A DNA stretch of 64,000 nucleotides from Desulfobacteraceae bacterium (GTDB lineage: Bacteria; Desulfobacterota; Desulfobacteria; Desulfobacterales; Desulfosarcinaceae). This document shows, piece by piece, positions 1-64,000 of the stretch; position 1 is the stretch's first letter, and each line of letters begins with the position of its first letter. Position numbers and translations under genes: made by a program. The stretch spans positions 1 to 64,000 of the forward strand of contig JABDIN010000078.1 of NCBI GenBank assembly GCA_013003715.1, given 5' to 3'. The notes beneath the pieces are model-generated. The model saw only the letters and a program-made list of their open reading frames with translations. It had not been told where the DNA came from and did no database searches.

Positions 1-902
1 GTGTAGCTCAGGGTGCCGTCCCACTTGTCCACAAACGTACCATCAGTGGGCTGGGTAAAGTGCTGGAGGCTTATGGGGTCACCGTCCGCATCCGTGTCAT
101 TGGCCAGCAGATCAGCGGCCACATCGATGTCCAATGGGGTGTCTTCATCCGTGGTAAGGCTGTCGTCGTTGGCCACCCCTACCGCAAGTATGCCCGACCA
201 GCCGTCCTGCGCCGCCTGGCTGACGGCAATATCACTTTCGATCACGCCCGCCTGGTACTCCAGATCCCAGTCGCCGCCCAGAAACGCGTGCCCGGTCACA
301 TCTTCGGATGCGGCCACATCCGCGCCGGTGAGCTGAGAAATGTTGTTTAACAAGGCCTGCCCGTCATTGTCGGCGGCAATATTGCATCCGTAAAAGAGAA
401 GATCTCCGGTATCGGTGAGGGCTTCGCCCCAGCCCGCCACCGCATCGTTGAACTGCTGAAGATTGTCGCTGCTCAACACGGTATCGCCCAGGTTGATCCG
501 CCCTTCGTCCCCATGGGTAATAAAATGAACGGAAGAAAGGTTCGAGCGTTCGCCGAGGATATCACTGATCTGCTCAATACCATCGGTGTCGCCGTCCAGA
601 ATAATTACTTCGAATATCCGGTTGTCCTCAGTGGGCAACTCTTCGATAAGCTGTTCATAATCGACAATGTTCTCATGGACGAATACAAGCTCCGATCTTA
701 CGGCCGCATCGGATTGTCCGGCCGCCTGCGTATCGGTATCAAGGCCGGTGGGGTCCTCCATGGCGACATCCTGCACCAACGCCTGGTCGTCGACCAGATC
801 AGGGTCGATACCCGGCAATAGATCGGCGGAAAACAGCAGGCGCTGCTCAAGTTCTTCGCAACGGAAAACTTTCGGTTGTTTTACAGCATGCTTGTTGGCC
901 AT
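1..902 (-). CDS. Giant surface protein, N-terminal part (LEPR-XLL-like motif, DUF4347, cadherin-like repeat); cut by window edge
   Basis: The reading frame starts at ATG 902, eight bases after a perfect GAGGAGG site, and stays open to base 1, so about 300 residues are visible and the C-terminus lies outside. Residues ~15-27 read RCEELEQRLLFSADL, which matches the LEPR-XLL motif found near the N-terminus of very large repeat-rich surface proteins, with Gln in place of Pro. Residues ~70-240 match DUF4347: the landmarks are VIILDGDTDGIEQI, HFITHGDEGRINLG, DLLFYGCNIAA and GGDWDLEY. From ~243 a cadherin-like/VCBS-type repeat begins (DEDTPLDIDVAADLLANDTD), the usual opening of a long tandem-repeat stalk. 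There is no conventional Sec signal peptide, so the LE(Q)R-XLL segment may be the export or sorting signal. It is last in an operon that encodes two adaptors, an M50 protease and a SecA-like ATPase, and is the obvious cargo candidate. Family assignment is firm for DUF4347; function is unknown. Confidence 0.9.
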   Translation of the reverse strand, partial: MANKHAVKQPKVFRCEELEQRLLFSADLLPGIDPDLVDDQALVQDVAMEDPTGLDTDTQAAGQSDAAVRSELVFVHENIVDYEQLIEELPTEDNRIFEVIILDGDTDGIEQISDILGERSNLSSVHFITHGDEGRINLGDTVLSSDNLQQFNDAVAGWGEALTDTGDLLFYGCNIAADNDGQALLNNISQLTGADVAASEDVTGHAFLGGDWDLEYQAGVIESDIAVSQAAQDGWSGILAVGVANDDSLTTDEDTPLDIDVAADLLANDTDADGDPISLQHFTQPTDGTFVDKWDGTLSY

Positions 903-962
903 GTGAACCTCCTCAATCGCAATTTCAGCTCCGTGTCCGGGAACAAATGATCTGGTAAGTCG

Positions 963-1796
963 TTATTGCATCGTGTCGGTTTCTTCTCCGATTTCAAACC
1001 GTACGATGCATTTCAGCCCGCTTGGTGTCTGTTTTCGGGCATTAGGCATTTCCAGGCGCACGCCGAACGTATTGCTGGCGGAATCGATCACTTTGTCGAC
1101 AATGGTCACCGTGGCGGTCTGTTCGCCGTATCTGGATAGCTCGGGAATAATGGTGGCGGTCATTCCCGGGTTGATCCGGCCGAACATACCGGCCGGAATT
1201 ATCACTTCAACCCGCAACGGATCCAGCTGTGCCACCCGCAGCACGGGTTGGTTGTTGATATATTCACCGGGTGAGACAAATCGGTCCACCACTACCCCGG
1301 ATATGGGGCTTTGGATCGACCGCCGCGCCAACAACGCTCGTGCCCGTTCCAATTCGTGTTTCGCCATTGCTTTGTTTTCCCGGGCTTTGACGAGGCGCTG
1401 TCCGGTCAGGACAATCTCGGTGGCGGCCTGATCCTTATCATGATCGGAAATTGCCGACAGCTTTTTGACCCGGGTATGAACCCGTTTCGCGAATGCCAGC
1501 TGCGCGAGCTGGAGATTGATTTCACCGTGGAACGATGCCGCCGTTTTTGCTTTCTCAACTGCCGCTTGTTCCACGGAGGATTCCAGCTCCACCACGGTCT
1601 GTCCCTGGCTGACCGGAGCACCGCGGTCAACCGCCACCGTGGCGACAATTCCTTCCGCCGCCGAACCGATGTCCACCACCGCGTATGGTTCGATCAAGCC
1701 GTCATACTCAATGGTTACAGCACCCGCAGCGGATGCCGACATCAAAAAGCCGGCTAGCGCCAGGCCGAATAAAGTGAGTTTACCGATTTTCAACAT
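963..1796 (-). CDS. RND/HlyD-type periplasmic adaptor subunit
   Basis: This 277-residue protein has a clear signal peptide (MLKIGKLTLFGLALAGFLMSA, then ASAAGA). It is followed by the membrane-fusion-protein layout: a first half-lipoyl motif (GIVATVAVDRGAPVSQGQTV), an alpha-helical hairpin (~75-150), a second half-lipoyl motif (IQSPISGVVVDRFVSPGEYI) and a beta-barrel domain (LDPLRVEVIIPAGMFGRINPGM). Such proteins bridge an inner-membrane exporter to an outer-membrane channel. It starts at ATG 1796 behind AGGAGA and lies 14 bases after the SecA-like gene and 60 bases before the giant surface-protein gene. No RND pump or outer-membrane factor is seen beside it, so it probably serves the exporter encoded by this operon. 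At 277 residues it is shorter than most RND adaptors, with a compact hairpin. Confidence 0.85.
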   Translation of the reverse strand: MLKIGKLTLFGLALAGFLMSASAAGAVTIEYDGLIEPYAVVDIGSAAEGIVATVAVDRGAPVSQGQTVVELESSVEQAAVEKAKTAASFHGEINLQLAQLAFAKRVHTRVKKLSAISDHDKDQAATEIVLTGQRLVKARENKAMAKHELERARALLARRSIQSPISGVVVDRFVSPGEYINNQPVLRVAQLDPLRVEVIIPAGMFGRINPGMTATIIPELSRYGEQTATVTIVDKVIDSASNTFGVRLEMPNARKQTPSGLKCIVRFEIGEETDTMQ

Positions 1797-1810
1797 TTGT
1801 GTTTGATCTC

Positions 1811-3823
1811 CTATTCCATGTTACCGCTGAACGCGAGTTTCTGATCGGTCTGCAGTTCATGCTGCATCAAAATACGGCGTGCCTCGCGATGGCGGCCTTC
1901 CACCCGCCGCTGGGCACGTCTGATAAAAAACAGATTCAGTTTGCGAAAAAACATGCCGCCATGTGCCGGGATGCGGCTTAAGAACCTGATCACCGCCGGA
2001 TGGCAATTCTGCTGGATCAGGTCATCCTCCAGGGAAAGAAAAACCTGGTAGCTGCCGGCATCTCCCTGTCGGGCACAGCGCCCGTACAACTGACGGTCGA
2101 TCCGCCGGGCATCATTTCGACAGGCGGCAATGACGTGCAGGCCGCCCAGCCCGGCCACGCCCTCCGCCAGCGGAATATCGGTGCCGCGCCCCGCCATATT
2201 GGTGGCAACGGTCACCTGCCCCTTTTGCCCCGCGGCGGCGACGATCCGGGCCTCTTCCTTGTCCTGCCGGGCATTTAACACCTGGTGAAGGATTCCCTTG
2301 GCCGCCAACCGTTCGCTCAACGATTCCGAATCCCCAACCGAAGCGGTACCGATCAATACCGGCTGCCCCGTGGCCTGCTTTTGTTTCACGGAGGCAATCA
2401 CCGCCGCCCATTTTTTTGGGGCATCCGGAAAAATCCGCGGGGACAACTCCCGTCGCTGACTGGGGCGATGCAAGGGGATACGCTGCACCCTCAACCCGTA
2501 TACCGACCACAGTTCGGCGCTGACTTCACGGGCTGTGCCGGTCATGCCGCCGATGCGCAGATAGCGGCTAAAAAACCGCTGGTAAGTCAACCGCCCCAAT
2601 TGTTCGCGGGCATCGGTCAATGGGCAGTCCTCCTTGGCCTCCACCAATTGATGCAGGCCGCGCTCCCAGGAACGATCCGGCATGGCCCGCCCGGTGTTGG
2701 CGTCGACAATCACGACTTTTCCATCGCTTATCAGGTAATCGCGGTCTTTGTGCAGCAGGTACAGGGCATGCAGCGCCTGGCAAACCAGCTCTTCCCGCCG
2801 CCGTGCATTTTGCCACACGCTGTCCATGGTTTTGGCTGATCGCGATAGGCCCTGTTGTCCGATCAGGCTGAGCTGCACCCCCCGTCCTTTAGGATCGAGA
2901 AAAAAATCACGGTCGTTTTCCATTTTCAGGGCCAGCTTCAAGGCTTGCCGATAAATGGCGTGTTCCTCGGAGCTGTCAATGTTACGGGTCAGAATCAGCG
3001 GAGTACGGGCCTCGTCGATCAGGACGCTGTCCGCTTCATCCACAATGGCGAAACAAAGTCCGCGCAACAAGAATTGTTTCAACCGGGTTTTCCGGGAATG
3101 GGCCGATTCCAGTTGCAGCCGCAACTGGCTGTGATCGTTGCCGAGGACCAGGCGGTCGCGCAGGTAATCAAAGGCGACCTGATCATTGGTGCAATAGGTA
3201 ATATCGCAGGCGTAGCCGGCCCGGCGCTGTTCCACTTTCATATCGGCGGTGACGAAACCGACGGTCAGCCCCAGGGCCTTGTAGAGCGGGCCCATGGAAA
3301 CCGCATCCCGTTGCACGAGGTATTCGTTGACGGTGATCACATGTACCGGAACTCCCGCCAGGGCAAGTGCCGCGGCGGCCAGGGTCGCCGTGAGGGTTTT
3401 ACCTTCGCCGGTCTCCATTTCGGCCAGTTGTCCGTGCAGCATCACCCAGCCACCCATGAGTTGAGAATCGTAGTGACGTTTGTGAAGGGTGCGGAAAGAG
3501 ACCTCCCGGATCAGGGCGAACGCCTGGATGCAGAGCGGATCACTCAACCCGCGGCTGCGGAACCGGCGACGCAGATCAACCAGCATGTTCTCAAGCCGGG
3601 TATTGCTCAGGCCGGTCAATTGCTTTCCCTGGCGGCCGATGGCTTCGGCAACCCTGTGCAACCCGGCATGGTGATCGATTGTCAGCCGTGCCAGTGCGCC
3701 CTGAATCGAACGGATCATACGATCCGCCCAACCGGTATCCGGGTCAAGGCGCTGGGGATAGCGCCCGGCGATGAGACCGGGGCGCAAGGCACCGGTGATG
3801 GCTGCAGTTGAAGCGTTAGACAT
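1811..3823 (-). CDS. SecA-like preprotein translocase ATPase, short paralogue
   Basis: This 670-residue protein has the SecA DEAD-motor signature: ETGEGKT (137-143, Walker A), VDEADSVLIDEARTPLI (261-277, Walker B region), GMTGTA (426-431), TNMAGRGTDI (541-550) and QLYGRCARQGDAGS (578-591). The preprotein cross-linking region between ~280 and 365 is present but divergent. Housekeeping SecA is about 830-900 residues. Here the protein ends shortly after NBD2, so the helical wing/scaffold tail and the C-terminal zinc/SecB-binding linker are reduced or absent. The RGRAGRQGD motif VI has become YGRCARQGD. Its start overlaps the upstream M50 gene by 8 bases, implying translational coupling. It is inferred to be a specialised translocation motor for the LE(Q)R-XLL surface protein rather than the essential SecA. 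Family membership is certain; the substrate is inferred. Confidence 0.9.
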   Translation of the reverse strand: MSNASTAAITGALRPGLIAGRYPQRLDPDTGWADRMIRSIQGALARLTIDHHAGLHRVAEAIGRQGKQLTGLSNTRLENMLVDLRRRFRSRGLSDPLCIQAFALIREVSFRTLHKRHYDSQLMGGWVMLHGQLAEMETGEGKTLTATLAAAALALAGVPVHVITVNEYLVQRDAVSMGPLYKALGLTVGFVTADMKVEQRRAGYACDITYCTNDQVAFDYLRDRLVLGNDHSQLRLQLESAHSRKTRLKQFLLRGLCFAIVDEADSVLIDEARTPLILTRNIDSSEEHAIYRQALKLALKMENDRDFFLDPKGRGVQLSLIGQQGLSRSAKTMDSVWQNARRREELVCQALHALYLLHKDRDYLISDGKVVIVDANTGRAMPDRSWERGLHQLVEAKEDCPLTDAREQLGRLTYQRFFSRYLRIGGMTGTAREVSAELWSVYGLRVQRIPLHRPSQRRELSPRIFPDAPKKWAAVIASVKQKQATGQPVLIGTASVGDSESLSERLAAKGILHQVLNARQDKEEARIVAAAGQKGQVTVATNMAGRGTDIPLAEGVAGLGGLHVIAACRNDARRIDRQLYGRCARQGDAGSYQVFLSLEDDLIQQNCHPAVIRFLSRIPAHGGMFFRKLNLFFIRRAQRRVEGRHREARRILMQHELQTDQKLAFSGNME

Positions 3824-5963
3824 AGAATTCCCATAGTAAAAGTTGACGAAAACTGCGGGCCCACTGCATGGCCAGCGGCATGGTGCCGTGGCTTATCCGC
3901 ACGTAGACCCGGCCCCCGATATATGGATTTCTAATCTGCTTCGGCAGATTGATATCGAGCTGAAAAAACGTGACCAGAGACCTGAGCCCTTCCGGGTCGG
4001 TGGGATCCACGGGTATACCACCACCACCGGTGGTTCCCAGGGCCGCGGATGGCAGATTATAGTCCGCCGACGGCACAATCCGCTGGACCTCGGCCTCTAT
4101 TGGAACACCCACTTTTTCGGACAGCCGCACTTCCACGCCGGTGAGACGTTCGCGAACCAGTCCGATGTCCGCCTGGCTGACCACGGCCCGTACCGTCGGC
4201 CGATGTTCGGAAATGATATAACCGAGCAATTCACCCTTTTTAATAAAACGTCCCTGGATGTTGTCCGCGTCAAACAAAATGAAACTGCCGGTGGTCGGGC
4301 TCAACACAATCAGTTTTTCCAGTTTTTCCTCGGCGTGTCGCAAATCCCCTTTTACCAGTTCGATCTCATCGGTGATGGCTTTGCGCTCCACCCGTTCACT
4401 CAAGGGGTGGGCATTGTAAGTGGCAAAAAGTTCTTCCAGACGGGCCTTGTACACTTGGATCTGCATCTCGAGCAGGGGATCGGTTCCTCTGATCAACGGA
4501 GAATTTTCAAAAACAAGTTCCTCCACTGGTGCCAGCAGTTCGACCACCTCACAATCGGTTCCGGCCCGGATAGCCGATTGTTCCGGCAACCAGACCACCC
4601 CCTGGGTCGTGGTCCAAAGGGGAACGGGCAGGATGAACAGCAGTAAAATCAGACTCAGGCCCAATCCGCCGCCAATACCGAGCAGCCGGGAACGCCGCTG
4701 ACGGACGGCCGGATTGCTTAAAAATCGTGTCAGTGCCCGGACTGCCGGAAAAACCATCAGACTGACGGCCCCCCAGATGGCGAGCAATATGCCGACCACA
4801 AAATATCGGCTGCCCACCAGCAACACCAGCCCGACCATTATTGCTATCCGGTAGCAGAACGATATCGGCCCATAGATCATAAACCAGTATTTTTCACCAG
4901 GCGCGGTCACCGGTGATTCCGCTGCTTCGTTTTCCAGGAGACGGCGCTGGATCAGATAGGCGAGATACTGGGTGGAGCGTTGCCCCAGATTGGGGATTTC
5001 AATCATGTCGGCAAAAATATAGTACCCATCGTAGCGCAACAGGGGATTGCCGTTAAACAACACGGTGGACACACTGCCGATCAACATGACGTTGAAAGCA
5101 ATGGCACTGACAAGTCCGGTTTGGACATTTAACCAGACAAAAAGCGCCAGGGCGGACAGCAGGAGTTCAACCGCCATCCCTGTTGCAGCGACGGCGATGC
5201 GTTGCTGTTTGTCGGGAAAAGAGGCTGAGGTGGAGGCATCGACATAGGGGATAGGATTCAAGGCGAGCAGGATGATGCCCATTTCATGAACCTCGCCCCC
5301 CCATTTTTTCACGGCAAAAGCGTGGCCGAATTCGTGGAACAGTTTCACCACGGGGTAGACCAGCCAGAGTAATAGCAGATTGAATGGCGAAAAAAACTGG
5401 TGGGACAGCCGGTCGGAGATTTCAGGCCAGTGCAGGCCGGCGGCCACCAAGGCGGACAAAACAATCAGCAACCAGAGGATAAAGGCGCCGCGGGTATACA
5501 GGGGCGCTGTTAAATATTGCCATTTCTCCAGGAACCGGTCCGGATCGACTAGTGGGAATCGTAGCGAAAACGGGTTGCTGATCCGCTGTTTCCACCCATT
5601 GGGTTGTCCCCCTTGATCCTGCTTGGCGATTTCCAAAGTGCTGGGCAGGATGTCACTTTGCACCAGGTCCGCTGCATGCAATTGCCCGAGCAGTTGTATC
5701 ACTTCATCCTGGGTCGGGGGGTCATTGTCGGTCCTGCGACCGGCATTTTCCCAGATTTCCTGAACCGTGCGCCGGCCGTCCATTTGACCGATCAAGGCAT
5801 AGGCGGCGGCATTGAACCTGTGATTACGCCCGTTCAGGCTGTTCCGCAACACGTACCAGGGCTGATTCCGGTATACATGCCGGGAAACGATGGCAACATC
5901 GCGCAGCACCGGCTTTAGCTTTGCCACACGATACCAGTATGTGCTGAACAGGGATTCGCTCAT
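3816..5963 (-). CDS. PqqD-like / M50 (site-2-type) metalloprotease / barrel-sandwich fusion membrane protein
   Basis: This is a 715-residue multi-domain membrane protein. Residues ~25-110 resemble a PqqD-type peptide-chaperone fold (ARNSLNGRNHRFNAAAYALIGQMDG-like segment, then TVQEIW). Several membrane helices follow (~158-176, 190-210, 254-278, 283-303, ~350-410 and ~435-452). HEFGH at 210-214 is the M50 zinc motif, and NPLLRYDGYY (306-315) supplies the second-site Asp312, so the protease looks catalytically intact. After the last helix the region ~455-690 is a periplasmic membrane-fusion-like domain: a lipoyl-like start at residues ~455-490, a short coiled coil near 505-555, then VLSPTTGSFILF and a beta domain. 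The gene is coupled to the SecA-like gene by an 8-base overlap and lies 9 bases after the GAF adaptor gene. It may process or hand over the surface protein as it leaves the membrane; that role is inference. Confidence 0.87.
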   Translation of the reverse strand: MSESLFSTYWYRVAKLKPVLRDVAIVSRHVYRNQPWYVLRNSLNGRNHRFNAAAYALIGQMDGRRTVQEIWENAGRRTDNDPPTQDEVIQLLGQLHAADLVQSDILPSTLEIAKQDQGGQPNGWKQRISNPFSLRFPLVDPDRFLEKWQYLTAPLYTRGAFILWLLIVLSALVAAGLHWPEISDRLSHQFFSPFNLLLLWLVYPVVKLFHEFGHAFAVKKWGGEVHEMGIILLALNPIPYVDASTSASFPDKQQRIAVAATGMAVELLLSALALFVWLNVQTGLVSAIAFNVMLIGSVSTVLFNGNPLLRYDGYYIFADMIEIPNLGQRSTQYLAYLIQRRLLENEAAESPVTAPGEKYWFMIYGPISFCYRIAIMVGLVLLVGSRYFVVGILLAIWGAVSLMVFPAVRALTRFLSNPAVRQRRSRLLGIGGGLGLSLILLLFILPVPLWTTTQGVVWLPEQSAIRAGTDCEVVELLAPVEELVFENSPLIRGTDPLLEMQIQVYKARLEELFATYNAHPLSERVERKAITDEIELVKGDLRHAEEKLEKLIVLSPTTGSFILFDADNIQGRFIKKGELLGYIISEHRPTVRAVVSQADIGLVRERLTGVEVRLSEKVGVPIEAEVQRIVPSADYNLPSAALGTTGGGGIPVDPTDPEGLRSLVTFFQLDINLPKQIRNPYIGGRVYVRISHGTMPLAMQWARSFRQLLLWEFYV

Positions 5964-5972
5964 CGTTCCTCT

Positions 5973-7739
5973 TTAAGGCATTCGATTCCAGATGAATAAC
6001 CGCAACCAGTCCACCAATCGCCGGGTCCAGATCCAGATCAATTTTTCTCTGCCGATCTCAATTTTTGTGATCCCCTCCATCCCGGGGCGCATGAGATCCG
6101 AGTATTTGTCCAAAACAGCTTCGACCCTGAAATAATTACGCCCCTCTTCACTGATGGAGACGGGCGTCAGCCGATCAATGGTGACGGCCACTTTCCGGTC
6201 GGGTATCCCGGATAATTTCAATTGCCCCTTTTGCCCTAGTGAGATCAGGCGGATATCCCGGTCGTCCACCTTCAGGACAACCTTATATTCGTTGTTCAGC
6301 GCCACTTCGTAAAGCACATCACCGGGTGTCACGGGGGAACCCAGCGCCTGGCTGAGATCGCCTTTGACAATAAGGCCCGCGAAGGGGGCCACGAGCTCCG
6401 TACGATCCAATTGCTGCTCCACAAGCCTCAGCTGCGCTTCGGCCTGGGTCCGTTTGGCCTGAAGAATGGCTATCTCGGCACGGTCTCGCCCGGCCATGGC
6501 TTTCCGGTATTCGTTGAATAACTGGGAGCGCTGGCTCTGCCACTTCTGCTGTTCGAGCAGCAGTTCCCGGTCATCCAAAGTGACCAGCGGATCCCCCTTT
6601 TGAACCAGATCACCGGCGCGCACGTGCGCCTCGGCGATATACCCCTGTTGAGGCGCCACAACCACCCGGCTGACCACCGCTTCCAGGGCGGCATCACAAG
6701 AAATGCGGAAGGTTCCGCCGGCCATGATGAGCACCAGCAATGTGGCCAGCGTCAGGCCGGTACCGACCTTGAGCGGGAGATGCCGGGGACCGAAAAGTTT
6801 GGAACACCAGCTCCGGCAATAATCGAGAACCTTTGAGAAGATGGGTCTCTCCTCCCGTCTCCTGGTTTCAAGCACCGGCCCGATCAACAGCCCGACCTGC
6901 TCGCATTGTTCCGCCATCTGAGCGGTAAAGGGTTTGCCCGGAACACGTTCCAGCATAAGTGCGCCCACCGCCTTACCGTTTTTAACAAGCGGTACGGTGC
7001 AAATCGCCGCCCCTTGCTGGAGTTTTGCCAGTTCGGAATGAAACCGGGCGACATAGAGGACGTGATCGGACGCCACGGGATAAACGATGGTGGTTCCCTG
7101 ATCCAGGGATTCATTCATGGCATCCCGGATGACACGAATCAGGTTGGATTGCTGGTCAACTCGAGAGGTATGGGACAAGGCTTCAACCCGCATCCGGTTG
7201 AAGTTCATGAAGCCAAGACTTACCCGATAGCAGGAAAACCGCTCGGCAAGCTCATTGGCGACTTCGGTGGCGGCAACTGTGAATTTTTCATGTTCCAGGC
7301 CGGTGGCCACCAGGTCAATGAGATTGACCAATTGTTTTTTGGCCGTTGAACCATTCACCATAATCATGGTTTCGAGCCATTTCACCCCGGTCTGGACCAA
7401 CTGAACGGTTGCCTTCTGAACCGGTTGCGAGCGGGCCACCATAGCGATGGCGATAACACCGAATAACCTTCCGCCCATAAACAGCGGACAGGCCATGGCA
7501 TCAAGAGGTTCACCGGTTTCAGCCATCTTGCTGTTGCGGGTTTTTACCACCGCCTTTTTCGAACCCAGGCATGCCTTGGCAATGTGTGACAACACGGCGG
7601 GATTATGACTTTTGTCCGGCCAGAAAACGATTCGATTAAAAGGTCCTTTGCCGGGGGTGCCGGTCACTAACACCGCGTGGATTGATCCGGAAACCAATCG
7701 GCACTGATTTAATAGCCAGGTTTGTAAGACATTGTCCAT
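5973..7739 (-). CDS. GAF-domain membrane-fusion (HlyD-like) adaptor
   Basis: This 588-residue protein combines a cytoplasmic sensor half with a periplasmic adaptor half. Residues ~1-120 and ~135-290 look like two GAF-type modules (YRVSLGFMNF and ICTVPLVKNGKAVGALMLER are typical strands). A single membrane helix lies at ~323-342 (LTLATLLVLIMAGGTF). It is followed by a canonical MFP: PQQGYIAEAHVRAGDLVQKG (half lipoyl), an alpha hairpin ~385-445, VAPFAGLIVKG (second half lipoyl) and a beta-barrel to ~560, then a hydrophobic aromatic tail (WIWTRRLVDWLRLFIW). It is first in the five-gene unit and begins at ATG 7739 behind a GGGGG run. The fusion suggests that export could be gated by a cytoplasmic ligand or redox signal; this is inferred. 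Confidence 0.85.
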   Translation of the reverse strand: MDNVLQTWLLNQCRLVSGSIHAVLVTGTPGKGPFNRIVFWPDKSHNPAVLSHIAKACLGSKKAVVKTRNSKMAETGEPLDAMACPLFMGGRLFGVIAIAMVARSQPVQKATVQLVQTGVKWLETMIMVNGSTAKKQLVNLIDLVATGLEHEKFTVAATEVANELAERFSCYRVSLGFMNFNRMRVEALSHTSRVDQQSNLIRVIRDAMNESLDQGTTIVYPVASDHVLYVARFHSELAKLQQGAAICTVPLVKNGKAVGALMLERVPGKPFTAQMAEQCEQVGLLIGPVLETRRREERPIFSKVLDYCRSWCSKLFGPRHLPLKVGTGLTLATLLVLIMAGGTFRISCDAALEAVVSRVVVAPQQGYIAEAHVRAGDLVQKGDPLVTLDDRELLLEQQKWQSQRSQLFNEYRKAMAGRDRAEIAILQAKRTQAEAQLRLVEQQLDRTELVAPFAGLIVKGDLSQALGSPVTPGDVLYEVALNNEYKVVLKVDDRDIRLISLGQKGQLKLSGIPDRKVAVTIDRLTPVSISEEGRNYFRVEAVLDKYSDLMRPGMEGITKIEIGREKLIWIWTRRLVDWLRLFIWNRMP

Positions 7740-7777
7740 CGCCTACCCCCTAAACAACAATCGGTTGGCGACATGGA

Positions 7778-7806
7778 ATGCAATAGAAAAATTAATCACG
7801 TGTCAA
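7778..7806 (-). promoter_or_regulatory. Weak candidate promoter of the export operon
   Basis: On the minus strand a perfect TTGACA (7806-7801) is followed after 17 bases by TTGCAT, a poor -10. The first start codon (7739) is about 40 bases further. The -35 is good and the -10 is not, so this is tentative. Confidence 0.25.
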
Positions 7807-8112
7807 CTTCCAAACTATTATAATTATAGGTGAATTCAACCTTGGAAAAACCGGGCCCAATATCTTCAACATAAAGGAAACCGAATTACATTTCCTGTTC
7901 AACTTCATCAATAGCGCATAGATCGAGCAATCGGCTTCAAATTGATCTTTATGAAAAAAAAGCCTGAAACAATAATCGGCTGTTACGGATTAAACCTTTA
8001 ATAATAACTTAATGTGCAACTTCGGTACCACAGTGGGGAAGGTGAAATGCAGCTGAAAACCCGGTGGGTTAGGGATATGGATGGGTAAAATACACCCTTG
8101 GAACCAACAATT

Positions 8113-8131
8113 TTTGTCAACCGGTGACAAA
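8113..8131. promoter_or_regulatory. Palindromic operator candidate
   Basis: TTTGTCA-accgg-TGACAAA is a perfect inverted repeat (7-base arms, 5-base centre) about 60 bases upstream of the TTGACA element in front of the lipoprotein gene. The size and symmetry fit a dimeric regulator site. No T-run follows, so a terminator is unlikely. Confidence 0.4.
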
Positions 8132-8190
8132 TTACATCATATGTCCCCGCCCACCGGTTTCCTGGAATATCCCGCGATTTCGGCCTTTTA

Positions 8191-8220
8191 TTGACAAAGC
8201 GCACATCTCATGAATAAAGT
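8191..8220 (+). promoter_or_regulatory. Candidate sigma-70 promoter of the lipoprotein/hisC unit
   Basis: A perfect TTGACA at 8191-8196 is followed by a 16-17 base spacer and an AT-rich AATAAAG element, 30-35 bases before the start codon at 8252. The -10 is weak, so assignment rests mainly on the -35 and on position. Confidence 0.4.
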
Positions 8221-8251
8221 ACACCGCGAATAAACCCCCAGAGGTGATGAG

Positions 8252-8689
8252 GTGAAGAATATGATAACTGACGTTCTCAAAAATCATGTGCTTTTTACCG
8301 GTGCAATGTGTTGTTTTATCATAATTTCGGGGTGCGCAACGGTCATCGGCATGAAAAACCTGGAAATTTTCGATCAGACGGCCAAGGCCTACAAGCACGC
8401 CCTGAGCAAATCCGACTATGAAGCCGCCATCCGGTTTACGGCTTCGACCGGAGACAAAGCGGCGCCCCCTGTGGACCCGGAAATGGCGACCCGATACAAG
8501 GTGGTTTCCTACGAGGTGAAAAAAATCGTCGTATCGGATGATAAACAGGATATCTACCAGGATGTGGAACTGACCTATTATCGGGTGCAGTCCATGATTC
8601 AGGATATGGTCCGCGACCGTCAGCACTGGCACTATGATCCTGAACTGAAAAAATGGATCCTGAAAACCGGATTACCGGAGTTTAAATGA
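8252..8689 (+). CDS. Small predicted lipoprotein
   Basis: The protein has 145 residues. The N-terminus has a hydrophobic helix ending in the lipobox ISGC (VLFTGAMCCFIIISGCATVIG), so it should be lipid-anchored after cleavage before that Cys. The remaining ~115 residues are soluble and alpha/beta in pattern, and include EAAIRFTA and DVELTYYRVQSMIQDMVRDRQHW, which resembles small NTF2-like or DUF-type periplasmic lipoproteins of Desulfobacterota. No catalytic motif is visible. I chose the GTG at 8252 behind GAGGTGATGAGG; the ATG at 8261 is a possible alternative. It ends one base before hisC and may be co-transcribed with it. Function unknown. Confidence 0.75.
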   Translation: MKNMITDVLKNHVLFTGAMCCFIIISGCATVIGMKNLEIFDQTAKAYKHALSKSDYEAAIRFTASTGDKAAPPVDPEMATRYKVVSYEVKKIVVSDDKQDIYQDVELTYYRVQSMIQDMVRDRQHWHYDPELKKWILKTGLPEFK

Positions 8690-8690
8690 T

Positions 8691-9752
8691 ATGTTTTCCA
8701 TAAGGCTTAAACAACTCACCCCCTACGTACCCGGCGAGCAACCCCAGGACAGGCGGTACATCAAGCTCAATACCAATGAAAACCCGTACCCGCCGTCGCC
8801 GCGGATGCAGACTTTTTTGGCCGCGGCGGATATGGATCTCCTCCGCAGATATCCGGACCCGCGCTTCACGGATTTGTGCAGCGCCATTGCAAAAAGAGAG
8901 GGGGTGCGGCCCGATCAGGTATTTGCCGGAAACGGCTCGGACGAAGTATTGAGTTTCGCTTTTTTCGCCTTTTTTGACGGCCGGAACGGCCCTTTGCTGT
9001 TTCCGGAGCACACCTATAGTTTCTATCCGGTCTATTGTGATTTTTACGGCATCCCTTTTCAACGGGTGCCCCTTAAGCCTGACTTTACCATAGACCTGAA
9101 GGACTATGCCCGGATTGAATCCAGCAGCGGCGTTATATACCCCAACCCCAATGCCCCCACCGGTATTCTGACCCCCCGGCCGGATATCCGGGGTTTTTTG
9201 TCCTCATATGCCACGGACCGCGTGGTCATCATAGATGAAGCCTATATCGAATTCGGCGGGGAGAGCGCGGTAATGCTCACCGCTGAATTCCCCAATCTGC
9301 TCGTGGTGAAAACCCTTTCCAAAACCTGGGCGCTGGCAGGTATGCGGCTGGGCTTTGCCGTTGGTCAACCGGACCTTATCCAGGCCTTGTATACGGTTAA
9401 GGATTCATTCAATTCCTATCCGGTCAATGCCCTGACCCAGAAGCTAGGCGTGCTGGCCATGGAGGATGAGGTCTATTACCAGGAGACAACCCAAAAGATT
9501 ATCCGGACCCGGGATTCTTTTGCCCGGCAGCTCGTCCGGCTGGGCTGGAAGGTGATGCCCTCATCAGCCAATTTCCTGTTTGCCGGCAAACCCGGTGTTT
9601 CCGGGAAGGCCGTATACGATGAACTCAAATCCCGGGGAATCCTGGTGAGATTTTTCAATGTTGACGGGCTCACGGATTTTGTCCGTATCACCATCGGCAC
9701 CGACAGGCAGATGCAGCGGCTGACCGCCGAGTTGGAGAGCATGAAACCCTGA
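8691..9752 (+). CDS. hisC: Histidinol-phosphate aminotransferase
   Basis: This 353-residue fold-type I PLP enzyme transfers the amino group of glutamate to imidazole-acetol phosphate in histidine synthesis. Diagnostic features are LNTNENPYPPSP near the N-terminus, AGNGSDEVLSFAF, PNPNAPTG (substrate/PLP-contacting Asn), VVIIDEAYIEF, the PLP-lysine segment LSKTWALAGMRLGF and the C-terminal VRITIGT. Its length is normal for HisC. The start at ATG 8691 follows CGGAG, immediately after the lipoprotein stop codon. No other his genes are in the window, so it is a dispersed copy. Closely related enzymes can also act on aromatic amino acids. Confidence 0.92.
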   Translation: MFSIRLKQLTPYVPGEQPQDRRYIKLNTNENPYPPSPRMQTFLAAADMDLLRRYPDPRFTDLCSAIAKREGVRPDQVFAGNGSDEVLSFAFFAFFDGRNGPLLFPEHTYSFYPVYCDFYGIPFQRVPLKPDFTIDLKDYARIESSSGVIYPNPNAPTGILTPRPDIRGFLSSYATDRVVIIDEAYIEFGGESAVMLTAEFPNLLVVKTLSKTWALAGMRLGFAVGQPDLIQALYTVKDSFNSYPVNALTQKLGVLAMEDEVYYQETTQKIIRTRDSFARQLVRLGWKVMPSSANFLFAGKPGVSGKAVYDELKSRGILVRFFNVDGLTDFVRITIGTDRQMQRLTAELESMKP

Positions 9753-9800
9753 CAACACAACGGTTCAACGGAATACTCACCATTAAATGGAGTAAAACCC

Positions 9801-11222
9801 ATGCGCTTTCGGAAATACCCGGCCCGGATCGCTCTGGGCCTGATGATCATCATGCTCACCAGTGTCTGCTGGTATCTGTTTCGGGCCATACCCATCGGTA
9901 CCGGCTATGCCGCCAAGTACCTGTGCTCCGGTGTTTTTGTGGCCAAACGCGCGCCCGGGGTAGTTTTCGAAAATGATATCAAGCCGGTGAATGTTCTCGC
10001 CCGTATCATTCGTGCCCGGGTCGATGAAACCCATAAAACCGCAACCGCCACGGCACTGGGGATCTTCAAATCATCGGCTATTTACCGGAAAGGCTGCGGG
10101 TGCACACTGGTTGTTGGCACGGACGTGGACACCATCCGCCGGCAACATATTCCGGATTTGACCAAAAACCCGATTGTGGAAGATATACCATGGCCATTCG
10201 GTGATGAGGGTCCGGTCACCCCCCTGCCGGAGGGCGTGGACGGTGAGGGGATTGAGACAGCGCTGGACCGGGCATTTGCCGAACCGGCGGAGGGGAATCT
10301 TCGCCAAACGAGGGCCGTGGTGGTGGCATGGAATGGACAACTGATCGCCGAACGATATGCGCCCGGATTCGATCGTCATACCCGGTTACCCGGCTGGTCC
10401 ATGACTAAAAGCATCGTGAATGCGGTGGCGGGCATCCTGGTTCACCAGAAACGGCTGGACCTTCAACAACCGGCGCCGGTGACGGAATGGCAGTCCTCCG
10501 ATGATCCGAGAAAAACCATCACCATCGATCACCTGTTGCGCATGAGCAGTGGTCTGGTTTTTGACGAGACCTATGGTCCTTTGCATGATGTGACGGAAAT
10601 GCTTTACGGGTCGTTTAACATGGCCGCCTACGCCGCCCGTAAAAAATCAAACACCATGCCGGACCGGATCTGGAACTACTCCAGCGGCACGGCCAATATC
10701 ATGGCGCGGATCATCCGTGAAGCGGCCGGCGGCAGTATAGAAAAGGGTCTCCTGTTCATCCATGAAGAGTTGTTTCAAAAAATCGGTATGCACAGTGCGA
10801 TCATTGAACTGGATGCATCCGGCACGCCGGTCGGTTCTTCCTATGCACACGCCGCTGCCCGGGACTGGGCCCGTTTCGGCCAGCTTTTTCTCAACGACGG
10901 CCATTGGCAGGGCCAGCGCATTCTGCCCGAAGGGTGGGTCGATTATTCGACTACGCCGACTCCCCGGGCACCCCGTGGAAAATATGGCGCTCATTTCTGG
11001 CTGAACGGGGGTAGTTCAACCGATAAAAACAACCGCCCGGTTCCCGCACTGCCCGGGGATGCCTTCTGGGCGAACGGATTTCAGGGACAACGGGTGATGA
11101 TCATACCCTCGAAACGATTGGTCGTTGTACGTTTGGGATTGACATCGGAACCGCATGAAACCGGCACCGACAAACTTGTCGCCGATATCGTCGCAGCGTT
11201 GCCGGACATTGATTTCAATTAA
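9801..11222 (+). CDS. Serine hydrolase of the beta-lactamase / 6-aminohexanoate-dimer hydrolase superfamily
   Basis: The protein has 473 residues with an N-terminal membrane helix (~9-27) that could anchor it to the inner membrane, facing the periplasm. The catalytic SxxK is SMTK at 200-203. The second motif is NYSSGTANI, giving the Tyr-Ser of class-C-like hydrolases, and a C-terminal HFWLNGG stands where the KTG-like triad is expected. DHLLRMSSGL and ARDWARFGQLFLNDG are typical of the beta-lactamase-related carboxylesterase family. The substrate cannot be read from sequence; amide or ester hydrolysis is likely. It lies 48 bases after hisC and 20 before the sulfite reductase, on the same strand. 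Confidence 0.85.
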   Translation: MRFRKYPARIALGLMIIMLTSVCWYLFRAIPIGTGYAAKYLCSGVFVAKRAPGVVFENDIKPVNVLARIIRARVDETHKTATATALGIFKSSAIYRKGCGCTLVVGTDVDTIRRQHIPDLTKNPIVEDIPWPFGDEGPVTPLPEGVDGEGIETALDRAFAEPAEGNLRQTRAVVVAWNGQLIAERYAPGFDRHTRLPGWSMTKSIVNAVAGILVHQKRLDLQQPAPVTEWQSSDDPRKTITIDHLLRMSSGLVFDETYGPLHDVTEMLYGSFNMAAYAARKKSNTMPDRIWNYSSGTANIMARIIREAAGGSIEKGLLFIHEELFQKIGMHSAIIELDASGTPVGSSYAHAAARDWARFGQLFLNDGHWQGQRILPEGWVDYSTTPTPRAPRGKYGAHFWLNGGSSTDKNNRPVPALPGDAFWANGFQGQRVMIIPSKRLVVVRLGLTSEPHETGTDKLVADIVAALPDIDFN

Positions 11223-11242
11223 TATGGTTACGGAGGTTTTAA

Positions 11243-11899
11243 ATGCTTAAACTTGGTGAAAAAGGCGCTATCCCCCAACGGGATAAGGAAACATATGCCA
11301 TTGCCCCGCATATTCCCTGCGGTGTGGTGACACCGGATCTGCTGCGGAGAATCGCGGATGTGGCGGAGACATATCAGGCACAGGCCATTAAAATAACCGG
11401 TGCAGCACGTATTGCCATTGTCGGTTTGAAAGAAGCGGATATTGACAAGGCGTGGGATGATCTGCAACTGGGCAAAGGTGCGGCCGTCGGTTTGTGTGTA
11501 CGCAGTGTCCGCGCCTGCCCGGGGACCACATACTGCAAACTAGGTCAACAGGATGCACTGGGCATCGGCCTTCGGCTGGACGGCACTTATCATGGCATGC
11601 AACTGCCCGGAAAATTCAAGATGGCCGTTTCCGGCTGCCGCCTCAATTGCAGCGAATCCCCTTTACGGGATGTCGGCCTCACCGGCCTGAAAGAGGGATG
11701 GAAACTCACCATCGGTGGGAACGTGGGTGCGGAACCCCGTCTGGGACAGGAGATAACATCCGGGCTTTCGGATGACGAAGCGTTGGAAGCAGTGGCGACG
11801 GTCGTTGCGTATTATCAGGAAAATGCCAAAAAAGGCGAACGCCTCGGCAAAATGATCAACCGCGTGGGGTTGGACCCGTTCATGGAGGCAGTTGGGTGA
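11243..11899 (+). CDS. Low-molecular-weight siroheme sulfite reductase (assimilatory type)
   Basis: At 218 residues this matches the single-unit sulfite reductase described in Desulfovibrio and relatives, rather than the ~550-residue assimilatory enzyme. It reduces sulfite using coupled siroheme and [4Fe-4S] centres. The four cluster ligands are visible as CPGTTYC (C-x5-C) and CRLNC (C-x3-C). The N-terminal ferredoxin-like half domain ends in RIADVAETYQAQAIKITGAARIAI. An AAGGAGG-like site (ACGGAGG) precedes ATG 11243. The two-domain nitrite/sulfite reductase repeat is reduced to one copy, which is normal for this subfamily. The gene ends at a hairpin shared with the convergent gene on the other strand. 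Confidence 0.88.
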   Translation: MLKLGEKGAIPQRDKETYAIAPHIPCGVVTPDLLRRIADVAETYQAQAIKITGAARIAIVGLKEADIDKAWDDLQLGKGAAVGLCVRSVRACPGTTYCKLGQQDALGIGLRLDGTYHGMQLPGKFKMAVSGCRLNCSESPLRDVGLTGLKEGWKLTIGGNVGAEPRLGQEITSGLSDDEALEAVATVVAYYQENAKKGERLGKMINRVGLDPFMEAVG

Positions 11900-11908
11900 G
11901 AATAGCAA

Positions 11909-11939
11909 AAGGCCGCACCAATCCCGATCGGGCGGCCTT
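11909..11939. terminator. Hairpin between convergent genes
   Basis: AAGGCCGC (11909-11916) pairs with GCGGCCTT (11932-11939). It sits ten bases after the sulfite reductase stop and is read on the minus strand into a CTTTT run. It probably acts in both directions between two convergent genes, although the T-runs are short. Confidence 0.55.
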
Positions 11940-12075
11940 ATACCACGCAAAGAAACAATCCGGTTTGCTTATCTGCAGCTGAAGTGTTGAGGCACCTCGC
12001 TGCAGGCTGCGAGGAATCTTCGACCGTAAGATGTTCCATCTGGTGTGGATCAGCTCGCTATTGAGGTTCAGACGG

Positions 12076-12501
12076 TCAATTGCTCCACAGGATCTTGTCC
12101 AGATTGTCCGGATTGATGAAATCAATATTTCCGGATTTGCCCACCACAACGGCAGCTTTACTCTTTTTAGCGGCCACCTCGTCCGCGTTATCCCGGAGAG
12201 AATCAAGTTTCAATGCCATTGGGGCTTCAGGTGCCCGGAACTGGAACGGTGCCTTCATGGTAAGCATGTCGGATTCATTACCGACCTCGTCAACCGCCGT
12301 CACACCGATTTCAATGGGCGCATCCGCCGGTTCAAATGATTTTACATCATCGGGTAGAATCAGTTCCGTCCGATTTCCAATCAACTCGGCCTTTGACTCG
12401 TAATTCACAGCCCCGTTATCGGACCAGTAAAGCTTGTACCCGACAACCTGAGAAGATTGAGATGCTTGCCAGCTCAGTTTCCTTTTTTTAATCTTTGCCA
12501 T
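12076..12501 (-). CDS. Fibronectin type III-like domain protein
   Basis: This 141-residue protein has no signal peptide. The N-terminal two thirds have the beta-strand pattern of a fibronectin III domain (KRKLSWQASQSSQVVGYKLYW, then IEIGVTAVDEVGNES, the classical G-strand ending). The rest is a linker with ALKLDSLRDNADEVAAKKS and a short tail, IDFINPDNLDKILW. It lies 33 bases downstream of a ParA ATPase and should be its operon partner. The pairing recalls small positioning systems where a ParA drives a cargo-linked partner, but no ParB-like DNA-binding motif is present. Function unknown. Confidence 0.75.
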   Translation of the reverse strand: MAKIKKRKLSWQASQSSQVVGYKLYWSDNGAVNYESKAELIGNRTELILPDDVKSFEPADAPIEIGVTAVDEVGNESDMLTMKAPFQFRAPEAPMALKLDSLRDNADEVAAKKSKAAVVVGKSGNIDFINPDNLDKILWSN

Positions 12502-12534
12502 GGTCTTTCCTTTTTACATGGGTGGTTGCCGTGG

Positions 12535-13236
12535 TTACCGGACCATTTGCGCAAATGCGGATTCAATTGAATTTTCATGGAAATTCACTTCCGCGGCTTC
12601 CGGTTTTTTCTCTACCATCAGCGAGAGAACCTCATCACAAAAGGCATCGATTTCCAATGCGGCTTTTCCCTTGGGTTCATACTGGATCACAGACACTCCG
12701 GAAATCAAGGATTCGATATAAGCGACTCTCTGACACAGCTCCGTTTTCAGAATGTCGGCATTAAATACATCCATGGCCTGCCGGGCTTCGCGGCCAAGAC
12801 GGGTGCCCGGTATTTTTCGATTGATCATCAAATGAACTTTCAGTTCGGGATTGCGCATCCGGAGGTCTTCGATGTCGACCTGCATTTCCGAGTATGCCCA
12901 CAAGTCCAGAGGGCTGGGCGTGATGGGGACAATCAGCAGATCTGAAAAGGTTGCAAGGGCTGAGGTCAGATCGTGGTTGGCGGGCGGTGCGTCGATGATG
13001 ACATGCTCATAGTCCTGGGAAAGCGCCTCAATATCAGCGCGGTGCAATGGCTCCGGGTAATGTAGAATTTCAAAGGCCTGGTTGTTCTCTACGGAATGCC
13101 ATTGCGAAGCGCTGCCTTGAGGATCGGCATCCACATATAAGAGGTTATAATCCCTTCGGATAAGCCCGGCTGCAAGATTGATGGATGTGGTTGTTTTACC
13201 GACGCCTCCTTTTTGATTGACAAAACTGATGATCAT
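12535..13236 (-). CDS. ParA/MinD-type partitioning ATPase
   Basis: The protein has 233 residues. The deviant Walker A KGGVGKTT is at residues 9-16, the A' motif is YVDADPQGSA, and the Walker B region is VIIDAPPANHD. The short N-terminus has no HTH, which makes it an orphan type Ib-like or MipZ/ParC-like ATPase used for positioning plasmids or protein cargo. No ParB gene or parS-like repeat is recognisable nearby. The neighbour on the same strand is a fibronectin-like protein, suggesting cargo positioning rather than DNA segregation. ATG 13236 follows AAGGGG. Confidence 0.85.
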   Translation of the reverse strand: MIISFVNQKGGVGKTTTSINLAAGLIRRDYNLLYVDADPQGSASQWHSVENNQAFEILHYPEPLHRADIEALSQDYEHVIIDAPPANHDLTSALATFSDLLIVPITPSPLDLWAYSEMQVDIEDLRMRNPELKVHLMINRKIPGTRLGREARQAMDVFNADILKTELCQRVAYIESLISGVSVIQYEPKGKAALEIDAFCDEVLSLMVEKKPEAAEVNFHENSIESAFAQMVR

Positions 13237-13480
13237 CTCGACCCCTTTCCGTGGTTAGAATGTGTATGTCCGTCAGATTAATGGAACGCAGTATTCTCAT
13301 TGTTTTTTTGGTGGTAGAGATTGGATTTTGCCTGCCATGAAGGGATTATTGATTTTTCCTATAGTCCAACAACGGGGGGTTTGTCAATGGAAAGGCACAT
13401 CATGGGGGCAACCGCATGTGGAATCCGATCGGAATTTTTTAGCTTACTTTTTAAGAGAAAAAGGCGAAATGCCCAATTAA

Positions 13481-13597
13481 AAATGTCAAATGAAGGCATT
13501 CTGTCGATGTATAAGTTCCGGTGTTACCGGTTTTTTACAAAATAGAGAACTTGCCATCATTTGATATTTGGGTTTTGAAATTCGACATTGAATCGTA
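13481..13597. repeat. Degenerate MITE-like repeat (third family member)
   Basis: Imperfect terminal inverted repeats AAATGTCAAATGAAGGCA (13481-13498) and TGCCATCATTTGATATTT (13552-13569) pair at 16 of 18 bases and enclose a CCGGTGTTACCGG hairpin followed by six T (13518-13536). The right part, to AATCGTA near 13597, aligns with 42029-42075. The rest of 13237-13718 shows no gene. Confidence 0.5.
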
Positions 13598-13718
13598 TGC
13601 ATGATGGATGGGCCCCGAAGCACCCGGGTTGCATTTTAAATATCGGATACATATGCATCCGGCGACAGCAATATCGAGGGGTGACCGGTGTAAATATAAA
13701 AAAAGAGTTTACGAAGCA

Positions 13719-14552
13719 TCACCAGGTGATTTGAAAGACACTGATGGCTGCGCCAATGAGAAGATACAGGCCGATGACGACGGCGGTACAGCCGACCACG
13801 AAGTGGACTGTCTTTACTATTCCCGCATCCTGAGGAACCATCAGCGCATTCATACCCCCGTCGGCTTCCAGACGCTCAACCCAGGCGGATCGTTCGTGCC
13901 GGGTCAGGGACAATCCGGCATTACCGGAAAACATGGCGCGGTCCATAGGGAAACTTGACCGTCGAAGGTGTGCGATGAAAAAATGAATGATAAATACATG
14001 GGCGATGGCCAGAATAGCTTCGATGCGATGCACCCAGAACGCCACATTCAACCCCCAGCCCGGCATAAAACCTGTAGACCAAAAGGGATAGGTCATCAGC
14101 AGCCCTGTGCCGCCGATGACCACCATGCCCCAGAATACGGCCCAGTAATCGAATTTTTCCCAATACCCCCATCTGTCGAATTCCGGGTATTTACGCATTC
14201 CCAGCATCCATCCCAGATGCTGAAAGAATTGTCTCACATCCGCTGGTCGAGGGACTAAAGAGTCCTGACTCCAGAGGCTTTTCGGAAGATGTTTCCAATC
14301 CACCTTTGTCATCAGATAGATGATGTGGATCAGGAGGACGACGAGCATCAGGCGCCCAACGAAAATGTGGACGTCCCGGGATGCATCATATCCGCCGAAT
14401 ATCGACAGAACACCCCTCCCCCATCCCGTTTCCATGGTCATGCGACCAAGCCCGGTTGCGGCCTGAATTAAAAAGGATACCAATAAAAAAGCATGAAACA
14501 ACCGTTGAACCAGCGTAAATCGAAAAATTCCTTGGCTATTTGTCGGTACCAT
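13719..14552 (-). CDS. Membrane cytochrome b subunit (formate-dehydrogenase-gamma / b561-like)
   Basis: The protein has about 277 residues with four to five membrane helices. Candidate haem-ligating histidines lie in LVQRLFHAFLLVSF, LMLVVLLIHIIYL, FWVHRIEAILAIAHVFIIHFFIAHL and TVHFVVGCTAVV. Such subunits pass electrons between the quinone pool and periplasmic cytochromes or catalytic subunits. I chose ATG 14552, because GGGGAGG stands nine bases upstream; an ATG at 14570 has no such site. The gene overlaps the end of the trihaem cytochrome gene by 17 bases and closes a three-gene cytochrome operon. Confidence 0.85.
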   Translation of the reverse strand: MVPTNSQGIFRFTLVQRLFHAFLLVSFLIQAATGLGRMTMETGWGRGVLSIFGGYDASRDVHIFVGRLMLVVLLIHIIYLMTKVDWKHLPKSLWSQDSLVPRPADVRQFFQHLGWMLGMRKYPEFDRWGYWEKFDYWAVFWGMVVIGGTGLLMTYPFWSTGFMPGWGLNVAFWVHRIEAILAIAHVFIIHFFIAHLRRSSFPMDRAMFSGNAGLSLTRHERSAWVERLEADGGMNALMVPQDAGIVKTVHFVVGCTAVVIGLYLLIGAAISVFQITW

Positions 14553-15237
14553 GGTTTCCGGCCTCCCCATGCTTTTTCATGAATATTTCACGAATCCCCC
14601 ACAAGAGGGTGTGGGGGAGAAAAAGAACAAATGTCCCCACTGCAATGGCCACCATTATCCAAAACGCCCAGGCCAGAACGGGAAAGCTTTTCAAAGTGCC
14701 TGCCAATGCCGGATTCGGTTCATGAATGATGTAGGCGGCATAGGAAGCACTTGCCCCCGGATGGCACTTGGCGCAGATGTATGCGTGTCTCCGAATGGGA
14801 TTCATGGGCGAAAAATAGTGTTCGTTACTCGCAATCGGTTCCCCACCGTGGCATTGCCGACAAGTGAGGTTCGCCCGGATCGTATGAATATCCCGGGCCT
14901 GTTCCGGATGGCAGTCCACACACCGGCGGCCGTTATAAAACTTGATTCCCAAGTGGGAATCGGTCAGACGGGTCCGGATACGGGTTTGAGCGGAGGTGGG
15001 GCTGTATGGAAAGAGACCCCGCTGAACCCCTGGTATCTGTACCAGAGGCATCGATCGTTGCGGACGGACTTCATACGCTTCATAATATCCGGTACTTGCT
15101 TCCCGGTCTTTATATCTTCGTATCGCGGAGGCAACCTCTTCTTGCGCATGAACGTTTAAAAAAGATGCCCCAAAAGTTCCAACGAGCAAGAGTGGCAGGA
15201 GAACCTGCCGGAAATGTTTCTGTTCCCGTTGACGCAT
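14536..15237 (-). CDS. Membrane-anchored trihaem cytochrome c
   Basis: The protein has about 233 residues and starts at ATG 15237 behind GGAGGAAATC. An N-terminal signal/anchor (VLLPLLLVGTFGASFLNVHA) leads into a periplasmic domain with three CxxCH sites: CVDCH, CRQCH and CAKCH. A C-terminal membrane helix follows (FPVLAWAFWIMVAIAVGTFVLF), with a short basic cytoplasmic tail. This layout resembles NrfB/NapC-like or hydrogenase-linked electron-transfer cytochromes anchored beside a b-type subunit. It lies between an octahaem lipoprotein (14 bases upstream) and the cytochrome b (overlapping), so the three probably form one quinone-linked periplasmic electron conduit. Confidence 0.85.
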   Translation of the reverse strand: MRQREQKHFRQVLLPLLLVGTFGASFLNVHAQEEVASAIRRYKDREASTGYYEAYEVRPQRSMPLVQIPGVQRGLFPYSPTSAQTRIRTRLTDSHLGIKFYNGRRCVDCHPEQARDIHTIRANLTCRQCHGGEPIASNEHYFSPMNPIRRHAYICAKCHPGASASYAAYIIHEPNPALAGTLKSFPVLAWAFWIMVAIAVGTFVLFLPHTLLWGIREIFMKKHGEAGNHGTDK

Positions 15238-15251
15238 GATTTCCTCCGGTA

Positions 15252-16523
15252 TCATGGTTGCGCCTCATATTTTATGGGTGTGATGATCTGGCCAGTGGGT
15301 TTGGGCAGGACGGCCAGGGCTTCCCATTGATTCTGCAAGACTTGAAGATCCTCATTTTTATGCTTGTGGCAGGTCTGGCAGGAATTGGGCATTGCGGCAT
15401 CGGCCAATGTGGCTGCCGGCAGTAAAGGTTTGAATACATGGCTGTGGAGATCACCGGACTCGGCGCTTTTAACGATCCGTGGCATATGGCAGCCTACACA
15501 ATTGCCAAATGAATGGATGGCATGTGCCATGTTGGTATTGACCTGGACATGGCAGCTGAAGCATTGCTTGGAACCTGCCGAAAGCGTCTGAGAACGGGTC
15601 GGTGGCAGACCGATCTGGTGGACATAATGGCAGGAGGTACACGTCACGCCCTCAACAAAGTGCTTGGATTGCTTCCAATCGATGTATTGCTGATGATGCG
15701 CTTTTGAAAATTCATTTCCATACAAATGGCTGGCATCACCGGCGGCGAACGAAGTGGATATGTAATAAGCCTCCAGGGCCTTTCCCGGTTCATACCCCAC
15801 GGGCCACCCCGCACCTTTGTGCTGTGTAGCGGCTCCCCGATTGTGGCACGATCCACAGATTTGTGTGGCCACCCCTAGTGTCAGCTTTGCCGGATTGATG
15901 ATATTCTGCCGTTTTTCAAATACGGCGGTCTTGGGCAGGACGGCGTGCCAGGAGCCTTTGCCGTGACAGGCCTCGCAGGAAACACCGGCTTCTATAAAAT
16001 TATCTTTTTCAAGATCAACGCCGGTGGCATGACACCCGCCGCATTTCAAAAGCCAGGGTCGTTTGTCCCAGTCCTGTTCGTGGTAATTGACCCAACGGTC
16101 TGTCTCGACATTGTACTGGACCGGCGAAATATACAGGGTGCCGTCTTTCCTGACGATGAATCGCTGTTTCCACTGGCTGCCGATGGTATACAATATCTCT
16201 TCAACTTTAGGCACGTATATCTGATCCGCAGGCACTTTCAATGTATCCCCCAGCTTAGCCAAATCCTCGCGAATGCGTTCTTCAACAATGGGAACAACTA
16301 TGGCATCGCGATTTGCCCGGGCATCTTGTATCATCCGGCTGTGCAATGTCATTTTCCAAGAATCATAATGCTCGAGGTGACATTGTTTGCATGTATCCGA
16401 TCCGACAAATGTTCTGGGCTGGTCGAGGATGGCGGTTATGTTAACGGGCGTCTCGGCACCGCATGCCAAAAGTGTTACAACGCCGCTAAAAATAATGATG
16501 GACCTGAATACTATGCCTCGCAT
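15252..16523 (-). CDS. Octahaem c-type cytochrome lipoprotein
   Basis: The protein has 423 residues from ATG 16523, which sits behind a perfect AAGGAGG. The signal ends in the lipobox LLAC, so a lipid anchor is likely. Eight haem-binding CxxCH motifs are present (CKQCH, CGGCH, CEACH, CGSCH, CTSCH, CFSCH, CVGCH, CQTCH). The first one, in FVGSDTCKQCHLEHYDSWKMTLHS, is the signature of the cytochrome c-554-like multihaem family. Scattered His residues (HSRMIQD, HHQQYIDW, HAIHSF) could be distal ligands. It is probably the terminal periplasmic electron acceptor or reductase of the operon with the trihaem c and cytochrome b. The substrate cannot be stated; assimilation to a named reductase is not justified. 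Confidence 0.88.
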   Translation of the reverse strand: MRGIVFRSIIIFSGVVTLLACGAETPVNITAILDQPRTFVGSDTCKQCHLEHYDSWKMTLHSRMIQDARANRDAIVVPIVEERIREDLAKLGDTLKVPADQIYVPKVEEILYTIGSQWKQRFIVRKDGTLYISPVQYNVETDRWVNYHEQDWDKRPWLLKCGGCHATGVDLEKDNFIEAGVSCEACHGKGSWHAVLPKTAVFEKRQNIINPAKLTLGVATQICGSCHNRGAATQHKGAGWPVGYEPGKALEAYYISTSFAAGDASHLYGNEFSKAHHQQYIDWKQSKHFVEGVTCTSCHYVHQIGLPPTRSQTLSAGSKQCFSCHVQVNTNMAHAIHSFGNCVGCHMPRIVKSAESGDLHSHVFKPLLPAATLADAAMPNSCQTCHKHKNEDLQVLQNQWEALAVLPKPTGQIITPIKYEAQP

Positions 16524-16830
16524 ATTATCCTCCTTGATCACCAAAATGGGTTATACAGAATTTCTGTTTATACGGTTAATGAAGTTGCTATGGCTCTTTT
16601 CTTTCGCCATTTATGTGTGAAGGGGAAATATTCATCATCGTATACCATTATGGCTATGAGAACGGCAGCATGCGGATCAGCCAAAATGAACAAGAAAGGA
16701 TTGTATTTCAGGTGAAGGCCTCGGGGAGACAATATCCGAACAGTGATCACAAAATGAATATCATTTATTTACGATTAGCAGAAAGGCTTCCCTGTGGCAA
16801 GCCATTTTTTTAATCCGGCGGATCTTTTCC

Positions 16831-18339
16831 CTATGTTTCAATTAAACAATAGCTTTCACCAATCGACGGGTGTGGTTCGATCATCCATTTTTTGTTGGTG
16901 AGATGATTCAGAAATCGCACATCGTGGCTGACCAGGAGAAGACAGCAGGGACATTCCGCCAGGGCGGCTTCCAGGCACTCTATGGACAGCAGATCCATAT
17001 GATTGGTGGGTTCATCCATCATGATAATATGGGGTTCCCGCAACATCCCCATGGCCAGCATCAGTTTTCTTGTCTCTCCAGGGCTGGGCTGACGGCTATC
17101 CAGAAGTCTGCGCGGCGCCGAACCGAGCCTGCTGACGATCGTCATGAGACGCCCCAGTTCTTCTCCGGTCAAACGGTGTGCATCCATCTGTGTGTTCCGA
17201 GCGGTTTGGGCGTCGATCTCCTGGGGCAGAAACATTACACGATCACCGGAGACGCTTAAAAACCGGACGATGTGTTTAAGGAAAGTGCTTTTCCCGAATC
17301 CGTTTTGTCCCGTCAATGCAATCCGGTCAGCAGGTGCAATACTGAGATCGGGATAAAAAAGTTTTCCTGCGGGTCCAAGGGAAAGACTGCCGTCAACCAA
17401 GGTGAGTATGGCGTTCTTAGGTGAGAATTCCCCTTTTATCCAAATACCGGAAGCGGTTTCCTTTTGATATCGGAGTGCACTCAATTCCTTTTCCGCTATG
17501 CGAAGACGGCCGCTCAGTTGCCGTTGGAGAACGCCGGCCTTGCCGTCCTTTCCGGTCAAGCGGGCGGCGTCCTTCTTTGCACGGGCATCATGATCCTTCA
17601 GCGCCAATCCTTTTTTGGATCGTTTTTTATCGGCATCGGCGGCCTTTGACTTTCGGTGGTTGATTTCCTTTTTTAATCTCCGGCTTTCCTGTTTTTTCAG
17701 CCGGTATTTCCGGTCTTCGGCAGCGGCTTCGGCATCGAGAATCCGCTTTCCCTTGGTTACACCTCCGGGCCGGATATGGATACCACGGGAATCCAGAAAG
17801 AGGCATTGGCGGCACAATGCATCCAGCAACTCACGGTCGTGACTCACCAGCATGCCAATGCCGCTGTAGGCTTGCAGAGCTGACGAAATCAGGCGAGTGG
17901 CATACAGATCCAGATGGTTAGTGGGTTCATCCATTGCCAGCAGAACAGGTTGTCGCCACAGGACCTCCGCAATCTGGGTCCTCTTACGCTCCCCATGGGA
18001 AAGGTTGAACCACTGCCGATGGTAGTGCTCACCTATTTCAAGACGATCCCGAAGTACCGCCGCATCACGGTCATAACTCTCCAGAAAATCCAGGAGTCCT
18101 TCCGGCCGGTTTTCGGTACGCTGGGAGCTATAGGCCGCTGCTTCGGGCCTTCGCAGATGGCCCGCATCTGGAGACAGCAAACCGGCGGACAGTTTCAACA
18201 ATGTGGTTTTGCCGATGCCGTTGGCACCCACGATGCCGGTCCAACCGGAGGTTAAATGGAAGGAAAGGGATTGAAACAGAGGCGTTGCCAAGGTTTCATA
18301 CGAAAAATCAACCCGGTCAAACACAAGTGCTTTTGCCAT
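16831..18339 (-). CDS. ABC-F family ATPase
   Basis: This 502-residue protein has two fused ABC ATPase domains and no membrane helix, the ABC-F (ribosome-associated, translation-factor-like) layout. Walker A motifs are GANGIGKT (38-45) and GQNGFGKS in the second half. Signature motifs are LSHGERKR and the degenerate PSPGETRK. Walker B regions are LLAMDEPTNHLD and IIMMDEPTNHMD. The domain linker is highly charged (RLKKQESRRLKKEINHRKSKAADADK), as expected for the P-site tRNA-interaction arm. I chose ATG 18339, behind GAGGGGG; an in-frame start at 18501 would add ~54 unconserved residues. It could be an Uup/EttA-like factor or an antibiotic-resistance ABC-F; sequence alone does not decide. Confidence 0.88.
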   Translation of the reverse strand: MAKALVFDRVDFSYETLATPLFQSLSFHLTSGWTGIVGANGIGKTTLLKLSAGLLSPDAGHLRRPEAAAYSSQRTENRPEGLLDFLESYDRDAAVLRDRLEIGEHYHRQWFNLSHGERKRTQIAEVLWRQPVLLAMDEPTNHLDLYATRLISSALQAYSGIGMLVSHDRELLDALCRQCLFLDSRGIHIRPGGVTKGKRILDAEAAAEDRKYRLKKQESRRLKKEINHRKSKAADADKKRSKKGLALKDHDARAKKDAARLTGKDGKAGVLQRQLSGRLRIAEKELSALRYQKETASGIWIKGEFSPKNAILTLVDGSLSLGPAGKLFYPDLSIAPADRIALTGQNGFGKSTFLKHIVRFLSVSGDRVMFLPQEIDAQTARNTQMDAHRLTGEELGRLMTIVSRLGSAPRRLLDSRQPSPGETRKLMLAMGMLREPHIIMMDEPTNHMDLLSIECLEAALAECPCCLLLVSHDVRFLNHLTNKKWMIEPHPSIGESYCLIET

Positions 18340-18770
18340 GGATACCCCCTCATTGTATCGAGCGTTCCCGGCAATGTCCGTATCACGCCTTGGCGATTTC
18401 TCCGCAAAAAACAAAAGCCACGGTTTGCCGCAGCTTTCCGACAGGACTGGCGCCACGAAAAAAATACCGGAAACGGATTCCACTGACGCCTCGATGGACA
18501 CAATTCAGGCATCAGCATGAAAGATGATGGTTGTTCTACGTCAACCGTACTCAATTTGGCACTGCCTCGTCTCTTTCTGAAAAGAGGTCAATGCCATCCT
18601 TTTGTTTCCAGTACTTATTTCCTCACTTTAGCGGCTCCTTGTTGTTCAGACCGGATGGGCCCCGATGGGTCGGGTGGGTCAGATGGGTTTCAGTAGAGGC
18701 CAGGTTATCGGAATCGGCCCCGGCCGTCAAGGCCCGGATCGCCATCTCTTTCGGCAATTGCATCGGATTT
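18340..18770. other. Intergenic stretch, no gene seen
   Basis: These 431 bases lie between the ABC-F gene and the end of the hybrid kinase gene. They contain GGGTCGGGTGGGTCAGATGGG-type G-rich direct repeats near 18660-18690. No convincing coding frame, RNA or terminator was found. Confidence 0.4.
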
Positions 18771-21350
18771 TCATCTTGAGGCAACCCTGTGGGCGCTACG
18801 ATGTCCCACCCATTTTTCCACCATATCCTTTAACTTCTCAGGTCTGATGGGTTTTGGAATAAAATCATTCATACCGGCGGCAACGCATTCTTCCTGGTCT
18901 TTCTTCAGGGCATTGGCCGTCATGGCCACAATGGGTATGGCTTTATTCAGCACATTCGGTGACTGCCGGATAATGCGGGTCGCTTCAATGCCATCCATTT
19001 CCGGCATCTGGATATCCATCAGTACAAGGTCATAGGTATTTTGTGTCAATTCCTGCACGGCATCGAGACCATTGGCGGCTACGGTTGCATAATAGCCCAT
19101 TTTCTTTAACAGCAGAATCGCCACTTTCTGATTTACGGGATTGTCCTCAACCACCAGCAAGCGCAGGTTTCCCGTGGGCGGATCTTTCAACTTGTTGGAT
19201 GGCGGCGGTTGCTGAGTTTGGCCCGCGCTGTCTTTTTCAAATTCCAGCATAAACCAGAAAACCGCACCTTCACCAAAATTGGAACGGACGTCGATGCATC
19301 CACCCATAAGTTCCACAAGTTGTTTGGATATGGCGAGCCCTAATCCGGTGCCGCCGAATTTACGGGTGGTCGAGGCATCCACCTGTGAAAAGGATTTAAA
19401 CAGCCGGTCCATACGGTCCTTCGGTATACCCGGCCCCGTATCCCGGACCTCAAATTTCAGTTCGACCTGCTTTACGTTCTCGGTTTCCGTCGTAACGTGA
19501 AGTATAACACCCCCGGTGGTCGTAAATTTGATGGCGTTGCCCACGAGATTGACCAGAATCTGCCGGATGCGGCAGGGATCTCCGACAACCCGACCGGGAA
19601 CGGATGGATAAACGGAAACATCGAGATTAATCCCCTTCGAGACGGCCGGGACCATCATCACCTCCGTTATTTCCCCAATGAGGTCCCGGAGATTGAACCT
19701 GCGCATTTCCAGCTCGAGTTTACCGGCCTCTATTTTCGAAAAGTCCAGAATATCATTGAGGATCTCCAACAATGATTTGGCGCTCAGGAGAGCTGTTTGT
19801 ATATAGTCCCGTTGATCCGCTTCCAAAGGGGAATTTACCATCAGCTCAAGCATACCCATGACGCCATTGAGCGGGGTACGGATCTCATGGCTCATATTGG
19901 CCAGAAATTCACTTTTGGCACGATCGGCGATCTCGGCACGCTCCTTGGCCTTCACCAGTTCCGCGGTCCGGCATTCAAGGTCTTCCTTTAGATCGGCGAT
20001 ATGCTGATAGATGGCTGAATTGGAAAAAGCGATACCGGCAGCGGGTACCTGGTCCAGGAATTTCAATTCGTTCGGCGAGAGGTCGAAACCGTGCTCGGGC
20101 CTGGATAGAAAAATCAGTCCCACTGCCTTTTCTCCCTGAACCAGGGGGACCATGTAGTGGTAACCCTTTTCCTTCATCCTGGGGAATATGCACCGGGCAG
20201 CATGGCCATATACCGGGTGTGTTTCCACCATTTCAATACTCACCGCGTAGGGTCTGGCAACAATCAGCGCCGAAATTTCATCGGGGACCTGAAGAGACGC
20301 TCCGGACAGGGGGTCCACCATGGCGGATGATTTTTCCCGTATGAGGAAAACGTCAGCTTCATTGATCGCCAAATAGTGTTTTATGACATGCCTGAATTCG
20401 GCGATCAAATCCTCCATGTTTTTCAGGTAAACACTGTTTGCGATAAACGTCTGAACCGCTCGATTCAAATAGTAACGATCGGGGTTGAACCGTTTCGTTA
20501 TTCCGGGCTGGACTTTCAGGATGTAGTAATAATTGAATACAAAACCGGAAATGATAAGCGAAATAAACAGGCCCGGTCCCAAACCCGGTATTGCACGGTA
20601 AAGCCAGAACAGGAACAATACATTCGGAATAAGGATCAGCGAAGACATGATGGTCCAGGATGCCACCCGCAGCAGCATGCTGGGAATATCCATGAGGCGA
20701 TACCGCAGGACACCATAAGCCAGTATGGTCAGCGGAACGAACATAAAATTACCGACCGGGTATACGTTATAACCGTTGATGGCCGGGATATTCACCAGGG
20801 TCAAAAGCCCGACGACGCAAAAAGAAAAAATAAAGTAAGCATACTTCCGTTTCCGGACCGGGTTACTCTCGGTGTCGAGTTTGTGAATAACCCGAATGAC
20901 CATGTAGACCAGGGCAACCAGTCCATAAATACAGAACACCTGGAGTGCCGGCCCCCCGCGGGCGATATACCCCCAATTGAATTGGTTTAAGCCCGTAATA
21001 TACAGGTTGGTCTGGGTGGTAACGGCCATCAGGCTGCTCAGCAAAATGGCGCATCCAATTACCCACTTTTCCCGGAGATTGAGAAGGTGATGTAAAAACA
21101 GCAGATGCCACACCGGCAGAAACACGAAGAAAAAATGGATCGACCGCTCAACTTTTAGGATCGCGGATTCACTGGTCAGAAAATGATGGCTGATGAATAT
21201 GGGTGAAAGGAGCCCCCACCATATGCAGATCAGGGCGAATAATATCCGTTCACGTGTTCTTGGCGCCTTGCGAAGGGCTATCCCGGCCAGCACCAGACTG
21301 ACGGCCAGGGACAGTACAGGTGGTACCAGGTAGAAAAATGATGGTTTCAT
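18771..21350 (-). CDS. Hybrid sensor histidine kinase / response regulator
   Basis: The protein has 859 residues. The first ~290 are a multi-helix membrane sensor resembling the N-terminal 7TM module of sensory kinases. A GAF-like domain follows (~310-460), then a coiled linker, HisKA with the phospho-accepting His in [15 protein letters not shown], HATPase_c ([26 protein letters not shown]) and a C-terminal receiver whose acceptor Asp is in [13 protein letters not shown]. It senses an unknown signal at the membrane and relays phosphate internally. No Hpt or output regulator is adjacent, so its partner lies elsewhere. The gene is 126 bases downstream of the two dynamin-like GTPase genes. Confidence 0.9.
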
Positions 21351-21475
21351 GGATTATCCACTGCGCTATCGATATGGTATCAGGCCGGGATATATTGCGG
21401 CCCTTGCCGCTCCCGGCAACAATAGTATCGGTAAAATCCGGTGTTCTCTTAACCCATGGTCAATAGAAATCCGGT

Positions 21476-23236
21476 TCAGTCAGTTAATTGCAATAACTGC
21501 TCAATCTGTTCACCCACCGGGCTCCTGGATATCGTGCGGTAGGTTCGGACCCGGTTCTGCAGGCTCTCAAATGTCTGTCGGTACACTTTCGTGCCGTTGG
21601 CGAGGATGCGGGCGATTCCCTGGAATATGAAAAAGGTAAGGAATAGCACGATCCCGATGGTCAGGAAAGCGTGCAGAAAAAAGTCGGAAGAGAGGATGTT
21701 GCCGCTTAAAAACCGTGTGGTGGTGAGCCAGCCCACATAGGCCAGCATTCCCACCGGCGGCAGGTTAAACACGATTTGCAGCGCAAAATTGCTTAACCGG
21801 TCGGCGTTGGTGTCAAGGCATTGTTCCAGTGTGTCCGTCCACAGGTCCAGGATGTCGTCGGAAAGCCCGTCGTTGGCCACCAGCACGGCATCGGCATGCC
21901 GGATACTTTCGGAGAATCCGGCGCCCACCAATTTTTCAGCGATATCCGGCCAGTCCTGCATGACGGCCATCCGGTACTGGACCATGGCGGAGGTGGTTTG
22001 CCGACCCTCCTTAACGGCTTTAACGGCGGCGGTTGACGATTTATAATGTTTGACGGCTGAAAAAGCCCCGAATAGCATGCGAAGCGGGTTACCCAGGCGA
22101 AACATGGCGGCGAAACCGGAGCCGAAGACCAGAATACGCGCCCAGATGGCAATCAGCCAGCCCACGGGCCCCACCCAGCGCTGGGTCAATTTCTGGTAGA
22201 GTTGCACATTGATACCCAGGTGCTGCCGGACAGGATCGGACTTCAAGGCGGATACCGCCGATTTCATGGCTCCCGCTTCACTTTGACGCATCAAACCGGC
22301 ACTGTCCGCCAGCTCATTTTTGACGGCCTGGACAGTGGCGCCGACCTCCTTCATCACATGATTGCGGATCTGCCCGGCGTTGCGGAGACGTTGGGTGGTG
22401 TTGAAACCGGATTTTCCGAAAGTATCGTGAATCAATCCATATAAGTCGTCATATTGATCAAAACCATGCCGCGGTTCCGTGCCCGGATCCCAGTCCGGAT
22501 GTTCGAGATGACTTCTGGCTGAAACACAGAACAAATTGTTTACCTGTTGATCCCAGCTGTCGGAAAGAAATCCGGAAAACGCCGGCATGATTTGTTCCTT
22601 GAGCTCGGTTTCGGACTGCCGGTCGCATTTGTTCACCACGGCGATCAGGGACATCCCGTGAAAACGCTTTACGTAGGGGGCCATAAAATCCACATGGTCT
22701 TTCCGCTTGGGATTTTCCCCGTCAAAAACACAGACCAGGATATCGGAAAGCCCGATGATTTCTTCGATGAGCGGAATATGCGCCGCCTGTTGCGTGCTGT
22801 CCGTATCAGGCGTATCCACCAGGACCATATGATCAAGTACCGGGGCTTCCGGCGCCGTGATCACCGTCATTTGTCCGGCATTTACTTGTTCACGGAACAT
22901 GGCGGCGTCGGTTGCCCGGCGGACCACCGCACGGACATTGCGGGTGGTGGGTCGACGGATTCCGGTTTCGGACAAACCGTCCTTCCCGGCCAGGGCGTTG
23001 ATCAGGGTGGATTTACCGGATCCGCATGGACCGATAAGCGATACCACCAGTTTTCGGTCCAGCCGGTCGCCGAGCCTTCCGATCATATCAACGGCGGCAT
23101 CGCATTGGGCGGACAATGCGGCGCCGGGCCGCCACAGCGGTATCCGCTGCAATATGTCCGCCACGTTTTTGAGCTCATTTTTATAGGTTCCGATAACGGC
23201 CGATGCCTTGATGTCGTCCAGATGCCGGCTTAGCAT
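21476..23236 (-). CDS. Dynamin-like/GTPase-domain membrane protein (second of a tandem pair)
   Basis: The protein has 586 residues. G1 is GPCGSGKS (69-76), G3 is DTPD, and G4 is NKCD in SLIAVVNKCDRQ. After the G domain comes a long helical region (~270-470). Two hydrophobic segments follow near the C-terminus (IVFNLPPVGMLAYVGWL and FLHAFLTIGIVLFLTFFIF), which could be a membrane paddle or anchors. This layout matches bacterial dynamin-like proteins, which remodel or tether membranes with GTP. Its start overlaps the stop of the upstream GTPase gene by 7 bases, so the two are translationally coupled and likely form a hetero-oligomer, as for other paired bacterial dynamins. The substrate membrane is unknown. 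Confidence 0.8.
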   Translation of the reverse strand: MLSRHLDDIKASAVIGTYKNELKNVADILQRIPLWRPGAALSAQCDAAVDMIGRLGDRLDRKLVVSLIGPCGSGKSTLINALAGKDGLSETGIRRPTTRNVRAVVRRATDAAMFREQVNAGQMTVITAPEAPVLDHMVLVDTPDTDSTQQAAHIPLIEEIIGLSDILVCVFDGENPKRKDHVDFMAPYVKRFHGMSLIAVVNKCDRQSETELKEQIMPAFSGFLSDSWDQQVNNLFCVSARSHLEHPDWDPGTEPRHGFDQYDDLYGLIHDTFGKSGFNTTQRLRNAGQIRNHVMKEVGATVQAVKNELADSAGLMRQSEAGAMKSAVSALKSDPVRQHLGINVQLYQKLTQRWVGPVGWLIAIWARILVFGSGFAAMFRLGNPLRMLFGAFSAVKHYKSSTAAVKAVKEGRQTTSAMVQYRMAVMQDWPDIAEKLVGAGFSESIRHADAVLVANDGLSDDILDLWTDTLEQCLDTNADRLSNFALQIVFNLPPVGMLAYVGWLTTTRFLSGNILSSDFFLHAFLTIGIVLFLTFFIFQGIARILANGTKVYRQTFESLQNRVRTYRTISRSPVGEQIEQLLQLTD

Positions 23237-25203
23237 GGCGCAGCTCCTTTCAGTGATTGCAGGCAGGTGTTGATCCGCTCGATATGGTCCTCTGCGGTGT
23301 TGATGACGGTGCCCCCCTCGGCGATTATGGGGCCGGTGATCAGTTGTTCGAAAAGCCGCTGAACGGTCTGCATCTTTGTGTTCAGCCAGGTTTCGGCGAT
23401 GGGCCCGAGCATGGTTTCCAGTTGCTTGATGTCCGCCTGCTTCACCCCGGCGGTGGCCGGTATGGCCACCAGTGCGTATAGATCTTTCAGTCCGAACAGT
23501 CCGGCCAGTTTGACTTTTATGCCGGCAGCCCCCACCGGGTCGCCCGTGGCGAGGATGTAGGTCACGGCCGCGGTGGCGGGCAGCACATTCAGCATCGCTG
23601 AAAACGTCTGCTGAATCTGATCCAGTATCCCCATTTTACGCCTGAATTCATCAGCCAGGGTTTTCAATTCAGCTTCCATTCCGGCGGTCATGGTCATCAG
23701 CGAGGCTCTTTCGGATAAAATCCGCTGGAGCCCCGCCTTCCAATCCGTGGTCTGAAGCCGGGTCTGCAACGCCTCGAGCACGGGATGCGCGGATATGGAA
23801 AACTCGGTGATGCCGTTTTGATCGATGGCGGTATCAAAGCCCTCTGATTGCGTTGCCGCGTCCGGTGATGAGACCTGTCCCATGGCATGGCACATCCGTT
23901 GGGCCACGGGGTCGTCCGTGGGCAGGCTTACCACCACTTTGGTACCCACCGCGTGGGCGAACATACGGTTGGCCGCGCTGATCAGATCTATTTTCAAATC
24001 GGCATCAGCATCAGTATCCGCCGGGGTAGCCGGTGCCGGGCCGCCGGCGGATTTAATCCACCGCATGGATTTGACCGCCCATCGAACGGGTGTTTCCACG
24101 ATTCGCCCGGTTTTCCGCAGAAACCGGATATGGGCCGGATCCGTGGTGAGCCAGATCTCTGCAAACCGTTTCATCACCCGGTCCATGGGAAAATGGGATA
24201 ACGCTTCCTGCACACAACGGCTTTGGGCCGCCTGCAGGGCATCAACGTACACCGATAGAGAATGCCTGGCCGCCACCGCCTGGACGTTTATGCCCGCCGC
24301 CCTGGCCAGGACATCGTTGAGGATTGACGAGAACAGGGCCATCCGGATCCGCCGGGGTTCAATACGGGCCAGAGCGTCCGGAAATGAAAGGGTCTCGTTC
24401 CGCACCGGTTTGATGGACATCAGGGCTGTACCGGCAGCCACGGCATTGTCCTCATCGGCACGATAAATCCCTAGCACGTTATCGGTTGCTGTCGTGCCAT
24501 AGATGTTTTCAGCGACGGTCATCGCATGTTCCGTGACATCGGCATCGGAAAAGCCGGGGTACACCCGATAAATGAGCATACATTGCCGGGTACCGATACC
24601 CGTCAGCATCTCAGAGATGAAATCCGTATTGTCCCGGTTGTTGTAATTTGAGTTCGTGAAAATGTAAATGAGCAGATCTGCGGTTTCAAGGCTCTGCCGG
24701 GCCAGAGCGCGGTTGGCGTAAACCCCCTTGGCACCGGTATCAAAATCCGGTGTGTCCAGTAGTATGATATGGGGGGATACGGAGGAGGCCAGCGTGTACA
24801 CCGGATCACCGGGGGAGGTCAACTGGTCCTTGTCCGACAATGCCGTGGGATCGCAGCCAAAGGGCTGGTAAAGATTGTGCAGAAATGCCGGTTTTTCGGC
24901 GAACGCCGGATGGGCGGCAATCAATACCCGCCGGTTAATACCGGCCTTTCCACCGGTGGGAGACAGCTTTTCACCGGCAAGGGTATTGAACAAGGTGGAT
25001 TTTCCGGATGATCCCCCCCCGCAGATCGCACAAGTCAATGGAAAATCCGGCTCGAGCCTGGGCATCAGCTTGCCGTCGATCATATGTTCCCATGGCCGCA
25101 ACTCTTCGGGATCGCCGAGTTTCAGCAGCCGGTGAAGTGCCGGTATTTCCCGGCGGAGTATGCCGAGAGCGGAGCTTATGTTCTCATTATAATCTGTGCT
25201 CAT
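23230..25203 (-). CDS. Dynamin-like GTPase (first of a tandem pair)
   Basis: The protein has about 657 residues from ATG 25203; in-frame ATG 25215 and TTG 25233 are alternatives, and none has a strong ribosome site. G1 is CGGGSSGKST (61-70) and G3 is DTPDFD. A canonical G4 NKxD is not obvious, because the expected strand reads CMLIYRVYPGFSD. The middle and C-terminal parts are largely helical, with a weakly hydrophobic stretch (FSAMLNVLPATAAVTYILATGDPVGAAGIKVKLAGLFGLKDL). It is the upstream partner of a second GTPase. The lack of NKxD suggests asymmetric roles in the pair, a point inferred from motif inspection only. Confidence 0.78.
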   Translation of the reverse strand: MSTDYNENISSALGILRREIPALHRLLKLGDPEELRPWEHMIDGKLMPRLEPDFPLTCAICGGGSSGKSTLFNTLAGEKLSPTGGKAGINRRVLIAAHPAFAEKPAFLHNLYQPFGCDPTALSDKDQLTSPGDPVYTLASSVSPHIILLDTPDFDTGAKGVYANRALARQSLETADLLIYIFTNSNYNNRDNTDFISEMLTGIGTRQCMLIYRVYPGFSDADVTEHAMTVAENIYGTTATDNVLGIYRADEDNAVAAGTALMSIKPVRNETLSFPDALARIEPRRIRMALFSSILNDVLARAAGINVQAVAARHSLSVYVDALQAAQSRCVQEALSHFPMDRVMKRFAEIWLTTDPAHIRFLRKTGRIVETPVRWAVKSMRWIKSAGGPAPATPADTDADADLKIDLISAANRMFAHAVGTKVVVSLPTDDPVAQRMCHAMGQVSSPDAATQSEGFDTAIDQNGITEFSISAHPVLEALQTRLQTTDWKAGLQRILSERASLMTMTAGMEAELKTLADEFRRKMGILDQIQQTFSAMLNVLPATAAVTYILATGDPVGAAGIKVKLAGLFGLKDLYALVAIPATAGVKQADIKQLETMLGPIAETWLNTKMQTVQRLFEQLITGPIIAEGGTVINTAEDHIERINTCLQSLKGAAPC

Positions 25204-25482
25204 ACTGAAGCCCATCGAGATTACACGAATCAAATGGTAAATGGCAATGATGCCATATCAGGACGGATGAACGACGCCGGGGGATATGCGGTCCGGCATT
25301 ACAAGCCATCTCAAAAAAAATCTCATCTGTAACTGCAATATTAAGCAAAGAGACTTTTTTGAGATGACTGGGATTAGATACACTCTTTTCACCTGAAAAA
25401 GCAAACATTGACAAAGTGTTATCCGGCCGCATTCTATGTATGGCGCCATCGAAAGCCGCCCGGCAACAGAGGATGAATCAAA

Positions 25483-25668
25483 ATGGCTTGGCAATCGATA
25501 AAAGGGATGCCGGGAAAGATGTACCTCCCGGAAAAAAAACAAATGAAACCGTCCAGGCATGGATGTCGGGATTGTTTTGCATGTCAGTGGTGCAGTGATG
25601 ACCGGTGCCAAATATGCCGTGACAGGTGTCACGGCAATCAGAAACCGGTGCAACGGGACAAGGGGTAG
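25483..25668 (+). CDS. Small cysteine-cluster protein
   Basis: The protein has 61 residues and starts at ATG 25483 eight bases after AGAGGA. The C-terminal half is CRDCFACQWCSDDRCQICRDRC with an HG following: seven cysteines in CxxCxxCxxC/CxxC spacing that could bind zinc or an iron-sulfur centre. The N-terminal WQSIKGMPGKMYLPEK is amphipathic and without signal. Similar short, Cys-dense proteins occur in Desulfobacterota, but I cannot name a family. The Cys-rich codons build a perfect 22-base palindrome (25615-25636). It stands alone between the GTPase pair and htpX. Confidence 0.6.
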   Translation: MAWQSIKGMPGKMYLPEKKQMKPSRHGCRDCFACQWCSDDRCQICRDRCHGNQKPVQRDKG

Positions 25669-25715
25669 TCAGTCCTGTTTTATCTTATGGTTTTCGGAAT
25701 CCGTTTCCAACCGGG

Positions 25716-26645
25716 TCACCCCATTTTATCCCAGAACGCACGGCCCCGGTCTTCCATGGTACGGGGGCGCCGGTCCGGCGGATCATCGGCCCGGCCCGAA
25801 GGAGCCCGGCCCGTGAGCCGGGCTATCCGCTCTTCCAGGGGCGGATGGGTGGAAAAGAGGCTTGCCAGGCTTTTCCCGGACAATGGGTTGACAATGAACA
25901 TATGGGCGGTGGACGGATGGGCATCCAAGGGCAAGCGCCCTGAGTAGGCACCCAGTTTGGCCAAGGCGCTGGCCAGCCCGTCGGAACGGCCGGCAAATTG
26001 CGCACCGGTGGCATCGGCCAGATATTCCCTTCGCCGGGAAATGGCCATTTGAATCACCGTGGCCGCCAATGGGGCGATGATGGACATGAGAATCAAACCC
26101 AGGCCGCCCATGCCACCTTCCTCGTCGTTGCCGCGCATACCGCCGAAAATGGCTGACCAGCGGGCCATGGTGGCCAGAAGCATGATGGCGCCGGCCATGG
26201 TGGCGGCTATGGACCCGATGAGGATATCGCGGTTTTTAACGTGGGCCAGTTCGTGGGCCAGAACACCGATAATTTCTTCCCGGTTCATGAGGCGCAACAG
26301 ACCATGGGTAACGGCGACCACGGCATGTTCGGGGTTTCGTCCGGTGGCAAACGCATTGGGAGCGTCCTTGGGGATAATGTACACCTTGGGCATGGGCAGT
26401 TGGGCGCGTTGTGACAATTCTGCGACCATATCGTAGAGTTCCGGGGATTGCTGTGGGGAGACCTCGTTGGCCTTGTACATGCGCAGGACGATCTTGTCGG
26501 AGTACCAATAGCTGAAAAAATTCATGCCGGCTGCGAATATCAGGGCGATGATCATACCCTGCCGGCCGCCGAGCATCTGACCGATTAAGATGAAAAATAC
26601 GGTCATCACGGCTAAAAGAATGGTGGTACGAATCTGGTTGCCCAT
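25716..26645 (-). CDS. htpX: Membrane zinc metalloprotease HtpX
   Basis: This 309-residue M48 protease takes part in quality control of inner-membrane proteins. It has two N-terminal helices (~7-26, 29-47), the zinc motif HELAH at 131-135, further helices around 145-205, and the third ligand region in REYLADATGAQF. The C-terminus HPSTAHMFI and FSTHPPLEERIARL is standard for HtpX. Length is normal. ATG 26645 follows AAGGAG. It is monocistronic in this window, with no heat-shock promoter that I can identify. Confidence 0.93.
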   Translation of the reverse strand: MGNQIRTTILLAVMTVFFILIGQMLGGRQGMIIALIFAAGMNFFSYWYSDKIVLRMYKANEVSPQQSPELYDMVAELSQRAQLPMPKVYIIPKDAPNAFATGRNPEHAVVAVTHGLLRLMNREEIIGVLAHELAHVKNRDILIGSIAATMAGAIMLLATMARWSAIFGGMRGNDEEGGMGGLGLILMSIIAPLAATVIQMAISRRREYLADATGAQFAGRSDGLASALAKLGAYSGRLPLDAHPSTAHMFIVNPLSGKSLASLFSTHPPLEERIARLTGRAPSGRADDPPDRRPRTMEDRGRAFWDKMG

Positions 26646-26919
26646 ACTGGTTGACTCCTTTATCTATTTCGACTAAAACAAATCTTAATGACCGTTGGCA
26701 GGCATGCCGGATGCAAAACCACCCGCCTCCTACTTCACCTGCCCGACATCTTGGATAATATAAAGCCGACAGCGAAAAATGCAACGTCAGTCGCCCCCTG
26801 ATTCCCGGCATAAAATTCATGCGGATCTGAATCGATAAAACGTGAAAACAACAGGCGGTGAAGCCGTATTTTTGAGCGTATTTATATCTATATTTTAACC
26901 TTATCGGAGAATATTGGAA

Positions 26920-28398
26920 ATGATGGACGATATGGAAAACCAACACGATGACGACAAGGACTACGAGGAAAACGAAGAAGAAAGTTTTGCCGCACTTTTT
27001 GAGGCTTACGAAGCCGGCATGAGTGACGACTTGAAGGTCGGTGATAAAATCAGCGGAAAAATCATCAGTATCGGCAGCGGCAATGTGTTTGTGGATACCG
27101 GCACCAAAGTCGACGGCGTGGTGGAAAAAGCCGAGCTCACCGATAAAAATGGCGACTTCACACATGCCGAGGGTGACGTACTGGAATTGTATGTCGTGGC
27201 CATGAATGAAAGTGAAATCCACCTGTCCAAGGCCATGTCCGGCATTGGCGGTTTGAATATGCTCAAAGATGCACTCGAGAACAAGGTGCCGGTGGAAGGC
27301 AATGTAAAAGAGACCATCAAGGGCGGATTTCATGTCGAGGTGATGAAACACCGGGCCTTTTGTCCGATCAGCCAGATGGATGTCCGCTACGTGGAAGATC
27401 CGGAAATCTACGTGGGTACCACACATCGGTTCCTGATTAAACGAATAGAATCCAAAGGCCGTCATGCCAATATCGTGGTATCCCGGCGTGACATCCTTGC
27501 AAAAGAGCAGCAGGCCGCCCATGCGGAATTTTTGAGCAAGCTGGCCCCGGATGCCATCGTGGACGGCAAAGTGACCCGTCTGATGCCCTATGGGGCTTTC
27601 GTAGAATTGACTCCCGGGTTGGAGGGAATGGTGCACATCTCCGAACTGAGCTGGTCCAGGCTCGCCACGCCGGAGGATGCCGTCAAAAAAGGCGACCGCC
27701 TGAAGGTGAAAATATTAAAAATTGAAGCCGGGCCCAAGCCCAATGAGAAACGTATTGCGCTCTCCGCCAAACAGGCCGCCGGTGATCCCTGGATCACCGT
27801 GGCTGACGAATATCATGCCGGTGACCGCATCAAGGGAAAGGTCACCCGCCTGATGGATTTCGGTGCCTTTGTGGAAATCGCCCCGGGAGTGGAAGGCCTG
27901 GTGCACATCAGCGAAATGAGCTATGTCAAACGAATCAACAAACCCGACGAGGTGGTGTCGCCCCAGGATCAGGTATGGGTGGTGGTCAAAGCTATCGATA
28001 CCGCCAACCGGCGCATTTCCCTGAGTATTAAAGACGCCGAAGGTGATCCGTGGGCGGAGGTGGCGGAAAAATACACCGTCGGCCAGGCCATAGAAGGTAC
28101 ATTTGAAAAAAAAGAGAAATTCGGTTATTTTATCTGCCTCGAACCCGGGGTGGTCGGTCTGATGCCCAAATCCAAGGCCGAGCTATCAGCGTCGGTCAAG
28201 GTTTTCGATACAATGAAAAAGGGTGATCCCATCACCGTTATCATCGATGAAATAAAGACCGATGTACGCCGGATTTCCCTGGCCGCCACGGATACCACGG
28301 ACGAAGGGAACTGGGAAAATTTCTCATCGGATAAAAAATCAACCTTGGGATCGCTGGGTGAAAAACTCCAACAGGTTCTGAAAGACAATAACAAATAG
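26920..28398 (+). CDS. S1 RNA-binding protein with five S1 repeats (ribosomal protein S1-like)
   Basis: The protein has about 492 residues. After a very acidic start, five OB-fold S1 repeats follow at roughly 38-105, 120-185, 203-275, 290-360 and 377-445. Clear copies are [40 protein letters not shown] and [10 protein letters not shown]. Ribosomal protein S1 of Proteobacteria has six repeats in ~560 residues, so this is a shorter homologue that binds mRNA or rRNA. It may be the main S1 or a paralogue. Start: ATG 26920, or ATG 26923, nine or so bases after CGGAGA; a TTG at 26914 is less likely. trxB follows after 19 bases, so the two are probably co-transcribed. Confidence 0.85.
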
Positions 28399-28417
28399 AA
28401 AATGACGAGGTTGACCA

Positions 28418-29404
28418 ATGACGGAAAAACGGATTCACGACCTGCTGATTATCGGCGGGGGTCCCGGTGGGCTGTCCGCCGCGATTTATGCCATGCGGGC
28501 GGCACTGGACACGGCATTGATTGAGAAAGGCGTACCCGGCGGACAAGTCACCATGTCCGACGAGGTGGAGAATTATCCCGGATTCAAACATATCGGCGGC
28601 GCTGAATTGTCCATGAAGTTTGCCGAACATGCCCAATCCTACGATCTGGAGATCATCACACAGGAAGTAACGGATCTGGTGCCCGGACTGGAATATCATA
28701 CCATACGATTGGCAAATGGAGAAGAGTGCCATGCCCTGTCCGTTATTCTGGCCACCGGTGGCAGCCCTCGAAAACTGGGGATACCCGGTGAAGATGACAA
28801 TTACGGCAAGGGGGTTTCCTATTGCGGGGTTTGCGATGGATTCTTTTTCAAGGGAAAAACCGTTGTGGTGATAGGCGGAGGCGATACGGCCGCGGAAGAG
28901 GCGCTGTATCTGGCCAAACTGGCCAAAAAAGTATATCTCGTCCATCGCCGGGATGAACTGAGGGCCAGTATGATTCTTCAGCAACGGGTCAAGAACGATT
29001 GCAACATCGAAATACTGTGGAATACCGTGGCCACCGAAATAAAGGCCGGTTCGGACGGTGTCGGCGCTGTGGTGCTCAAGGACACAAAGTCCGCCGAAAC
29101 CCGGGAGCTGCCCACGGACGGCGCCTTCATTTTCATCGGTTTTGTACCCAACAACCAACTCGTACCCGCCGGTACGAAAATGAACGCCGACGGTTTCGTG
29201 GTGACCAATGAAAAATGCGAAACCAATACACCGGGCCTCTATATAATCGGTGACCTGAGGGATAAGTATGCCCGCCAAATCGTTCTCTCCGCTGCCGACG
29301 GCTGTATGGCCGCCCTGGCGGCTGCCCACTATGTGGAAACCCGGAAAGCTGCGGGTATCGAGGCCTGTGAGGCGCCCGCCGGACTTTTCGGCACGGAGAA
29401 TTGA
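28418..29404 (+). CDS. trxB: Thioredoxin reductase (FAD/NAD(P)-dependent)
   Basis: This 328-residue enzyme passes electrons from NAD(P)H through FAD to thioredoxin. The FAD-binding GGGPGG is at 13-18, the redox-active pair is C136-GV-C139 in SYCGVCDGFF (most TrxB have CATC), the NAD(P)H site is GGGDTAAEEA, and the C-terminal FAD motif is YIIGDL. It follows the S1 gene closely. The NADPH-specifying HRRDELRAS segment is intact, so NADPH use is likely. Confidence 0.93.
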   Translation: MTEKRIHDLLIIGGGPGGLSAAIYAMRAALDTALIEKGVPGGQVTMSDEVENYPGFKHIGGAELSMKFAEHAQSYDLEIITQEVTDLVPGLEYHTIRLANGEECHALSVILATGGSPRKLGIPGEDDNYGKGVSYCGVCDGFFFKGKTVVVIGGGDTAAEEALYLAKLAKKVYLVHRRDELRASMILQQRVKNDCNIEILWNTVATEIKAGSDGVGAVVLKDTKSAETRELPTDGAFIFIGFVPNNQLVPAGTKMNADGFVVTNEKCETNTPGLYIIGDLRDKYARQIVLSAADGCMAALAAAHYVETRKAAGIEACEAPAGLFGTEN

Positions 29405-29448
29405 CACCAGCTTTCGATTCTCATCATTTCAAGACATAAGGAGGTGTC

Positions 29449-29904
29449 ATGAAAGCATGTATGCGAGCTCTGGTAGGTTTACTGGCCCTGGCGTTAATCG
29501 CCGGCACCGTTTGCGGACAATTCGCCAAGCCCGATGAGGCAGTCTCCTACCGCAAAGCCGTCATGCGGATCATCGGCGCTCATTTCGGACGTATCGGCGC
29601 AGTGGTCAAGGGACAGACGGACTTTGACGCCGAAGCGGTTGCCCATGATGCCGGAATCGTGGCCACTATGTCGACCCTGCCGTGGGACGCCTGCCTTGTG
29701 GCAGGGTCATTTGACGGGGAGACGACATTGAAATCCATGGTTCTGGATGAGAAAGACAACTTCATGAAGGGCGCCGGTGCATTCACGCAGGAAAGCCTTA
29801 AACTCGGGGAATCAGCAAAAACCGGAGACCTGAATACCGTTAAAACCCAGTTCGGCAACGTCGCCAAAAGCTGTAAGGGGTGTCACTCCAGATACCGGAA
29901 ATAA
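29449..29904 (+). CDS. Cytochrome c' (class II c-type cytochrome)
   Basis: The protein has 151 residues with a signal peptide (MRALVGLLALALIAGTVCG after a short MKAC start). The haem-binding motif CKGCH is near the extreme C-terminus, the hallmark of cytochrome c'. The body is a four-helix bundle (YRKAVMRIIGAHFGRIGAVVKG, TQESLKLGESAKTGDLNTVKTQFGNVAKS). It is a periplasmic haem protein; family members bind NO and may relieve nitrosative stress. A strong AAGGAGG precedes ATG 29449. It converges with a cytochrome b561 gene 27 bases downstream, which could act as its electron partner. Confidence 0.9.
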   Translation: MKACMRALVGLLALALIAGTVCGQFAKPDEAVSYRKAVMRIIGAHFGRIGAVVKGQTDFDAEAVAHDAGIVATMSTLPWDACLVAGSFDGETTLKSMVLDEKDNFMKGAGAFTQESLKLGESAKTGDLNTVKTQFGNVAKSCKGCHSRYRK

Positions 29905-29930
29905 CCGCGGGGAGACCCGGATGACCCGGA

Positions 29931-30608
29931 TTATCGGACCAGCAGATACACGCCGGTCCCGGCAAGCCCAGCGATCAAGAGAGCGACCCAGGTTTTCGCG
30001 TTCACGGACGGACCGGGTTCGTGCCAGGTTTTAAACCCGCTGATCATCGGTCCCACCAGGTTTTCACGCCTGATGATCAGATAAAACAATATGGCGCCGA
30101 CGTGCACCACCACCACGGTGGCGATGGTCCATGCGTTGAGGTGATGGATCCGCGTCAGTTGATCACTCACGGCTTTGCTCACCCATGGATAGAGCGGGCC
30201 TTCGATGAAAATGTCGTCATTGGCAAACAGGCCTGTGAGCGCCTGCAACAAAATAACGCCCAGCATGGCCACCACCGACCAGCCGCCCATGGGATTGTGA
30301 CCGAGGTGACGTGGTGAATCCTTATCCGTCAGTGCCCCGGCATAGCGAAACACCTCCCGGGGACCTCGCACAAAGGACGTAAATCGTGAGTGATATCCGC
30401 CGAGCGTCCCCCAAATCAGCCGGAATATCAGCAATGCCAGAACGGCATAACCGGCACGCATGTGCAGAATCATCAGATTTCCGCCGAGTGATGCGGTCAC
30501 GAAAGACGTGATCACGAGCCCCGCCAGCAGCCAGTGGAACAGCCGTGTGGGCAGATCCCACACCTTTATGTGGAAATCCTGATCTTTTTTCTGGGTTGAA
30601 ACTTCCAT
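29931..30608 (-). CDS. Cytochrome b561-family membrane protein
   Basis: This 225-residue protein has four membrane helices. Haem-ligating His candidates are in WDLPTRLFHWLLAGLVITSF, LMILHMRAGYAVLALLIFRLIWG and TRIHHLNAWTIATVVVVHVGAILF, the b561 (Ni/Fe-hydrogenase type) pattern. It moves electrons across or from the membrane to a soluble cytochrome, plausibly the adjacent cytochrome c'. There is an extra C-terminal helix (WVALLIAGLAGTGVYLLV). ATG 30608 follows AGTAAGGA. Confidence 0.88.
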   Translation of the reverse strand: MEVSTQKKDQDFHIKVWDLPTRLFHWLLAGLVITSFVTASLGGNLMILHMRAGYAVLALLIFRLIWGTLGGYHSRFTSFVRGPREVFRYAGALTDKDSPRHLGHNPMGGWSVVAMLGVILLQALTGLFANDDIFIEGPLYPWVSKAVSDQLTRIHHLNAWTIATVVVVHVGAILFYLIIRRENLVGPMISGFKTWHEPGPSVNAKTWVALLIAGLAGTGVYLLVR

Positions 30609-30657
30609 GGTCCTTACTCCCGAATGATTTTGGGTTGAACGATGAATGGACCGCCGG

Positions 30658-32433
30658 CTAGAATGGCCAGAATACCGGAATAAAAAGGGTTCCCATGATG
30701 AGCACCACCAGATTCAAGGGGATACCCAGTTTCAGATAGTCGCTGAACCGATACCCCCCGGGACCATATACCAGCAAGTTGGTTTGGTAACCGATGGGGG
30801 TGGCGAAACAGGCGCTGGCCCCGAAACAGACGGCAATGATAAACGGTTTGGGATCAACCCCCACCCCCATTGCCGTGGAGATAGCGATGGGCAGCAGCAA
30901 CACCGCGGTGGCATTGTTGCTCAGAACCTGGGTGCTGACGCTCGTGAGCAACAAAAACCCCGCCAGCAGCAGCCGGGGTGATAAACCGGCGAAAACACCG
31001 AGAAATGCATCGGCATATAATTGACTCGCGCCGGTCTTTTGCATGGCCGCCCCCAGGGCAATGGTACCGGCAATCAGAATGAGCACATCCGCCTGAAGTG
31101 CCCGGTATCCATCCCGAAGCTGGATACAGCGGGTCAGCAGCATCAGGAAAACGCCCGTCAGCGCGCAGACCATGATATCGGCCAGGCCGGTGGTCGCCGC
31201 CAACACCAATCCGGTGAAAATGCCCGCGGCGATTTTTGCTTTTCGCTTGTGAACGATTTCGTGATGAACATCCTCCACGATGATGAAATCCGCACCACCC
31301 CTCAGCCGTTCCAATTTCCCGACAGCGCACCAGATCAACAAAATATCTCCGATGCGAAGCCGGATATCCGGTATGGTCTGCTCGGTGTAATGCAGACCAC
31401 TGCGCTTTGCCGCCACCAGGTGCAGATCCGGATCCTTGAACAGATCGGTGTCCATCAATTTTTTGCCGATCAGATCAGACTGGGGCGGAATGATCAATTC
31501 CACGACATAGGTTTCCGGCTCTCCGGTGCCGAATTGTAGACCGTTTTCCGACAGAGGCAGTTCGGCGCCTTTGGAATTCAAGATATGAACGAGGTCGTTG
31601 GCGGAACCTTTAATCAGAAGCCGGTCATCGGCAGCAATGAACACCTCGTCCCGCCCCGGATAGTAGATGTGAGAATACCGGATCAATTCCAATATTTCCA
31701 TGCCCGGCAGGAGCTGCTTGAAATGATGGCGCGGATCCTTACCGATAAGATCGCTGTCTTTCGGAATGGTCAACTCGGCCAGGTAGCGGCGATGCTCTCC
31801 GTTTTCAATTTCGCAGGTTGGATTGATCTGATCGGGCATCAGCCGGGGGGATGCAACCAGCAGAACTGCCAGCCCGACAATGGCAATGGGAAGCCCGAGT
31901 ATTGACAGCTCGAACATGCCCAGGGGGCCATAGCCGGCGGCGGCGGACAGATCGCTGACAATCAGGTTGGTGGAGGTGCCGATCAGTGTGCAGGTTCCAG
32001 CCAGAATAGACGCATAGGATACCGGGATCAGAAATTTGGACGGACTCAAGCCAAATTCGCAGCACATGCCCATGACCACGGGGATGAACAGCACCACCAC
32101 CGGCGTATTGTTGATAAACGCCGAGGCTATGCCGACGATCACCAGCACCACCAGGAGGGCAAGGGTGGCATTGCCCCTGGACATCTTGATGACCCGGCGT
32201 CCGATGAATTCCACCGCTCCGGTGCGAATCATCGCCTGGCTGATGAGAAACATGGCGCCCACGGTGATCACCGCCGGGCTCGAGAATCCGGCCACCGCTT
32301 CCTTGGGTGTCAACAATCCGGTAAGCATGAGCGCCACCATAATACCGATGGCGGTGAGATCAACCCGGATTTTTTCCGTTACCAGCAGAACCAGTGCGGC
32401 ACAGAGAATGGCGGACACAATCCATATGGACAT
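30658..32433 (-). CDS. SLC13/DASS-type anion transporter with TrkA-C domains
   Basis: The protein has 591 residues. Around a dozen membrane helices form two halves of a CitM/DASS fold, with the re-entrant signatures GTSTNLIVSDL (half 1) and SNNATAVLLLPIA (half 2). The cytoplasmic loop between ~215 and 400 carries two TrkA-C-like regulatory domains (LIGKDPRHHFKQLLPGMEILELIR and LIGKKLMDTDLFKDPDLHLVAAKR). Proteins of this layout move sulfate or other anions, often sodium-driven; a sulfate role would fit the inferred sulfate reducer but is not proved. ATG 32433 follows GGGAGG. It lies 49 bases beyond the b561 start in the same direction. Confidence 0.88.
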   Translation of the reverse strand: MSIWIVSAILCAALVLLVTEKIRVDLTAIGIMVALMLTGLLTPKEAVAGFSSPAVITVGAMFLISQAMIRTGAVEFIGRRVIKMSRGNATLALLVVLVIVGIASAFINNTPVVVLFIPVVMGMCCEFGLSPSKFLIPVSYASILAGTCTLIGTSTNLIVSDLSAAAGYGPLGMFELSILGLPIAIVGLAVLLVASPRLMPDQINPTCEIENGEHRRYLAELTIPKDSDLIGKDPRHHFKQLLPGMEILELIRYSHIYYPGRDEVFIAADDRLLIKGSANDLVHILNSKGAELPLSENGLQFGTGEPETYVVELIIPPQSDLIGKKLMDTDLFKDPDLHLVAAKRSGLHYTEQTIPDIRLRIGDILLIWCAVGKLERLRGGADFIIVEDVHHEIVHKRKAKIAAGIFTGLVLAATTGLADIMVCALTGVFLMLLTRCIQLRDGYRALQADVLILIAGTIALGAAMQKTGASQLYADAFLGVFAGLSPRLLLAGFLLLTSVSTQVLSNNATAVLLLPIAISTAMGVGVDPKPFIIAVCFGASACFATPIGYQTNLLVYGPGGYRFSDYLKLGIPLNLVVLIMGTLFIPVFWPF

Positions 32434-32621
32434 GGGAACCTCCCGCTTTCACTAAAAAACCGTATCCCCCGGCAAATGCCCGGAGCACAAGCATTAAAAT
32501 GACAACCATGGATCTCAAAAAAACATCATCCGAGAATCTAATGATCCGAATTGCAGATGCAAGCCGGATGGATGCGGGCAATCGGGCAATCTCATGTATG
32601 CCACTGAAAAAACGTCCGGCG

Positions 32622-33731
32622 TTAATCCAATTTCACCAACTCATACACCCGTGTACCGATGCCCAGTTCTTCGGCATATTCCAGTTGCAGGGGCCAGTCC
32701 ACCTTGGGATACAGCCCGGTGAACTTGTCGCCCCCGGGTTCGGTATTGGTTTTCAGACAGGTCCCGGCAAGGGCGGGCACCTGGTTCACCAGGTCCGCGG
32801 ATGCCTGATCCAGGGCCACGGGATCGATGGATGCGGCCACGCCAATATCTGCGACGATCGGTGCATCGTTGGCCGCGTAACAATCACATCCCGGCGACAC
32901 ATTGGTGATAAAATTCAGGTGCAGGGCTTTTTGGGTTTTCCCCTTGAGTACGCCGGCCGTGTACTCCACCATGTTTTCCAGGAACACGGGGATGGATTGA
33001 TTCCATTGCACCTGAACCGCATCGTTCGGGCAGATCACGATACACTCGCCGCATCCCACGCAAGTCTCCGGGTTGATAGCGGCTATTTCATCGGTGACCG
33101 CAATGGCCTCCTGGGCGCAATGCGCCTCGCAATCCCCGCACCCGATACAGGATAGCTCGACAACCTTCGGGGTCAGTGTCGAGTGCTGGGCCATCTTGCC
33201 CCGCCGGGAGGCGCATCCCATACCCAGATTCTTGATGGCGCCGCCGAACCCGGAGAGTTCATGACCCTTGAAATGGGCGACGGAAATCAGGCAATCCGCC
33301 TGAACGATTTCAGAACCGATGTATACTTCCTGGAAGTTTTTGAGGTTCACCGGTACGGCGGTCTCGGTCTTTCCCCGAAGACCGTCGGCGATGACCAATG
33401 GTGCTTCCACCACGGAATAGGCAAAACCATTGTGTACTGCGGTGGTCATATGGTTTACGGCATCGGAACGGGTACCCGCATACAGGGTGTTGGCATCGGT
33501 CAGAAAAGGCAATCCGCCCGCCGCTTTTATCTCCTGGACGATTTTTCGCAAATACACGGGGCGGATGAAGGCGGTATTCCCGAGTTCGCCGAAATGCAGC
33601 TTGACAGCCACCATCTCCCTTTTGCCGACGATATCCGCAACACCCGTGGACGCCATCAATTGCCCGATCTTATCCACAAAACTCTGTTTTTGGGAGGCAC
33701 GCAAATCAATAAAAAACACCTTGCTCTTCAT
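32622..33731 (-). CDS. DUF362 protein with two [4Fe-4S] ferredoxin motifs
   Basis: The protein has 369 residues. The N-terminal ~190 residues form the DUF362 domain (KREMVAVKLHFGELGNTAFIRP, ISVAHFKGHELSGFGGAIKNLGMGCAS). At ~195-255 there are two clusters, CIGCGDCEAHC and CVGCGECIVICP, which could hold two [4Fe-4S] centres. The C-terminal third adds a Cys pair in SPGCDCY. It has no signal and is cytoplasmic. Such proteins are electron carriers of unknown partners in anaerobes. It lies 188 bases upstream of the SLC13-type transporter on the same strand. Confidence 0.9.
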   Translation of the reverse strand: MKSKVFFIDLRASQKQSFVDKIGQLMASTGVADIVGKREMVAVKLHFGELGNTAFIRPVYLRKIVQEIKAAGGLPFLTDANTLYAGTRSDAVNHMTTAVHNGFAYSVVEAPLVIADGLRGKTETAVPVNLKNFQEVYIGSEIVQADCLISVAHFKGHELSGFGGAIKNLGMGCASRRGKMAQHSTLTPKVVELSCIGCGDCEAHCAQEAIAVTDEIAAINPETCVGCGECIVICPNDAVQVQWNQSIPVFLENMVEYTAGVLKGKTQKALHLNFITNVSPGCDCYAANDAPIVADIGVAASIDPVALDQASADLVNQVPALAGTCLKTNTEPGGDKFTGLYPKVDWPLQLEYAEELGIGTRVYELVKLD

Positions 33732-33900
33732 GGTCGATTCCTTTTTAAGTTTAATCCGATTCTATGAATGTTGGGGTTTACTGGAAATCCCGGGTTTGAT
33801 ATACCTTCGTCCCATTGGCCGGTATGACAGTCCTTCAGGCGTCATTTACCGGCTAGGCAGCAGATACCGGAAAACCCTCAACGCCAATAAAAGTGACCGT

Positions 33901-34596
33901 ATGGAAATAAAAGACAAAGTCGATATCCTTGATCAAATGTTTACCATATATGATGATTTTCTCGCCGACAAGCAGGTCGCATGTGAAAAAGGCTGTGACA
34001 GTTGCTGTACTCGAAATGTAACCCTGACCACACTGGAGGGATTTCGGCTGCTGGACAGGATGGGAAAAGCACAGCACGATCTACTGCTGTCGGATATCCG
34101 GACCCGGGAAGGCAACGAACGGTTCATGCCCCGATTGACCATCAACCAGATGGCGGCCATGTGCGCCCAGGGCAAGGAGATTCCGGAAGAGGAAAACCGT
34201 CCGGAGTGGGGATCGTGCCCCCTTCTCACCGATGCATTGTGCCCGGTTTATGAAAATCGGCCTTTCGGCTGCCGTTGCATGGTATCTCGCGCTAATTGCG
34301 CGCAAACCGGCTATGCCGATATGGATCCCCTTATCTTATCCGTCAATGATGTGTTCCTGCAATACATCGAGCACATTGACGCCCTTGGATACTCCGGGAA
34401 TTTCATTGACATCCTGTTGTTCCTGGACACTGATCAGAATCGGCACGACTACCTGAATAGCCATTTGAACAAACCGGCGTCGGAGACCGGCCTCATTCCC
34501 AACCATCCGGTTCAGGTGTTGATGATTCCGCCGGAGCACCGGAAAGCGGTGGCGCCGATCCTGGAGGCCTTCCGGAGCATCCGGCCGCGCGGGTAG
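33901..34596 (+). CDS. YkgJ-family cysteine-cluster protein
   Basis: The protein has 231 residues from ATG 33901; the upstream sequence has no clear ribosome site, and the frame is open to 33430 without conserved content. Cysteines group in CEKGCDSCC, CAQ, CPLLTDALCPVYENRPFGCRC and a later C. This is the metal-binding pattern of YkgJ (zinc/iron-chelating) proteins, of unknown function. It is convergent with the outer-membrane gene that follows. Confidence in the family is high; the function is unknown. Confidence 0.82.
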   Translation: MEIKDKVDILDQMFTIYDDFLADKQVACEKGCDSCCTRNVTLTTLEGFRLLDRMGKAQHDLLLSDIRTREGNERFMPRLTINQMAAMCAQGKEIPEEENRPEWGSCPLLTDALCPVYENRPFGCRCMVSRANCAQTGYADMDPLILSVNDVFLQYIEHIDALGYSGNFIDILLFLDTDQNRHDYLNSHLNKPASETGLIPNHPVQVLMIPPEHRKAVAPILEAFRSIRPRG

Positions 34597-34683
34597 CGAC
34601 TGCAGCGAAGCGTACTATCGAATATCTGTTCGCTCGAACACCGTAAAAACGCCATTGAATGTTCGGATGTTGCCATGGGAAAT

Positions 34684-35334
34684 TTAGAATTTGTACCCGA
34701 TGCCGAACAACCCGTGAAGCGCTGCATTGGGAACCGTGGCATTGCCGTCCGCCACGGGAACGGTTGCATAGGAACCGGTGAGTTTGGCTTCGATGGAAAA
34801 AAACCAATGGTCGGTAAAGTCAAACCGCTTCTCCACCGCTACCTGTGATGTCACCCCACTGAGGTAAAACCCGCTGAATCCACCGTCATCCTCCTTCCGC
34901 TCCCCCCGGATGCGCGATTCCGGATGGGTCATGACAATACCCAGTCCCACGCGGTAAATAAACTTCTTCCATTTCACGGCATAGTTCACGGTATTGAGAT
35001 TATAACCGTGGGAAATGGCGAACTTGTCCACCTCGTCAGGTTTATTGGACAGAAACAGCTTATGGTGGAGGCTTTCAAATTCCCAGGCATGATTGCCGTT
35101 CCATTTGCCGATTTTGAAGTCATAATAGGGCGCCATGGTGCTCCAGGCACGGGTTTCGTATTCGGCGGTGATGTCTATGTCGTCCTCTCCGGCCTGTTCG
35201 ATGTTCAATGGGGTCGGGAAACTATATGCCGAGCCGGTGGCCACCTGGAATACCCATTCGGCCGAACAAGGTGACGGGGCAAGTAGAAGGGCGCTGCATA
35301 TCATCAACAATACGGCCAGGCAGATCTTTTTCAT
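34684..35334 (-). CDS. Outer-membrane beta-barrel protein
   Basis: The protein has 216 residues with a signal peptide (MKKICLAVLLMICSALLLAP, then SPCSA-E). The mature part alternates polar/hydrophobic strands rich in Trp, Tyr and Gly (YDFKIGKWNGNHAWEFES, FIYRVGLGIVMTHP, GFSGFYLSGVTSQVAVEKRFDF) and ends in Phe after IGYKF, the usual outer-membrane insertion signal. Eight or so strands are likely. It is the last gene of the isoprenoid-synthase-like/ABC operon, 109 bases after the ATPase gene. ATG 35334 follows GGAGGAAG. Confidence 0.8.
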   Translation of the reverse strand: MKKICLAVLLMICSALLLAPSPCSAEWVFQVATGSAYSFPTPLNIEQAGEDDIDITAEYETRAWSTMAPYYDFKIGKWNGNHAWEFESLHHKLFLSNKPDEVDKFAISHGYNLNTVNYAVKWKKFIYRVGLGIVMTHPESRIRGERKEDDGGFSGFYLSGVTSQVAVEKRFDFTDHWFFSIEAKLTGSYATVPVADGNATVPNAALHGLFGIGYKF

Positions 35335-35443
35335 CGATCACTTCCTCCAAAGAAAATTAACTGTGTTTCAGGTGGATAAGGGCGGTACACGCATCAGAGG
35401 TCAGTAAATAACAGAATACGGCGATGAACAAAAGGAGATAATG

Positions 35444-36112
35444 TCAAGATACCATCCGGCCGTCGGCCAGGGTGATAACATGCTCACAACGGCGAATGAT
35501 GGCCGGGTCATGGGTAGCGAATAAAACCGTGGTCCCGGTCTTTTCGTGAAGCCGGATCAACAGCTCGAGAATGCCGGCTGCGGTTGCCGAGTCCAGATGG
35601 GCCGTTGGTTCATCTGCCAGCACCACACCGGGACAATGGATCATGGCCCGGGCCACGGCCACCCGCTGTTTCTGCCCCCCGGACAATTGGTGGGGGAAAC
35701 GGTCTCCTTTATCCTCGAGGGCGATATCGGAAAGCATGCACCGGATGGTTTCAGCGAAGTTATCGGCGCCGGTCAGCAGCAGGGGCAATTCAATATTTTC
35801 ATACACAGTCAGCTTCGGGATAAGATTGTCTCCCTGAAATATCATGCCCACATGGTGCCGCCTGAAAAGTGAAAGGCCGGTTTCGTCCATGGCATGCAGA
35901 TGATGCCCGCCCACTTGAATGTCTCCGGCACTGGGCGATTCAATGCCGCCGATGAGGTTGAGCAGGGTGGTTTTGCCGGATCCGGACCTTCCGGCCACGG
36001 CGTGGAAGGAGCCGGACGCAATGGCGGTGCTGAAGGAGTTGACGGCATGAATGGCAGTGCCACCGTCGAAATAAGTCTTGGAAACCTGGTGTAGATGAAT
36101 CGGCAAGGTCAT
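35444..36112 (-). CDS. ABC transporter ATPase (LolD/MacB type)
   Basis: The protein has 222 residues. Walker A is GRSGSGKTT, the Q-loop is in MIFQGDNLIPKL, the signature is LSGGQKQRVAVARAM and Walker B is VVLADEPTAH. LolD/MacB-type ATPases pair with FtsX-like permeases that act mechanically on lipoproteins, lipids or peptides rather than pumping small solutes. Its ATG 36112 overlaps the permease stop by one base, so the two are a functional unit. Confidence 0.92.
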   Translation of the reverse strand: MTLPIHLHQVSKTYFDGGTAIHAVNSFSTAIASGSFHAVAGRSGSGKTTLLNLIGGIESPSAGDIQVGGHHLHAMDETGLSLFRRHHVGMIFQGDNLIPKLTVYENIELPLLLTGADNFAETIRCMLSDIALEDKGDRFPHQLSGGQKQRVAVARAMIHCPGVVLADEPTAHLDSATAAGILELLIRLHEKTGTTVLFATHDPAIIRRCEHVITLADGRMVS

Positions 36113-37308
36113 TAAGAAAACCTCAACATGTCCGCAGCCGTTCGCTTGCCGGCAATCCGCGAAGGGAAATAAGCTGCTCCTACCGACACCATCACCGAGA
36201 GCAGACCGGGCCAGAGCAAACCGGCCACGGTTATCCGGGGCCTGACCACACCGGTTACCACAAAATACCGGTTATGTGAGGTCCACTGGGAAAAATCGAT
36301 GCCGAAATGAGCGGCAATGGCCACCATTGCCCCGCCGATGGCAAGCCCGGCCAGGGTCGCCAACAGGCAGACCATAAAATTTTCCAGAAACACCAGGAAG
36401 ACCATTTCGTTGGGTGTGATGCCCAGTGCTTTGAGAATACCGAACTCCCGGTATCGTTCCATTACCGTCAATATAACCGTATTGCTGATGCCAAACCCCA
36501 CCAGCAAATATACCAGCGTCATGATGACCATCATGGAGATGGTATTCATTTCGATGAGTTGCACCAGGTCCGGCAGCAATTCGTCCCAGGTTCGCAGGCT
36601 TATCCCCGCTGGCAGCTGTTGCTGTATCCGGGCGGCAGCCGGTCGGATCTCTTCGGGATGGCTGAAAAAGACGGCAATCTCCGCAGTGGAGGCACGCTGC
36701 AAGGCGGTTGTGAACCCACCGATGGGCATGAAGGCGGTGGTATTGTCAAAATACTCGATGCCGGTTTCAAAAATACCGCTGATCTCAATCCCGGCAAGTC
36801 CGACCCCGCTTCCGGTGTTGAAGGTTAAGATGTCCCCGGTTTTGGCAGACAGCGCATCGGCGATGCCGCTTCCCACCATGATCCGACGGGATTCCGGACC
36901 GGGGACGACACCCGCCGTCAGGCGTTGGGACACTGCGGTTTTAACGAATTCTTTTTCCGGATCAACCCCGAACAGGTTCACCGGCACAGCCCCCTTCTCC
37001 CCGGTAAGCAGTCCGCTCGACCGGTGTCTCGGCAACAGGTCGGCCACTCGGGACTCCTTGCGGATCACGGGAATGAGTGCCGGCAGCAACCGGGTATCAG
37101 GTAGGGCGATCAAGCCATGGCCGGAATGCAGGTGGGTGGAGTTCATCACCATGCAATCGTTTATGCCGGTGGTAATTCCGTATAAGAGAACCAATGTAGC
37201 CGTACCGATGACGATGAACCCACCGACAGCGATTGTTTTTCGCCGATGCCGGGAACAGAAACGCAGCACCAGTCGCATCCATATCCGGGTCAGATTCAGT
37301 TTCATCAA
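36112..37308 (-). CDS. FtsX/LolE-type ABC permease
   Basis: The protein has 398 residues with one N-terminal helix, a large periplasmic domain (MacB-PCD, ~60-260) and three C-terminal helices (MMVIMTLVYLLVGFGISNTVILTVMERYREFGILKALGI, then two more). This is the FtsX fold, with the conserved cytoplasmic EFGILKALG turn. It acts with the overlapping ATPase to move lipids, lipoproteins or other amphiphiles. It starts 4 bases before the stop of the isoprenoid-synthase-like gene, indicating tight coupling. Confidence 0.9.
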   Translation of the reverse strand: MMKLNLTRIWMRLVLRFCSRHRRKTIAVGGFIVIGTATLVLLYGITTGINDCMVMNSTHLHSGHGLIALPDTRLLPALIPVIRKESRVADLLPRHRSSGLLTGEKGAVPVNLFGVDPEKEFVKTAVSQRLTAGVVPGPESRRIMVGSGIADALSAKTGDILTFNTGSGVGLAGIEISGIFETGIEYFDNTTAFMPIGGFTTALQRASTAEIAVFFSHPEEIRPAAARIQQQLPAGISLRTWDELLPDLVQLIEMNTISMMVIMTLVYLLVGFGISNTVILTVMERYREFGILKALGITPNEMVFLVFLENFMVCLLATLAGLAIGGAMVAIAAHFGIDFSQWTSHNRYFVVTGVVRPRITVAGLLWPGLLSVMVSVGAAYFPSRIAGKRTAADMLRFS

Positions 37309-38336
37309 CGGTCTCTAAGAAGTATTAATGCCTGGGGTTGACCATACAATTCCGCCAGATGCCCGATAAAGTCTTTTCTGCTCTCACTGTCCATGGGCAG
37401 TCCGGCCCCACGGAGAAGGCTTACGGCTGTCGACAACCGCCCGAGGGCGATTTTCAGGGCATGGCCGGCGGCCACGGGGAATTCAGTGTACAAATCGAAA
37501 CGATTCCGGAACGATTTTTCCAGTGACACGGAAAGGTATCGATCCAGCTGTTTTTTTTCAACGGTGTCGTCGCCATGAAGTATCAAAGCGGCCAGATAAT
37601 TGTATTTCCGGTCATGGATGTCCATGGCCAGATCACTCAGATCATCAAGGACCTGGCAGCCGATTCCCAATTGCATCAATCCGTCCATGGCTTTTTTTAC
37701 AATGGGGGCTTCCGGATCAAGATCTCCCAGCGCGACAGGGGCGGATAAGGGTGCTGTAAACAATTGCCCTGTTTTTGCCGAATGAATTTTATCGAGCACC
37801 TCATCGGGTGAGAGCGCATAATCCACACCGCCTTCTTCCTGGGCCTCTTCCTTTCCGCTGACGAGAATGGAATCCAGGGAATGATCGTTCAATAGATGCA
37901 TTTCAGCCGGACTGATGATCCCATCATCAACGGCATCCAACAGGTAGGAGAAAAAAACACGGTCGGTCACCAGCAATGTCAATACGGATTTGAATACCGG
38001 CGCTGTCTCGGGAAGATCAGTCAGGATCAATTCCTTGAGTTCATCGTCCAGAAGATTGTCACAGGCGGTGACCCAGCATCTCAAACAATGGTTCAGGCGG
38101 GCGAACAGACAACGGCGCCGGGGTGGGATATTCAGCGCATGAAACATGGCGATGAACAATACACTGAAATAATTGTGTCTGAGTGTTTTCCAACTGTCCG
38201 GCAATGCACGGAGGCGGATGTCGGAATTGGACAGCGTTTTGGCCGCTTTTTCCCAAAAACTGTTCAGGACATCGATTTGTTCGGCCAGGCTCTGGTTGAA
38301 AATGTTGATTTTGGATAAAAAATCAAACTCCGGCAT
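37305..38336 (-). CDS. Isoprenoid-synthase-fold protein (class I polyprenyl synthase-like)
   Basis: The protein has 343 residues and is all-helical. Two acidic motifs stand at the places expected in trans-prenyl-synthase or squalene/phytoene-synthase folds: CDNLLDDE (~110-120) and DDLSDLAMDI (~235-245), each able to hold magnesium and a diphosphate. Between them, SAKTGQLFTAPLSAPVALG resembles the KTA/G segment of polyprenyl synthases. The first motif is weaker than DDxxDxxxxRRG. A conventional product cannot be called. The gene opens an operon with an FtsX/LolD-type transporter and a beta-barrel protein, so making a prenylated lipid that the transporter moves is plausible but inferred. Confidence 0.72.
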   Translation of the reverse strand: MPEFDFLSKINIFNQSLAEQIDVLNSFWEKAAKTLSNSDIRLRALPDSWKTLRHNYFSVLFIAMFHALNIPPRRRCLFARLNHCLRCWVTACDNLLDDELKELILTDLPETAPVFKSVLTLLVTDRVFFSYLLDAVDDGIISPAEMHLLNDHSLDSILVSGKEEAQEEGGVDYALSPDEVLDKIHSAKTGQLFTAPLSAPVALGDLDPEAPIVKKAMDGLMQLGIGCQVLDDLSDLAMDIHDRKYNYLAALILHGDDTVEKKQLDRYLSVSLEKSFRNRFDLYTEFPVAAGHALKIALGRLSTAVSLLRGAGLPMDSESRKDFIGHLAELYGQPQALILLRDR

Positions 38337-38399
38337 GGGTGCCCGCTCATCGGATGCTGTATAGCGATAGGGTTAAATTGAGGTAATTACGCTTTTCAT

Positions 38400-38427
38400 A
38401 AAACCGGACCGGACACTTATTGTCCGG
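38400..38427 (-). terminator. Rho-independent terminator after the zinc-ribbon/HEAT gene
   Basis: On the minus strand CCGGACA pairs with TGTCCGG (38427-38421 with 38415-38409), the loop contains the TAA stop, and a TTTT run follows within ten bases. The stem overlaps the last two codons. Confidence 0.5.
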
Positions 38428-39094
38428 CCACGTCTTTTCCGCAGTGCTTACATAACTTCGCCTTCTTTTTGATGATTTCAGCACAATACGGACATTCTCG
38501 TGTAAAATGACGTGTGTGAATTTCCTGGACGGCCGTTTCAATTTTTTTCTCCAGGATATCATTCCCGACACGCAGGTTTCGCAGAGCATCAATGGCTTCA
38601 ATGCCACCGATATCCCCCATCATTTCAGCGGCTTTGGTCCGAACCCGCATGGGTTCGGAGGGATCCAGAAGCAATCGGAGAACACTGACGCCGTCCTGAT
38701 TGATATAACAATCGGCAAGAATACTGAATCCTTTTTTAATGTTATCTTTCAATACTTCCTGTTGAGCCATAACCTGTTCGTTGATGATCTGTCCCTTGGC
38801 CCCCATGGGGCTGAATACGGGCATACATTCGTAATGGTCTTCCCCGGGATAGCAAAAGCACCGGTATGAAGCGTTATGCGCGTAATTCTCTTTTAAATTG
38901 TCCCATCCATTGACATAGAGCGGACATTCATCATTAAAGCATAAAAAAAGGTACGGGGCACCCCAGCCCAAACCATCGGCAAAATTTATCGGTGGTGCTT
39001 CCCAGATATCCATCTGCTTTTTACAATGGGGACAGACAGGCCTTTCCATGGTCATGACTTTTTCCAATACCTGCTCTTTTGTTTCAAAGGCCAT
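38417..39094 (-). CDS. HEAT-repeat protein with zinc ribbons at both ends
   Basis: The protein has 225 residues. Near the N-terminus CPHC (21-24) pairs with later cysteines in FLCFNDEC to form a zinc ribbon. The middle, SVLRLLLDPSEPMRVRTKAAEMMGDIGGIEAIDALRNL, is a HEAT/PBS-lyase-like repeat. The C-terminus has a second ribbon, CPYCAEIIKKKAKLCKHCG. It is cytoplasmic and probably a protein- or RNA-binding adaptor; function unknown. ATG 39094 follows CGGAG. The gene stands alone between the lipid operon and the repeat region. Confidence 0.75.
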   Translation of the reverse strand: MAFETKEQVLEKVMTMERPVCPHCKKQMDIWEAPPINFADGLGWGAPYLFLCFNDECPLYVNGWDNLKENYAHNASYRCFCYPGEDHYECMPVFSPMGAKGQIINEQVMAQQEVLKDNIKKGFSILADCYINQDGVSVLRLLLDPSEPMRVRTKAAEMMGDIGGIEAIDALRNLRVGNDILEKKIETAVQEIHTRHFTRECPYCAEIIKKKAKLCKHCGKDVAGQ

Positions 39095-39540
39095 TCTTAA
39101 CTCCGATCTATATGGTTGAAATTATAATAAACTGTAATTTTAAAAATCCGGCGCCGATATTGACGAATAAAGTAGATTCTAAGAAGTTTTTATATTTTGT
39201 CAATGATGCCCTGTCCTCTTGCCGGCGCCCGGATACCGTATCCAAGTTCGATTGAAATGTCCATATATAACCATGCACATGCAAGGCTATGGCATGTTAA
39301 ATCAGTAGGGTTGGAATAGTGTCCGATGAAAACAGGTAATCTTTAATTTCAAATGGCGGAATACTATCCATTTTTAAAGATCGCTTTGATAATAAAGTAA
39401 AGGAATCGGATTAAAGGCCGATATTAAAGATGATAAGCCCCGGACTCTGATGCCATGGGGCTGATTACACCGGCAGTGCACTTACCATTCCCACACGTCT
39501 CCTATGGATGCGGCGGCACCGCATTGTGATTGAACGGCGA
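39095..39540. other. Long intergenic region with repeat copy A
   Basis: These 446 bases have no credible gene. The right half carries dispersed repeat copy A (39283-39396); the left half is AT-rich and divergent, and probably holds the promoters of both flanking genes, which I could not fix. Confidence 0.5.
39283..39396. repeat. Dispersed repeat, copy A
   Basis: It aligns with copy B (41869-42007) in the same orientation. A 22-base block is identical (39319-39340 and 41903-41924), and the downstream TCAAATGGCGG...CCGCTTTGATAA segment is nearly so. Copy B contains an extra insert of two 14-base units. Confidence 0.6.
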
Positions 39541-41811
39541 ATGATGATGAATATGAATAACGAATCCCCCGACATGCAACTGGATGACAGCGCCAAGGCC
39601 CTGTTCGAAGAGTTGGGGGGTATTGAAGCGCGACAAAAATACAGCCTGGACGGGTTGGCCCAGAGCCTGGAAGATGAGCAGAAACGGCAGGACAAATGGC
39701 GGCTTCAACTCATCCAGGCGGCGATCCTGATCAGCACCCAATTCATGGACATTCGCCTGTTGAAAAACAAGGACGAATATTCAATTGCCTTTGAAAAGCT
39801 CCATAAAACCTTAAAACAACTCTCGGCCATGCCCGATGCGGATGACAAAATTATCATCCGTTATCGCGGTAATCCCGAATCCCCGTCTACACCTGAAAAA
39901 TTCGACTATGAAATTCTGTTCAGCCATCTGATGGTGAATACAGCGGTGGTGCCGTCCATCATCAAACGCACCGGCGGTAAAAACCCACAACTTGGGGATC
40001 AGTTACTACAGGCGTTCACACTGTTTTCCAAATGGGGATTGAACAACCTCTATATACGGCTCCCTAAAGGCGGCCAGGCGGATATGATGCAATTGCACAT
40101 CTGCCTGAGGCTCTTGATGCAATATAAAAGAGCCAAATCAAAGGGAGTACCGCTGGTGATTTCACAGGGCGGGAAGAAACGGCAGATCCCAATCGTATTG
40201 GATGAGACGGGACAACCGGACCTCAACCTGACCCTGGTGGCCGGAATCAACCAGTTAAACTCGACCACCATGGACGGATTGGTTCAAAAAGTCGGCAGTT
40301 GGATGCAAAAGGACGGGGGCGACAATGGTGAAAAAGCACTGGTTTACACGAGTGTTTTCAATGCCATGTACGACATTGAAAAAATTTCACAAAAACTGAA
40401 GAAACCGCTGTTGGAAATTAACAATATCAAATGGCTGATGTTACTGAAATCAGATGACATCATCACCCAGGAAAAAGCGCACGTAGCCCGTCTGGCTCTC
40501 AGTAAATCCGGAGGATCCCCGGAAAAGGTAGCCGAAGTCATCAAGAGCGTTTATGGTGACGATTATGGTAAAATAGATTCAAAAAAACTGAACAAACGCA
40601 TAAATCTGTCATCGGAATTATTACACTCCATAGAGGAAGAGCCGGATAATGAAGGGATAAAGTCCGAGGTGCTTGAGAATATACATCGACGTCTCGATAC
40701 CGTTGAGGACAGCTTTTTCGACAACATATATGTCCAGCGTGAAGATGACCCGGAAATTGAAGATGACAAAAACAACGTCATCCTGCGGGTACATCAACAA
40801 CTTTACAAAATGGTCACCTTTTTTAAAGGCCGCTCAGCAACACATAAAAAGATGAAGAGCGTGACCGCGAATCCCATGTCCTTCACGGATACCGATTTCG
40901 AAACCATCGCCACCGATTTCAACATCTCCACGGAAGAAGCTATCGCGCTGGTCGATCATCTTAAAAATTGTTTCTCCGCCAACGGCCGATTCAGAAAATC
41001 CGCATTCAACGCCGCCATCGACCATTTCATTTGCTATGAAAAAAAGATTTTTCAATTTTTGTGGCATCACATGAAGGATGTGGTTCTCAATGAAGATCGC
41101 ACCGCCTTCTTAAATGCGCTGCAAACCTTGGCCTCAAGAATGGAACAGCCCAAAAAGGCGTTTAAAATTTTGCTGGAGGATTTTACCCGCGAACCATCCG
41201 TGATCAATTTTTCCGATAACAAAGCGCTGATGCTGGCAAATCTGGTTTTGCATCGCTACGATACCCTGGCCGATATCGAGATGACCCCCGATGATATCAT
41301 ATTGGAACGGTTGCAACTGGACCATAAGGTGGCGGGCTACGCCAGCTGGCGAATCGACAGAGACCAGGAGCGCTTTTTTGAAAAAGTCCGGACAATCCAT
41401 AATAAGCTTAATGAATCACTTGAGCGCGGCAAGACCCATCGCGAACAGTTTACCAGTGGGCACATGATAAATCTGGAAAGAGAATTATACATCTTCCTGT
41501 CATTGGTCGAAGGGAAAACCGGCCCTTGTGTATTACGAAGCGGTGTTCAGGAATACGGCAATCCGCAAGCGGAGGTGTTCGCTCTGCCGCACAGTGAGCT
41601 TCAGATGCAGTTGCTGATCCAAAACCTTCGGGTGACCCTGCACGGTATCGGCAGTATCGGCGCCATGGAGGATATCGGCCTGCTGGAACAAGTGAAACAG
41701 AATGAAGAAGAATTCATACACCTTAAAAAGAGTAAAGATCATCGTGCCCAGGCGCGGATGATTACAGAATGGGCGAACAACGCCATCAAACACATCAAAT
41801 ACCGACGATAA
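39541..41811 (+). CDS. Unrecognised 756-residue helical protein
   Basis: I do not recognise this family. The protein has no signal peptide or membrane helix, is predominantly helical, and is charged throughout. Acidic patches are at REDDPEIEDDKNN and NEEEFIHLKKSKDH. A helix-turn pattern resembling small regulatory helices lies at FETIATDFNISTEEAIALVDHL, but no clear HTH or catalytic motif can be assigned. ATG 39541 begins a run ATGATGATGAATATG without a good ribosome site, and ATG 39508 is an alternative, so the N-terminus is uncertain. It is monocistronic, and repeat copies A and B flank it in direct orientation, 140 and 60 bases away. Codon use looks like its neighbours, so recent transfer is not evident. 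Confidence 0.75.
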   Translation: MMMNMNNESPDMQLDDSAKALFEELGGIEARQKYSLDGLAQSLEDEQKRQDKWRLQLIQAAILISTQFMDIRLLKNKDEYSIAFEKLHKTLKQLSAMPDADDKIIIRYRGNPESPSTPEKFDYEILFSHLMVNTAVVPSIIKRTGGKNPQLGDQLLQAFTLFSKWGLNNLYIRLPKGGQADMMQLHICLRLLMQYKRAKSKGVPLVISQGGKKRQIPIVLDETGQPDLNLTLVAGINQLNSTTMDGLVQKVGSWMQKDGGDNGEKALVYTSVFNAMYDIEKISQKLKKPLLEINNIKWLMLLKSDDIITQEKAHVARLALSKSGGSPEKVAEVIKSVYGDDYGKIDSKKLNKRINLSSELLHSIEEEPDNEGIKSEVLENIHRRLDTVEDSFFDNIYVQREDDPEIEDDKNNVILRVHQQLYKMVTFFKGRSATHKKMKSVTANPMSFTDTDFETIATDFNISTEEAIALVDHLKNCFSANGRFRKSAFNAAIDHFICYEKKIFQFLWHHMKDVVLNEDRTAFLNALQTLASRMEQPKKAFKILLEDFTREPSVINFSDNKALMLANLVLHRYDTLADIEMTPDDIILERLQLDHKVAGYASWRIDRDQERFFEKVRTIHNKLNESLERGKTHREQFTSGHMINLERELYIFLSLVEGKTGPCVLRSGVQEYGNPQAEVFALPHSELQMQLLIQNLRVTLHGIGSIGAMEDIGLLEQVKQNEEEFIHLKKSKDHRAQARMITEWANNAIKHIKYRR

Positions 41812-42250
41812 AAATCCGCCCGCTTTTTCCCGGATACCTCCCCCTATACAAATACGCAACCCACCCAGGACTAAGGCATGTAAAAATGATACGATTGGAA
41901 TCGTGTCCGATGAAAACAGGTAATATCAAATGACAAAGCTCAAATGACAAAGCTCAAATGTCAAATGGCGGTATGCCATCCATTATAAAGGACCGCTTTG
42001 ATAATTGAGTGTAGATTAAACGACAGCATTCCTTCATTTGGCATTTGGATTTTGTCATTTGACAATATAATCGTACCTTGCACCAAAGCATACCAACATT
42101 TTTAAGTATCTGCGTCCATGCCAATTCTTCATGCGATCACCCTGTCAATCCACCATCAAAATCTTGACATGATACTGGTATTACCCTATTTCCTGTTCAG
42201 TATAGACAGTGATTTGTCATCAGTTCATTTTGTTCCGGAGCCTTAATTAT
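41812..42250. other. Long intergenic region with repeat copy B
   Basis: These 439 bases have no gene. Repeat copy B fills 41869-42078; the remainder before the dus gene shows nothing I can name. Confidence 0.5.
41869..42078. repeat. Dispersed repeat, copy B (with inverted ends)
   Basis: The left part equals copy A with an insert of two AAATGACAAAGCTC units (14 bases each, 41928-41955) plus a partial third. The right part TTCATTTGGCATTTGG...GTCATTTGACAATATAATCGTA is the inverted counterpart of the left TACGATT...ATATCAAATGACAAAG segment, so the element has imperfect inverted ends of about 30 bases, like a decayed MITE. Confidence 0.55.
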
Positions 42251-43270
42251 ATGGACGAATTGTCCAAACGACTGCAGCGACCGCTGAAAATCGGACAAAA
42301 ACAAATTCCCGGCCGTCTGGTGCTGGCACCGATGACCCAATTAGGTCACGTGGCTTACCGTGAGCTGGTTTCCGGTTTGGGAGGTCCGGGTCTGTACTTC
42401 AGCGAGATGTGCAACGCCAAAAAAGTGCCTTGCGAAAACCGATACGTGTCACCTTATTTCAAGTGGCGTGATGAGGAACGGGAGCAGTTGGTCATTCAAA
42501 TTTTCGGCGCCGACCCCCATACGATGGCGGCGGCTGCCCGACGCATAGAAGACGAAGGGTTTTTTGGGATAGACCTTAATTTTGGATGTTCCGTATCCAC
42601 CATTTGTCGCCAAAATAGTGGCGCCGCCATTCTTAAAAATCCTGATCTTGGGCGGGCTATTGTCGAGTCGGTGAGAAAGGAGGTGACGATTCCGCTGTTT
42701 GTAAAATACCGCACGGGATGGCAGGATGATCCTGCATATGCCGTGGAAATGGCCAGGCGATTTGAAGATGCAGGTGCCGACGCCCTGACCTTCCATCCCC
42801 GTGTCGCACCGGACCGGCGAACCCGGTTGCCGAAATGGTCCTATATAAATAAGGTCAAGGCCGCCGTGAGGATACCGGTTTTCGGCAATGGAAATGTTTT
42901 TGCCGCCCAGGATTGCCTGAAAATGCTGACCCAAACCGGCTGCGATGCTGTTTCCATAGGCCGGATCGCCATCGCCCGCCCCTGGGTATTCGCCAAATGG
43001 TGCCGCCGGGTCGAACCCGGTGACGACATATACCTTGAAACGGCTGCACAAATGGCCGATCTGCTATCCCAGCACTATGAACCGAAAAAAGCGCTCCGGC
43101 GATATAAAAAATTTATCCTCTATTTTGCTGCGAATTTTCAATTCGGCCTTACACTGGTTAGCAGTATTTCCAACGTCCGCGGCCTAAGGGAGGCGGCTGA
43201 TATCGTGTCTGAATTTCTGATGCGGCGTCCACAGGTCAACCGGCAGCCCAATTTAAATCTGCTGATATGA
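42251..43270 (+). CDS. tRNA-dihydrouridine synthase
   Basis: The protein has 339 residues and starts at ATG 42251 after CCGGAG. The FMN-TIM barrel opens with IPGRLVLAPMTQLGHVAYREL. FGIDLNFGCSVSTICRQNSGAAIL carries the region of the catalytic Cys and substrate-recognition loop. FVKYRTGWQDD, ALTFHPR and VFGNGNVFAAQDCLKM complete the FMN phosphate site and barrel. It reduces uridines in the D-loop of tRNA with NAD(P)H. The canonical NMGCP motif is altered to NFGCS. No nifR3/fis operon partner lies nearby. Which Dus class it belongs to is not resolved. Confidence 0.88.
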   Translation: MDELSKRLQRPLKIGQKQIPGRLVLAPMTQLGHVAYRELVSGLGGPGLYFSEMCNAKKVPCENRYVSPYFKWRDEEREQLVIQIFGADPHTMAAAARRIEDEGFFGIDLNFGCSVSTICRQNSGAAILKNPDLGRAIVESVRKEVTIPLFVKYRTGWQDDPAYAVEMARRFEDAGADALTFHPRVAPDRRTRLPKWSYINKVKAAVRIPVFGNGNVFAAQDCLKMLTQTGCDAVSIGRIAIARPWVFAKWCRRVEPGDDIYLETAAQMADLLSQHYEPKKALRRYKKFILYFAANFQFGLTLVSSISNVRGLREAADIVSEFLMRRPQVNRQPNLNLLI

Positions 43271-43381
43271 TAACCGAGGTATTTTTGCATTGCACGGCGA
43301 TGGGTGGCCTGGTAGCTTTTTATCTTTAATGGACACCGCAAGAGCCGAAACAAAACGGAATATGGCAACGGAAGCGTGCAG

Positions 43382-44371
43382 ATGAATCACATTAGAATAG
43401 CCGGTACCGGATCCTATTTGCCGCCAAAACGATTGACCAATCAGGATTTAGCAGATATGGGGCTCGATGTATCTGACGAATGGATTGTTCAACGCACCGG
43501 TATCCATGAGAGGCGTATTGCCGGGAATGGTGTCACCACATCCGATCTGGCTGTACGCGCATCTCAAGCCGCTCTGGCCGCGGCCGGCATCAAGGCTTCG
43601 GCGGTGGATCTTATCATTGTGGCGACGATAACGCCGGACACGAGCTGCCCGTCTGCGGCAAATTGGCTGCAGGCCAAACTGGATGCACCCCAGGCAATAT
43701 CCTTCGATATTGCCGCCGCATGTTCCGGTTTTATCTTCGGACTCAATGTGGCACAGCAGTATATCCGTTCAGGCACCTGCCGCTGCACGCTGGTGGTCGC
43801 CGCCGAGGTGATGTCCCGGACGCTTGACTGGTCTGATCGATCCACTTGCATACTATGGGGAGATGGAGCCGGCGCCGCAGTGCTGGTCAACGGAGAAGAA
43901 GGTCCGAAGCTCTTGTCCACGCACGTTCACACGGATGGGGCCAATGGACGAAATTTATTGCTTCCCGGGGGCGGTTCCAGCACTACGCCCATATCACACG
44001 AAAGTGTGGACCGGAGAGTTCACACACTGAACATGATTCAAGCCAACCGCAGTTTTAAAATCGCGGTGAAACATTTTATGGCGGCCATAAAGGAAGGCGT
44101 CCACCACAACCAGCTTCACATCGATGATATCGACTGGTTCATTCCGCATCAGGCAAATACCAGGATGTTCCATTCCATCGCAGAACAGATGAAAATTCCA
44201 TTTGAAAAATTCTACTTAACACTGCATAAGTACGGCAACATCTCTTCAGCTTCCTGCGCCATTGCCCTGGATGAAGCAGCAAAAAACTCCAAATTCAAGA
44301 CAGATGATTTGATCTGTCTACCTGTTTTCGGTGGCGGTCTCACGTGGGGCAGCACGATGGTTCACTGGTAA
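43382..44371 (+). CDS. fabH: Beta-ketoacyl-ACP synthase III
   Basis: This 329-residue thiolase-fold enzyme starts the fatty acid cycle by condensing an acyl-CoA with malonyl-ACP. The catalytic triad is Cys114 (AAACSGFIFG), His256 (WFIPHQANTRM) and Asn286 (HKYGNISSAS). The GGGLTWGS end is canonical. ATG 43382 follows CGGAAG; a GTG at 43376 would add two residues. It lies apart from other fab genes, so it may serve branched or secondary lipid synthesis, though the sequence shows the typical fatty-acid-synthesis type. Confidence 0.93.
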   Translation: MNHIRIAGTGSYLPPKRLTNQDLADMGLDVSDEWIVQRTGIHERRIAGNGVTTSDLAVRASQAALAAAGIKASAVDLIIVATITPDTSCPSAANWLQAKLDAPQAISFDIAAACSGFIFGLNVAQQYIRSGTCRCTLVVAAEVMSRTLDWSDRSTCILWGDGAGAAVLVNGEEGPKLLSTHVHTDGANGRNLLLPGGGSSTTPISHESVDRRVHTLNMIQANRSFKIAVKHFMAAIKEGVHHNQLHIDDIDWFIPHQANTRMFHSIAEQMKIPFEKFYLTLHKYGNISSASCAIALDEAAKNSKFKTDDLICLPVFGGGLTWGSTMVHW

Positions 44372-44491
44372 TCGATCAGCGGAAATCCACAAGGTGAAAT
44401 CCAATCCACCGGATGCAGCGTTTCATTTTCGGGCATATATTGTTCTAAAGCGGAAAACAGCAGAAATAATCGAAATTCGCCATAAAATCTA

Positions 44492-47400
44492 TTGACCCGG
44501 TACCGGGCTTCGGATATCAATGATCTCTTTTTTAAAAGGCAGGCGAGAACCGCTATTCATCGGCATTTCAAAGAGGGAAAGCCAGTGGCGTTAGACATCG
44601 ACCTATTTTCAGACGATTTTGACCCCAGATTCAAAATCTTCCACGAATTGATGGCCAAAAAAGTGAGGGAGATTTTACTGGTGTCCACCCCTTATGACGC
44701 CTGGGTCATGGAAGAGGATTGCCGCCTCTCCGAACGTATCATCAATGAATACCGAGGGCTCAACCTAAGCCATCCCCCGCGGCTCACATGGGTGCCCACC
44801 GCAGAGGAAGCCCTCGCCTCCCTGGAAAAAAAGAAATTCGACATGGTCATCACCATGCCAAAGCTCGCCGACATGGATGCCTTTGTTCTCGGCCGCGAAA
44901 TCAAACGGACAGAACCTGACTTGCCGGTTATACTACTCTCCCACGGCCTGGTGCCTGCCATGGATAAATGTGTCGGATATACCTGCCCCCCCGGCATCGA
45001 TAATATCTTCGTTTGGTCCGGCAATACGGACATTCTGGTGGCGCTGGTCAAAAGCACCGAAGACTTGATGAATGTGGGCCAAGATACCTTGGCCGCGGGT
45101 ATTCGCGTCATTTTATACCTTGAGGATTCACCGTATTATGTCTCCTCCATTCTACCCATTCTCTACAAAGAACTGGTGAGTCAGACACAGGCGGTAATCG
45201 AAGAAGGTTTGAATGAGGAACATCGTCTGTTGACCATGAGGGCCCGGCCGAAAATACTGGTTGCACGAAGCTATGAAGAGGCCATGGCGCTGTTCGAACG
45301 TTTCGGACCGTACCTCTTGGGCGTAATATCCGACATCCGCATTTCAAGGGAAGGTCAACTCGACGACAGGTCCGGCATCGATTTTCTTTCGCATGTGAAG
45401 AAGGAGCGCTTCGATATCCCCCTGCTTATGACCAGTGCCGAGAAAGACCACGGTGAACTAGCCAGAAAAATTCCGGCGATTTTTGCCGGTAAAAACTCTC
45501 ACACTTTGCATCAGCAGGTGCGTTCGTTTTTAGGGGATCATCTGGGTTTCGGCGAGTTTATATTTCGAAAACCAGATGGCCGCGAGATTGCCAGAGCTTC
45601 GAACCTGAGATTCCTGGAAAAACATCTAAGAATCATTGATGATGATTGTCTTGTCAGCCATTGCAACCGAAACGACTTTTCGCGGTGGCTGTTTGCCCGG
45701 ACCGAAATCATGCTGGCCGAAAAAGTCCGGACCATCTCCGGTGATGACTTCAAAACGATCCGAAGCCATCGCGATTATCTCATATCCACCATCGAAACCC
45801 GTCGGAAACGCCGACAAAAAGGCGTGGTCACCAATTTCAATGCGGCGGAGTTTGATGAAGACACTGAATTTTTCAAGATCGGTCAGGGATCACTGGGCGG
45901 CAAAGCCCGCGGCATTGCTTTTGTCTCTTCACTGCTGAGGGCAAAACCGGATTTGCAGAAAATCTTTGACACGGTGAATCTGAAAGTACCTCAAACCCTG
46001 GTGGTCACCACCGAGGGATTTGAATCCTTCATCGAAACCAATGATTTGCGTGGATTGAGCAAATCCGATCTTACGGACGAACAGATAGCCGATGCTTTTG
46101 CAAAGGCAATATTCCCGAAATGGATTGAATCCGATCTCCGGTGCTATCTGGAGAACATACGCTACCCGCTGGCCATCAGATCATCAAGTCTGTTGGAGGA
46201 CGCCCAGTTCAGGGCATATGCCGGATTATACCGCACATATATGATTTCCAACGATCACCCCGAACTCGACCAACGGCTCGCCCATCTGATCCGTGCTATA
46301 AAACTGGTATACGCGTCCACTTATTTTAAAGGACCCCGCGCTTTTTCCAAGCGGGTCGGGCAACGCACCGAAGAAGAGCAGATGGCCGTAATCATTCAGC
46401 AAATGGTTGGTGAACAATATGGTGATTCGTTTTACCCTGCCATCTCGGGCGTCGCCCAATCCCATAACTACTACCCTTTTTCCCAGATGAAGCCGGAAGA
46501 TGGCATCTCCACAGTGGCCATGGGATTAGGCAAAACCGTGGTGGAAGGAGAGAAGACACTCCGTTTTTCACCGAAATATCCCCAGGTGCTGCCACAACGC
46601 TCCACCGTAGAGGATATCCTTGATAATTCGCAGCGATTCTTCTACTCACTGAAAATGGAAAACACTTGTCATCCGCTCACCATAAATGATAGTGCGCACC
46701 TGAACCGCCGGGAGATATCCGATGCAGAGGATGAAACGCCCATGAAGATTTTGGCCAGCACCTTCGTTCCCGAAGAAAACCGTATTCGCGATACGGTACA
46801 GATTCCGGGATACCGGGTGCTGACATTTTCACATATACTGAAGTACAAACATTTTCCCCTGGCGGAAATACTATCCGAAGCGTTGACGCTTGGGCAGGAT
46901 GGCATGGGTTGTCCCGTGGAACTCGAATTTTCGGTGAATCTTTGTCAGACCGAACAAAATCTTGACTGCAAACCTGAATTCGCTTTTCTGCAGCTACGGC
47001 CCATGACCGCACGAGCCGAGTTATTGAAAATCGATATTTCACCGGAAGAAATATCAGCCGCGTTTTGCTATTCCACACATGCGCTGGGCAATACCGAAAA
47101 TCAGGAGATGTCGGATATTTTGCTGGTGAACCCCGAGAAATTCGATCCGGCAATGACAATGGAGATCGCCAGAGAGATCGGCAATCTAAATGCCGAACTT
47201 GTGCAGCAGAACCGAAAATATATTCTGGTAGGACCCGGGAGATGGGGCTCGGCAGACCGCTGGCTTGGGATACCTGTGACATGGGAAGATATCTCCGGTG
47301 TCGGTGCCATGGTTGAAACCGCATCCGAAAAAATTAAAGCGGATCCATCCCAGGGTTCACATTTTTTTCACAACATAACGACCCTGGGCATCAATTATAT

Positions 47401-47557
47401 CACCGTGAAACCACATGGGGATGATTTTTTTAATGTTGACTGGGTTTTAGGTCAATCGAATGTGGCATCCGGAAACTATATAGATCATATATCAATGAGA
47501 ACCCCCATCATACTTAAAGTTGATGGCAGCAAATCCTGCGGCATACTTTATTCATAG
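44492..47557 (+). CDS. Receiver-like/receiver/PPDK_N (PEP-synthase-like ATP-grasp) fusion
   Basis: The protein has 1021 residues. Residues ~58-190 form a receiver-like domain whose acceptor position reads FDMVITMPKL without Asp, so it is degenerate. A second receiver (~200-345) has an acidic pocket in ILYLEDSPYYV and an acceptor Asp in GVISDIRIS, so it may be phosphorylated. The C-terminal ~560 residues are a PPDK_N/PEP-synthase ATP-binding domain, with LGGKARGIAFVSSLL and YPLAIRSSSLLEDAQFRAYAGLY as landmarks. No phosphohistidine swivel domain or PEP-binding barrel follows, so it cannot be a complete PEP synthase. The start is uncertain: the TTG at 44492 lacks a good site, and a GTG at 44585 after GAGGGAAAG is an alternative. 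gdhA follows 40 bases on. Confidence 0.82.
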   Translation: MTRYRASDINDLFFKRQARTAIHRHFKEGKPVALDIDLFSDDFDPRFKIFHELMAKKVREILLVSTPYDAWVMEEDCRLSERIINEYRGLNLSHPPRLTWVPTAEEALASLEKKKFDMVITMPKLADMDAFVLGREIKRTEPDLPVILLSHGLVPAMDKCVGYTCPPGIDNIFVWSGNTDILVALVKSTEDLMNVGQDTLAAGIRVILYLEDSPYYVSSILPILYKELVSQTQAVIEEGLNEEHRLLTMRARPKILVARSYEEAMALFERFGPYLLGVISDIRISREGQLDDRSGIDFLSHVKKERFDIPLLMTSAEKDHGELARKIPAIFAGKNSHTLHQQVRSFLGDHLGFGEFIFRKPDGREIARASNLRFLEKHLRIIDDDCLVSHCNRNDFSRWLFARTEIMLAEKVRTISGDDFKTIRSHRDYLISTIETRRKRRQKGVVTNFNAAEFDEDTEFFKIGQGSLGGKARGIAFVSSLLRAKPDLQKIFDTVNLKVPQTLVVTTEGFESFIETNDLRGLSKSDLTDEQIADAFAKAIFPKWIESDLRCYLENIRYPLAIRSSSLLEDAQFRAYAGLYRTYMISNDHPELDQRLAHLIRAIKLVYASTYFKGPRAFSKRVGQRTEEEQMAVIIQQMVGEQYGDSFYPAISGVAQSHNYYPFSQMKPEDGISTVAMGLGKTVVEGEKTLRFSPKYPQVLPQRSTVEDILDNSQRFFYSLKMENTCHPLTINDSAHLNRREISDAEDETPMKILASTFVPEENRIRDTVQIPGYRVLTFSHILKYKHFPLAEILSEALTLGQDGMGCPVELEFSVNLCQTEQNLDCKPEFAFLQLRPMTARAELLKIDISPEEISAAFCYSTHALGNTENQEMSDILLVNPEKFDPAMTMEIAREIGNLNAELVQQNRKYILVGPGRWGSADRWLGIPVTWEDISGVGAMVETASEKIKADPSQGSHFFHNITTLGINYITVKPHGDDFFNVDWVLGQSNVASGNYIDHISMRTPIILKVDGSKSCGILYS

Positions 47558-47597
47558 TATTATCGCAGAAAGATTTTTAACTAAGGAGGATATTGAC

Positions 47598-48947
47598 ATG
47601 TCGGACATACTTCAATTGGTAAAGGATAAAGATCCCGCGCAACCTGAATTTTTTCAGGCGGTGACTGAGGTGGTGGAAAGCATCAAACCGGTCATGGATC
47701 AGAATCCCGAGTATCGCAGTGCCAAAATTCTGGAACGCCTGGTGGAACCGGAACGCGTAATCCTGTTTCGTGTGCCGTGGGTTGACGATCAGGGCGAAGT
47801 CCAGGTAAACAGGGGTTTCCGGATTGAAATGAACAGCGCCATCGGTCCGTATAAAGGCGGGCTGCGCTTTCATCCCTCAGTCAACCTGGGTATTTTAAAG
47901 TTCCTGGCCTTTGAACAAGTATTCAAGAATGCGCTGACCACACTGCCCATGGGGGGGGGCAAGGGTGGATCTGACTTTGATCCCAAAGGCAAATCCGATC
48001 TTGAAGTCATGCGGTTTTGCCAGAGCTTCATGAGTGAGCTGTTTCGGCACATCGGCCCCAATACGGATGTCCCGGCCGGAGATATCGGTGTTGGCGCCCG
48101 CGAAGTCGGCTTCTTATTCGGTATGTATAAAAAACTGCGTAATGAATTTACAGGTGTTCTCACCGGGAAAAGTCTGAACTGGGGTGGAAGTCTGATCAGG
48201 CCCGAGGCTACCGGATACGGCTCTGTCTATTTTGCCGCTGAAATGCTGAACACTCAAGGAAAAACGCTTGAGGGAAAAAATTGCCTGGTTTCCGGCTCGG
48301 GTAATGTTGCACAATATACCATTGAAAAAATCCTGGACCTGGGCGGCAAACCCATCACCGCCTCTGACTCAGCAGGATATATTTATGATGAAGCCGGCAT
48401 GGATCGAGAGAAACTTGATTTCATCAAAACATTGAAGAATGTCCGGCGCGGCAGAATTAAAGAATATGCAGAGAAATATCCATCTGCCGTATACACGGCT
48501 ATGGACGCCAAACTCGATTATAACCCGCTTTGGAATCACAACGCCGATTGTGCATTCCCCAGTGCGACTCAGAATGAGATTAACGCCAGAGATGCCCAAA
48601 ACCTGGTCGACAAGGGTGTTTTTCTGGTGTCCGAAGGTGCCAATATGCCCACTGTTCCCGAAGGGGTGAATATCTTCCTGGACAGAAAAATACTGTACGG
48701 ACCGGGAAAAGCCGCGAATGCCGGAGGTGTTTCCGTATCCGGCCTGGAAATGACTCAGAACAGCATGAGATTGTCGTGGACCCGGGAAGAAGTCGACAAT
48801 CGGCTCAAAATGATCATGAAAAGCATCCATCAAACCTGTATTGATGCCGCGGCACAGTATAATGACGCAGGCAACTATGTCACTGGCGCCAACATCGCCG
48901 GTTTTGTAAAAGTCGTGGACGCCATGCTTGATCAGGGTGTTGTGTAG
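47598..48947 (+). CDS. gdhA: NADP-type glutamate dehydrogenase
   Basis: This 449-residue enzyme interconverts 2-oxoglutarate plus ammonia and glutamate. The landmarks are RGFRIEMNSAIGPYKGGLRFHPSV, the catalytic-Lys motif LPMGGGKGGSDFDPKGKS, NTDVPAGDIGVGAREVGFLFG and the nucleotide site CLVSGSGNVAQYT. The length and these motifs fit the bacterial hexameric small-subunit type. I chose ATG 47598 behind a perfect AAGGAGG; the open frame extends back to 47520 but overlaps the previous gene. It ends before a strong bidirectional terminator. Confidence 0.94.
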   Translation: MSDILQLVKDKDPAQPEFFQAVTEVVESIKPVMDQNPEYRSAKILERLVEPERVILFRVPWVDDQGEVQVNRGFRIEMNSAIGPYKGGLRFHPSVNLGILKFLAFEQVFKNALTTLPMGGGKGGSDFDPKGKSDLEVMRFCQSFMSELFRHIGPNTDVPAGDIGVGAREVGFLFGMYKKLRNEFTGVLTGKSLNWGGSLIRPEATGYGSVYFAAEMLNTQGKTLEGKNCLVSGSGNVAQYTIEKILDLGGKPITASDSAGYIYDEAGMDREKLDFIKTLKNVRRGRIKEYAEKYPSAVYTAMDAKLDYNPLWNHNADCAFPSATQNEINARDAQNLVDKGVFLVSEGANMPTVPEGVNIFLDRKILYGPGKAANAGGVSVSGLEMTQNSMRLSWTREEVDNRLKMIMKSIHQTCIDAAAQYNDAGNYVTGANIAGFVKVVDAMLDQGVV

Positions 48948-49026
48948 CCTGAACCATTCCTCCGGTGTCGCAAAGGGATCGGAGTGAATCTCATTGTCAA
49001 AAATCAAAAACAATTGTATCACATAT

Positions 49027-49065
49027 AAAAAGGCATCCTATTTAAAGTGAATAGGATGCCTTTTT
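49027..49065. terminator. Strong bidirectional terminator
   Basis: AAAAAGGCATCCTATT and AATAGGATGCCTTTTT pair perfectly over 16 bases around a 7-base loop, with A-tract and T-tract flanks. It serves convergent gdhA (+) and the histone-like gene (-). Confidence 0.88.
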
Positions 49066-49287
49066 ATCAGTAGACTCAGAACCCGCTCTACTTCAATCGG
49101 AACGTCGAGCAACAAAGAAACAACAATCGAACCGCATTAATTTTATCCTCCCCAAAACTCATAAACAAGTAATTCGGATAACAAATCCCTGGCCGGTGAA
49201 CCTGAGTTGATATTCGACACAGAACCGGCAATTGTGATAGTCGTAAGGAATTTATGTGCCAATACCGTTTCGGAAAGTACTTGATTA
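49066..49287. other. Spacer between terminator and histone-like gene end
   Basis: These 222 bases show no coding frame, RNA or repeat that I can identify. Confidence 0.4.
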
Positions 49288-49755
49288 CTAAACCGCTACA
49301 TAAAGCCCGCGGCCGCTGCGCTTAATAACGCCTTTCTTGAAGGCACGGTGAACAATATTACTGATTTTCTTATCATCGAAGCCGGTTTTCTTCTTCAGTG
49401 TAGCAACGTCGATGCCCTTTTTATGGCGTTTGATAATCTGAATGGCTTGATCGGTGGATGAAGAAGTACGAGATTTTTTGGAAGCCGGTTTCGCGGCAGC
49501 CTTTTTTGCAACCTTCTTCGCCGCCGGTTTCTTGGCTACCTTCTTTACTGCTTTCTTCGCCGATTTCTTTGCCACCTTCCTTGTCACCTTCTTTGCCACC
49601 TTCTTTGCCGCCGGTTTTGCTTTTGCCTTGGCTTTTGTTTTGGTAGCGGCGGCCGGTTTTTTCTTGCCTAAAGCCTTGATCAAAGCATCCGTACGCTTGG
49701 AGAGCGCCTTTAGCTCCTTTGTAATTGCCTGTAACTCTTTTGCGTAGTCTTTCAT
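49288..49755 (-). CDS. Histone H1-like protein with a helix-turn-helix-like tail
   Basis: The protein has 155 residues. An N-terminal coiled segment (KDYAKELQAITKELKALSKR) leads to a Lys/Ala-rich tail with repeated AAKKVAKKV units (~48-105), like the C-terminal tail of eukaryotic H1 and bacterial Hc1/Alg-like proteins. It ends in a compact ~50-residue domain (STDQAIQIIKRHKKGIDVATLKKKTGFDDKKISNIVHRAFKKGV), which has a winged-helix-like helical pattern. It should bind DNA non-specifically and compact the nucleoid, or regulate. The strong promoter upstream suggests high expression. The repeats make it prone to slippage, which may vary its length among strains. Confidence 0.8.
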   Translation of the reverse strand: MKDYAKELQAITKELKALSKRTDALIKALGKKKPAAATKTKAKAKAKPAAKKVAKKVTRKVAKKSAKKAVKKVAKKPAAKKVAKKAAAKPASKKSRTSSSTDQAIQIIKRHKKGIDVATLKKKTGFDDKKISNIVHRAFKKGVIKRSGRGLYVAV

Positions 49756-49860
49756 AACCGAATTCCTCCCTTGTTAGTTGTTTCCATTCTTTTCTCCCGA
49801 AGAATGGAGCGCTTTGCCTTTGCAGACGACGGTTTTGATCACGTCTCGGCAATGCTTCTT

Positions 49861-49889
49861 AATATAAAGAATGAATTTTCATATGTCAA
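49861..49889 (-). promoter_or_regulatory. Sigma-70 promoter of the histone-like gene
   Basis: On the minus strand TTGACA (49889-49884), 17 bases and TATATT (49866-49861) form a near-consensus promoter. The start codon at 49755 is ~105 bases downstream, leaving a long leader. Confidence 0.7.
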
Positions 49890-50424
49890 GCTATTTTGAG
49901 GGGTTAGCGAGTGAGTTCTCATGATATTTTCAGTCTTTTTATGATGAATCCTAAGTTCCCCGGAAGGGAGGTAAAACGTTTAAATGCCTACTGAATAAGG
50001 GTTTACAAACATTTACCACCAGATCATGCAGCGAAGAGTAGAGAAAAAAAACCATGGAAAGGCTCCCAAATTCAATCATTCTTTTGCTCAAAACCACTAC
50101 GAAATATTTCCGGCATTAAAAGGGTCGACAGAGATTATCAGGCTGTGCTTTCCCAATGCTATCGAATACCTTCAAATCCCCTGAACAGCCGTATCGAGGG
50201 GCTCCGGGAAAATCAAGTAAACCGATTATACTGATTGGCCTTTTGGTGGGCAGCTCCCATGAAGACGCATGGAGCAATCCAATTTATTCGAACGGAATGA
50301 ATAAGGGTAGTATAAATGTGCCTGTTGGTTATTTGAATAACATAGGGTTTATTGGGTGCGCTGTCTTGTGGTTGCGATCCGCGGTGTCATCCGGATCTGC
50401 CACTGATAGTCCGCATAACGGAAA
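49890..50424. other. Long intergenic stretch, nothing recognised
   Basis: These 535 bases lie upstream of the histone-like promoter and downstream of the small membrane protein's end. No coding frame with a ribosome site, no tRNA and no strong hairpin were seen. Confidence 0.4.
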
Positions 50425-50808
50425 TCATTTGCGCTTATGCTTAAACTGGATATACTCCCACCGGCCACGGTCACCGATCAATGAGTTAATGAGCCAGCTG
50501 ACAATGCTGATAAACAGGGCGCCAAAGACCGATGTCCAGAACCCTTGGACCTCAAAACCTGATATGAGACCTGAAACCATTTTAAGAATAGCTGCATTGA
50601 CAAGGAATGTGAACAATCCGAGTGTCAGAAGATTAATTGGAAGTGTCAGTATGATAGCAATAGGTCTGAAAAAAGCATTCAGAATCCCCAGAATGGCGGC
50701 GGCCAAAAGAGCGGACATAAAGCTATTGATTCGGATTCCATCGAACATGTATGCAGTTAAGAATACGGCTGCAGTCAGCACGGACCATCTAAAAAAAATA
50801 CCTCGCAT
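50425..50808 (-). CDS. Small four-helix membrane protein (phage-holin-4 family)
   Basis: The protein has 127 residues with four hydrophobic segments: FFRWSVLTAAVFLTAYMF, LLAAAILGILNAFFRPIAIILTL, LLTLGLFTFLVNAAILKMVSGLI and VFGALFISIVSWLINSLI. This pattern matches PF04020-type 'phage holin family' proteins, which are ordinary bacterial membrane proteins of unknown role despite the name. There are no phage genes nearby. The C-terminal tail is basic (YIQFKHKRK), consistent with a cytoplasmic end. Confidence 0.85.
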   Translation of the reverse strand: MRGIFFRWSVLTAAVFLTAYMFDGIRINSFMSALLAAAILGILNAFFRPIAIILTLPINLLTLGLFTFLVNAAILKMVSGLISGFEVQGFWTSVFGALFISIVSWLINSLIGDRGRWEYIQFKHKRK

Positions 50809-51029
50809 ATGTTGTAACCCCGAAAAAACAGTGTGTTTCAGAAACCGGTGAGCGGATCAGGGATCGCGTAAAACTAAATTGACAAATTCTCGTGGGTCAG
50901 GCACCCAGTCCGCAAGGCGCGAAAATAAAGGAATAGTTTACCTATATCGTATTTTCGTAACACCGCTGAATGGGATGATTGGCCCTCGAAAATGTTAAGT
51001 TATTTATTCGCGAGCCCAAAGGGACGGGA

Positions 51030-51398
51030 TTATGGTTGAAGCAAAACCTTGACTGCCTTCAACAATGCCTTACGATCCACCGGTTTTGTAAAGGTATAGG
51101 CGGCACCGAGCATTTCAGCGAATTTCAGATAATTGGTCGGTCCGACTCTCCCACCGCCCGAGATGGCGATTATTTTAACAGCAGGAAAGTCTTTCTTGAG
51201 GTCCATTATCGTCTCAATGCCTTCCTTTTCAGGCATTATCAGATCCGTAATGACCAGATCACATGAGATCTTACGAAATCGCTCAACGCCTTCGACACCG
51301 TTCACAGCGGTTTCGACTTCATACCCTGCCCTTTCCATTGTCTCTTTCAGCATGTTCCGAACAAAATCATTGTCATCGATGATCAGTATACGCGCCAT
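51030..51398 (-). CDS. Stand-alone response regulator receiver
   Basis: The protein has 122 residues from ATG 51398. It is a single CheY-like domain with the acidic pocket in ILIIDDNDF, the phospho-accepting Asp in LVITDLIMPEKEG, the Ser/Thr in IAISGGG and the conserved Lys in TFTKPVD. It has no output domain and no kinase beside it; it could act in a phosphorelay with one of the hybrid kinases. The frame upstream to 51464 is probably not translated. Confidence 0.88.
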   Translation of the reverse strand: MARILIIDDNDFVRNMLKETMERAGYEVETAVNGVEGVERFRKISCDLVITDLIMPEKEGIETIMDLKKDFPAVKIIAISGGGRVGPTNYLKFAEMLGAAYTFTKPVDRKALLKAVKVLLQP

Positions 51399-51568
51399 AA
51401 CCCACTTCTCCGATTTTTTTAATCTATTTGTTACCTGGAGCGGTGAAAAGACAACATGACACAAAATGACCCGGACCCGGGTGTCCTCTTTCGGTTCACC
51501 TCACTATTATGGTGATATCGGCATGTTGCATACTAAAGTTGAATATTAATTTTATCCCGCAGCTTCAC

Positions 51569-52402
51569 CTATCTGACAACCGGCATGTTGCCTGTTTTAC
51601 TGAAGGGGAAGTGTTTAACGCCAAAGGCGGGGACATCGAAGCTCATGTTTCCCGTCATCTGGTAATCCATTGTTTTACGGGACAGTAATTGACTGATGGC
51701 CCGACCGATGCTTAAAAAGTCGACATCAATGGGAATCTGAAGTGTGGATTTGTTGTTTTTCCCAATCGTCTCGACAGGACCGGTGCTGCCCTTTGTTATT
51801 TTTGAATCACCCAGGGTTAATTCGTAATTCAAGCCATCAATACCCATCGTAAAATTATTGGGATTACGGATGCCGACATCAAAAACCAGTGAGGCCCCGG
51901 CCAGCCCCATCTTCGTAACGGCGACCCTCTGTAGCCGGATTTCCGGCAATTTCGGTACACTCATCACACCTTTTGCCGAAAGCGGAATGGTCAGCAAGCC
52001 AAGATCCAGACCTCCGGCCAACTCGTAGTCCACCTTGTCCGATCTGAGAAAACTCGAAATGGTATCAAACATATCCAGATAATTCACGGTTACCGGCAGC
52101 TTTGCAATGGAAGAGCTTGAGGCGTGTAAGGTGCTTGCCGGAGTAACGATTCCCTCGGCTAAGTGCCGGCCGTTGATTTTAAGATTATAAGACAGACCCC
52201 GCAATGGTATCGCTATGGCATTCGGATTGTAGATATTGAAACTAAAAACCGGCGTGGCCTGAAACAAGGACGCATCCTTCAGGGACATTCCCTTGAATGT
52301 TATCTCCGGTTTCTGAACAATCTTATCGATGGTGGCACACCCGCCAAAAGTCGCCGCAATTACACAAATAAGAAGAATCGCCGGAAGGTGTCTATGATTC
52401 AT
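51569..52402 (-). CDS. LEA2-type lipoprotein with two LEA14 repeats
   Basis: The protein has 277 residues with a lipoprotein signal ending in FGGC. Two LEA2/WHy-type immunoglobulin-like domains follow, each with the FSFNIYNPNAIAIPLRGLSYNLKINGR / FDVGIRNPNNFTMGIDGLNYELTLGD pattern. LEA2 proteins are linked to desiccation or stress tolerance in plants and occur in bacteria as periplasmic lipoproteins of uncertain role. There is no operon partner. The internal repeat covers residues ~30-150 and ~160-270. Confidence 0.85.
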   Translation of the reverse strand: MNHRHLPAILLICVIAATFGGCATIDKIVQKPEITFKGMSLKDASLFQATPVFSFNIYNPNAIAIPLRGLSYNLKINGRHLAEGIVTPASTLHASSSSIAKLPVTVNYLDMFDTISSFLRSDKVDYELAGGLDLGLLTIPLSAKGVMSVPKLPEIRLQRVAVTKMGLAGASLVFDVGIRNPNNFTMGIDGLNYELTLGDSKITKGSTGPVETIGKNNKSTLQIPIDVDFLSIGRAISQLLSRKTMDYQMTGNMSFDVPAFGVKHFPFSKTGNMPVVR

Positions 52403-52664
52403 TTAGCCTCCTGTCATAAATAGATTTGGGTGCGCTTCCATAGGCTCACCCTATTTGTGTCATCTCTTTTCACGTATAATGGAACCGGCATCAAGGCAAG
52501 ATACTTTTTTACCATAAAAACATCAACGGCTTCAGCCCGCAAGATAAATTCTAAAGTTTCCCTTCTCACCGCCGATAGTTTCAAATGCAAAGGTCAGCGA
52601 CCCTGAAATTTCGAATCGGACTCATACGGTATTGTTTTAACTGCAAATGTATTAGGGAAATGAA

Positions 52665-53081
52665 ATGGGATCACACTTCAATCTACTTTGGGGATCAATT
52701 CAACTCGCCGTTCAGCCCGCTCACATCCCGGATACACCGCAGGCATCTCTATATCCACAATCTCAGAAGCCCGAAACCATCGCCCCCTTAAACAAACACC
52801 TGGCTGAAAAGATTATCAACGCTTATGGCGAAACGCTTAGAACCATCAATGAAAAATACAGAAAACAAATGGATCGACTGTTGAGCCAATTTGAAAATGA
52901 TATTGACGTTGACCTGGACTTCATCCAAAATTCCGTTGAACGGAAAATGCCGCCTGGAATGCTGCCGTACCCAAAGCGTGTCATCAGAGAAGCGATTCAC
53001 TTCATATTGAAGTACGAAAAAGAACCGGCGAATATCGACCTCCTTCGATCCGGTTTGGATTATCTCTCATACTTCAAATAA
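52665..53081 (+). CDS. Hypothetical helical protein
   Basis: The protein has 138 residues, starting at ATG 52665 after AGGGA. It is mostly helical after residue 35 (LNKHLAEKIINAYGETLRTINEKYRKQMDRLLSQFENDI), with no signal, membrane helix or Cys motif. Helices at the C-terminus (KRVIREAIHFILKYEKEPANIDLLRSGLDYL) are conserved-looking but unassigned. I do not recognise it. It is followed by a promoter-preceded enolase-superfamily gene on the same strand. Confidence 0.55.
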   Translation: MGSHFNLLWGSIQLAVQPAHIPDTPQASLYPQSQKPETIAPLNKHLAEKIINAYGETLRTINEKYRKQMDRLLSQFENDIDVDLDFIQNSVERKMPPGMLPYPKRVIREAIHFILKYEKEPANIDLLRSGLDYLSYFK

Positions 53082-53236
53082 GCCCATCTCCTCTATCCGG
53101 AGTGATCCGCAGCTATTGGTCATAGACATCGAACCACTCTTTTCACATGACTATATTCGGGTTCACTTTAATAATGCAAATTACGCCGACACCATATCGT
53201 ATTTTTCTGACAAGTGCGGGTTCCCGAGAAAATCTA

Positions 53237-53266
53237 TTGAGCAAGCCCCTTAAGTTCTAGTATAGT
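53237..53266 (+). promoter_or_regulatory. Candidate promoter of the enolase-superfamily gene
   Basis: TTGAGC (53237-53242), an 18-base spacer and TATAGT (53261-53266) lie about 45 bases before the start at 53311. Confidence 0.45.
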
Positions 53267-53310
53267 GCTGAACTGCAACTGCCGGTCAATCATTACACAA
53301 AAGGGGACCA

Positions 53311-54444
53311 ATGCACATACGAACCGTTCGCTTATATCAGCTCAATATACCATTCACGCGAAATGTCTCCCATAGTCTTTTTTCAAGAAACAGCACGGAT
53401 TCATTAATCATTGAGATAACAGACGAAAAGGGCACCACCGGTTACGGTGAGGGAGCACCAAGAGACTATGTCACCGGAGAAACAATGGCCGCAGCCGGCA
53501 AACAGGCGCAAGTGTTGGCCGGGGTCTTGCTGACGGAAAGGTTCGACAGCTTCGATACATTGCTCGGCATCTTGAAGGAGATGCAGACTATGGGAATTCA
53601 TCAGCCTGCGGCATTCTGCGCGCTTGAAACGGCGCTTCTGGATCTTTTATCCTGCCGACACAAGATACCGGCATGGCAATTGTTCAACCGGCCCCGGAAC
53701 GAAACACCGCCGGTTTATTCAGCCGTGATTCCCATTATGAGTGAACGACAGGGATTGACACAAATGGTCGGATTGATCCGTTCGCTAGCGTTGACCCAAG
53801 TCAAGGTGAAGGTATCCAATGATCTGTCTGATATCGGACACCTGAAGTTTCTCAGAGATACACTTGGACCCCGGGTCGATATCCGGGTGGATGCCAATGG
53901 CGCATTTGATGTCGAATCGACCGAATCGTTTCTAAAGAAAAGCCGTGGACTGAATATATCGAGCCTGGAGCAGCCGGTGCCCAAGGACGATCTGATGGCT
54001 CTGTCCCACGTGGCAAAAATCAGCGACATCCCCATCATTGCCGATGAATCGTTTTATGCCGGGCAGGGCCCCGATGATTTTATTCGAAACCGGTATTGCC
54101 ATGGCATTAATTTTCGGATATCCAGTTGCGGCGGATTCATCAACACACTTCACTTATGGGAACTAGCCAGGGCTGCGGGGCTGCGCTGCCAACTTGGCGC
54201 CCATGTGGGGGAGACGGCGCTACTCTCCATGGCCGGTCGTCATTTCTCAACCATCTGCAGCGATGTTTACCATTTAGAAGGATCAATTTCAAAATATCTG
54301 CTGAAAGCTGATCTTGGACTAAAAGATATCTCTTTTGGAAAAGGTGGCGTGGCCCCTCCCAATGACGCATATGGATGGGGTGTTTCGGTAGCGGAAAAGA
54401 TCCTGAAGGAATATGGACGGCTTGTATTTTCTGCCGGCGACTAA
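53311..54444 (+). CDS. Enolase-superfamily enzyme (dipeptide-epimerase/muconate-cycloisomerase-like)
   Basis: The protein has 377 residues. The N-terminal capping domain opens MHIRTVRLYQLNIPF. In the barrel, the KxK lysines are K165 and K167 (VKVKV), the metal ligands are Asp194 (RVDANGAF), Glu220 (LEQPV) and Asp245 (IIADES), all intact. The position that is Lys at the end of the sixth strand in epimerases (usually NIKLMKCGG) is Arg here (INFRISSCGG), which could change the chemistry. Function of this variant is therefore open: epimerisation of a dipeptide, cycloisomerisation or a new reaction. ATG 53311 follows AAAAGGGG. A small protein gene follows 44 bases later. Confidence 0.82.
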   Translation: MHIRTVRLYQLNIPFTRNVSHSLFSRNSTDSLIIEITDEKGTTGYGEGAPRDYVTGETMAAAGKQAQVLAGVLLTERFDSFDTLLGILKEMQTMGIHQPAAFCALETALLDLLSCRHKIPAWQLFNRPRNETPPVYSAVIPIMSERQGLTQMVGLIRSLALTQVKVKVSNDLSDIGHLKFLRDTLGPRVDIRVDANGAFDVESTESFLKKSRGLNISSLEQPVPKDDLMALSHVAKISDIPIIADESFYAGQGPDDFIRNRYCHGINFRISSCGGFINTLHLWELARAAGLRCQLGAHVGETALLSMAGRHFSTICSDVYHLEGSISKYLLKADLGLKDISFGKGGVAPPNDAYGWGVSVAEKILKEYGRLVFSAGD

Positions 54445-54488
54445 TCAGACCCGTATTAACGACCGATAAAAAAAACAAGGAGCGGTAA

Positions 54489-54788
54489 ATGATAGAAAAA
54501 GCCAAGGCGGAAACCTGGTTTTACGTGATCATTCAAAATCCGGGAGCGGATGAAGAGATACTGGGACAATATGATGAACACGCAAATATAAGGTTCATCC
54601 CTGCGTTTCCCGATAAAGCGTCCGCCCAGAACGGGCTGGTCAATCTGGCTCTCGACAGAAAAAACAAATACGAAATCCAGGCGATAATTTATGAAGACCT
54701 CGAAGGGTATGCGATCAACAATGAGACCAGGATTCTGATTCTGGACGAGGAAGGCCGGATCACGCAGGAATCGGCACCCGGCCTGTAG
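54489..54788 (+). CDS. Hypothetical small protein downstream of the enolase-superfamily gene
   Basis: The protein has 99 residues and starts at ATG 54489 behind AAGGAG. It has no signal or membrane segment. Strand-helix alternation (TWFYVIIQNPGADEEILG, FIPAFPDKASAQNGLVNLALD, YEIQAIIYEDLEGYAI) suggests a small alpha/beta domain. It likely forms an operon with the preceding enzyme. I do not recognise the family. Confidence 0.65.
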   Translation: MIEKAKAETWFYVIIQNPGADEEILGQYDEHANIRFIPAFPDKASAQNGLVNLALDRKNKYEIQAIIYEDLEGYAINNETRILILDEEGRITQESAPGL

Positions 54789-54931
54789 AGGCTGCAGCGC
54801 CTGAATCCGTAAATGCCCGACAATAAAAAGTTTGCGAACAATCAGTGACCGCAAATGGTGGACGCGACCTCTCGTGCCGGCATCAAGGGGAGTGTGTCAC
54901 TGTGAATGTTTAGATCTTCAAAATATAATAT

Positions 54932-54970
54932 TAATTGTCCGAACGGTAAAAGATGGCTTTCGGACAATTA
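54932..54970 (+). promoter_or_regulatory. Perfect hairpin upstream of the acidic protein gene
   Basis: TAATTGTCCGAA and TTCGGACAATTA pair over 12 bases around a 15-base loop. No T-run follows, so it may be an RNA control element or an operator ~70 bases before the start at 55042. Confidence 0.4.
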
Positions 54971-55041
54971 TTACCTTTACAACTAAAGGTTTAAGATTAT
55001 ATTTCTTGGGTTACCTGATAGAGTGCACTAAGGAGAAATGA

Positions 55042-55422
55042 ATGACGGAATCGCTAGAAATACCCGGAGCGCTGAAAAACACATTCCATCGTCTATTGAG
55101 GCGGATACCGATTGAGCTTCGGAACGATCAACAATTATTGAGAATTATCCTTGCCTACTTGAAAATGGGCGGTGAAAAACTGGCTCGACAGGGAATAAAC
55201 GTCGCCATCGAAAGATACCGGGATGATGTAAAAATCATGAAAAAACGCTTGCGCGAGGAAGCCTTGATAAAGGCGGCCCTGGCGGAAAACGAAGATACAT
55301 CCGATGACAAAGATAATGACGACGATGACGAGAATGACGATGACGAGAACGACGATGATGACGATGACAACGACTATGACAATGACAATGACAATGACAA
55401 TGACAATTCAAAATACTTCTGA
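55042..55422 (+). CDS. Protein with an Asp/Asn-rich low-complexity tail
   Basis: The protein has 126 residues. The first ~80 are helical and basic (KNTFHRLLRRIPIELRNDQQLLRIILAYLK; RDDVKIMKKRLREEALIKAAL). From ~90 the chain is nearly pure Asp, Asn and Glu, coded by GAC-AAT units that repeat as hexanucleotides near 55377-55407. The tail may bind metal ions or the basic domain, or be disordered. It starts at ATG 55042 after AAGGAG. The repeat units are likely to vary in number by slippage. Function unknown. Confidence 0.65.
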   Translation: MTESLEIPGALKNTFHRLLRRIPIELRNDQQLLRIILAYLKMGGEKLARQGINVAIERYRDDVKIMKKRLREEALIKAALAENEDTSDDKDNDDDDENDDDENDDDDDDNDYDNDNDNDNDNSKYF

Positions 55423-55426
55423 CGGA

Positions 55427-56326
55427 TCACCCTAAAGAATACGGTGTCAGACTTTCATAACCGGATTCAGTGACCAGCAGGGTCTGTTCGAATTGTGCCG
55501 ATAAAGACCGATCGGCGGTGACAGCCGTCCAATTGTCATCGAGAACGATGAGCTCTTTCCCCCCGAGGTTAATCATCGGTTCAATGGTGAACACCATGCC
55601 CGGAACCAATCTTACCCCATGCCCCTTTTTTCCGTAGTGGGGAACTTGAGGTGGCTCGTGAAATTTCAACCCAACGCCGTGCCCGACGAATTCTCTGACG
55701 ACGGAACAATTTAGCCCTTCGGCATAGTGCTGAATCGCCCACCCGATATCACCGATGGAATTGCCCGGTTTCACTTGTTCGATGGCCTTTTTTAAACAAA
55801 TCCGGGAAACCTCGACGATCTTTCGTGCTTCGGGACCTGGGGTGCCGATGAAAAATGTCTTATTGGCATCGGCATAATAACCATTTAAAATCGGCGTCAC
55901 ATCTATATTCACGATATCCCCGTCTTCAAGCACACGGCTACCGGGAATACCATGACAAATCACTTCATTCACCGAAACACATACACTTTTTGGGAACCCC
56001 TTGTAGTTTAAGGGTGCGGGTATAGCACCGTTTTTTATAGTAAATTCGTGAACCCATGTATTTATGTCATCAGTGGATAGCCCGGGACGAAGCCTCTCCT
56101 CCACCATATCCAGGGTTTCAATGACCAGGCGGCCCGCGCGCCGTATACCCTCAATTTGCTCGGGTGTCTTGACGTGGTTTTCCTTTGTCGGCGTAACAGC
56201 AGGCGCGGCGGGTCCTCCGGAGTCATCCATGGATTTACCGATACAGCACTTCTTGAACTTCTTGCCGCTACCGCATGGGCACGGGTCGTTACGACCGATT
56301 TTCCTTGCAATATGTCTGTTTCCCAC
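55427..56326 (-). CDS. map: Type I methionine aminopeptidase with N-terminal SEC-C motif
   Basis: The protein has about 299 residues from GTG 56326, which has AAAGAGG ten bases upstream; the ATG at 56359 is an alternative. The N-terminus holds a SEC-C zinc motif (RNDPCPCGSGKKFKKCC). The pita-bread fold follows, with metal ligands in NIDVTPILNGYYADANKT (Asp/Asp), EFVGHGVGLKFHEPPQVPHYG (His), FTIEPMINLGG (Glu) and FEQTLLVTESG (Glu). It removes N-terminal Met from nascent proteins; the SEC-C motif may bind the ribosome, as in related enzymes. It is probably the housekeeping enzyme, but rpl/secY partners are not beside it. Confidence 0.9.
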   Translation of the reverse strand: MGNRHIARKIGRNDPCPCGSGKKFKKCCIGKSMDDSGGPAAPAVTPTKENHVKTPEQIEGIRRAGRLVIETLDMVEERLRPGLSTDDINTWVHEFTIKNGAIPAPLNYKGFPKSVCVSVNEVICHGIPGSRVLEDGDIVNIDVTPILNGYYADANKTFFIGTPGPEARKIVEVSRICLKKAIEQVKPGNSIGDIGWAIQHYAEGLNCSVVREFVGHGVGLKFHEPPQVPHYGKKGHGVRLVPGMVFTIEPMINLGGKELIVLDDNWTAVTADRSLSAQFEQTLLVTESGYESLTPYSLG

Positions 56327-56591
56327 TGTGTTGGAACCTCTTTCGTTAAAAATTATCATTTGGACCGCACCGAGGATGTCAATCACACATGGTGTAAGGG
56401 GTTTTAATCCGCTTGTCAACGGTCATGCATGTTTGCGAGCAGGTTGACGGCCTTCAAACTTGGTATGGCGACATATGATTCTGCCTTCAGTTCGCACGTG
56501 GACGAAACGAAAAGGATAATACCAAATTCATGATGATGGCGTGCCGGTGACATGACCGTCGTCGCGGTCAACATACGTTACCCACACTCTA

Positions 56592-56623
56592 AAAAAAAAG
56601 GTGACCGCACAAATGCGGTCACC
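56592..56623 (-). terminator. Orphan strong terminator (minus strand)
   Basis: GGTGACCGCA and TGCGGTCACC pair over 10 bases around a 4-base loop, followed on the minus strand by nine T. No gene ends directly before it on that strand: the nearest is the PAS protein stop at 57222. It may end an unrecognised small RNA. Confidence 0.8.
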
Positions 56624-56870
56624 TCATACAAAAAGGAAGAGAAACAGATGAGACAGTGTGCGCCCTAAACACACTTTCGTCTTACATTATATCGGTTGTA
56701 CTTCGACAAACTTTAGGGTTTTAATTGATATGGTGCTTTTTTTCCAATTGAGCTCCCTGTGAACCTATGGTATTGGTTTGGTTCTTCATTAAAACCGATA
56801 CGCCGTTGATTAGGGTGCTCATTACCTTGTCCGTAATGATTAATACATGCCAAAGGAGCTGTTTTTGACG

Positions 56871-57197
56871 ATGACTGATGATAATATCAAATCGGAAATC
56901 GATAAGGAATGGGAATCCCGGAGATTATGCGGTGATGAAAGTTGCATCGGCGTGATCGGTCCGGATGGCCGTTGCAAAGAATGTGGAAAACCAGATGGAG
57001 GTGGTGGTGCTGTGGAAAATGAATCCAAAAAAGAGTTGCTGCTGGAGGAAGAGGATTTCCCTGAAGATCGGAATGCAAAAGAAAAGGACGAGGATATCAA
57101 CTGGGATAATCGGATATTGTGCAGTGATGATAATTGTATCGGCGTAGTGGGTCCGGACGGTCGTTGTAAAGAGTGCGGCCAACCTTTTGAAGAATAG
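56871..57197 (+). CDS. Duplicated Cys-module protein
   Basis: The protein has about 108 residues from ATG 56871; a TTG at 56865 with AGGAG seven bases upstream, or ATG 56847, are alternatives. Two copies of the module CxDxxCIGVxGPDGRCKECG are visible (CGDESCIGVIGPDGRCKECG and CSDDNCIGVVGPDGRCKECG), each with four cysteines fit for a zinc ribbon. An acidic linker lies between them. It has no signal and is cytoplasmic. A single-module version should exist as the ancestor. Partner and function are unknown. Confidence 0.75.
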   Translation: MTDDNIKSEIDKEWESRRLCGDESCIGVIGPDGRCKECGKPDGGGGAVENESKKELLLEEEDFPEDRNAKEKDEDINWDNRILCSDDNCIGVVGPDGRCKECGQPFEE

Positions 57198-57221
57198 CCG
57201 GAATATCAGGATCCGGTTGGG

Positions 57222-58103
57222 TTATGGGGTCGCGTTTTCTGTTCTTGCAGATTTTTCCAAATCAATGATCGTCTCGCCGTTTGTATTCTCCTTGAGCTTG
57301 TATTGAGTAGTGCGGCCCAGTTGTTTGATCGTTTTTGCCAATGTATATACCTGGTCCTGGATCATTTTCAGCTTGTCGTAGACCGGGTTCTTTTCGTCCA
57401 GGTCCATCATCATTAATTCCGCATGACTGAAGATCGCCTGAATCGGCTGATTGAGTTCATAGCTTACGGTTCGGGCCATTTCGATAACGCCCTTTAGTTT
57501 TTGTTTCTCCATCCGTTCTTCTTCAATTGTGCGCCTTTCGGTTATGTTCCGCGTCACACAAACAATACCGACCACATTATCGTTTTGAACGACCGGCGAA
57601 TAGCGAACTTCGGCGAGTTTTCGTCCTCCCTCCCTGGTAATGAATTCATGAACTGCCGGCGATATGTTTTCTCCTGAAAACAGGAGCATGGCATGCGAGC
57701 TGACATTCTCCAGGGAGTTGGGTGTCAGAATATTCAGTTCGGCAATTTGTTTTCCAATAAGCTCCTCGGAAGGGTAACCCCATTCCGAGAATACTGAGGG
57801 TGATATATTTTGTATTCTGAAGGATGAATCAATATAAAAAATAACCTCGGATACATTCGCGAAATGGAGCCGGTATTTCTCTTCACTGGCCTCCAGTGAT
57901 TTTTTTATTTCATCCAGATCCTCCATATCCTCCCGAAAACAACGTTGCGAATTCTCAAGATCCAGTGTCAATCGTTCGACTTGGGATTCCAAAACCGTAT
58001 TCGTATTTCGAAGGGCTTCGGTCCGGCTGGATATGACAGCCAGGTCCTCCTCAAGTTCGCTGACTTTTTTTTCAAGGGCTTCGTATGTGGGTTTGTTTTC
58101 CAT
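57222..58103 (-). CDS. PAS-domain protein with a degenerate histidine-kinase dimerisation domain
   Basis: The protein has 293 residues. A coiled coil (~1-70) is followed by a PAS domain (~73-190: VSEVIFYIDSSFRIQNISPSVF). A DHp-like helix pair (~200-265) follows, in which the usual CHELNQPLQ motif reads SYELNQPIQ, so the phospho-acceptor His is Tyr215. No HATPase domain follows. It cannot be a kinase itself and may bind and modulate a partner kinase. The C-terminal tail (TTQYKLKENTNGETIIDLEKSA) matches the end seen in related Desulfobacterota sensor proteins. The His loss is the notable point. Confidence 0.78.
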   Translation of the reverse strand: MENKPTYEALEKKVSELEEDLAVISSRTEALRNTNTVLESQVERLTLDLENSQRCFREDMEDLDEIKKSLEASEEKYRLHFANVSEVIFYIDSSFRIQNISPSVFSEWGYPSEELIGKQIAELNILTPNSLENVSSHAMLLFSGENISPAVHEFITREGGRKLAEVRYSPVVQNDNVVGIVCVTRNITERRTIEEERMEKQKLKGVIEMARTVSYELNQPIQAIFSHAELMMMDLDEKNPVYDKLKMIQDQVYTLAKTIKQLGRTTQYKLKENTNGETIIDLEKSARTENATP

Positions 58104-58331
58104 GAATACTCGCTACCCCATAAATGAGATAAATTTTGTTTGACGCTTCCGCATAATAGACGATGGAAACAAGAGCAGCTGAATCTAAGGCTTTCCAATA
58201 ATACAGTCACCTTTTTTCATTTGTCAAACACCAAAGCCGTCTTCAGACCACCTACTTTGTCCGGTAACCGTGTGAACCGCATTATCAACGCTGCGCATCA
58301 GTCGAGCTTATTCTCTCCGGGAACGCTAGGG

Positions 58332-59846
58332 TCATTCAATCTTAGCCGTGGGCATAGCCAGGGTGCGGCCCGCATACCACTCAACCATTTCACTGAGCTG
58401 TTGGGACAAGGAATAATTTCCATTGGCGAACACCGCATAATCGCCACCACCGCCCATGGCTGACGTAAACCGTACCGAGTTGGCATAAAAAAGCCATATA
58501 TCCACCCACTTTCTCTCTATGGCTTCATCAAACAGATTGCCCTTGTGGTAAGGTCCCCGGGCCAACCCTTTACGCCAGATCTGATCCATCAATTGCGTTG
58601 CGGTTTGAACCGAGGCATTGCTTTGTTGTATAACATGCTCATAACGCTGAAAATGCCCGTTCACCCAGGAGGAACCATGGCAATTGAGACATATGGCGGT
58701 CATTTTGTCGCGTCGTTCTTTCTGAATGTCTCTATCAATGAGGTGCGATGCAGCCATCGTGCCATCCAGGTTCGTGGGCAGCTGAAATCCTTCCCGGTTT
58801 TTGATGAGGGTGGTATCCGGATTTGCAGGTTGAGGGTGGGCATATACAAGGCCGAATATCCGCCAGGAGAGCCGGTCACTCATTTGATGGGTTCGCTGTG
58901 CGACGATGTCACCGTCTGTATTGTCAAGACGGCTGATATGACAAGCGGCACAGGTTGGCGCAGTGAAATCCTCTCCAATTGTCCACGGCACCTTGGTAAA
59001 ATCCCATTTAGCGGAGATGGACGAATAAATATTCCCGTGTTTGCTCGCCCGGTACACCTTATAGGCGGGGACATCGGGGCCTTCGTGGCACTCTTTGCAG
59101 GTCTCCGGTTTTCTGGCGATTTCAATGGAAAAAGAGTGCCGGGTGTGACAGGCGCTGCAGGACCCCCGGCTGTCGTCCGGATTGATCCGCCCCACTCCCT
59201 GGTTCGGCCACCCCCGGATAACGGGGAATTCCATTTCCCCAAGATCGGAATCTCTCAACTCGGTGCCGGTGACTTCAAGCCGGGTACCATGGCAATAGTA
59301 ACAGGCAGTGGCCTGAACCTGTTCGGATGCGGGATTGAAGTCGATTTTTCCCGATTCCAAAACAGGCGTACCGATCACCGCACGTTGAAGATCCTGATAC
59401 ACTTTATTTTCCGCCAGGTTTTTCCAGGCATGAGACATTATGTTCTTCGCATACTGCGCCTCTTCGGTGGTATGGCAGACTTGACAATCTTTAGGACTGA
59501 CAACCACGTGAACATCATACCCGTTGTGTTCAAATGTGTCCCTGTGAGATGTTGCATTTCGCGTATGACACTCGGCGCATCCCACAGCCGTGGTCCTTAA
59601 ATCCTCCGGAATATTCCGGCCGGAAACCCTTAAAAGCGGTTCCGGTGCGGCCAGGGCCTTTGACGGGGTTATCATTGCGTGACGGCTGGTTCTCCAGTCC
59701 TCGACAATGCCGGGATGAATGATACCATGGCATTCCAAGCATTCAGCGGTGGCGCTGCTGACGGGAATTTCCTCAGCACAAGTCGTTCCTATGGAAAAAA
59801 CAGCAGGTATCAATGCAAGTAACAAGGTACGGATATTTTTGAACAT
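58332..59846 (-). CDS. Octahaem cytochrome c of the hydroxylamine oxidoreductase (HAO) family
   Basis: The protein has 504 residues with a signal peptide (LLLALIPAVFSIGTTCA). Eight CxxCH haem sites are present: CLECH, CAECH, CQVCH, CYYCH, CSACH, CKECH, CAACH, CLNCH. The segment around the seventh, CAACHISRLDNTDGDIV, and AQRTHQMSDRLSWRIFGL, is typical of HAO-like octahaem enzymes, as is CLNCHGSSWVNGHF. It is periplasmic. Family members oxidise hydroxylamine or reduce nitrite or hydroxylamine, depending on whether a crosslinking Tyr is present, which I cannot determine. A PAS-LuxR regulator gene lies 65 bases upstream on the same strand. Confidence 0.85.
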   Translation of the reverse strand: MFKNIRTLLLALIPAVFSIGTTCAEEIPVSSATAECLECHGIIHPGIVEDWRTSRHAMITPSKALAAPEPLLRVSGRNIPEDLRTTAVGCAECHTRNATSHRDTFEHNGYDVHVVVSPKDCQVCHTTEEAQYAKNIMSHAWKNLAENKVYQDLQRAVIGTPVLESGKIDFNPASEQVQATACYYCHGTRLEVTGTELRDSDLGEMEFPVIRGWPNQGVGRINPDDSRGSCSACHTRHSFSIEIARKPETCKECHEGPDVPAYKVYRASKHGNIYSSISAKWDFTKVPWTIGEDFTAPTCAACHISRLDNTDGDIVAQRTHQMSDRLSWRIFGLVYAHPQPANPDTTLIKNREGFQLPTNLDGTMAASHLIDRDIQKERRDKMTAICLNCHGSSWVNGHFQRYEHVIQQSNASVQTATQLMDQIWRKGLARGPYHKGNLFDEAIERKWVDIWLFYANSVRFTSAMGGGGDYAVFANGNYSLSQQLSEMVEWYAGRTLAMPTAKIE

Positions 59847-59911
59847 GTGACGCCAATCCTTTCATAACGAAAAAGTAACAACGGGGGTTTTTCGAAAATA
59901 AGTTGCAATGA

Positions 59912-60817
59912 TCATGATAGAGACATGAGATACGATCTTAAGTTGGTCCGGTGATTCTTGATTCCGAGTTTAGTCCTCAGGTTCTTCCGGTGAAAATGAA
60001 CCGTGGTCTCGGATACATTGAGTATCTCGGCTATTTCCTTGCTGGTCTTTCCGTCCTTGACCAGTGCAGACACCTGAATCTCCTGTGGCGTCAACAGAAT
60101 ATTGGCCGCTTCAACACGTTGCAAAAATGGACTGATGATCTCATTGATGTGGGTCTCTACTATACCGATGATTGTTTTCTCTCTGGGCCTCAAAGGGGCG
60201 ATTTTTAACTTGTCCACATACGGCATAACCATATCCTTCATATTTGTCAGAACCCGCATTTCCATATCTTTTTTATCATCTTCGCGTTGCTTCAGCAAAA
60301 CCTTCAATGCAATATTGGTTTCTTCTATACCCTGTTTTTTCTCATGCAATTCCTGCTCCCTTTTTCTGAGCGCCTCCTCGGTTAATTTTAATTTGGTAAT
60401 TTCCTCGTGACTGATGATGACATGAACCTGCTCCGTACCTGTCATACGGATGGCCCTGAGATAATACCAATGTTTTTCATCCGGGGCATGGCAGGGATAA
60501 TCATACAGAAATTCATCCACATCACCTCGTATGACCGACCGGACACCTTCGGCCACGCGCATCGCATCACCTCTGTCGATACCCTCGGTTGCCTCGCAAA
60601 CACTCAGATAGTTGACACCGATAAAATCGCAAAACCCGTCCGGATGCAGATCGCAGGAAAATCGTTTCCAGGCCTGATTGGTCTCAACGATAACACCCTG
60701 GCTATCGATAATGGCGATATGGGCGGACAATGAATTGAGTACGTCTTTGGCGAACGAGTCCTTCGCAGGTATGGCGCCGGCAATTGTGCCGGTGTTCGGT
60801 TCAATGGTCTCCGACAT
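59912..60817 (-). CDS. PAS-domain LuxR-family regulator
   Basis: The protein has 301 residues from ATG 60817 behind GAGGG; ATG 60841 is an alternative. A PAS domain (~20-150: DSQGVIVETNQAWKRFS) is followed by a coiled coil (TEEALRKREQELHEKKQGIEETN) and a C-terminal LuxR-type HTH (LTPQEIQVSALVKDGKTSKEIAEILNVSETTVHFHRKNLRTKLGI). The DHp-like acceptor and receiver domains are absent, so it senses its own ligand through the PAS domain. It sits directly upstream of the HAO-like gene and is a likely regulator of it. Confidence 0.85.
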   Translation of the reverse strand: MSETIEPNTGTIAGAIPAKDSFAKDVLNSLSAHIAIIDSQGVIVETNQAWKRFSCDLHPDGFCDFIGVNYLSVCEATEGIDRGDAMRVAEGVRSVIRGDVDEFLYDYPCHAPDEKHWYYLRAIRMTGTEQVHVIISHEEITKLKLTEEALRKREQELHEKKQGIEETNIALKVLLKQREDDKKDMEMRVLTNMKDMVMPYVDKLKIAPLRPREKTIIGIVETHINEIISPFLQRVEAANILLTPQEIQVSALVKDGKTSKEIAEILNVSETTVHFHRKNLRTKLGIKNHRTNLRSYLMSLS

Positions 60818-61058
60818 GGCTCTGTCCCTCATCCGGATCAAAAGTACAATAGTAATTGTCTGTCCCGAAAGGTAGCTGTTTGTTATTGCTCCGGCGGATA
60901 AATATGCAAAACTCGTATATCTGGTTTATGGGAGGCGGTGGCTGCAAGAAGACCTGTCCCCAGTAGGTTCCGCCGGAAACTCCCTATGCGAATCAGCGAT
61001 ACGTCCTTTTACCTATTTAGTTGCCGGATTAATATTATGCGGGAAAAGGTTCCATTGC

Positions 61059-62708
61059 TCAAACAAACAACCAGACACTCTCCAGGTTGAGGCTTGAGTC
61101 CGGAACGATTTCAAATCCCTGAAGCCGATGGGTTGCGTATCCGTATGCATTTTTCCAGAACGCTATCCCCACAGGACCCCGCCGCTGCATGATATCTTCG
61201 AGTCTGCACAGACGTTCCCGACGATCGGTTGTTTCCAGCATTGCATCCGCCATGGCAAGTGTTTCCGTGAAATCGCCATCCACCCAACGGCTATGGTTTC
61301 CCGGTGCGGGCATGTCCCCGATGGTGGTGCCATAGGCCAGATTCATGGCGGTGGTCACCCCCGGCAAATGAGGGAATTCTTCAATTTCCAAGTCCAGCAA
61401 TCCGGTATTGTAAGCAGCCTCGGCCTGATCGGCCACATGGATTTGGATACGAAAATCAGCTATAGCGGCATCCTGGGCAAGAATTTCAGCATATCGTTTT
61501 GCTGCATGCTGATCTGTTTTCAGGTGGAGATGGGTATCCAGTCCCTTATCAAACCCGGCCATGGACAATAATGCACGTGCTCTTTCCGGTTGGTAATTAG
61601 GTGTGGGCCGGTAACAGTATTCGGGATACACGGAACTGATGTGGCTGTCCTGGCCGAGAGTGCCTTCATTGAAACAGGTTTCTGCGAGGATTTTTTGCCG
61701 GTGCTGGCACAATTTAAGTGCCAACCGCACGCGATTGTCTCGCCATGGGGCCCGATCGGCGATCATGCGCAGAAGACAGGTGCCGGCGGACGCAACTGAA
61801 TAGGTTTGAACCTGTGGATCCGCCTTCAGATCCGGGAATAGATGCTCCAGGGACGTGTCACCCGGATTTACAAGGTCCACGGCCCCGGATGTCAACGCCT
61901 CGACCTTATCAGTACCGGTCAGGCCCATATCGACGAATTCAACCTGATCCAGATAGGGCAGGGGGCGTTGATCTTTCCCGATCTGCCAATATTCTGTCCG
62001 TCGTTTCACAACACATCGTTCGCCGCTTCGAAAATACGCCAACCGGTAGGGGCCGGTGCCGTGGGGATTTTTAAGAAAATCCCCCTCAAATGTCCGGTGG
62101 TTCAGAATGACGGCCGATGGCAGGGCTGTATATGCAACCACATCGGCATGCGGGCGTTTCAAATGCAGACGAACCTGGTGTGCGTCTACTTTTTCAATAC
62201 CGTCGACGGACAAATATGGCTCGAACAATTGCCGAAGGGGGGCATCAAAAGGCAGGGCGAGCCAATGCTTGAGGGTAAAAACCACATCCTCCGAGGTCAG
62301 CGGGTCACCATTGTTAAACCAAATATTTTTCCGCAGTGTCAATGTCCAGCGCCGTCCCAGGTTGTCCCTTTTCCAGTTTTCGAGCAGCCATGGACGGACT
62401 GTATTTGATGCATCAAGACGCGTCAGGCCCTCGGCTATCTGTCGGATTTGATTGGCCACCGCCGGATCCGTATTTGCCGCGGGATCTTTCCATGTGGTGA
62501 CCGGGGAAGCGATGCGCAATATCCCGCCACGACGAAACTCGGCGGCCGAAACTCGGGTGGGAGACAATGCGTCCACGATTGGCAGTGCGGCCATGGTGGT
62601 GACACCCAACACCGTTTGCCGAAGAAAGGATCTCCGGTTGATGGTCCGCGTTGTTGAAAAATTATTTTCGGCTGACAACTCAATTGTTGCCGGGGCTCTG
62701 TCTTTCAT
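61059..62708 (-). CDS. Tat-exported family 5 extracellular solute-binding protein
   Basis: The protein has 549 residues. The N-terminus carries a twin-arginine motif (NRRSFLRQ) followed by a hydrophobic h-region (VTTMAALPIVDAL), so export is by Tat. The mature part is a peptide/nickel-type binding protein (SBP_bac_5: LLENWKRDNLGRRWTLTLRKNIWFNNGDPLTSEDVVFTLKHW). It would bind peptides, nickel chelates or haem-like ligands in the periplasm. No permease or ATPase gene is adjacent, so it either uses a transporter elsewhere or senses. ATG 62708 follows GGAGGAATAG. Confidence 0.88.
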   Translation of the reverse strand: MKDRAPATIELSAENNFSTTRTINRRSFLRQTVLGVTTMAALPIVDALSPTRVSAAEFRRGGILRIASPVTTWKDPAANTDPAVANQIRQIAEGLTRLDASNTVRPWLLENWKRDNLGRRWTLTLRKNIWFNNGDPLTSEDVVFTLKHWLALPFDAPLRQLFEPYLSVDGIEKVDAHQVRLHLKRPHADVVAYTALPSAVILNHRTFEGDFLKNPHGTGPYRLAYFRSGERCVVKRRTEYWQIGKDQRPLPYLDQVEFVDMGLTGTDKVEALTSGAVDLVNPGDTSLEHLFPDLKADPQVQTYSVASAGTCLLRMIADRAPWRDNRVRLALKLCQHRQKILAETCFNEGTLGQDSHISSVYPEYCYRPTPNYQPERARALLSMAGFDKGLDTHLHLKTDQHAAKRYAEILAQDAAIADFRIQIHVADQAEAAYNTGLLDLEIEEFPHLPGVTTAMNLAYGTTIGDMPAPGNHSRWVDGDFTETLAMADAMLETTDRRERLCRLEDIMQRRGPVGIAFWKNAYGYATHRLQGFEIVPDSSLNLESVWLFV

Positions 62709-62856
62709 CTATTCCTCCGAATTGGCAAACCCGTAATCGTCTGTTATCACATCGGTGTTAGATCAACCACAGGGAGGTGTCAAGAACTGGTTATGGTTTA
62801 CAAGGGCTTTTTTGTCCGTCATGACCCATTTTTAAAGAAACCGGCGTGCGGTGTCG

Positions 62857-64000
62857 TCAACATGCATGGCCATCCAGATATCTTCTCAAACTTCGGGCCG
62901 TATGGGATTTGTCCACCCGCTCCAACAGCTCATCCGGTGAACCTGCTGCAACCACCCCTCCCCCTTCATCTCCGCCCTCCGGTCCCAGATCTATAATATA
63001 ATCAGCGGCGCTGACCACATCCAGGTTATGCTCAATGACGGCCACGGTATGCCCATGCCGCACCAGGGTCTGGAGCACATCAATAAGCCGGCTAACATCT
63101 GCCGGGTGCAGTCCGGTGGTGGGCTCATCCAGAATATAAAAGTCGTTGCCGTTAAGGGATGATGCCAGTTGCCGGGCCAGCTTGATGCGTTGGGCCTCAC
63201 CACCTGACAATGTGGGGCTTGGCTGACCCAATTGCAGGTAGCCGAGGCCGATATCACATACAAATTGAAGCGTACGCCTGATCCGTGGTATAGCCGAAAA
63301 AAAACGAAGCGCTTCCGCAAATGTCATCGAAAGGACATCGGCCATGGATTTACCTTTATATTTAATGATCAAGGTATCTGAATTGAAGCGTTGCCCCCGG
63401 CAGACATCACAGGACACATAAACATCCGGTAAGAAACTCATTTCAATTTTAGGCCGTCCCTGGCCATTACATGCCGCACACCGCCCGTCAGCCACATTGA
63501 AACTGAACCGCCCGGCACCGTACCCGGCAGCACGTGCCGCCGGTGTTTGTGCGAACAGCTCCCGAATCAAGGTCAAACATCCCACATAGGATGCAGGAAC
63601 GGATCGGGGGGTTTTACCAATGGGACTGTGGTCCACCTCTATGACCCTTTGTATATTTTCCCAACCCCGTATATCCCCGACACCATCGGGCAGGGACTTC
63701 TTTCGGTTCAACAACACCTCGAGACCATTGAGTACTGCTTGCCGCAGCAATGAGGATTTTCCCGATCCCGAGACACCGGTGACGCTTATCAGGCAATTCA
63801 GCGGGAAATCGACGGTAATGCTTTTCAAATTGTTGATACAAACCTCCGCCACGGTCATTTTCTGTTTGGTCCGAATCTGCCGCCTCATGGATGTTATATC
63901 GTGTGGCCGCCCGTCTAAAAATGCACCGGTAATGGATTCCGGATTAAGCGTCAATGCTTCACGGCTGCCGATCCCCACGATTTGGCCCCCGGCATTCCCC
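62857..64000 (-). CDS. uvrA: Excinuclease ABC subunit A, C-terminal part; cut by window edge
   Basis: About 380 residues of the C-terminal half are visible, with the N-terminal part to the right of the window. Landmarks are GVSGSGKSSLLRQA (second Walker A), the zinc finger CAACNGQGRPKIEMSFLPDVY with CDVCRGQRFN, LSGGEAQRIKLARQL (signature) and YILDEPTTGLHPAD (Walker B). It is the damage-recognition ATPase of nucleotide excision repair. The reading frame continues beyond base 64000 without a start. There is no companion uvrB in the window. Confidence 0.93.
   Translation of the reverse strand, partial: GNAGGQIVGIGSREALTLNPESITGAFLDGRPHDITSMRRQIRTKQKMTVAEVCINNLKSITVDFPLNCLISVTGVSGSGKSSLLRQAVLNGLEVLLNRKKSLPDGVGDIRGWENIQRVIEVDHSPIGKTPRSVPASYVGCLTLIRELFAQTPAARAAGYGAGRFSFNVADGRCAACNGQGRPKIEMSFLPDVYVSCDVCRGQRFNSDTLIIKYKGKSMADVLSMTFAEALRFFSAIPRIRRTLQFVCDIGLGYLQLGQPSPTLSGGEAQRIKLARQLASSLNGNDFYILDEPTTGLHPADVSRLIDVLQTLVRHGHTVAVIEHNLDVVSAADYIIDLGPEGGDEGGGVVAAGSPDELLERVDKSHTARSLRRYLDGHAC

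Follow-up and report, generated by a model that had tools for sequence, protein, structure and literature searches.

For many LEPR-XLL proteins, which can be several thousand residues long, no exit route from the cell has been assigned. In the window analysed in this study, a stretch of 64,000 nucleotides of a contig from Desulfobacteraceae bacterium (JABDIN010000078.1, here C54), the start of an LEPR-XLL protein lies beside a shortened SecA-like ATPase, an M50 metalloprotease fusion and two adaptor proteins. A locus of this kind was described by Kamneva, Poudel and Ward in 2015 as a secondary SecA_DEAD / T1SS-related locus (PMC4452313). According to its main text, that locus encodes GAF-HlyD, M50-HlyD, a SecA_DEAD protein that has lost the wing and scaffold, and HlyD, sometimes together with an OEP protein, and contains no ABC exporter; SecA was proposed as the ATPase and M50 as a possible pore (PMC4452313). 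Among the operons named there is META1p2402-2399 of Methylobacterium extorquens AM1. The same main text gives the locus no name, cargo, leader or biological role, and, figures aside, the terms PqqD, LEPR, giant, cadherin and calcium are absent from it. The unit in the window resembles this locus both in its SecA_DEAD protein without wing and scaffold and in the adjacency of the M50-HlyD, GAF-HlyD and HlyD proteins. The remark in the initial annotation that no named system has this composition therefore stands as to the name, but the gene module itself was published in 2015 (PMC4452313), without cargo or leader in the main text. What is added here is the cargo link, the leader code, the RRE and a SecA-less B-type. 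Our results favour, with reasonable but limited confidence, a dedicated route by which large, adhesin-like LEPR-XLL proteins are exported; it would consist of the RRE-M50 fusion, SecA-short, the adaptors and a TolC-type channel.

Composition of the locus

The five-gene unit described in the initial annotation was borne out by ORF calls and Pfam/NCBIfam matches, with five ORFs running from position 7739 to position 1 of the window on the minus strand (Table 1). Along the unit, the ORF coordinates give a 9-nt gap, an 8-nt overlap, a 14-nt gap and a 60-nt gap.

Table 1. Features of the five-gene unit, in window coordinates
Feature	Position	Strand	Basis
GAF-HlyD adaptor, 588 aa	5973..7739	-	GAF (2.5e-10) and HlyD_3/HlyD_D23 (Pfam/NCBIfam)
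PqqD/RRE - M50 - HlyD fusion, 715 aa	3816..5963	-	PqqD, M50 and HlyD_3 matches
Overlap of M50 stop and SecA-short start, 8 nt	3816..3823	-	ORF coordinates
SecA-short, 670 aa	1811..3823	-	SecA_DEAD (4e-99), SecA_PP_bind, P-loop_SecA
Second adaptor, 277 aa	963..1796	-	RND_mfp, 112.7 bits (cut-off 94.9)
Cargo, first 300 aa, running off the contig end	3..902 (ORF 902-<3)	-	LEPR-XLL leader, DUF4347, first cadherin-like repeat
Leader motif of LEPR-XLL type (LEQRLLFSADL; A-type flavour)	801..857	-	Motif reading
DUF4347 domain (His and Cys invariant)	186..689	-	Match at 2e-54

The GAF-HlyD adaptor comprises a GAF part, a probable membrane helix around residues 321-346 and an adaptor part. By hydropathy, the N-terminus of the second adaptor is signal-like and hydrophobic (best 19-residue mean 1.84). 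In the M50 fusion, the PqqD match (PF05402) scored 24.3 bits against a cut-off of 23.4, and the Pfam M50 match scored 24.8 bits, just under the cut-off of 27.2. The LEPR-8K family (NF012209) matched the cargo close to its N-terminus, at residues 16-34, with 23.4 bits (cut-off 17). The cargo had been called a giant surface protein. Its character as an LEPR-XLL/DUF4347/cadherin protein holds, but its size is not apparent here, since the window starts at base 1 of the contig and the C-terminus lies beyond the contig end, leaving the first 300 residues visible. The complete cargos of two close relatives are 1,587 aa (L086) and 1,935 aa (L094) long.

Conservation of the gene neighbourhood

Conservation of the neighbourhood had been set beforehand as one point on which the initial reading could fail, and the gene order proved to be conserved across 80 homologous loci, which, judged by record titles, span Desulfobacterota-type bacteria, Pseudomonadota, Nitrospira, Rokubacteria, Omnitrophota and Myxococcales. 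A GAF-adaptor flanks the M50 gene in all 75 loci with room for it. A SecA-short-type gene does so in 73 of 76 loci (three degenerate; L147 entered by hand); the SecA-like proteins of L133, L134 and L163 are devoid of ATPase motifs. Among the 73 loci readable by script, 51 have a start codon at exactly this 8-nt overlap with M50. The module is not a rarity, since an M50 relative was detected in 102 of 349 sampled Pseudomonadota genomes with a threshold of E 1e-10, and in 87 of them at E < 1e-50.

Genes for TolC-type outer membrane proteins (OEP) adjoin the module in some relatives, with five proteins confirmed and 8 of 80 loci detected by a home-made profile. In the genome of the window, 12 OEP matches lie on six other contigs and none on C54.

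Association with LEPR-XLL proteins

The proposed link between a dedicated unit and LEPR-XLL proteins was supported by this conserved neighbourhood and by co-occurrence in two genome samples. Counting matches over the family cut-off only (G665 and G674 left out, as well as G128 in the other sample), LEPR-XLL was found in 23/23 SecA-short genomes versus 80/349 genomes overall in the Pseudomonadota sample (Fisher, 1.2e-16), and in 10/10 SecA-short (A-type) genomes versus 29/395 overall in the sample of the window's own phylum (Fisher, 8.8e-13). The true number of SecA-short genomes in the former is at least 23, because a divergent SecA in G484, which scores 703 bits with a profile, escaped the search at E 1e-140. 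With M50 as the marker, LEPR occurs in 71 of 102 genomes with M50 versus 9 of 247 without it (349-genome sample; Fisher, 5.7e-39). The M50 genomes that lack LEPR over the cut-off, 11/27 in the own phylum and 31/102 in the 349-genome sample, mostly have weaker, B-like M50 matches. An LEPR cargo lies within 25 kb of the module at 23 of 34 A-type loci, and 18 of the 23 have it at a distance of 1.6-3.0 kb; at the other 11 the LEPR matches entered are on other contigs only.

LEPR-XLL proteins without these genes, also named beforehand as a test, are almost, though not completely, excluded. Of the 80 genomes in the 349-genome sample that have LEPR over the cut-off, 9 had no M50 match, and at LEPR scores >=20.4 bits M50 was missing in only 2 of 50, G681 (frame of 64 aa) and G614, where the LEPR frame is ~2,500 aa and the search found no M50. 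In the own phylum, M50 was missing in 2 of 13 genomes with LEPR >=21 bits (G082 and G135). Both carry SecA-short and LEPR of flavour LLLDA, and in these fragmented assemblies no M50 fusion was found even by profile, nor any M50 sequence ahead of SecA in G082.

Leader flavour and the two types of module

The N-terminus of the cargo is short, usually basic, and ends roughly in E-x-[LMI]-E-x-R-h-L-L-S-[AG]-[DE]. We read this leader at 72 LEPR loci, 32 beside an A-clade M50, 28 beside a B-clade M50 and 12 without a listed M50 on the same contig, with A and B labels taken from bit scores rather than from a tree. Next to an A-clade M50, the residue that follows is S/N, i.e. non-D, in 31 of 32 loci, whereas next to a B-clade M50, which has no SecA, it is D in all 28 (Fisher, 2.8e-16, with loci counted irrespective of kinship). 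S-type and D-type flavours each follow their own M50 clade even inside the single genomes G409, G508 and G706. Gene conservation, the domain identities, the cargo link and the leader code are established by the present comparisons. The tag by which cargo and machine are connected seems to be new; among the papers listed in a literature search, mostly as records without full text, none was seen to connect LEPR-XLL or DUF4347 with the module.

The B-type represents the same machine without SecA-short, as seen in 8/8 B-type genomes. In addition, no SecA-short was found for the A-clade M50 in the genome of L106 and at the G588 locus. The SecA motor is thus not universal or essential everywhere.

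SecA-short and passage of the inner membrane

SecA-short retains the DEAD motor and PPXD and has no C-terminal scaffold/wing region, and its C-terminus carries a conserved LxFSGRxE. In a quick tree, 17 housekeeping SecA rows and 47 SecA-short rows were split by a branch of length 0.89 with a support of 100, disregarding two "housekeeping" rows (L181 and L191, branches near 5) that are likely wrong reading frames. The model superposed on SecA 6itc_A over 595 residues at 2.6 A and ended at residue 612 of B. subtilis SecA. Since it ends there, SecA-short is without the SecY-contacting regions (domain names partly after the text of PMC4452313, partly from general knowledge).

SecA-short is an additional SecA paralogue, in this case with its own cargo, and in this respect resembles the accessory Sec systems (SecA2, SecA2-SecY2). 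Whereas SecA-short stops at SecA residue 612, SecA2 structures in the PDB extend further, with 705-771 residues modelled, and the scaffold with its two-helix finger, as commonly defined, is not retained in SecA-short by sequence and model. M. tuberculosis SecA2 also lacks the wing, but keeps the scaffold.

The strongest competitor to a dedicated route, which we nevertheless regard as unlikely, is that SecA-short acts SecA2-like through the housekeeping SecYEG, and that the M50 protein and the adaptors only process the cargo and forward it in the periplasm. The retained motor core and PPXD would fit such a role, no second SecY came to notice beside SecA-short, and SecA-less B-types must in any case use some other route. 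The end of SecA-short at residue 612, ahead of the SecY-contacting regions, speaks against it. So does the cargo in the window, for which the earlier claim that there is no Sec signal peptide agreed with hydropathy: no hydrophobic N-terminal segment was seen, with a best 19-residue mean of 0.36 in the first 60 residues.

The M50 fusion and its N-terminal domain

PqqD was matched in 38 of 59 relatives of the M50 fusion and missed by Pfam in 21. In the model, residues 16-106 match the fold of the TbiB1-leader complex 5v1v (87 residues, Z 10.1, rmsd 2.8 A), a match that came only from a second, separate look and is equalled in Z by other, unrelated-looking structures on the same residues. The N-terminal domain, which resembles a RiPP recognition element (RRE) solved with its leader, is thus by modelling the likely leader reader, and the A- and B-type domains are homologous (hhalign 96.6%). 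Given the leader code, this RRE-like domain may well bind the leader. The first Foldseek search had adaptors in all 50 matches listed, and the second structure search had no M50-fold structure among the matches listed. An M50 profile run against PDB sequences matched only adaptor-like and biotinyl-type domains.

The fusion is reminiscent of RRE-guided RiPP processing (PqqD, TbiB1, the daptide M50 protease NF041824), in which an RRE-like domain is likewise joined to an M50 protease and the leader is at the substrate N-terminus; here, in contrast, the substrate is a large surface protein. As a daptide M50 protease itself, the fusion was rejected (154.9 bits, cut-off 300 for NF041824).

Whether the leader is cut or only bound is a separate matter. 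An adhesin needs anchoring, and the RRE could tether the large protein at the inner membrane uncut while the M50 site serves another substrate, with the DUF4347 His/Cys pair, invariant in 37/37 sequences, cutting instead. We consider this rather improbable, because HExxH and NxNP....D occur in 80 of 80 M50 proteins (four flagged rows read by eye), which is beyond the needs of a scaffold. DUF4347 as a caspase-like protease remains a guess, since His and Cys are invariant but no caspase family matched in our searches.

Comparison with type I secretion

The unit shares with type I secretion (ABC-MFP-TolC) its adaptors, a TolC-type partner in relatives and a large RTX/cadherin-like cargo. It differs in having no ABC exporter, in the SecA-type motor of the A-type, and in the signal, proposed here to be N-terminal and C-terminal in type I substrates. 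The earlier statement that an ABC exporter is lacking is correct for the neighbouring ORFs as read, part of which were scanned with profiles, but not for the genome, where an LssB-type transporter is encoded on another contig (C112:142000-144081, 948 bits). There is thus a slim chance that the cargo exits through a classical (LapB/LssB) exporter encoded elsewhere and that the module regulates or modifies it, and some A-type cargos do contain RTX repeats, typical of type I substrates. Within the one exporter family searched, however, just 5 of the 17 genomes, each of which has LEPR over the cut-off, reached the LssB cut-off; the 12 without it include G153, with a frame of 15,080 aa, G333, G252 and G402.

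A further reading, in which the association merely reflects genomic islands carrying large adhesins and the module exports something else, is very improbable: the GC content (0.566 in the module versus 0.508 in the rest of the window) and the horizontal transfer inferred for the locus in the text of Kamneva et al. (PMC4452313) would suit it, but leader flavour goes with the clade of the adjacent M50, in single genomes too, and the cargo link recurs in two samples.

Proposed export route

In the dedicated route that we favour, the RRE (PqqD-like) domain of the M50 fusion would bind the leader and so dock the cargo at the membrane, and the M50 site would probably cut the leader. SecA-short would feed the unfolded chain through the inner membrane, where the conduit would probably be formed by the M50 membrane domain, a pore idea that goes back to Kamneva et al. 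The adaptor domain of the M50 protein, the GAF-adaptor and the second adaptor may then span the periplasm and connect with a TolC-type channel whose gene lies elsewhere in the genome. It is tempting to go further, and we do so tentatively, to a separate secretion class for giant proteins, in which a RiPP-type domain on a membrane protease-adaptor reads a short N-terminal leader and the same protein, instead of SecYEG or an ABC exporter, lets the cargo pass; the A-type would be pushed by a SecA motor without SecY-facing parts, and S-type and D-type versions would coexist in one cell with their cargos kept apart.

The leader code supplies a cargo for a module published in 2015 without one. One LEPR-XLL protein, ~8,000 aa in size, is mentioned in a paper on Vibrio. 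The choice of S or D after LExRhhh amounts to a one-residue prediction, and would make the LEPR-XLL annotation an export tag. At the 12 loci without a listed M50 on the same contig, this flavour was S in seven, D in four and Y in one.

Gene unit and its conservation

The unit at the start of the window is real and conserved. Its five genes on one strand, proposed in the initial annotation from sequence alone, were confirmed by ORF coordinates and Pfam/NCBIfam labels, with spacings of 9-60 nt or an 8 nt overlap. The M50 domain lies just under the Pfam cut-off, yet its catalytic motifs are present. In this genome (5.5 Mb in total; the window is the first 64000 bases of the 87 kb contig C54), only one further SecA was found, 42% identical and judged housekeeping by length, and the single LEPR-XLL match over cut-off is the window cargo. 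Of this cargo 300 aa are visible before the contig end.

Genes of the unit in the window
Feature	Coordinates	Strand	Basis
GAF-HlyD adaptor	7739-5973	-	ORF + Pfam/NCBIfam
PqqD/M50/HlyD fusion	5963-3816	-	ORF + Pfam/NCBIfam
SecA-short	3823-1811	-	ORF + Pfam/NCBIfam
Second adaptor	1796-963	-	ORF + Pfam/NCBIfam
Cargo start	902 to contig end	-	ORF + Pfam/NCBIfam

Among 395 genomes searched in the window's phylum, 27 have an M50 relative, the window's own genome counted; in the species collection, at least 579 stretches encode one. All ORFs were read in the best 80 of these at least 579 loci, where the expected gene order is kept: the GAF-adaptor lies upstream of M50 in 75/75 loci with room, a SecA-short-type gene adjoins M50 in 73/76 (72 by script and L147 by hand; L102 contains a run of N), the second adaptor is within 4.5 kb in 59/67, and an OEP gene is present in 8/80. 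A start codon creating the 8-nt M50/SecA overlap is found in 51 of the 73 loci. Among the loci read, the adjoining SecA-short-type gene is absent in L105, L106 and L129. SecA-short is encoded at another place in the genome of L105, and beside the other copy in that of L129 (also sampled as G387); a search of L106's genome found no SecA-short, housekeeping SecA only. The module also occurs in isolates, among them Methylobacterium brachythecii, Methylorubrum thiocyanatum, Thioclava pacifica, Ensifer sp. Root278 and Pseudomonas sp. MMS21 TM103.

The gene set was known beforehand, being described by Kamneva, Poudel and Ward 2015 (PMC4452313). Among the papers searched, one other cites this study and refers to it briefly. 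No literature naming the module's cargo was found in a search that mostly covered papers outside subscription; the cargo link, the leader code and the RRE (RiPP recognition element) assignment appear to be new.

Link between cargo and module

LEPR-XLL (NF012209) exceeds the cut-off in 29 of the 395 genomes and in 80 of 349 genomes of the Pseudomonas phylum. The expected co-occurrence held for SecA-short: LEPR-XLL is present in each of the 10 A-type genomes (M50 close to the window protein, usually with SecA-short) among the 395 and in each of the 23 SecA-short genomes among the 349. Of the M50 genomes in the two samples, 16/27 and 71/102, respectively, have LEPR-XLL, which leaves a portion of the wider M50 family without a LEPR match. 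LEPR proteins without module genes, which would have spoken against a dedicated system, are nearly absent: at 20.4 bits or more, 48 of 50 LEPR genomes among the 349 have an M50 gene, the only exceptions being G681, whose match in a 64-aa frame is probably due to chance, and G614. The cargo link is strong for the SecA-type.

Large cargo frames adjoin SecA-type modules, with 15,080 aa in G153, 14,920 in G409, 11,649 in G417, 10,562 in G362 and 9,835 in G561; in each case the end of the frame and the M50 gene are 1.9-2.7 kb apart. G417 has four LEPR-XLL open frames of 11,649-15,434 aa. The largest LEPR frame among the matches listed is 19,427 aa (G464:C115, 112865), with no M50 on its contig among those matches. 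Cargos or cargo ends contain DUF4347, cadherin-like, bacterial Ig, laminin-G-like and RTX repeat domains. DUF4347 comes after the leader. Its His (HG) and Cys (GC) are invariant across 37/37 copies (window 186-689 and 36 others), presumably resembling a caspase-like dyad; follow-up searches gave no confirmation of this caspase-like reading. In the PDB, chain 9qpe_G, which bears the name DUF4347 domain-containing protein, matched at E 0.0035.

M50 fusion as a candidate leader reader

In the M50 fusion structure predicted from 59 sequences (pLDDT 84.5), an N-terminal domain built of a strand-hairpin and a helix (residues about 20-100) is followed by a membrane part carrying the HEFGH helix and by a C-terminal part matching MacA/MexA-type adaptors (Z up to 14.9). 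The N-terminal domain aligns with leader-bound TbiB1 (5v1v, Z 10.1, rmsd 2.8, 87 residues; 5v1u, Z 10.0). GdmN and Rv2067c score equally high over the same residues, so the TbiB1 structural match alone is unspecific. PF05402 matches 38/59 M50 relatives and, together with the TbiB1 match, provides good evidence for a predicted RRE-type fold. PF05402 matched 0/8 B-type proteins (weaker M50 relatives, without SecA-short); five of the B-type proteins have N-terminal domains that could be aligned to that of the A-type with a probability of 96.6%. The M50 motifs occur in 80/80 proteins (best 80 of at least 579). Pairing of the leader with this putative RRE is likely, and it is plausible that M50 would cut the leader, as initially supposed.

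The leader motif was read in 48 genomes. Lys/Arg outnumber Asp/Glu ahead of the motif in 44/48 (script-chosen starts), and across the 48 leaders the mean hydropathy of the best 15-residue stretch lies between 0.42 and 1.80. By hydropathy, a hydrophobic segment is absent from the window cargo, in agreement with the proposed lack of a Sec signal peptide.

Cargos were paired with M50 genes on the same contig, A-clade being about 570 bits or more in the Pseudomonas-phylum search, or A-type loci, and B-clade about 239-319 bits in that search, or weak matches in the window's phylum. In counts uncorrected for kinship, the residue after LExRhhh is S for 30 of 32 A-clade neighbours, the other two having N and D, and is D in 28/28 B-clade neighbours. 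The cargo with the lone A-type D (L293) is 11.6 kb away from its M50 gene, and both leader kinds occur within single genomes (G409, G508, G706). The S flavour is kept with A-clade M50 where SecA-short was not found at the search threshold (G693, G413, G496, G555, G734, G504, G472, and locus L260 of G588), so leader flavour seems to track the M50 protein rather than SecA, as judged from these sequences. Some of these genomes may possibly hold a divergent SecA, as in G484.

SecA-short as a putative motor

When the SecA-short structure predicted from 37 sequences (pLDDT 83.6) is compared with SecA from the SecA-SecY complex 6itc, 595 residues superpose at 2.6 A. SecA-short stops at SecA residue 612 and thus lacks the C-terminal part with the scaffold/two-helix finger, wing and C-tail. 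The ATPase motifs are invariant in 37/37 sequences, selected by length and score. The motor action initially proposed is plausible.

At three loci the place of SecA-short, flanked by M50 and the second adaptor, is taken by a degenerate gene; the SecA-like proteins encoded there have no ATPase motifs (L133:12348-13883, L134:7315-8943, L163:12179-14104). Those of L134 and L163 retain the C-terminal LLxFSGR signature, and L163's genome has an uninterrupted SecA-short at another place. These proteins hint at a structural role, and the SecA-short C-terminus may be a docking site.

Variants and type I secretion

B-type modules comprise the M50 fusion, adaptors and a TolC-type protein, the last confirmed for L048 and L049; none of the 8 B-type genomes tested has SecA-short, only housekeeping SecA. 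In L049-L051 an adjoining ORF is related to the window cargo. The core common to both types is the RRE-M50-adaptor, more adaptors and, where found, the LEPR cargo, with SecA-short as an added putative motor.

G082 and G135 have LEPR cargos of LLLDA flavour, SecA-short and a second adaptor, plus OEP in G082. No M50 fusion was found in either by profile; the G135 contig starts within SecA, and the 627 bases before SecA in G082 encode no M50. Either fragmentation of the assemblies has cost them the M50 gene, or this is a third arrangement. A small protein ahead of SecA-short in G082 (L252:1-628) is DUF3467-like by eye, and PF11950 (DUF3467) matches after SecA-short in G203 (L045:13345-15171).

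Of 17 genomes tested for LssB-type transporters, 5 have one over the cut-off, the window's genome among them. The other 12 export LEPR proteins, if at all, without the LssB family, the one transporter family covered by this search.

Elsewhere in the window, genes rich in CxxCH motifs together with a cytochrome b-like protein, read by eye from ORFs at 13719-16544, probably represent a multihaem electron-transfer unit. The GC content of 1-7739 is 0.566 versus 0.508 for the remaining window, in keeping with horizontal transfer.
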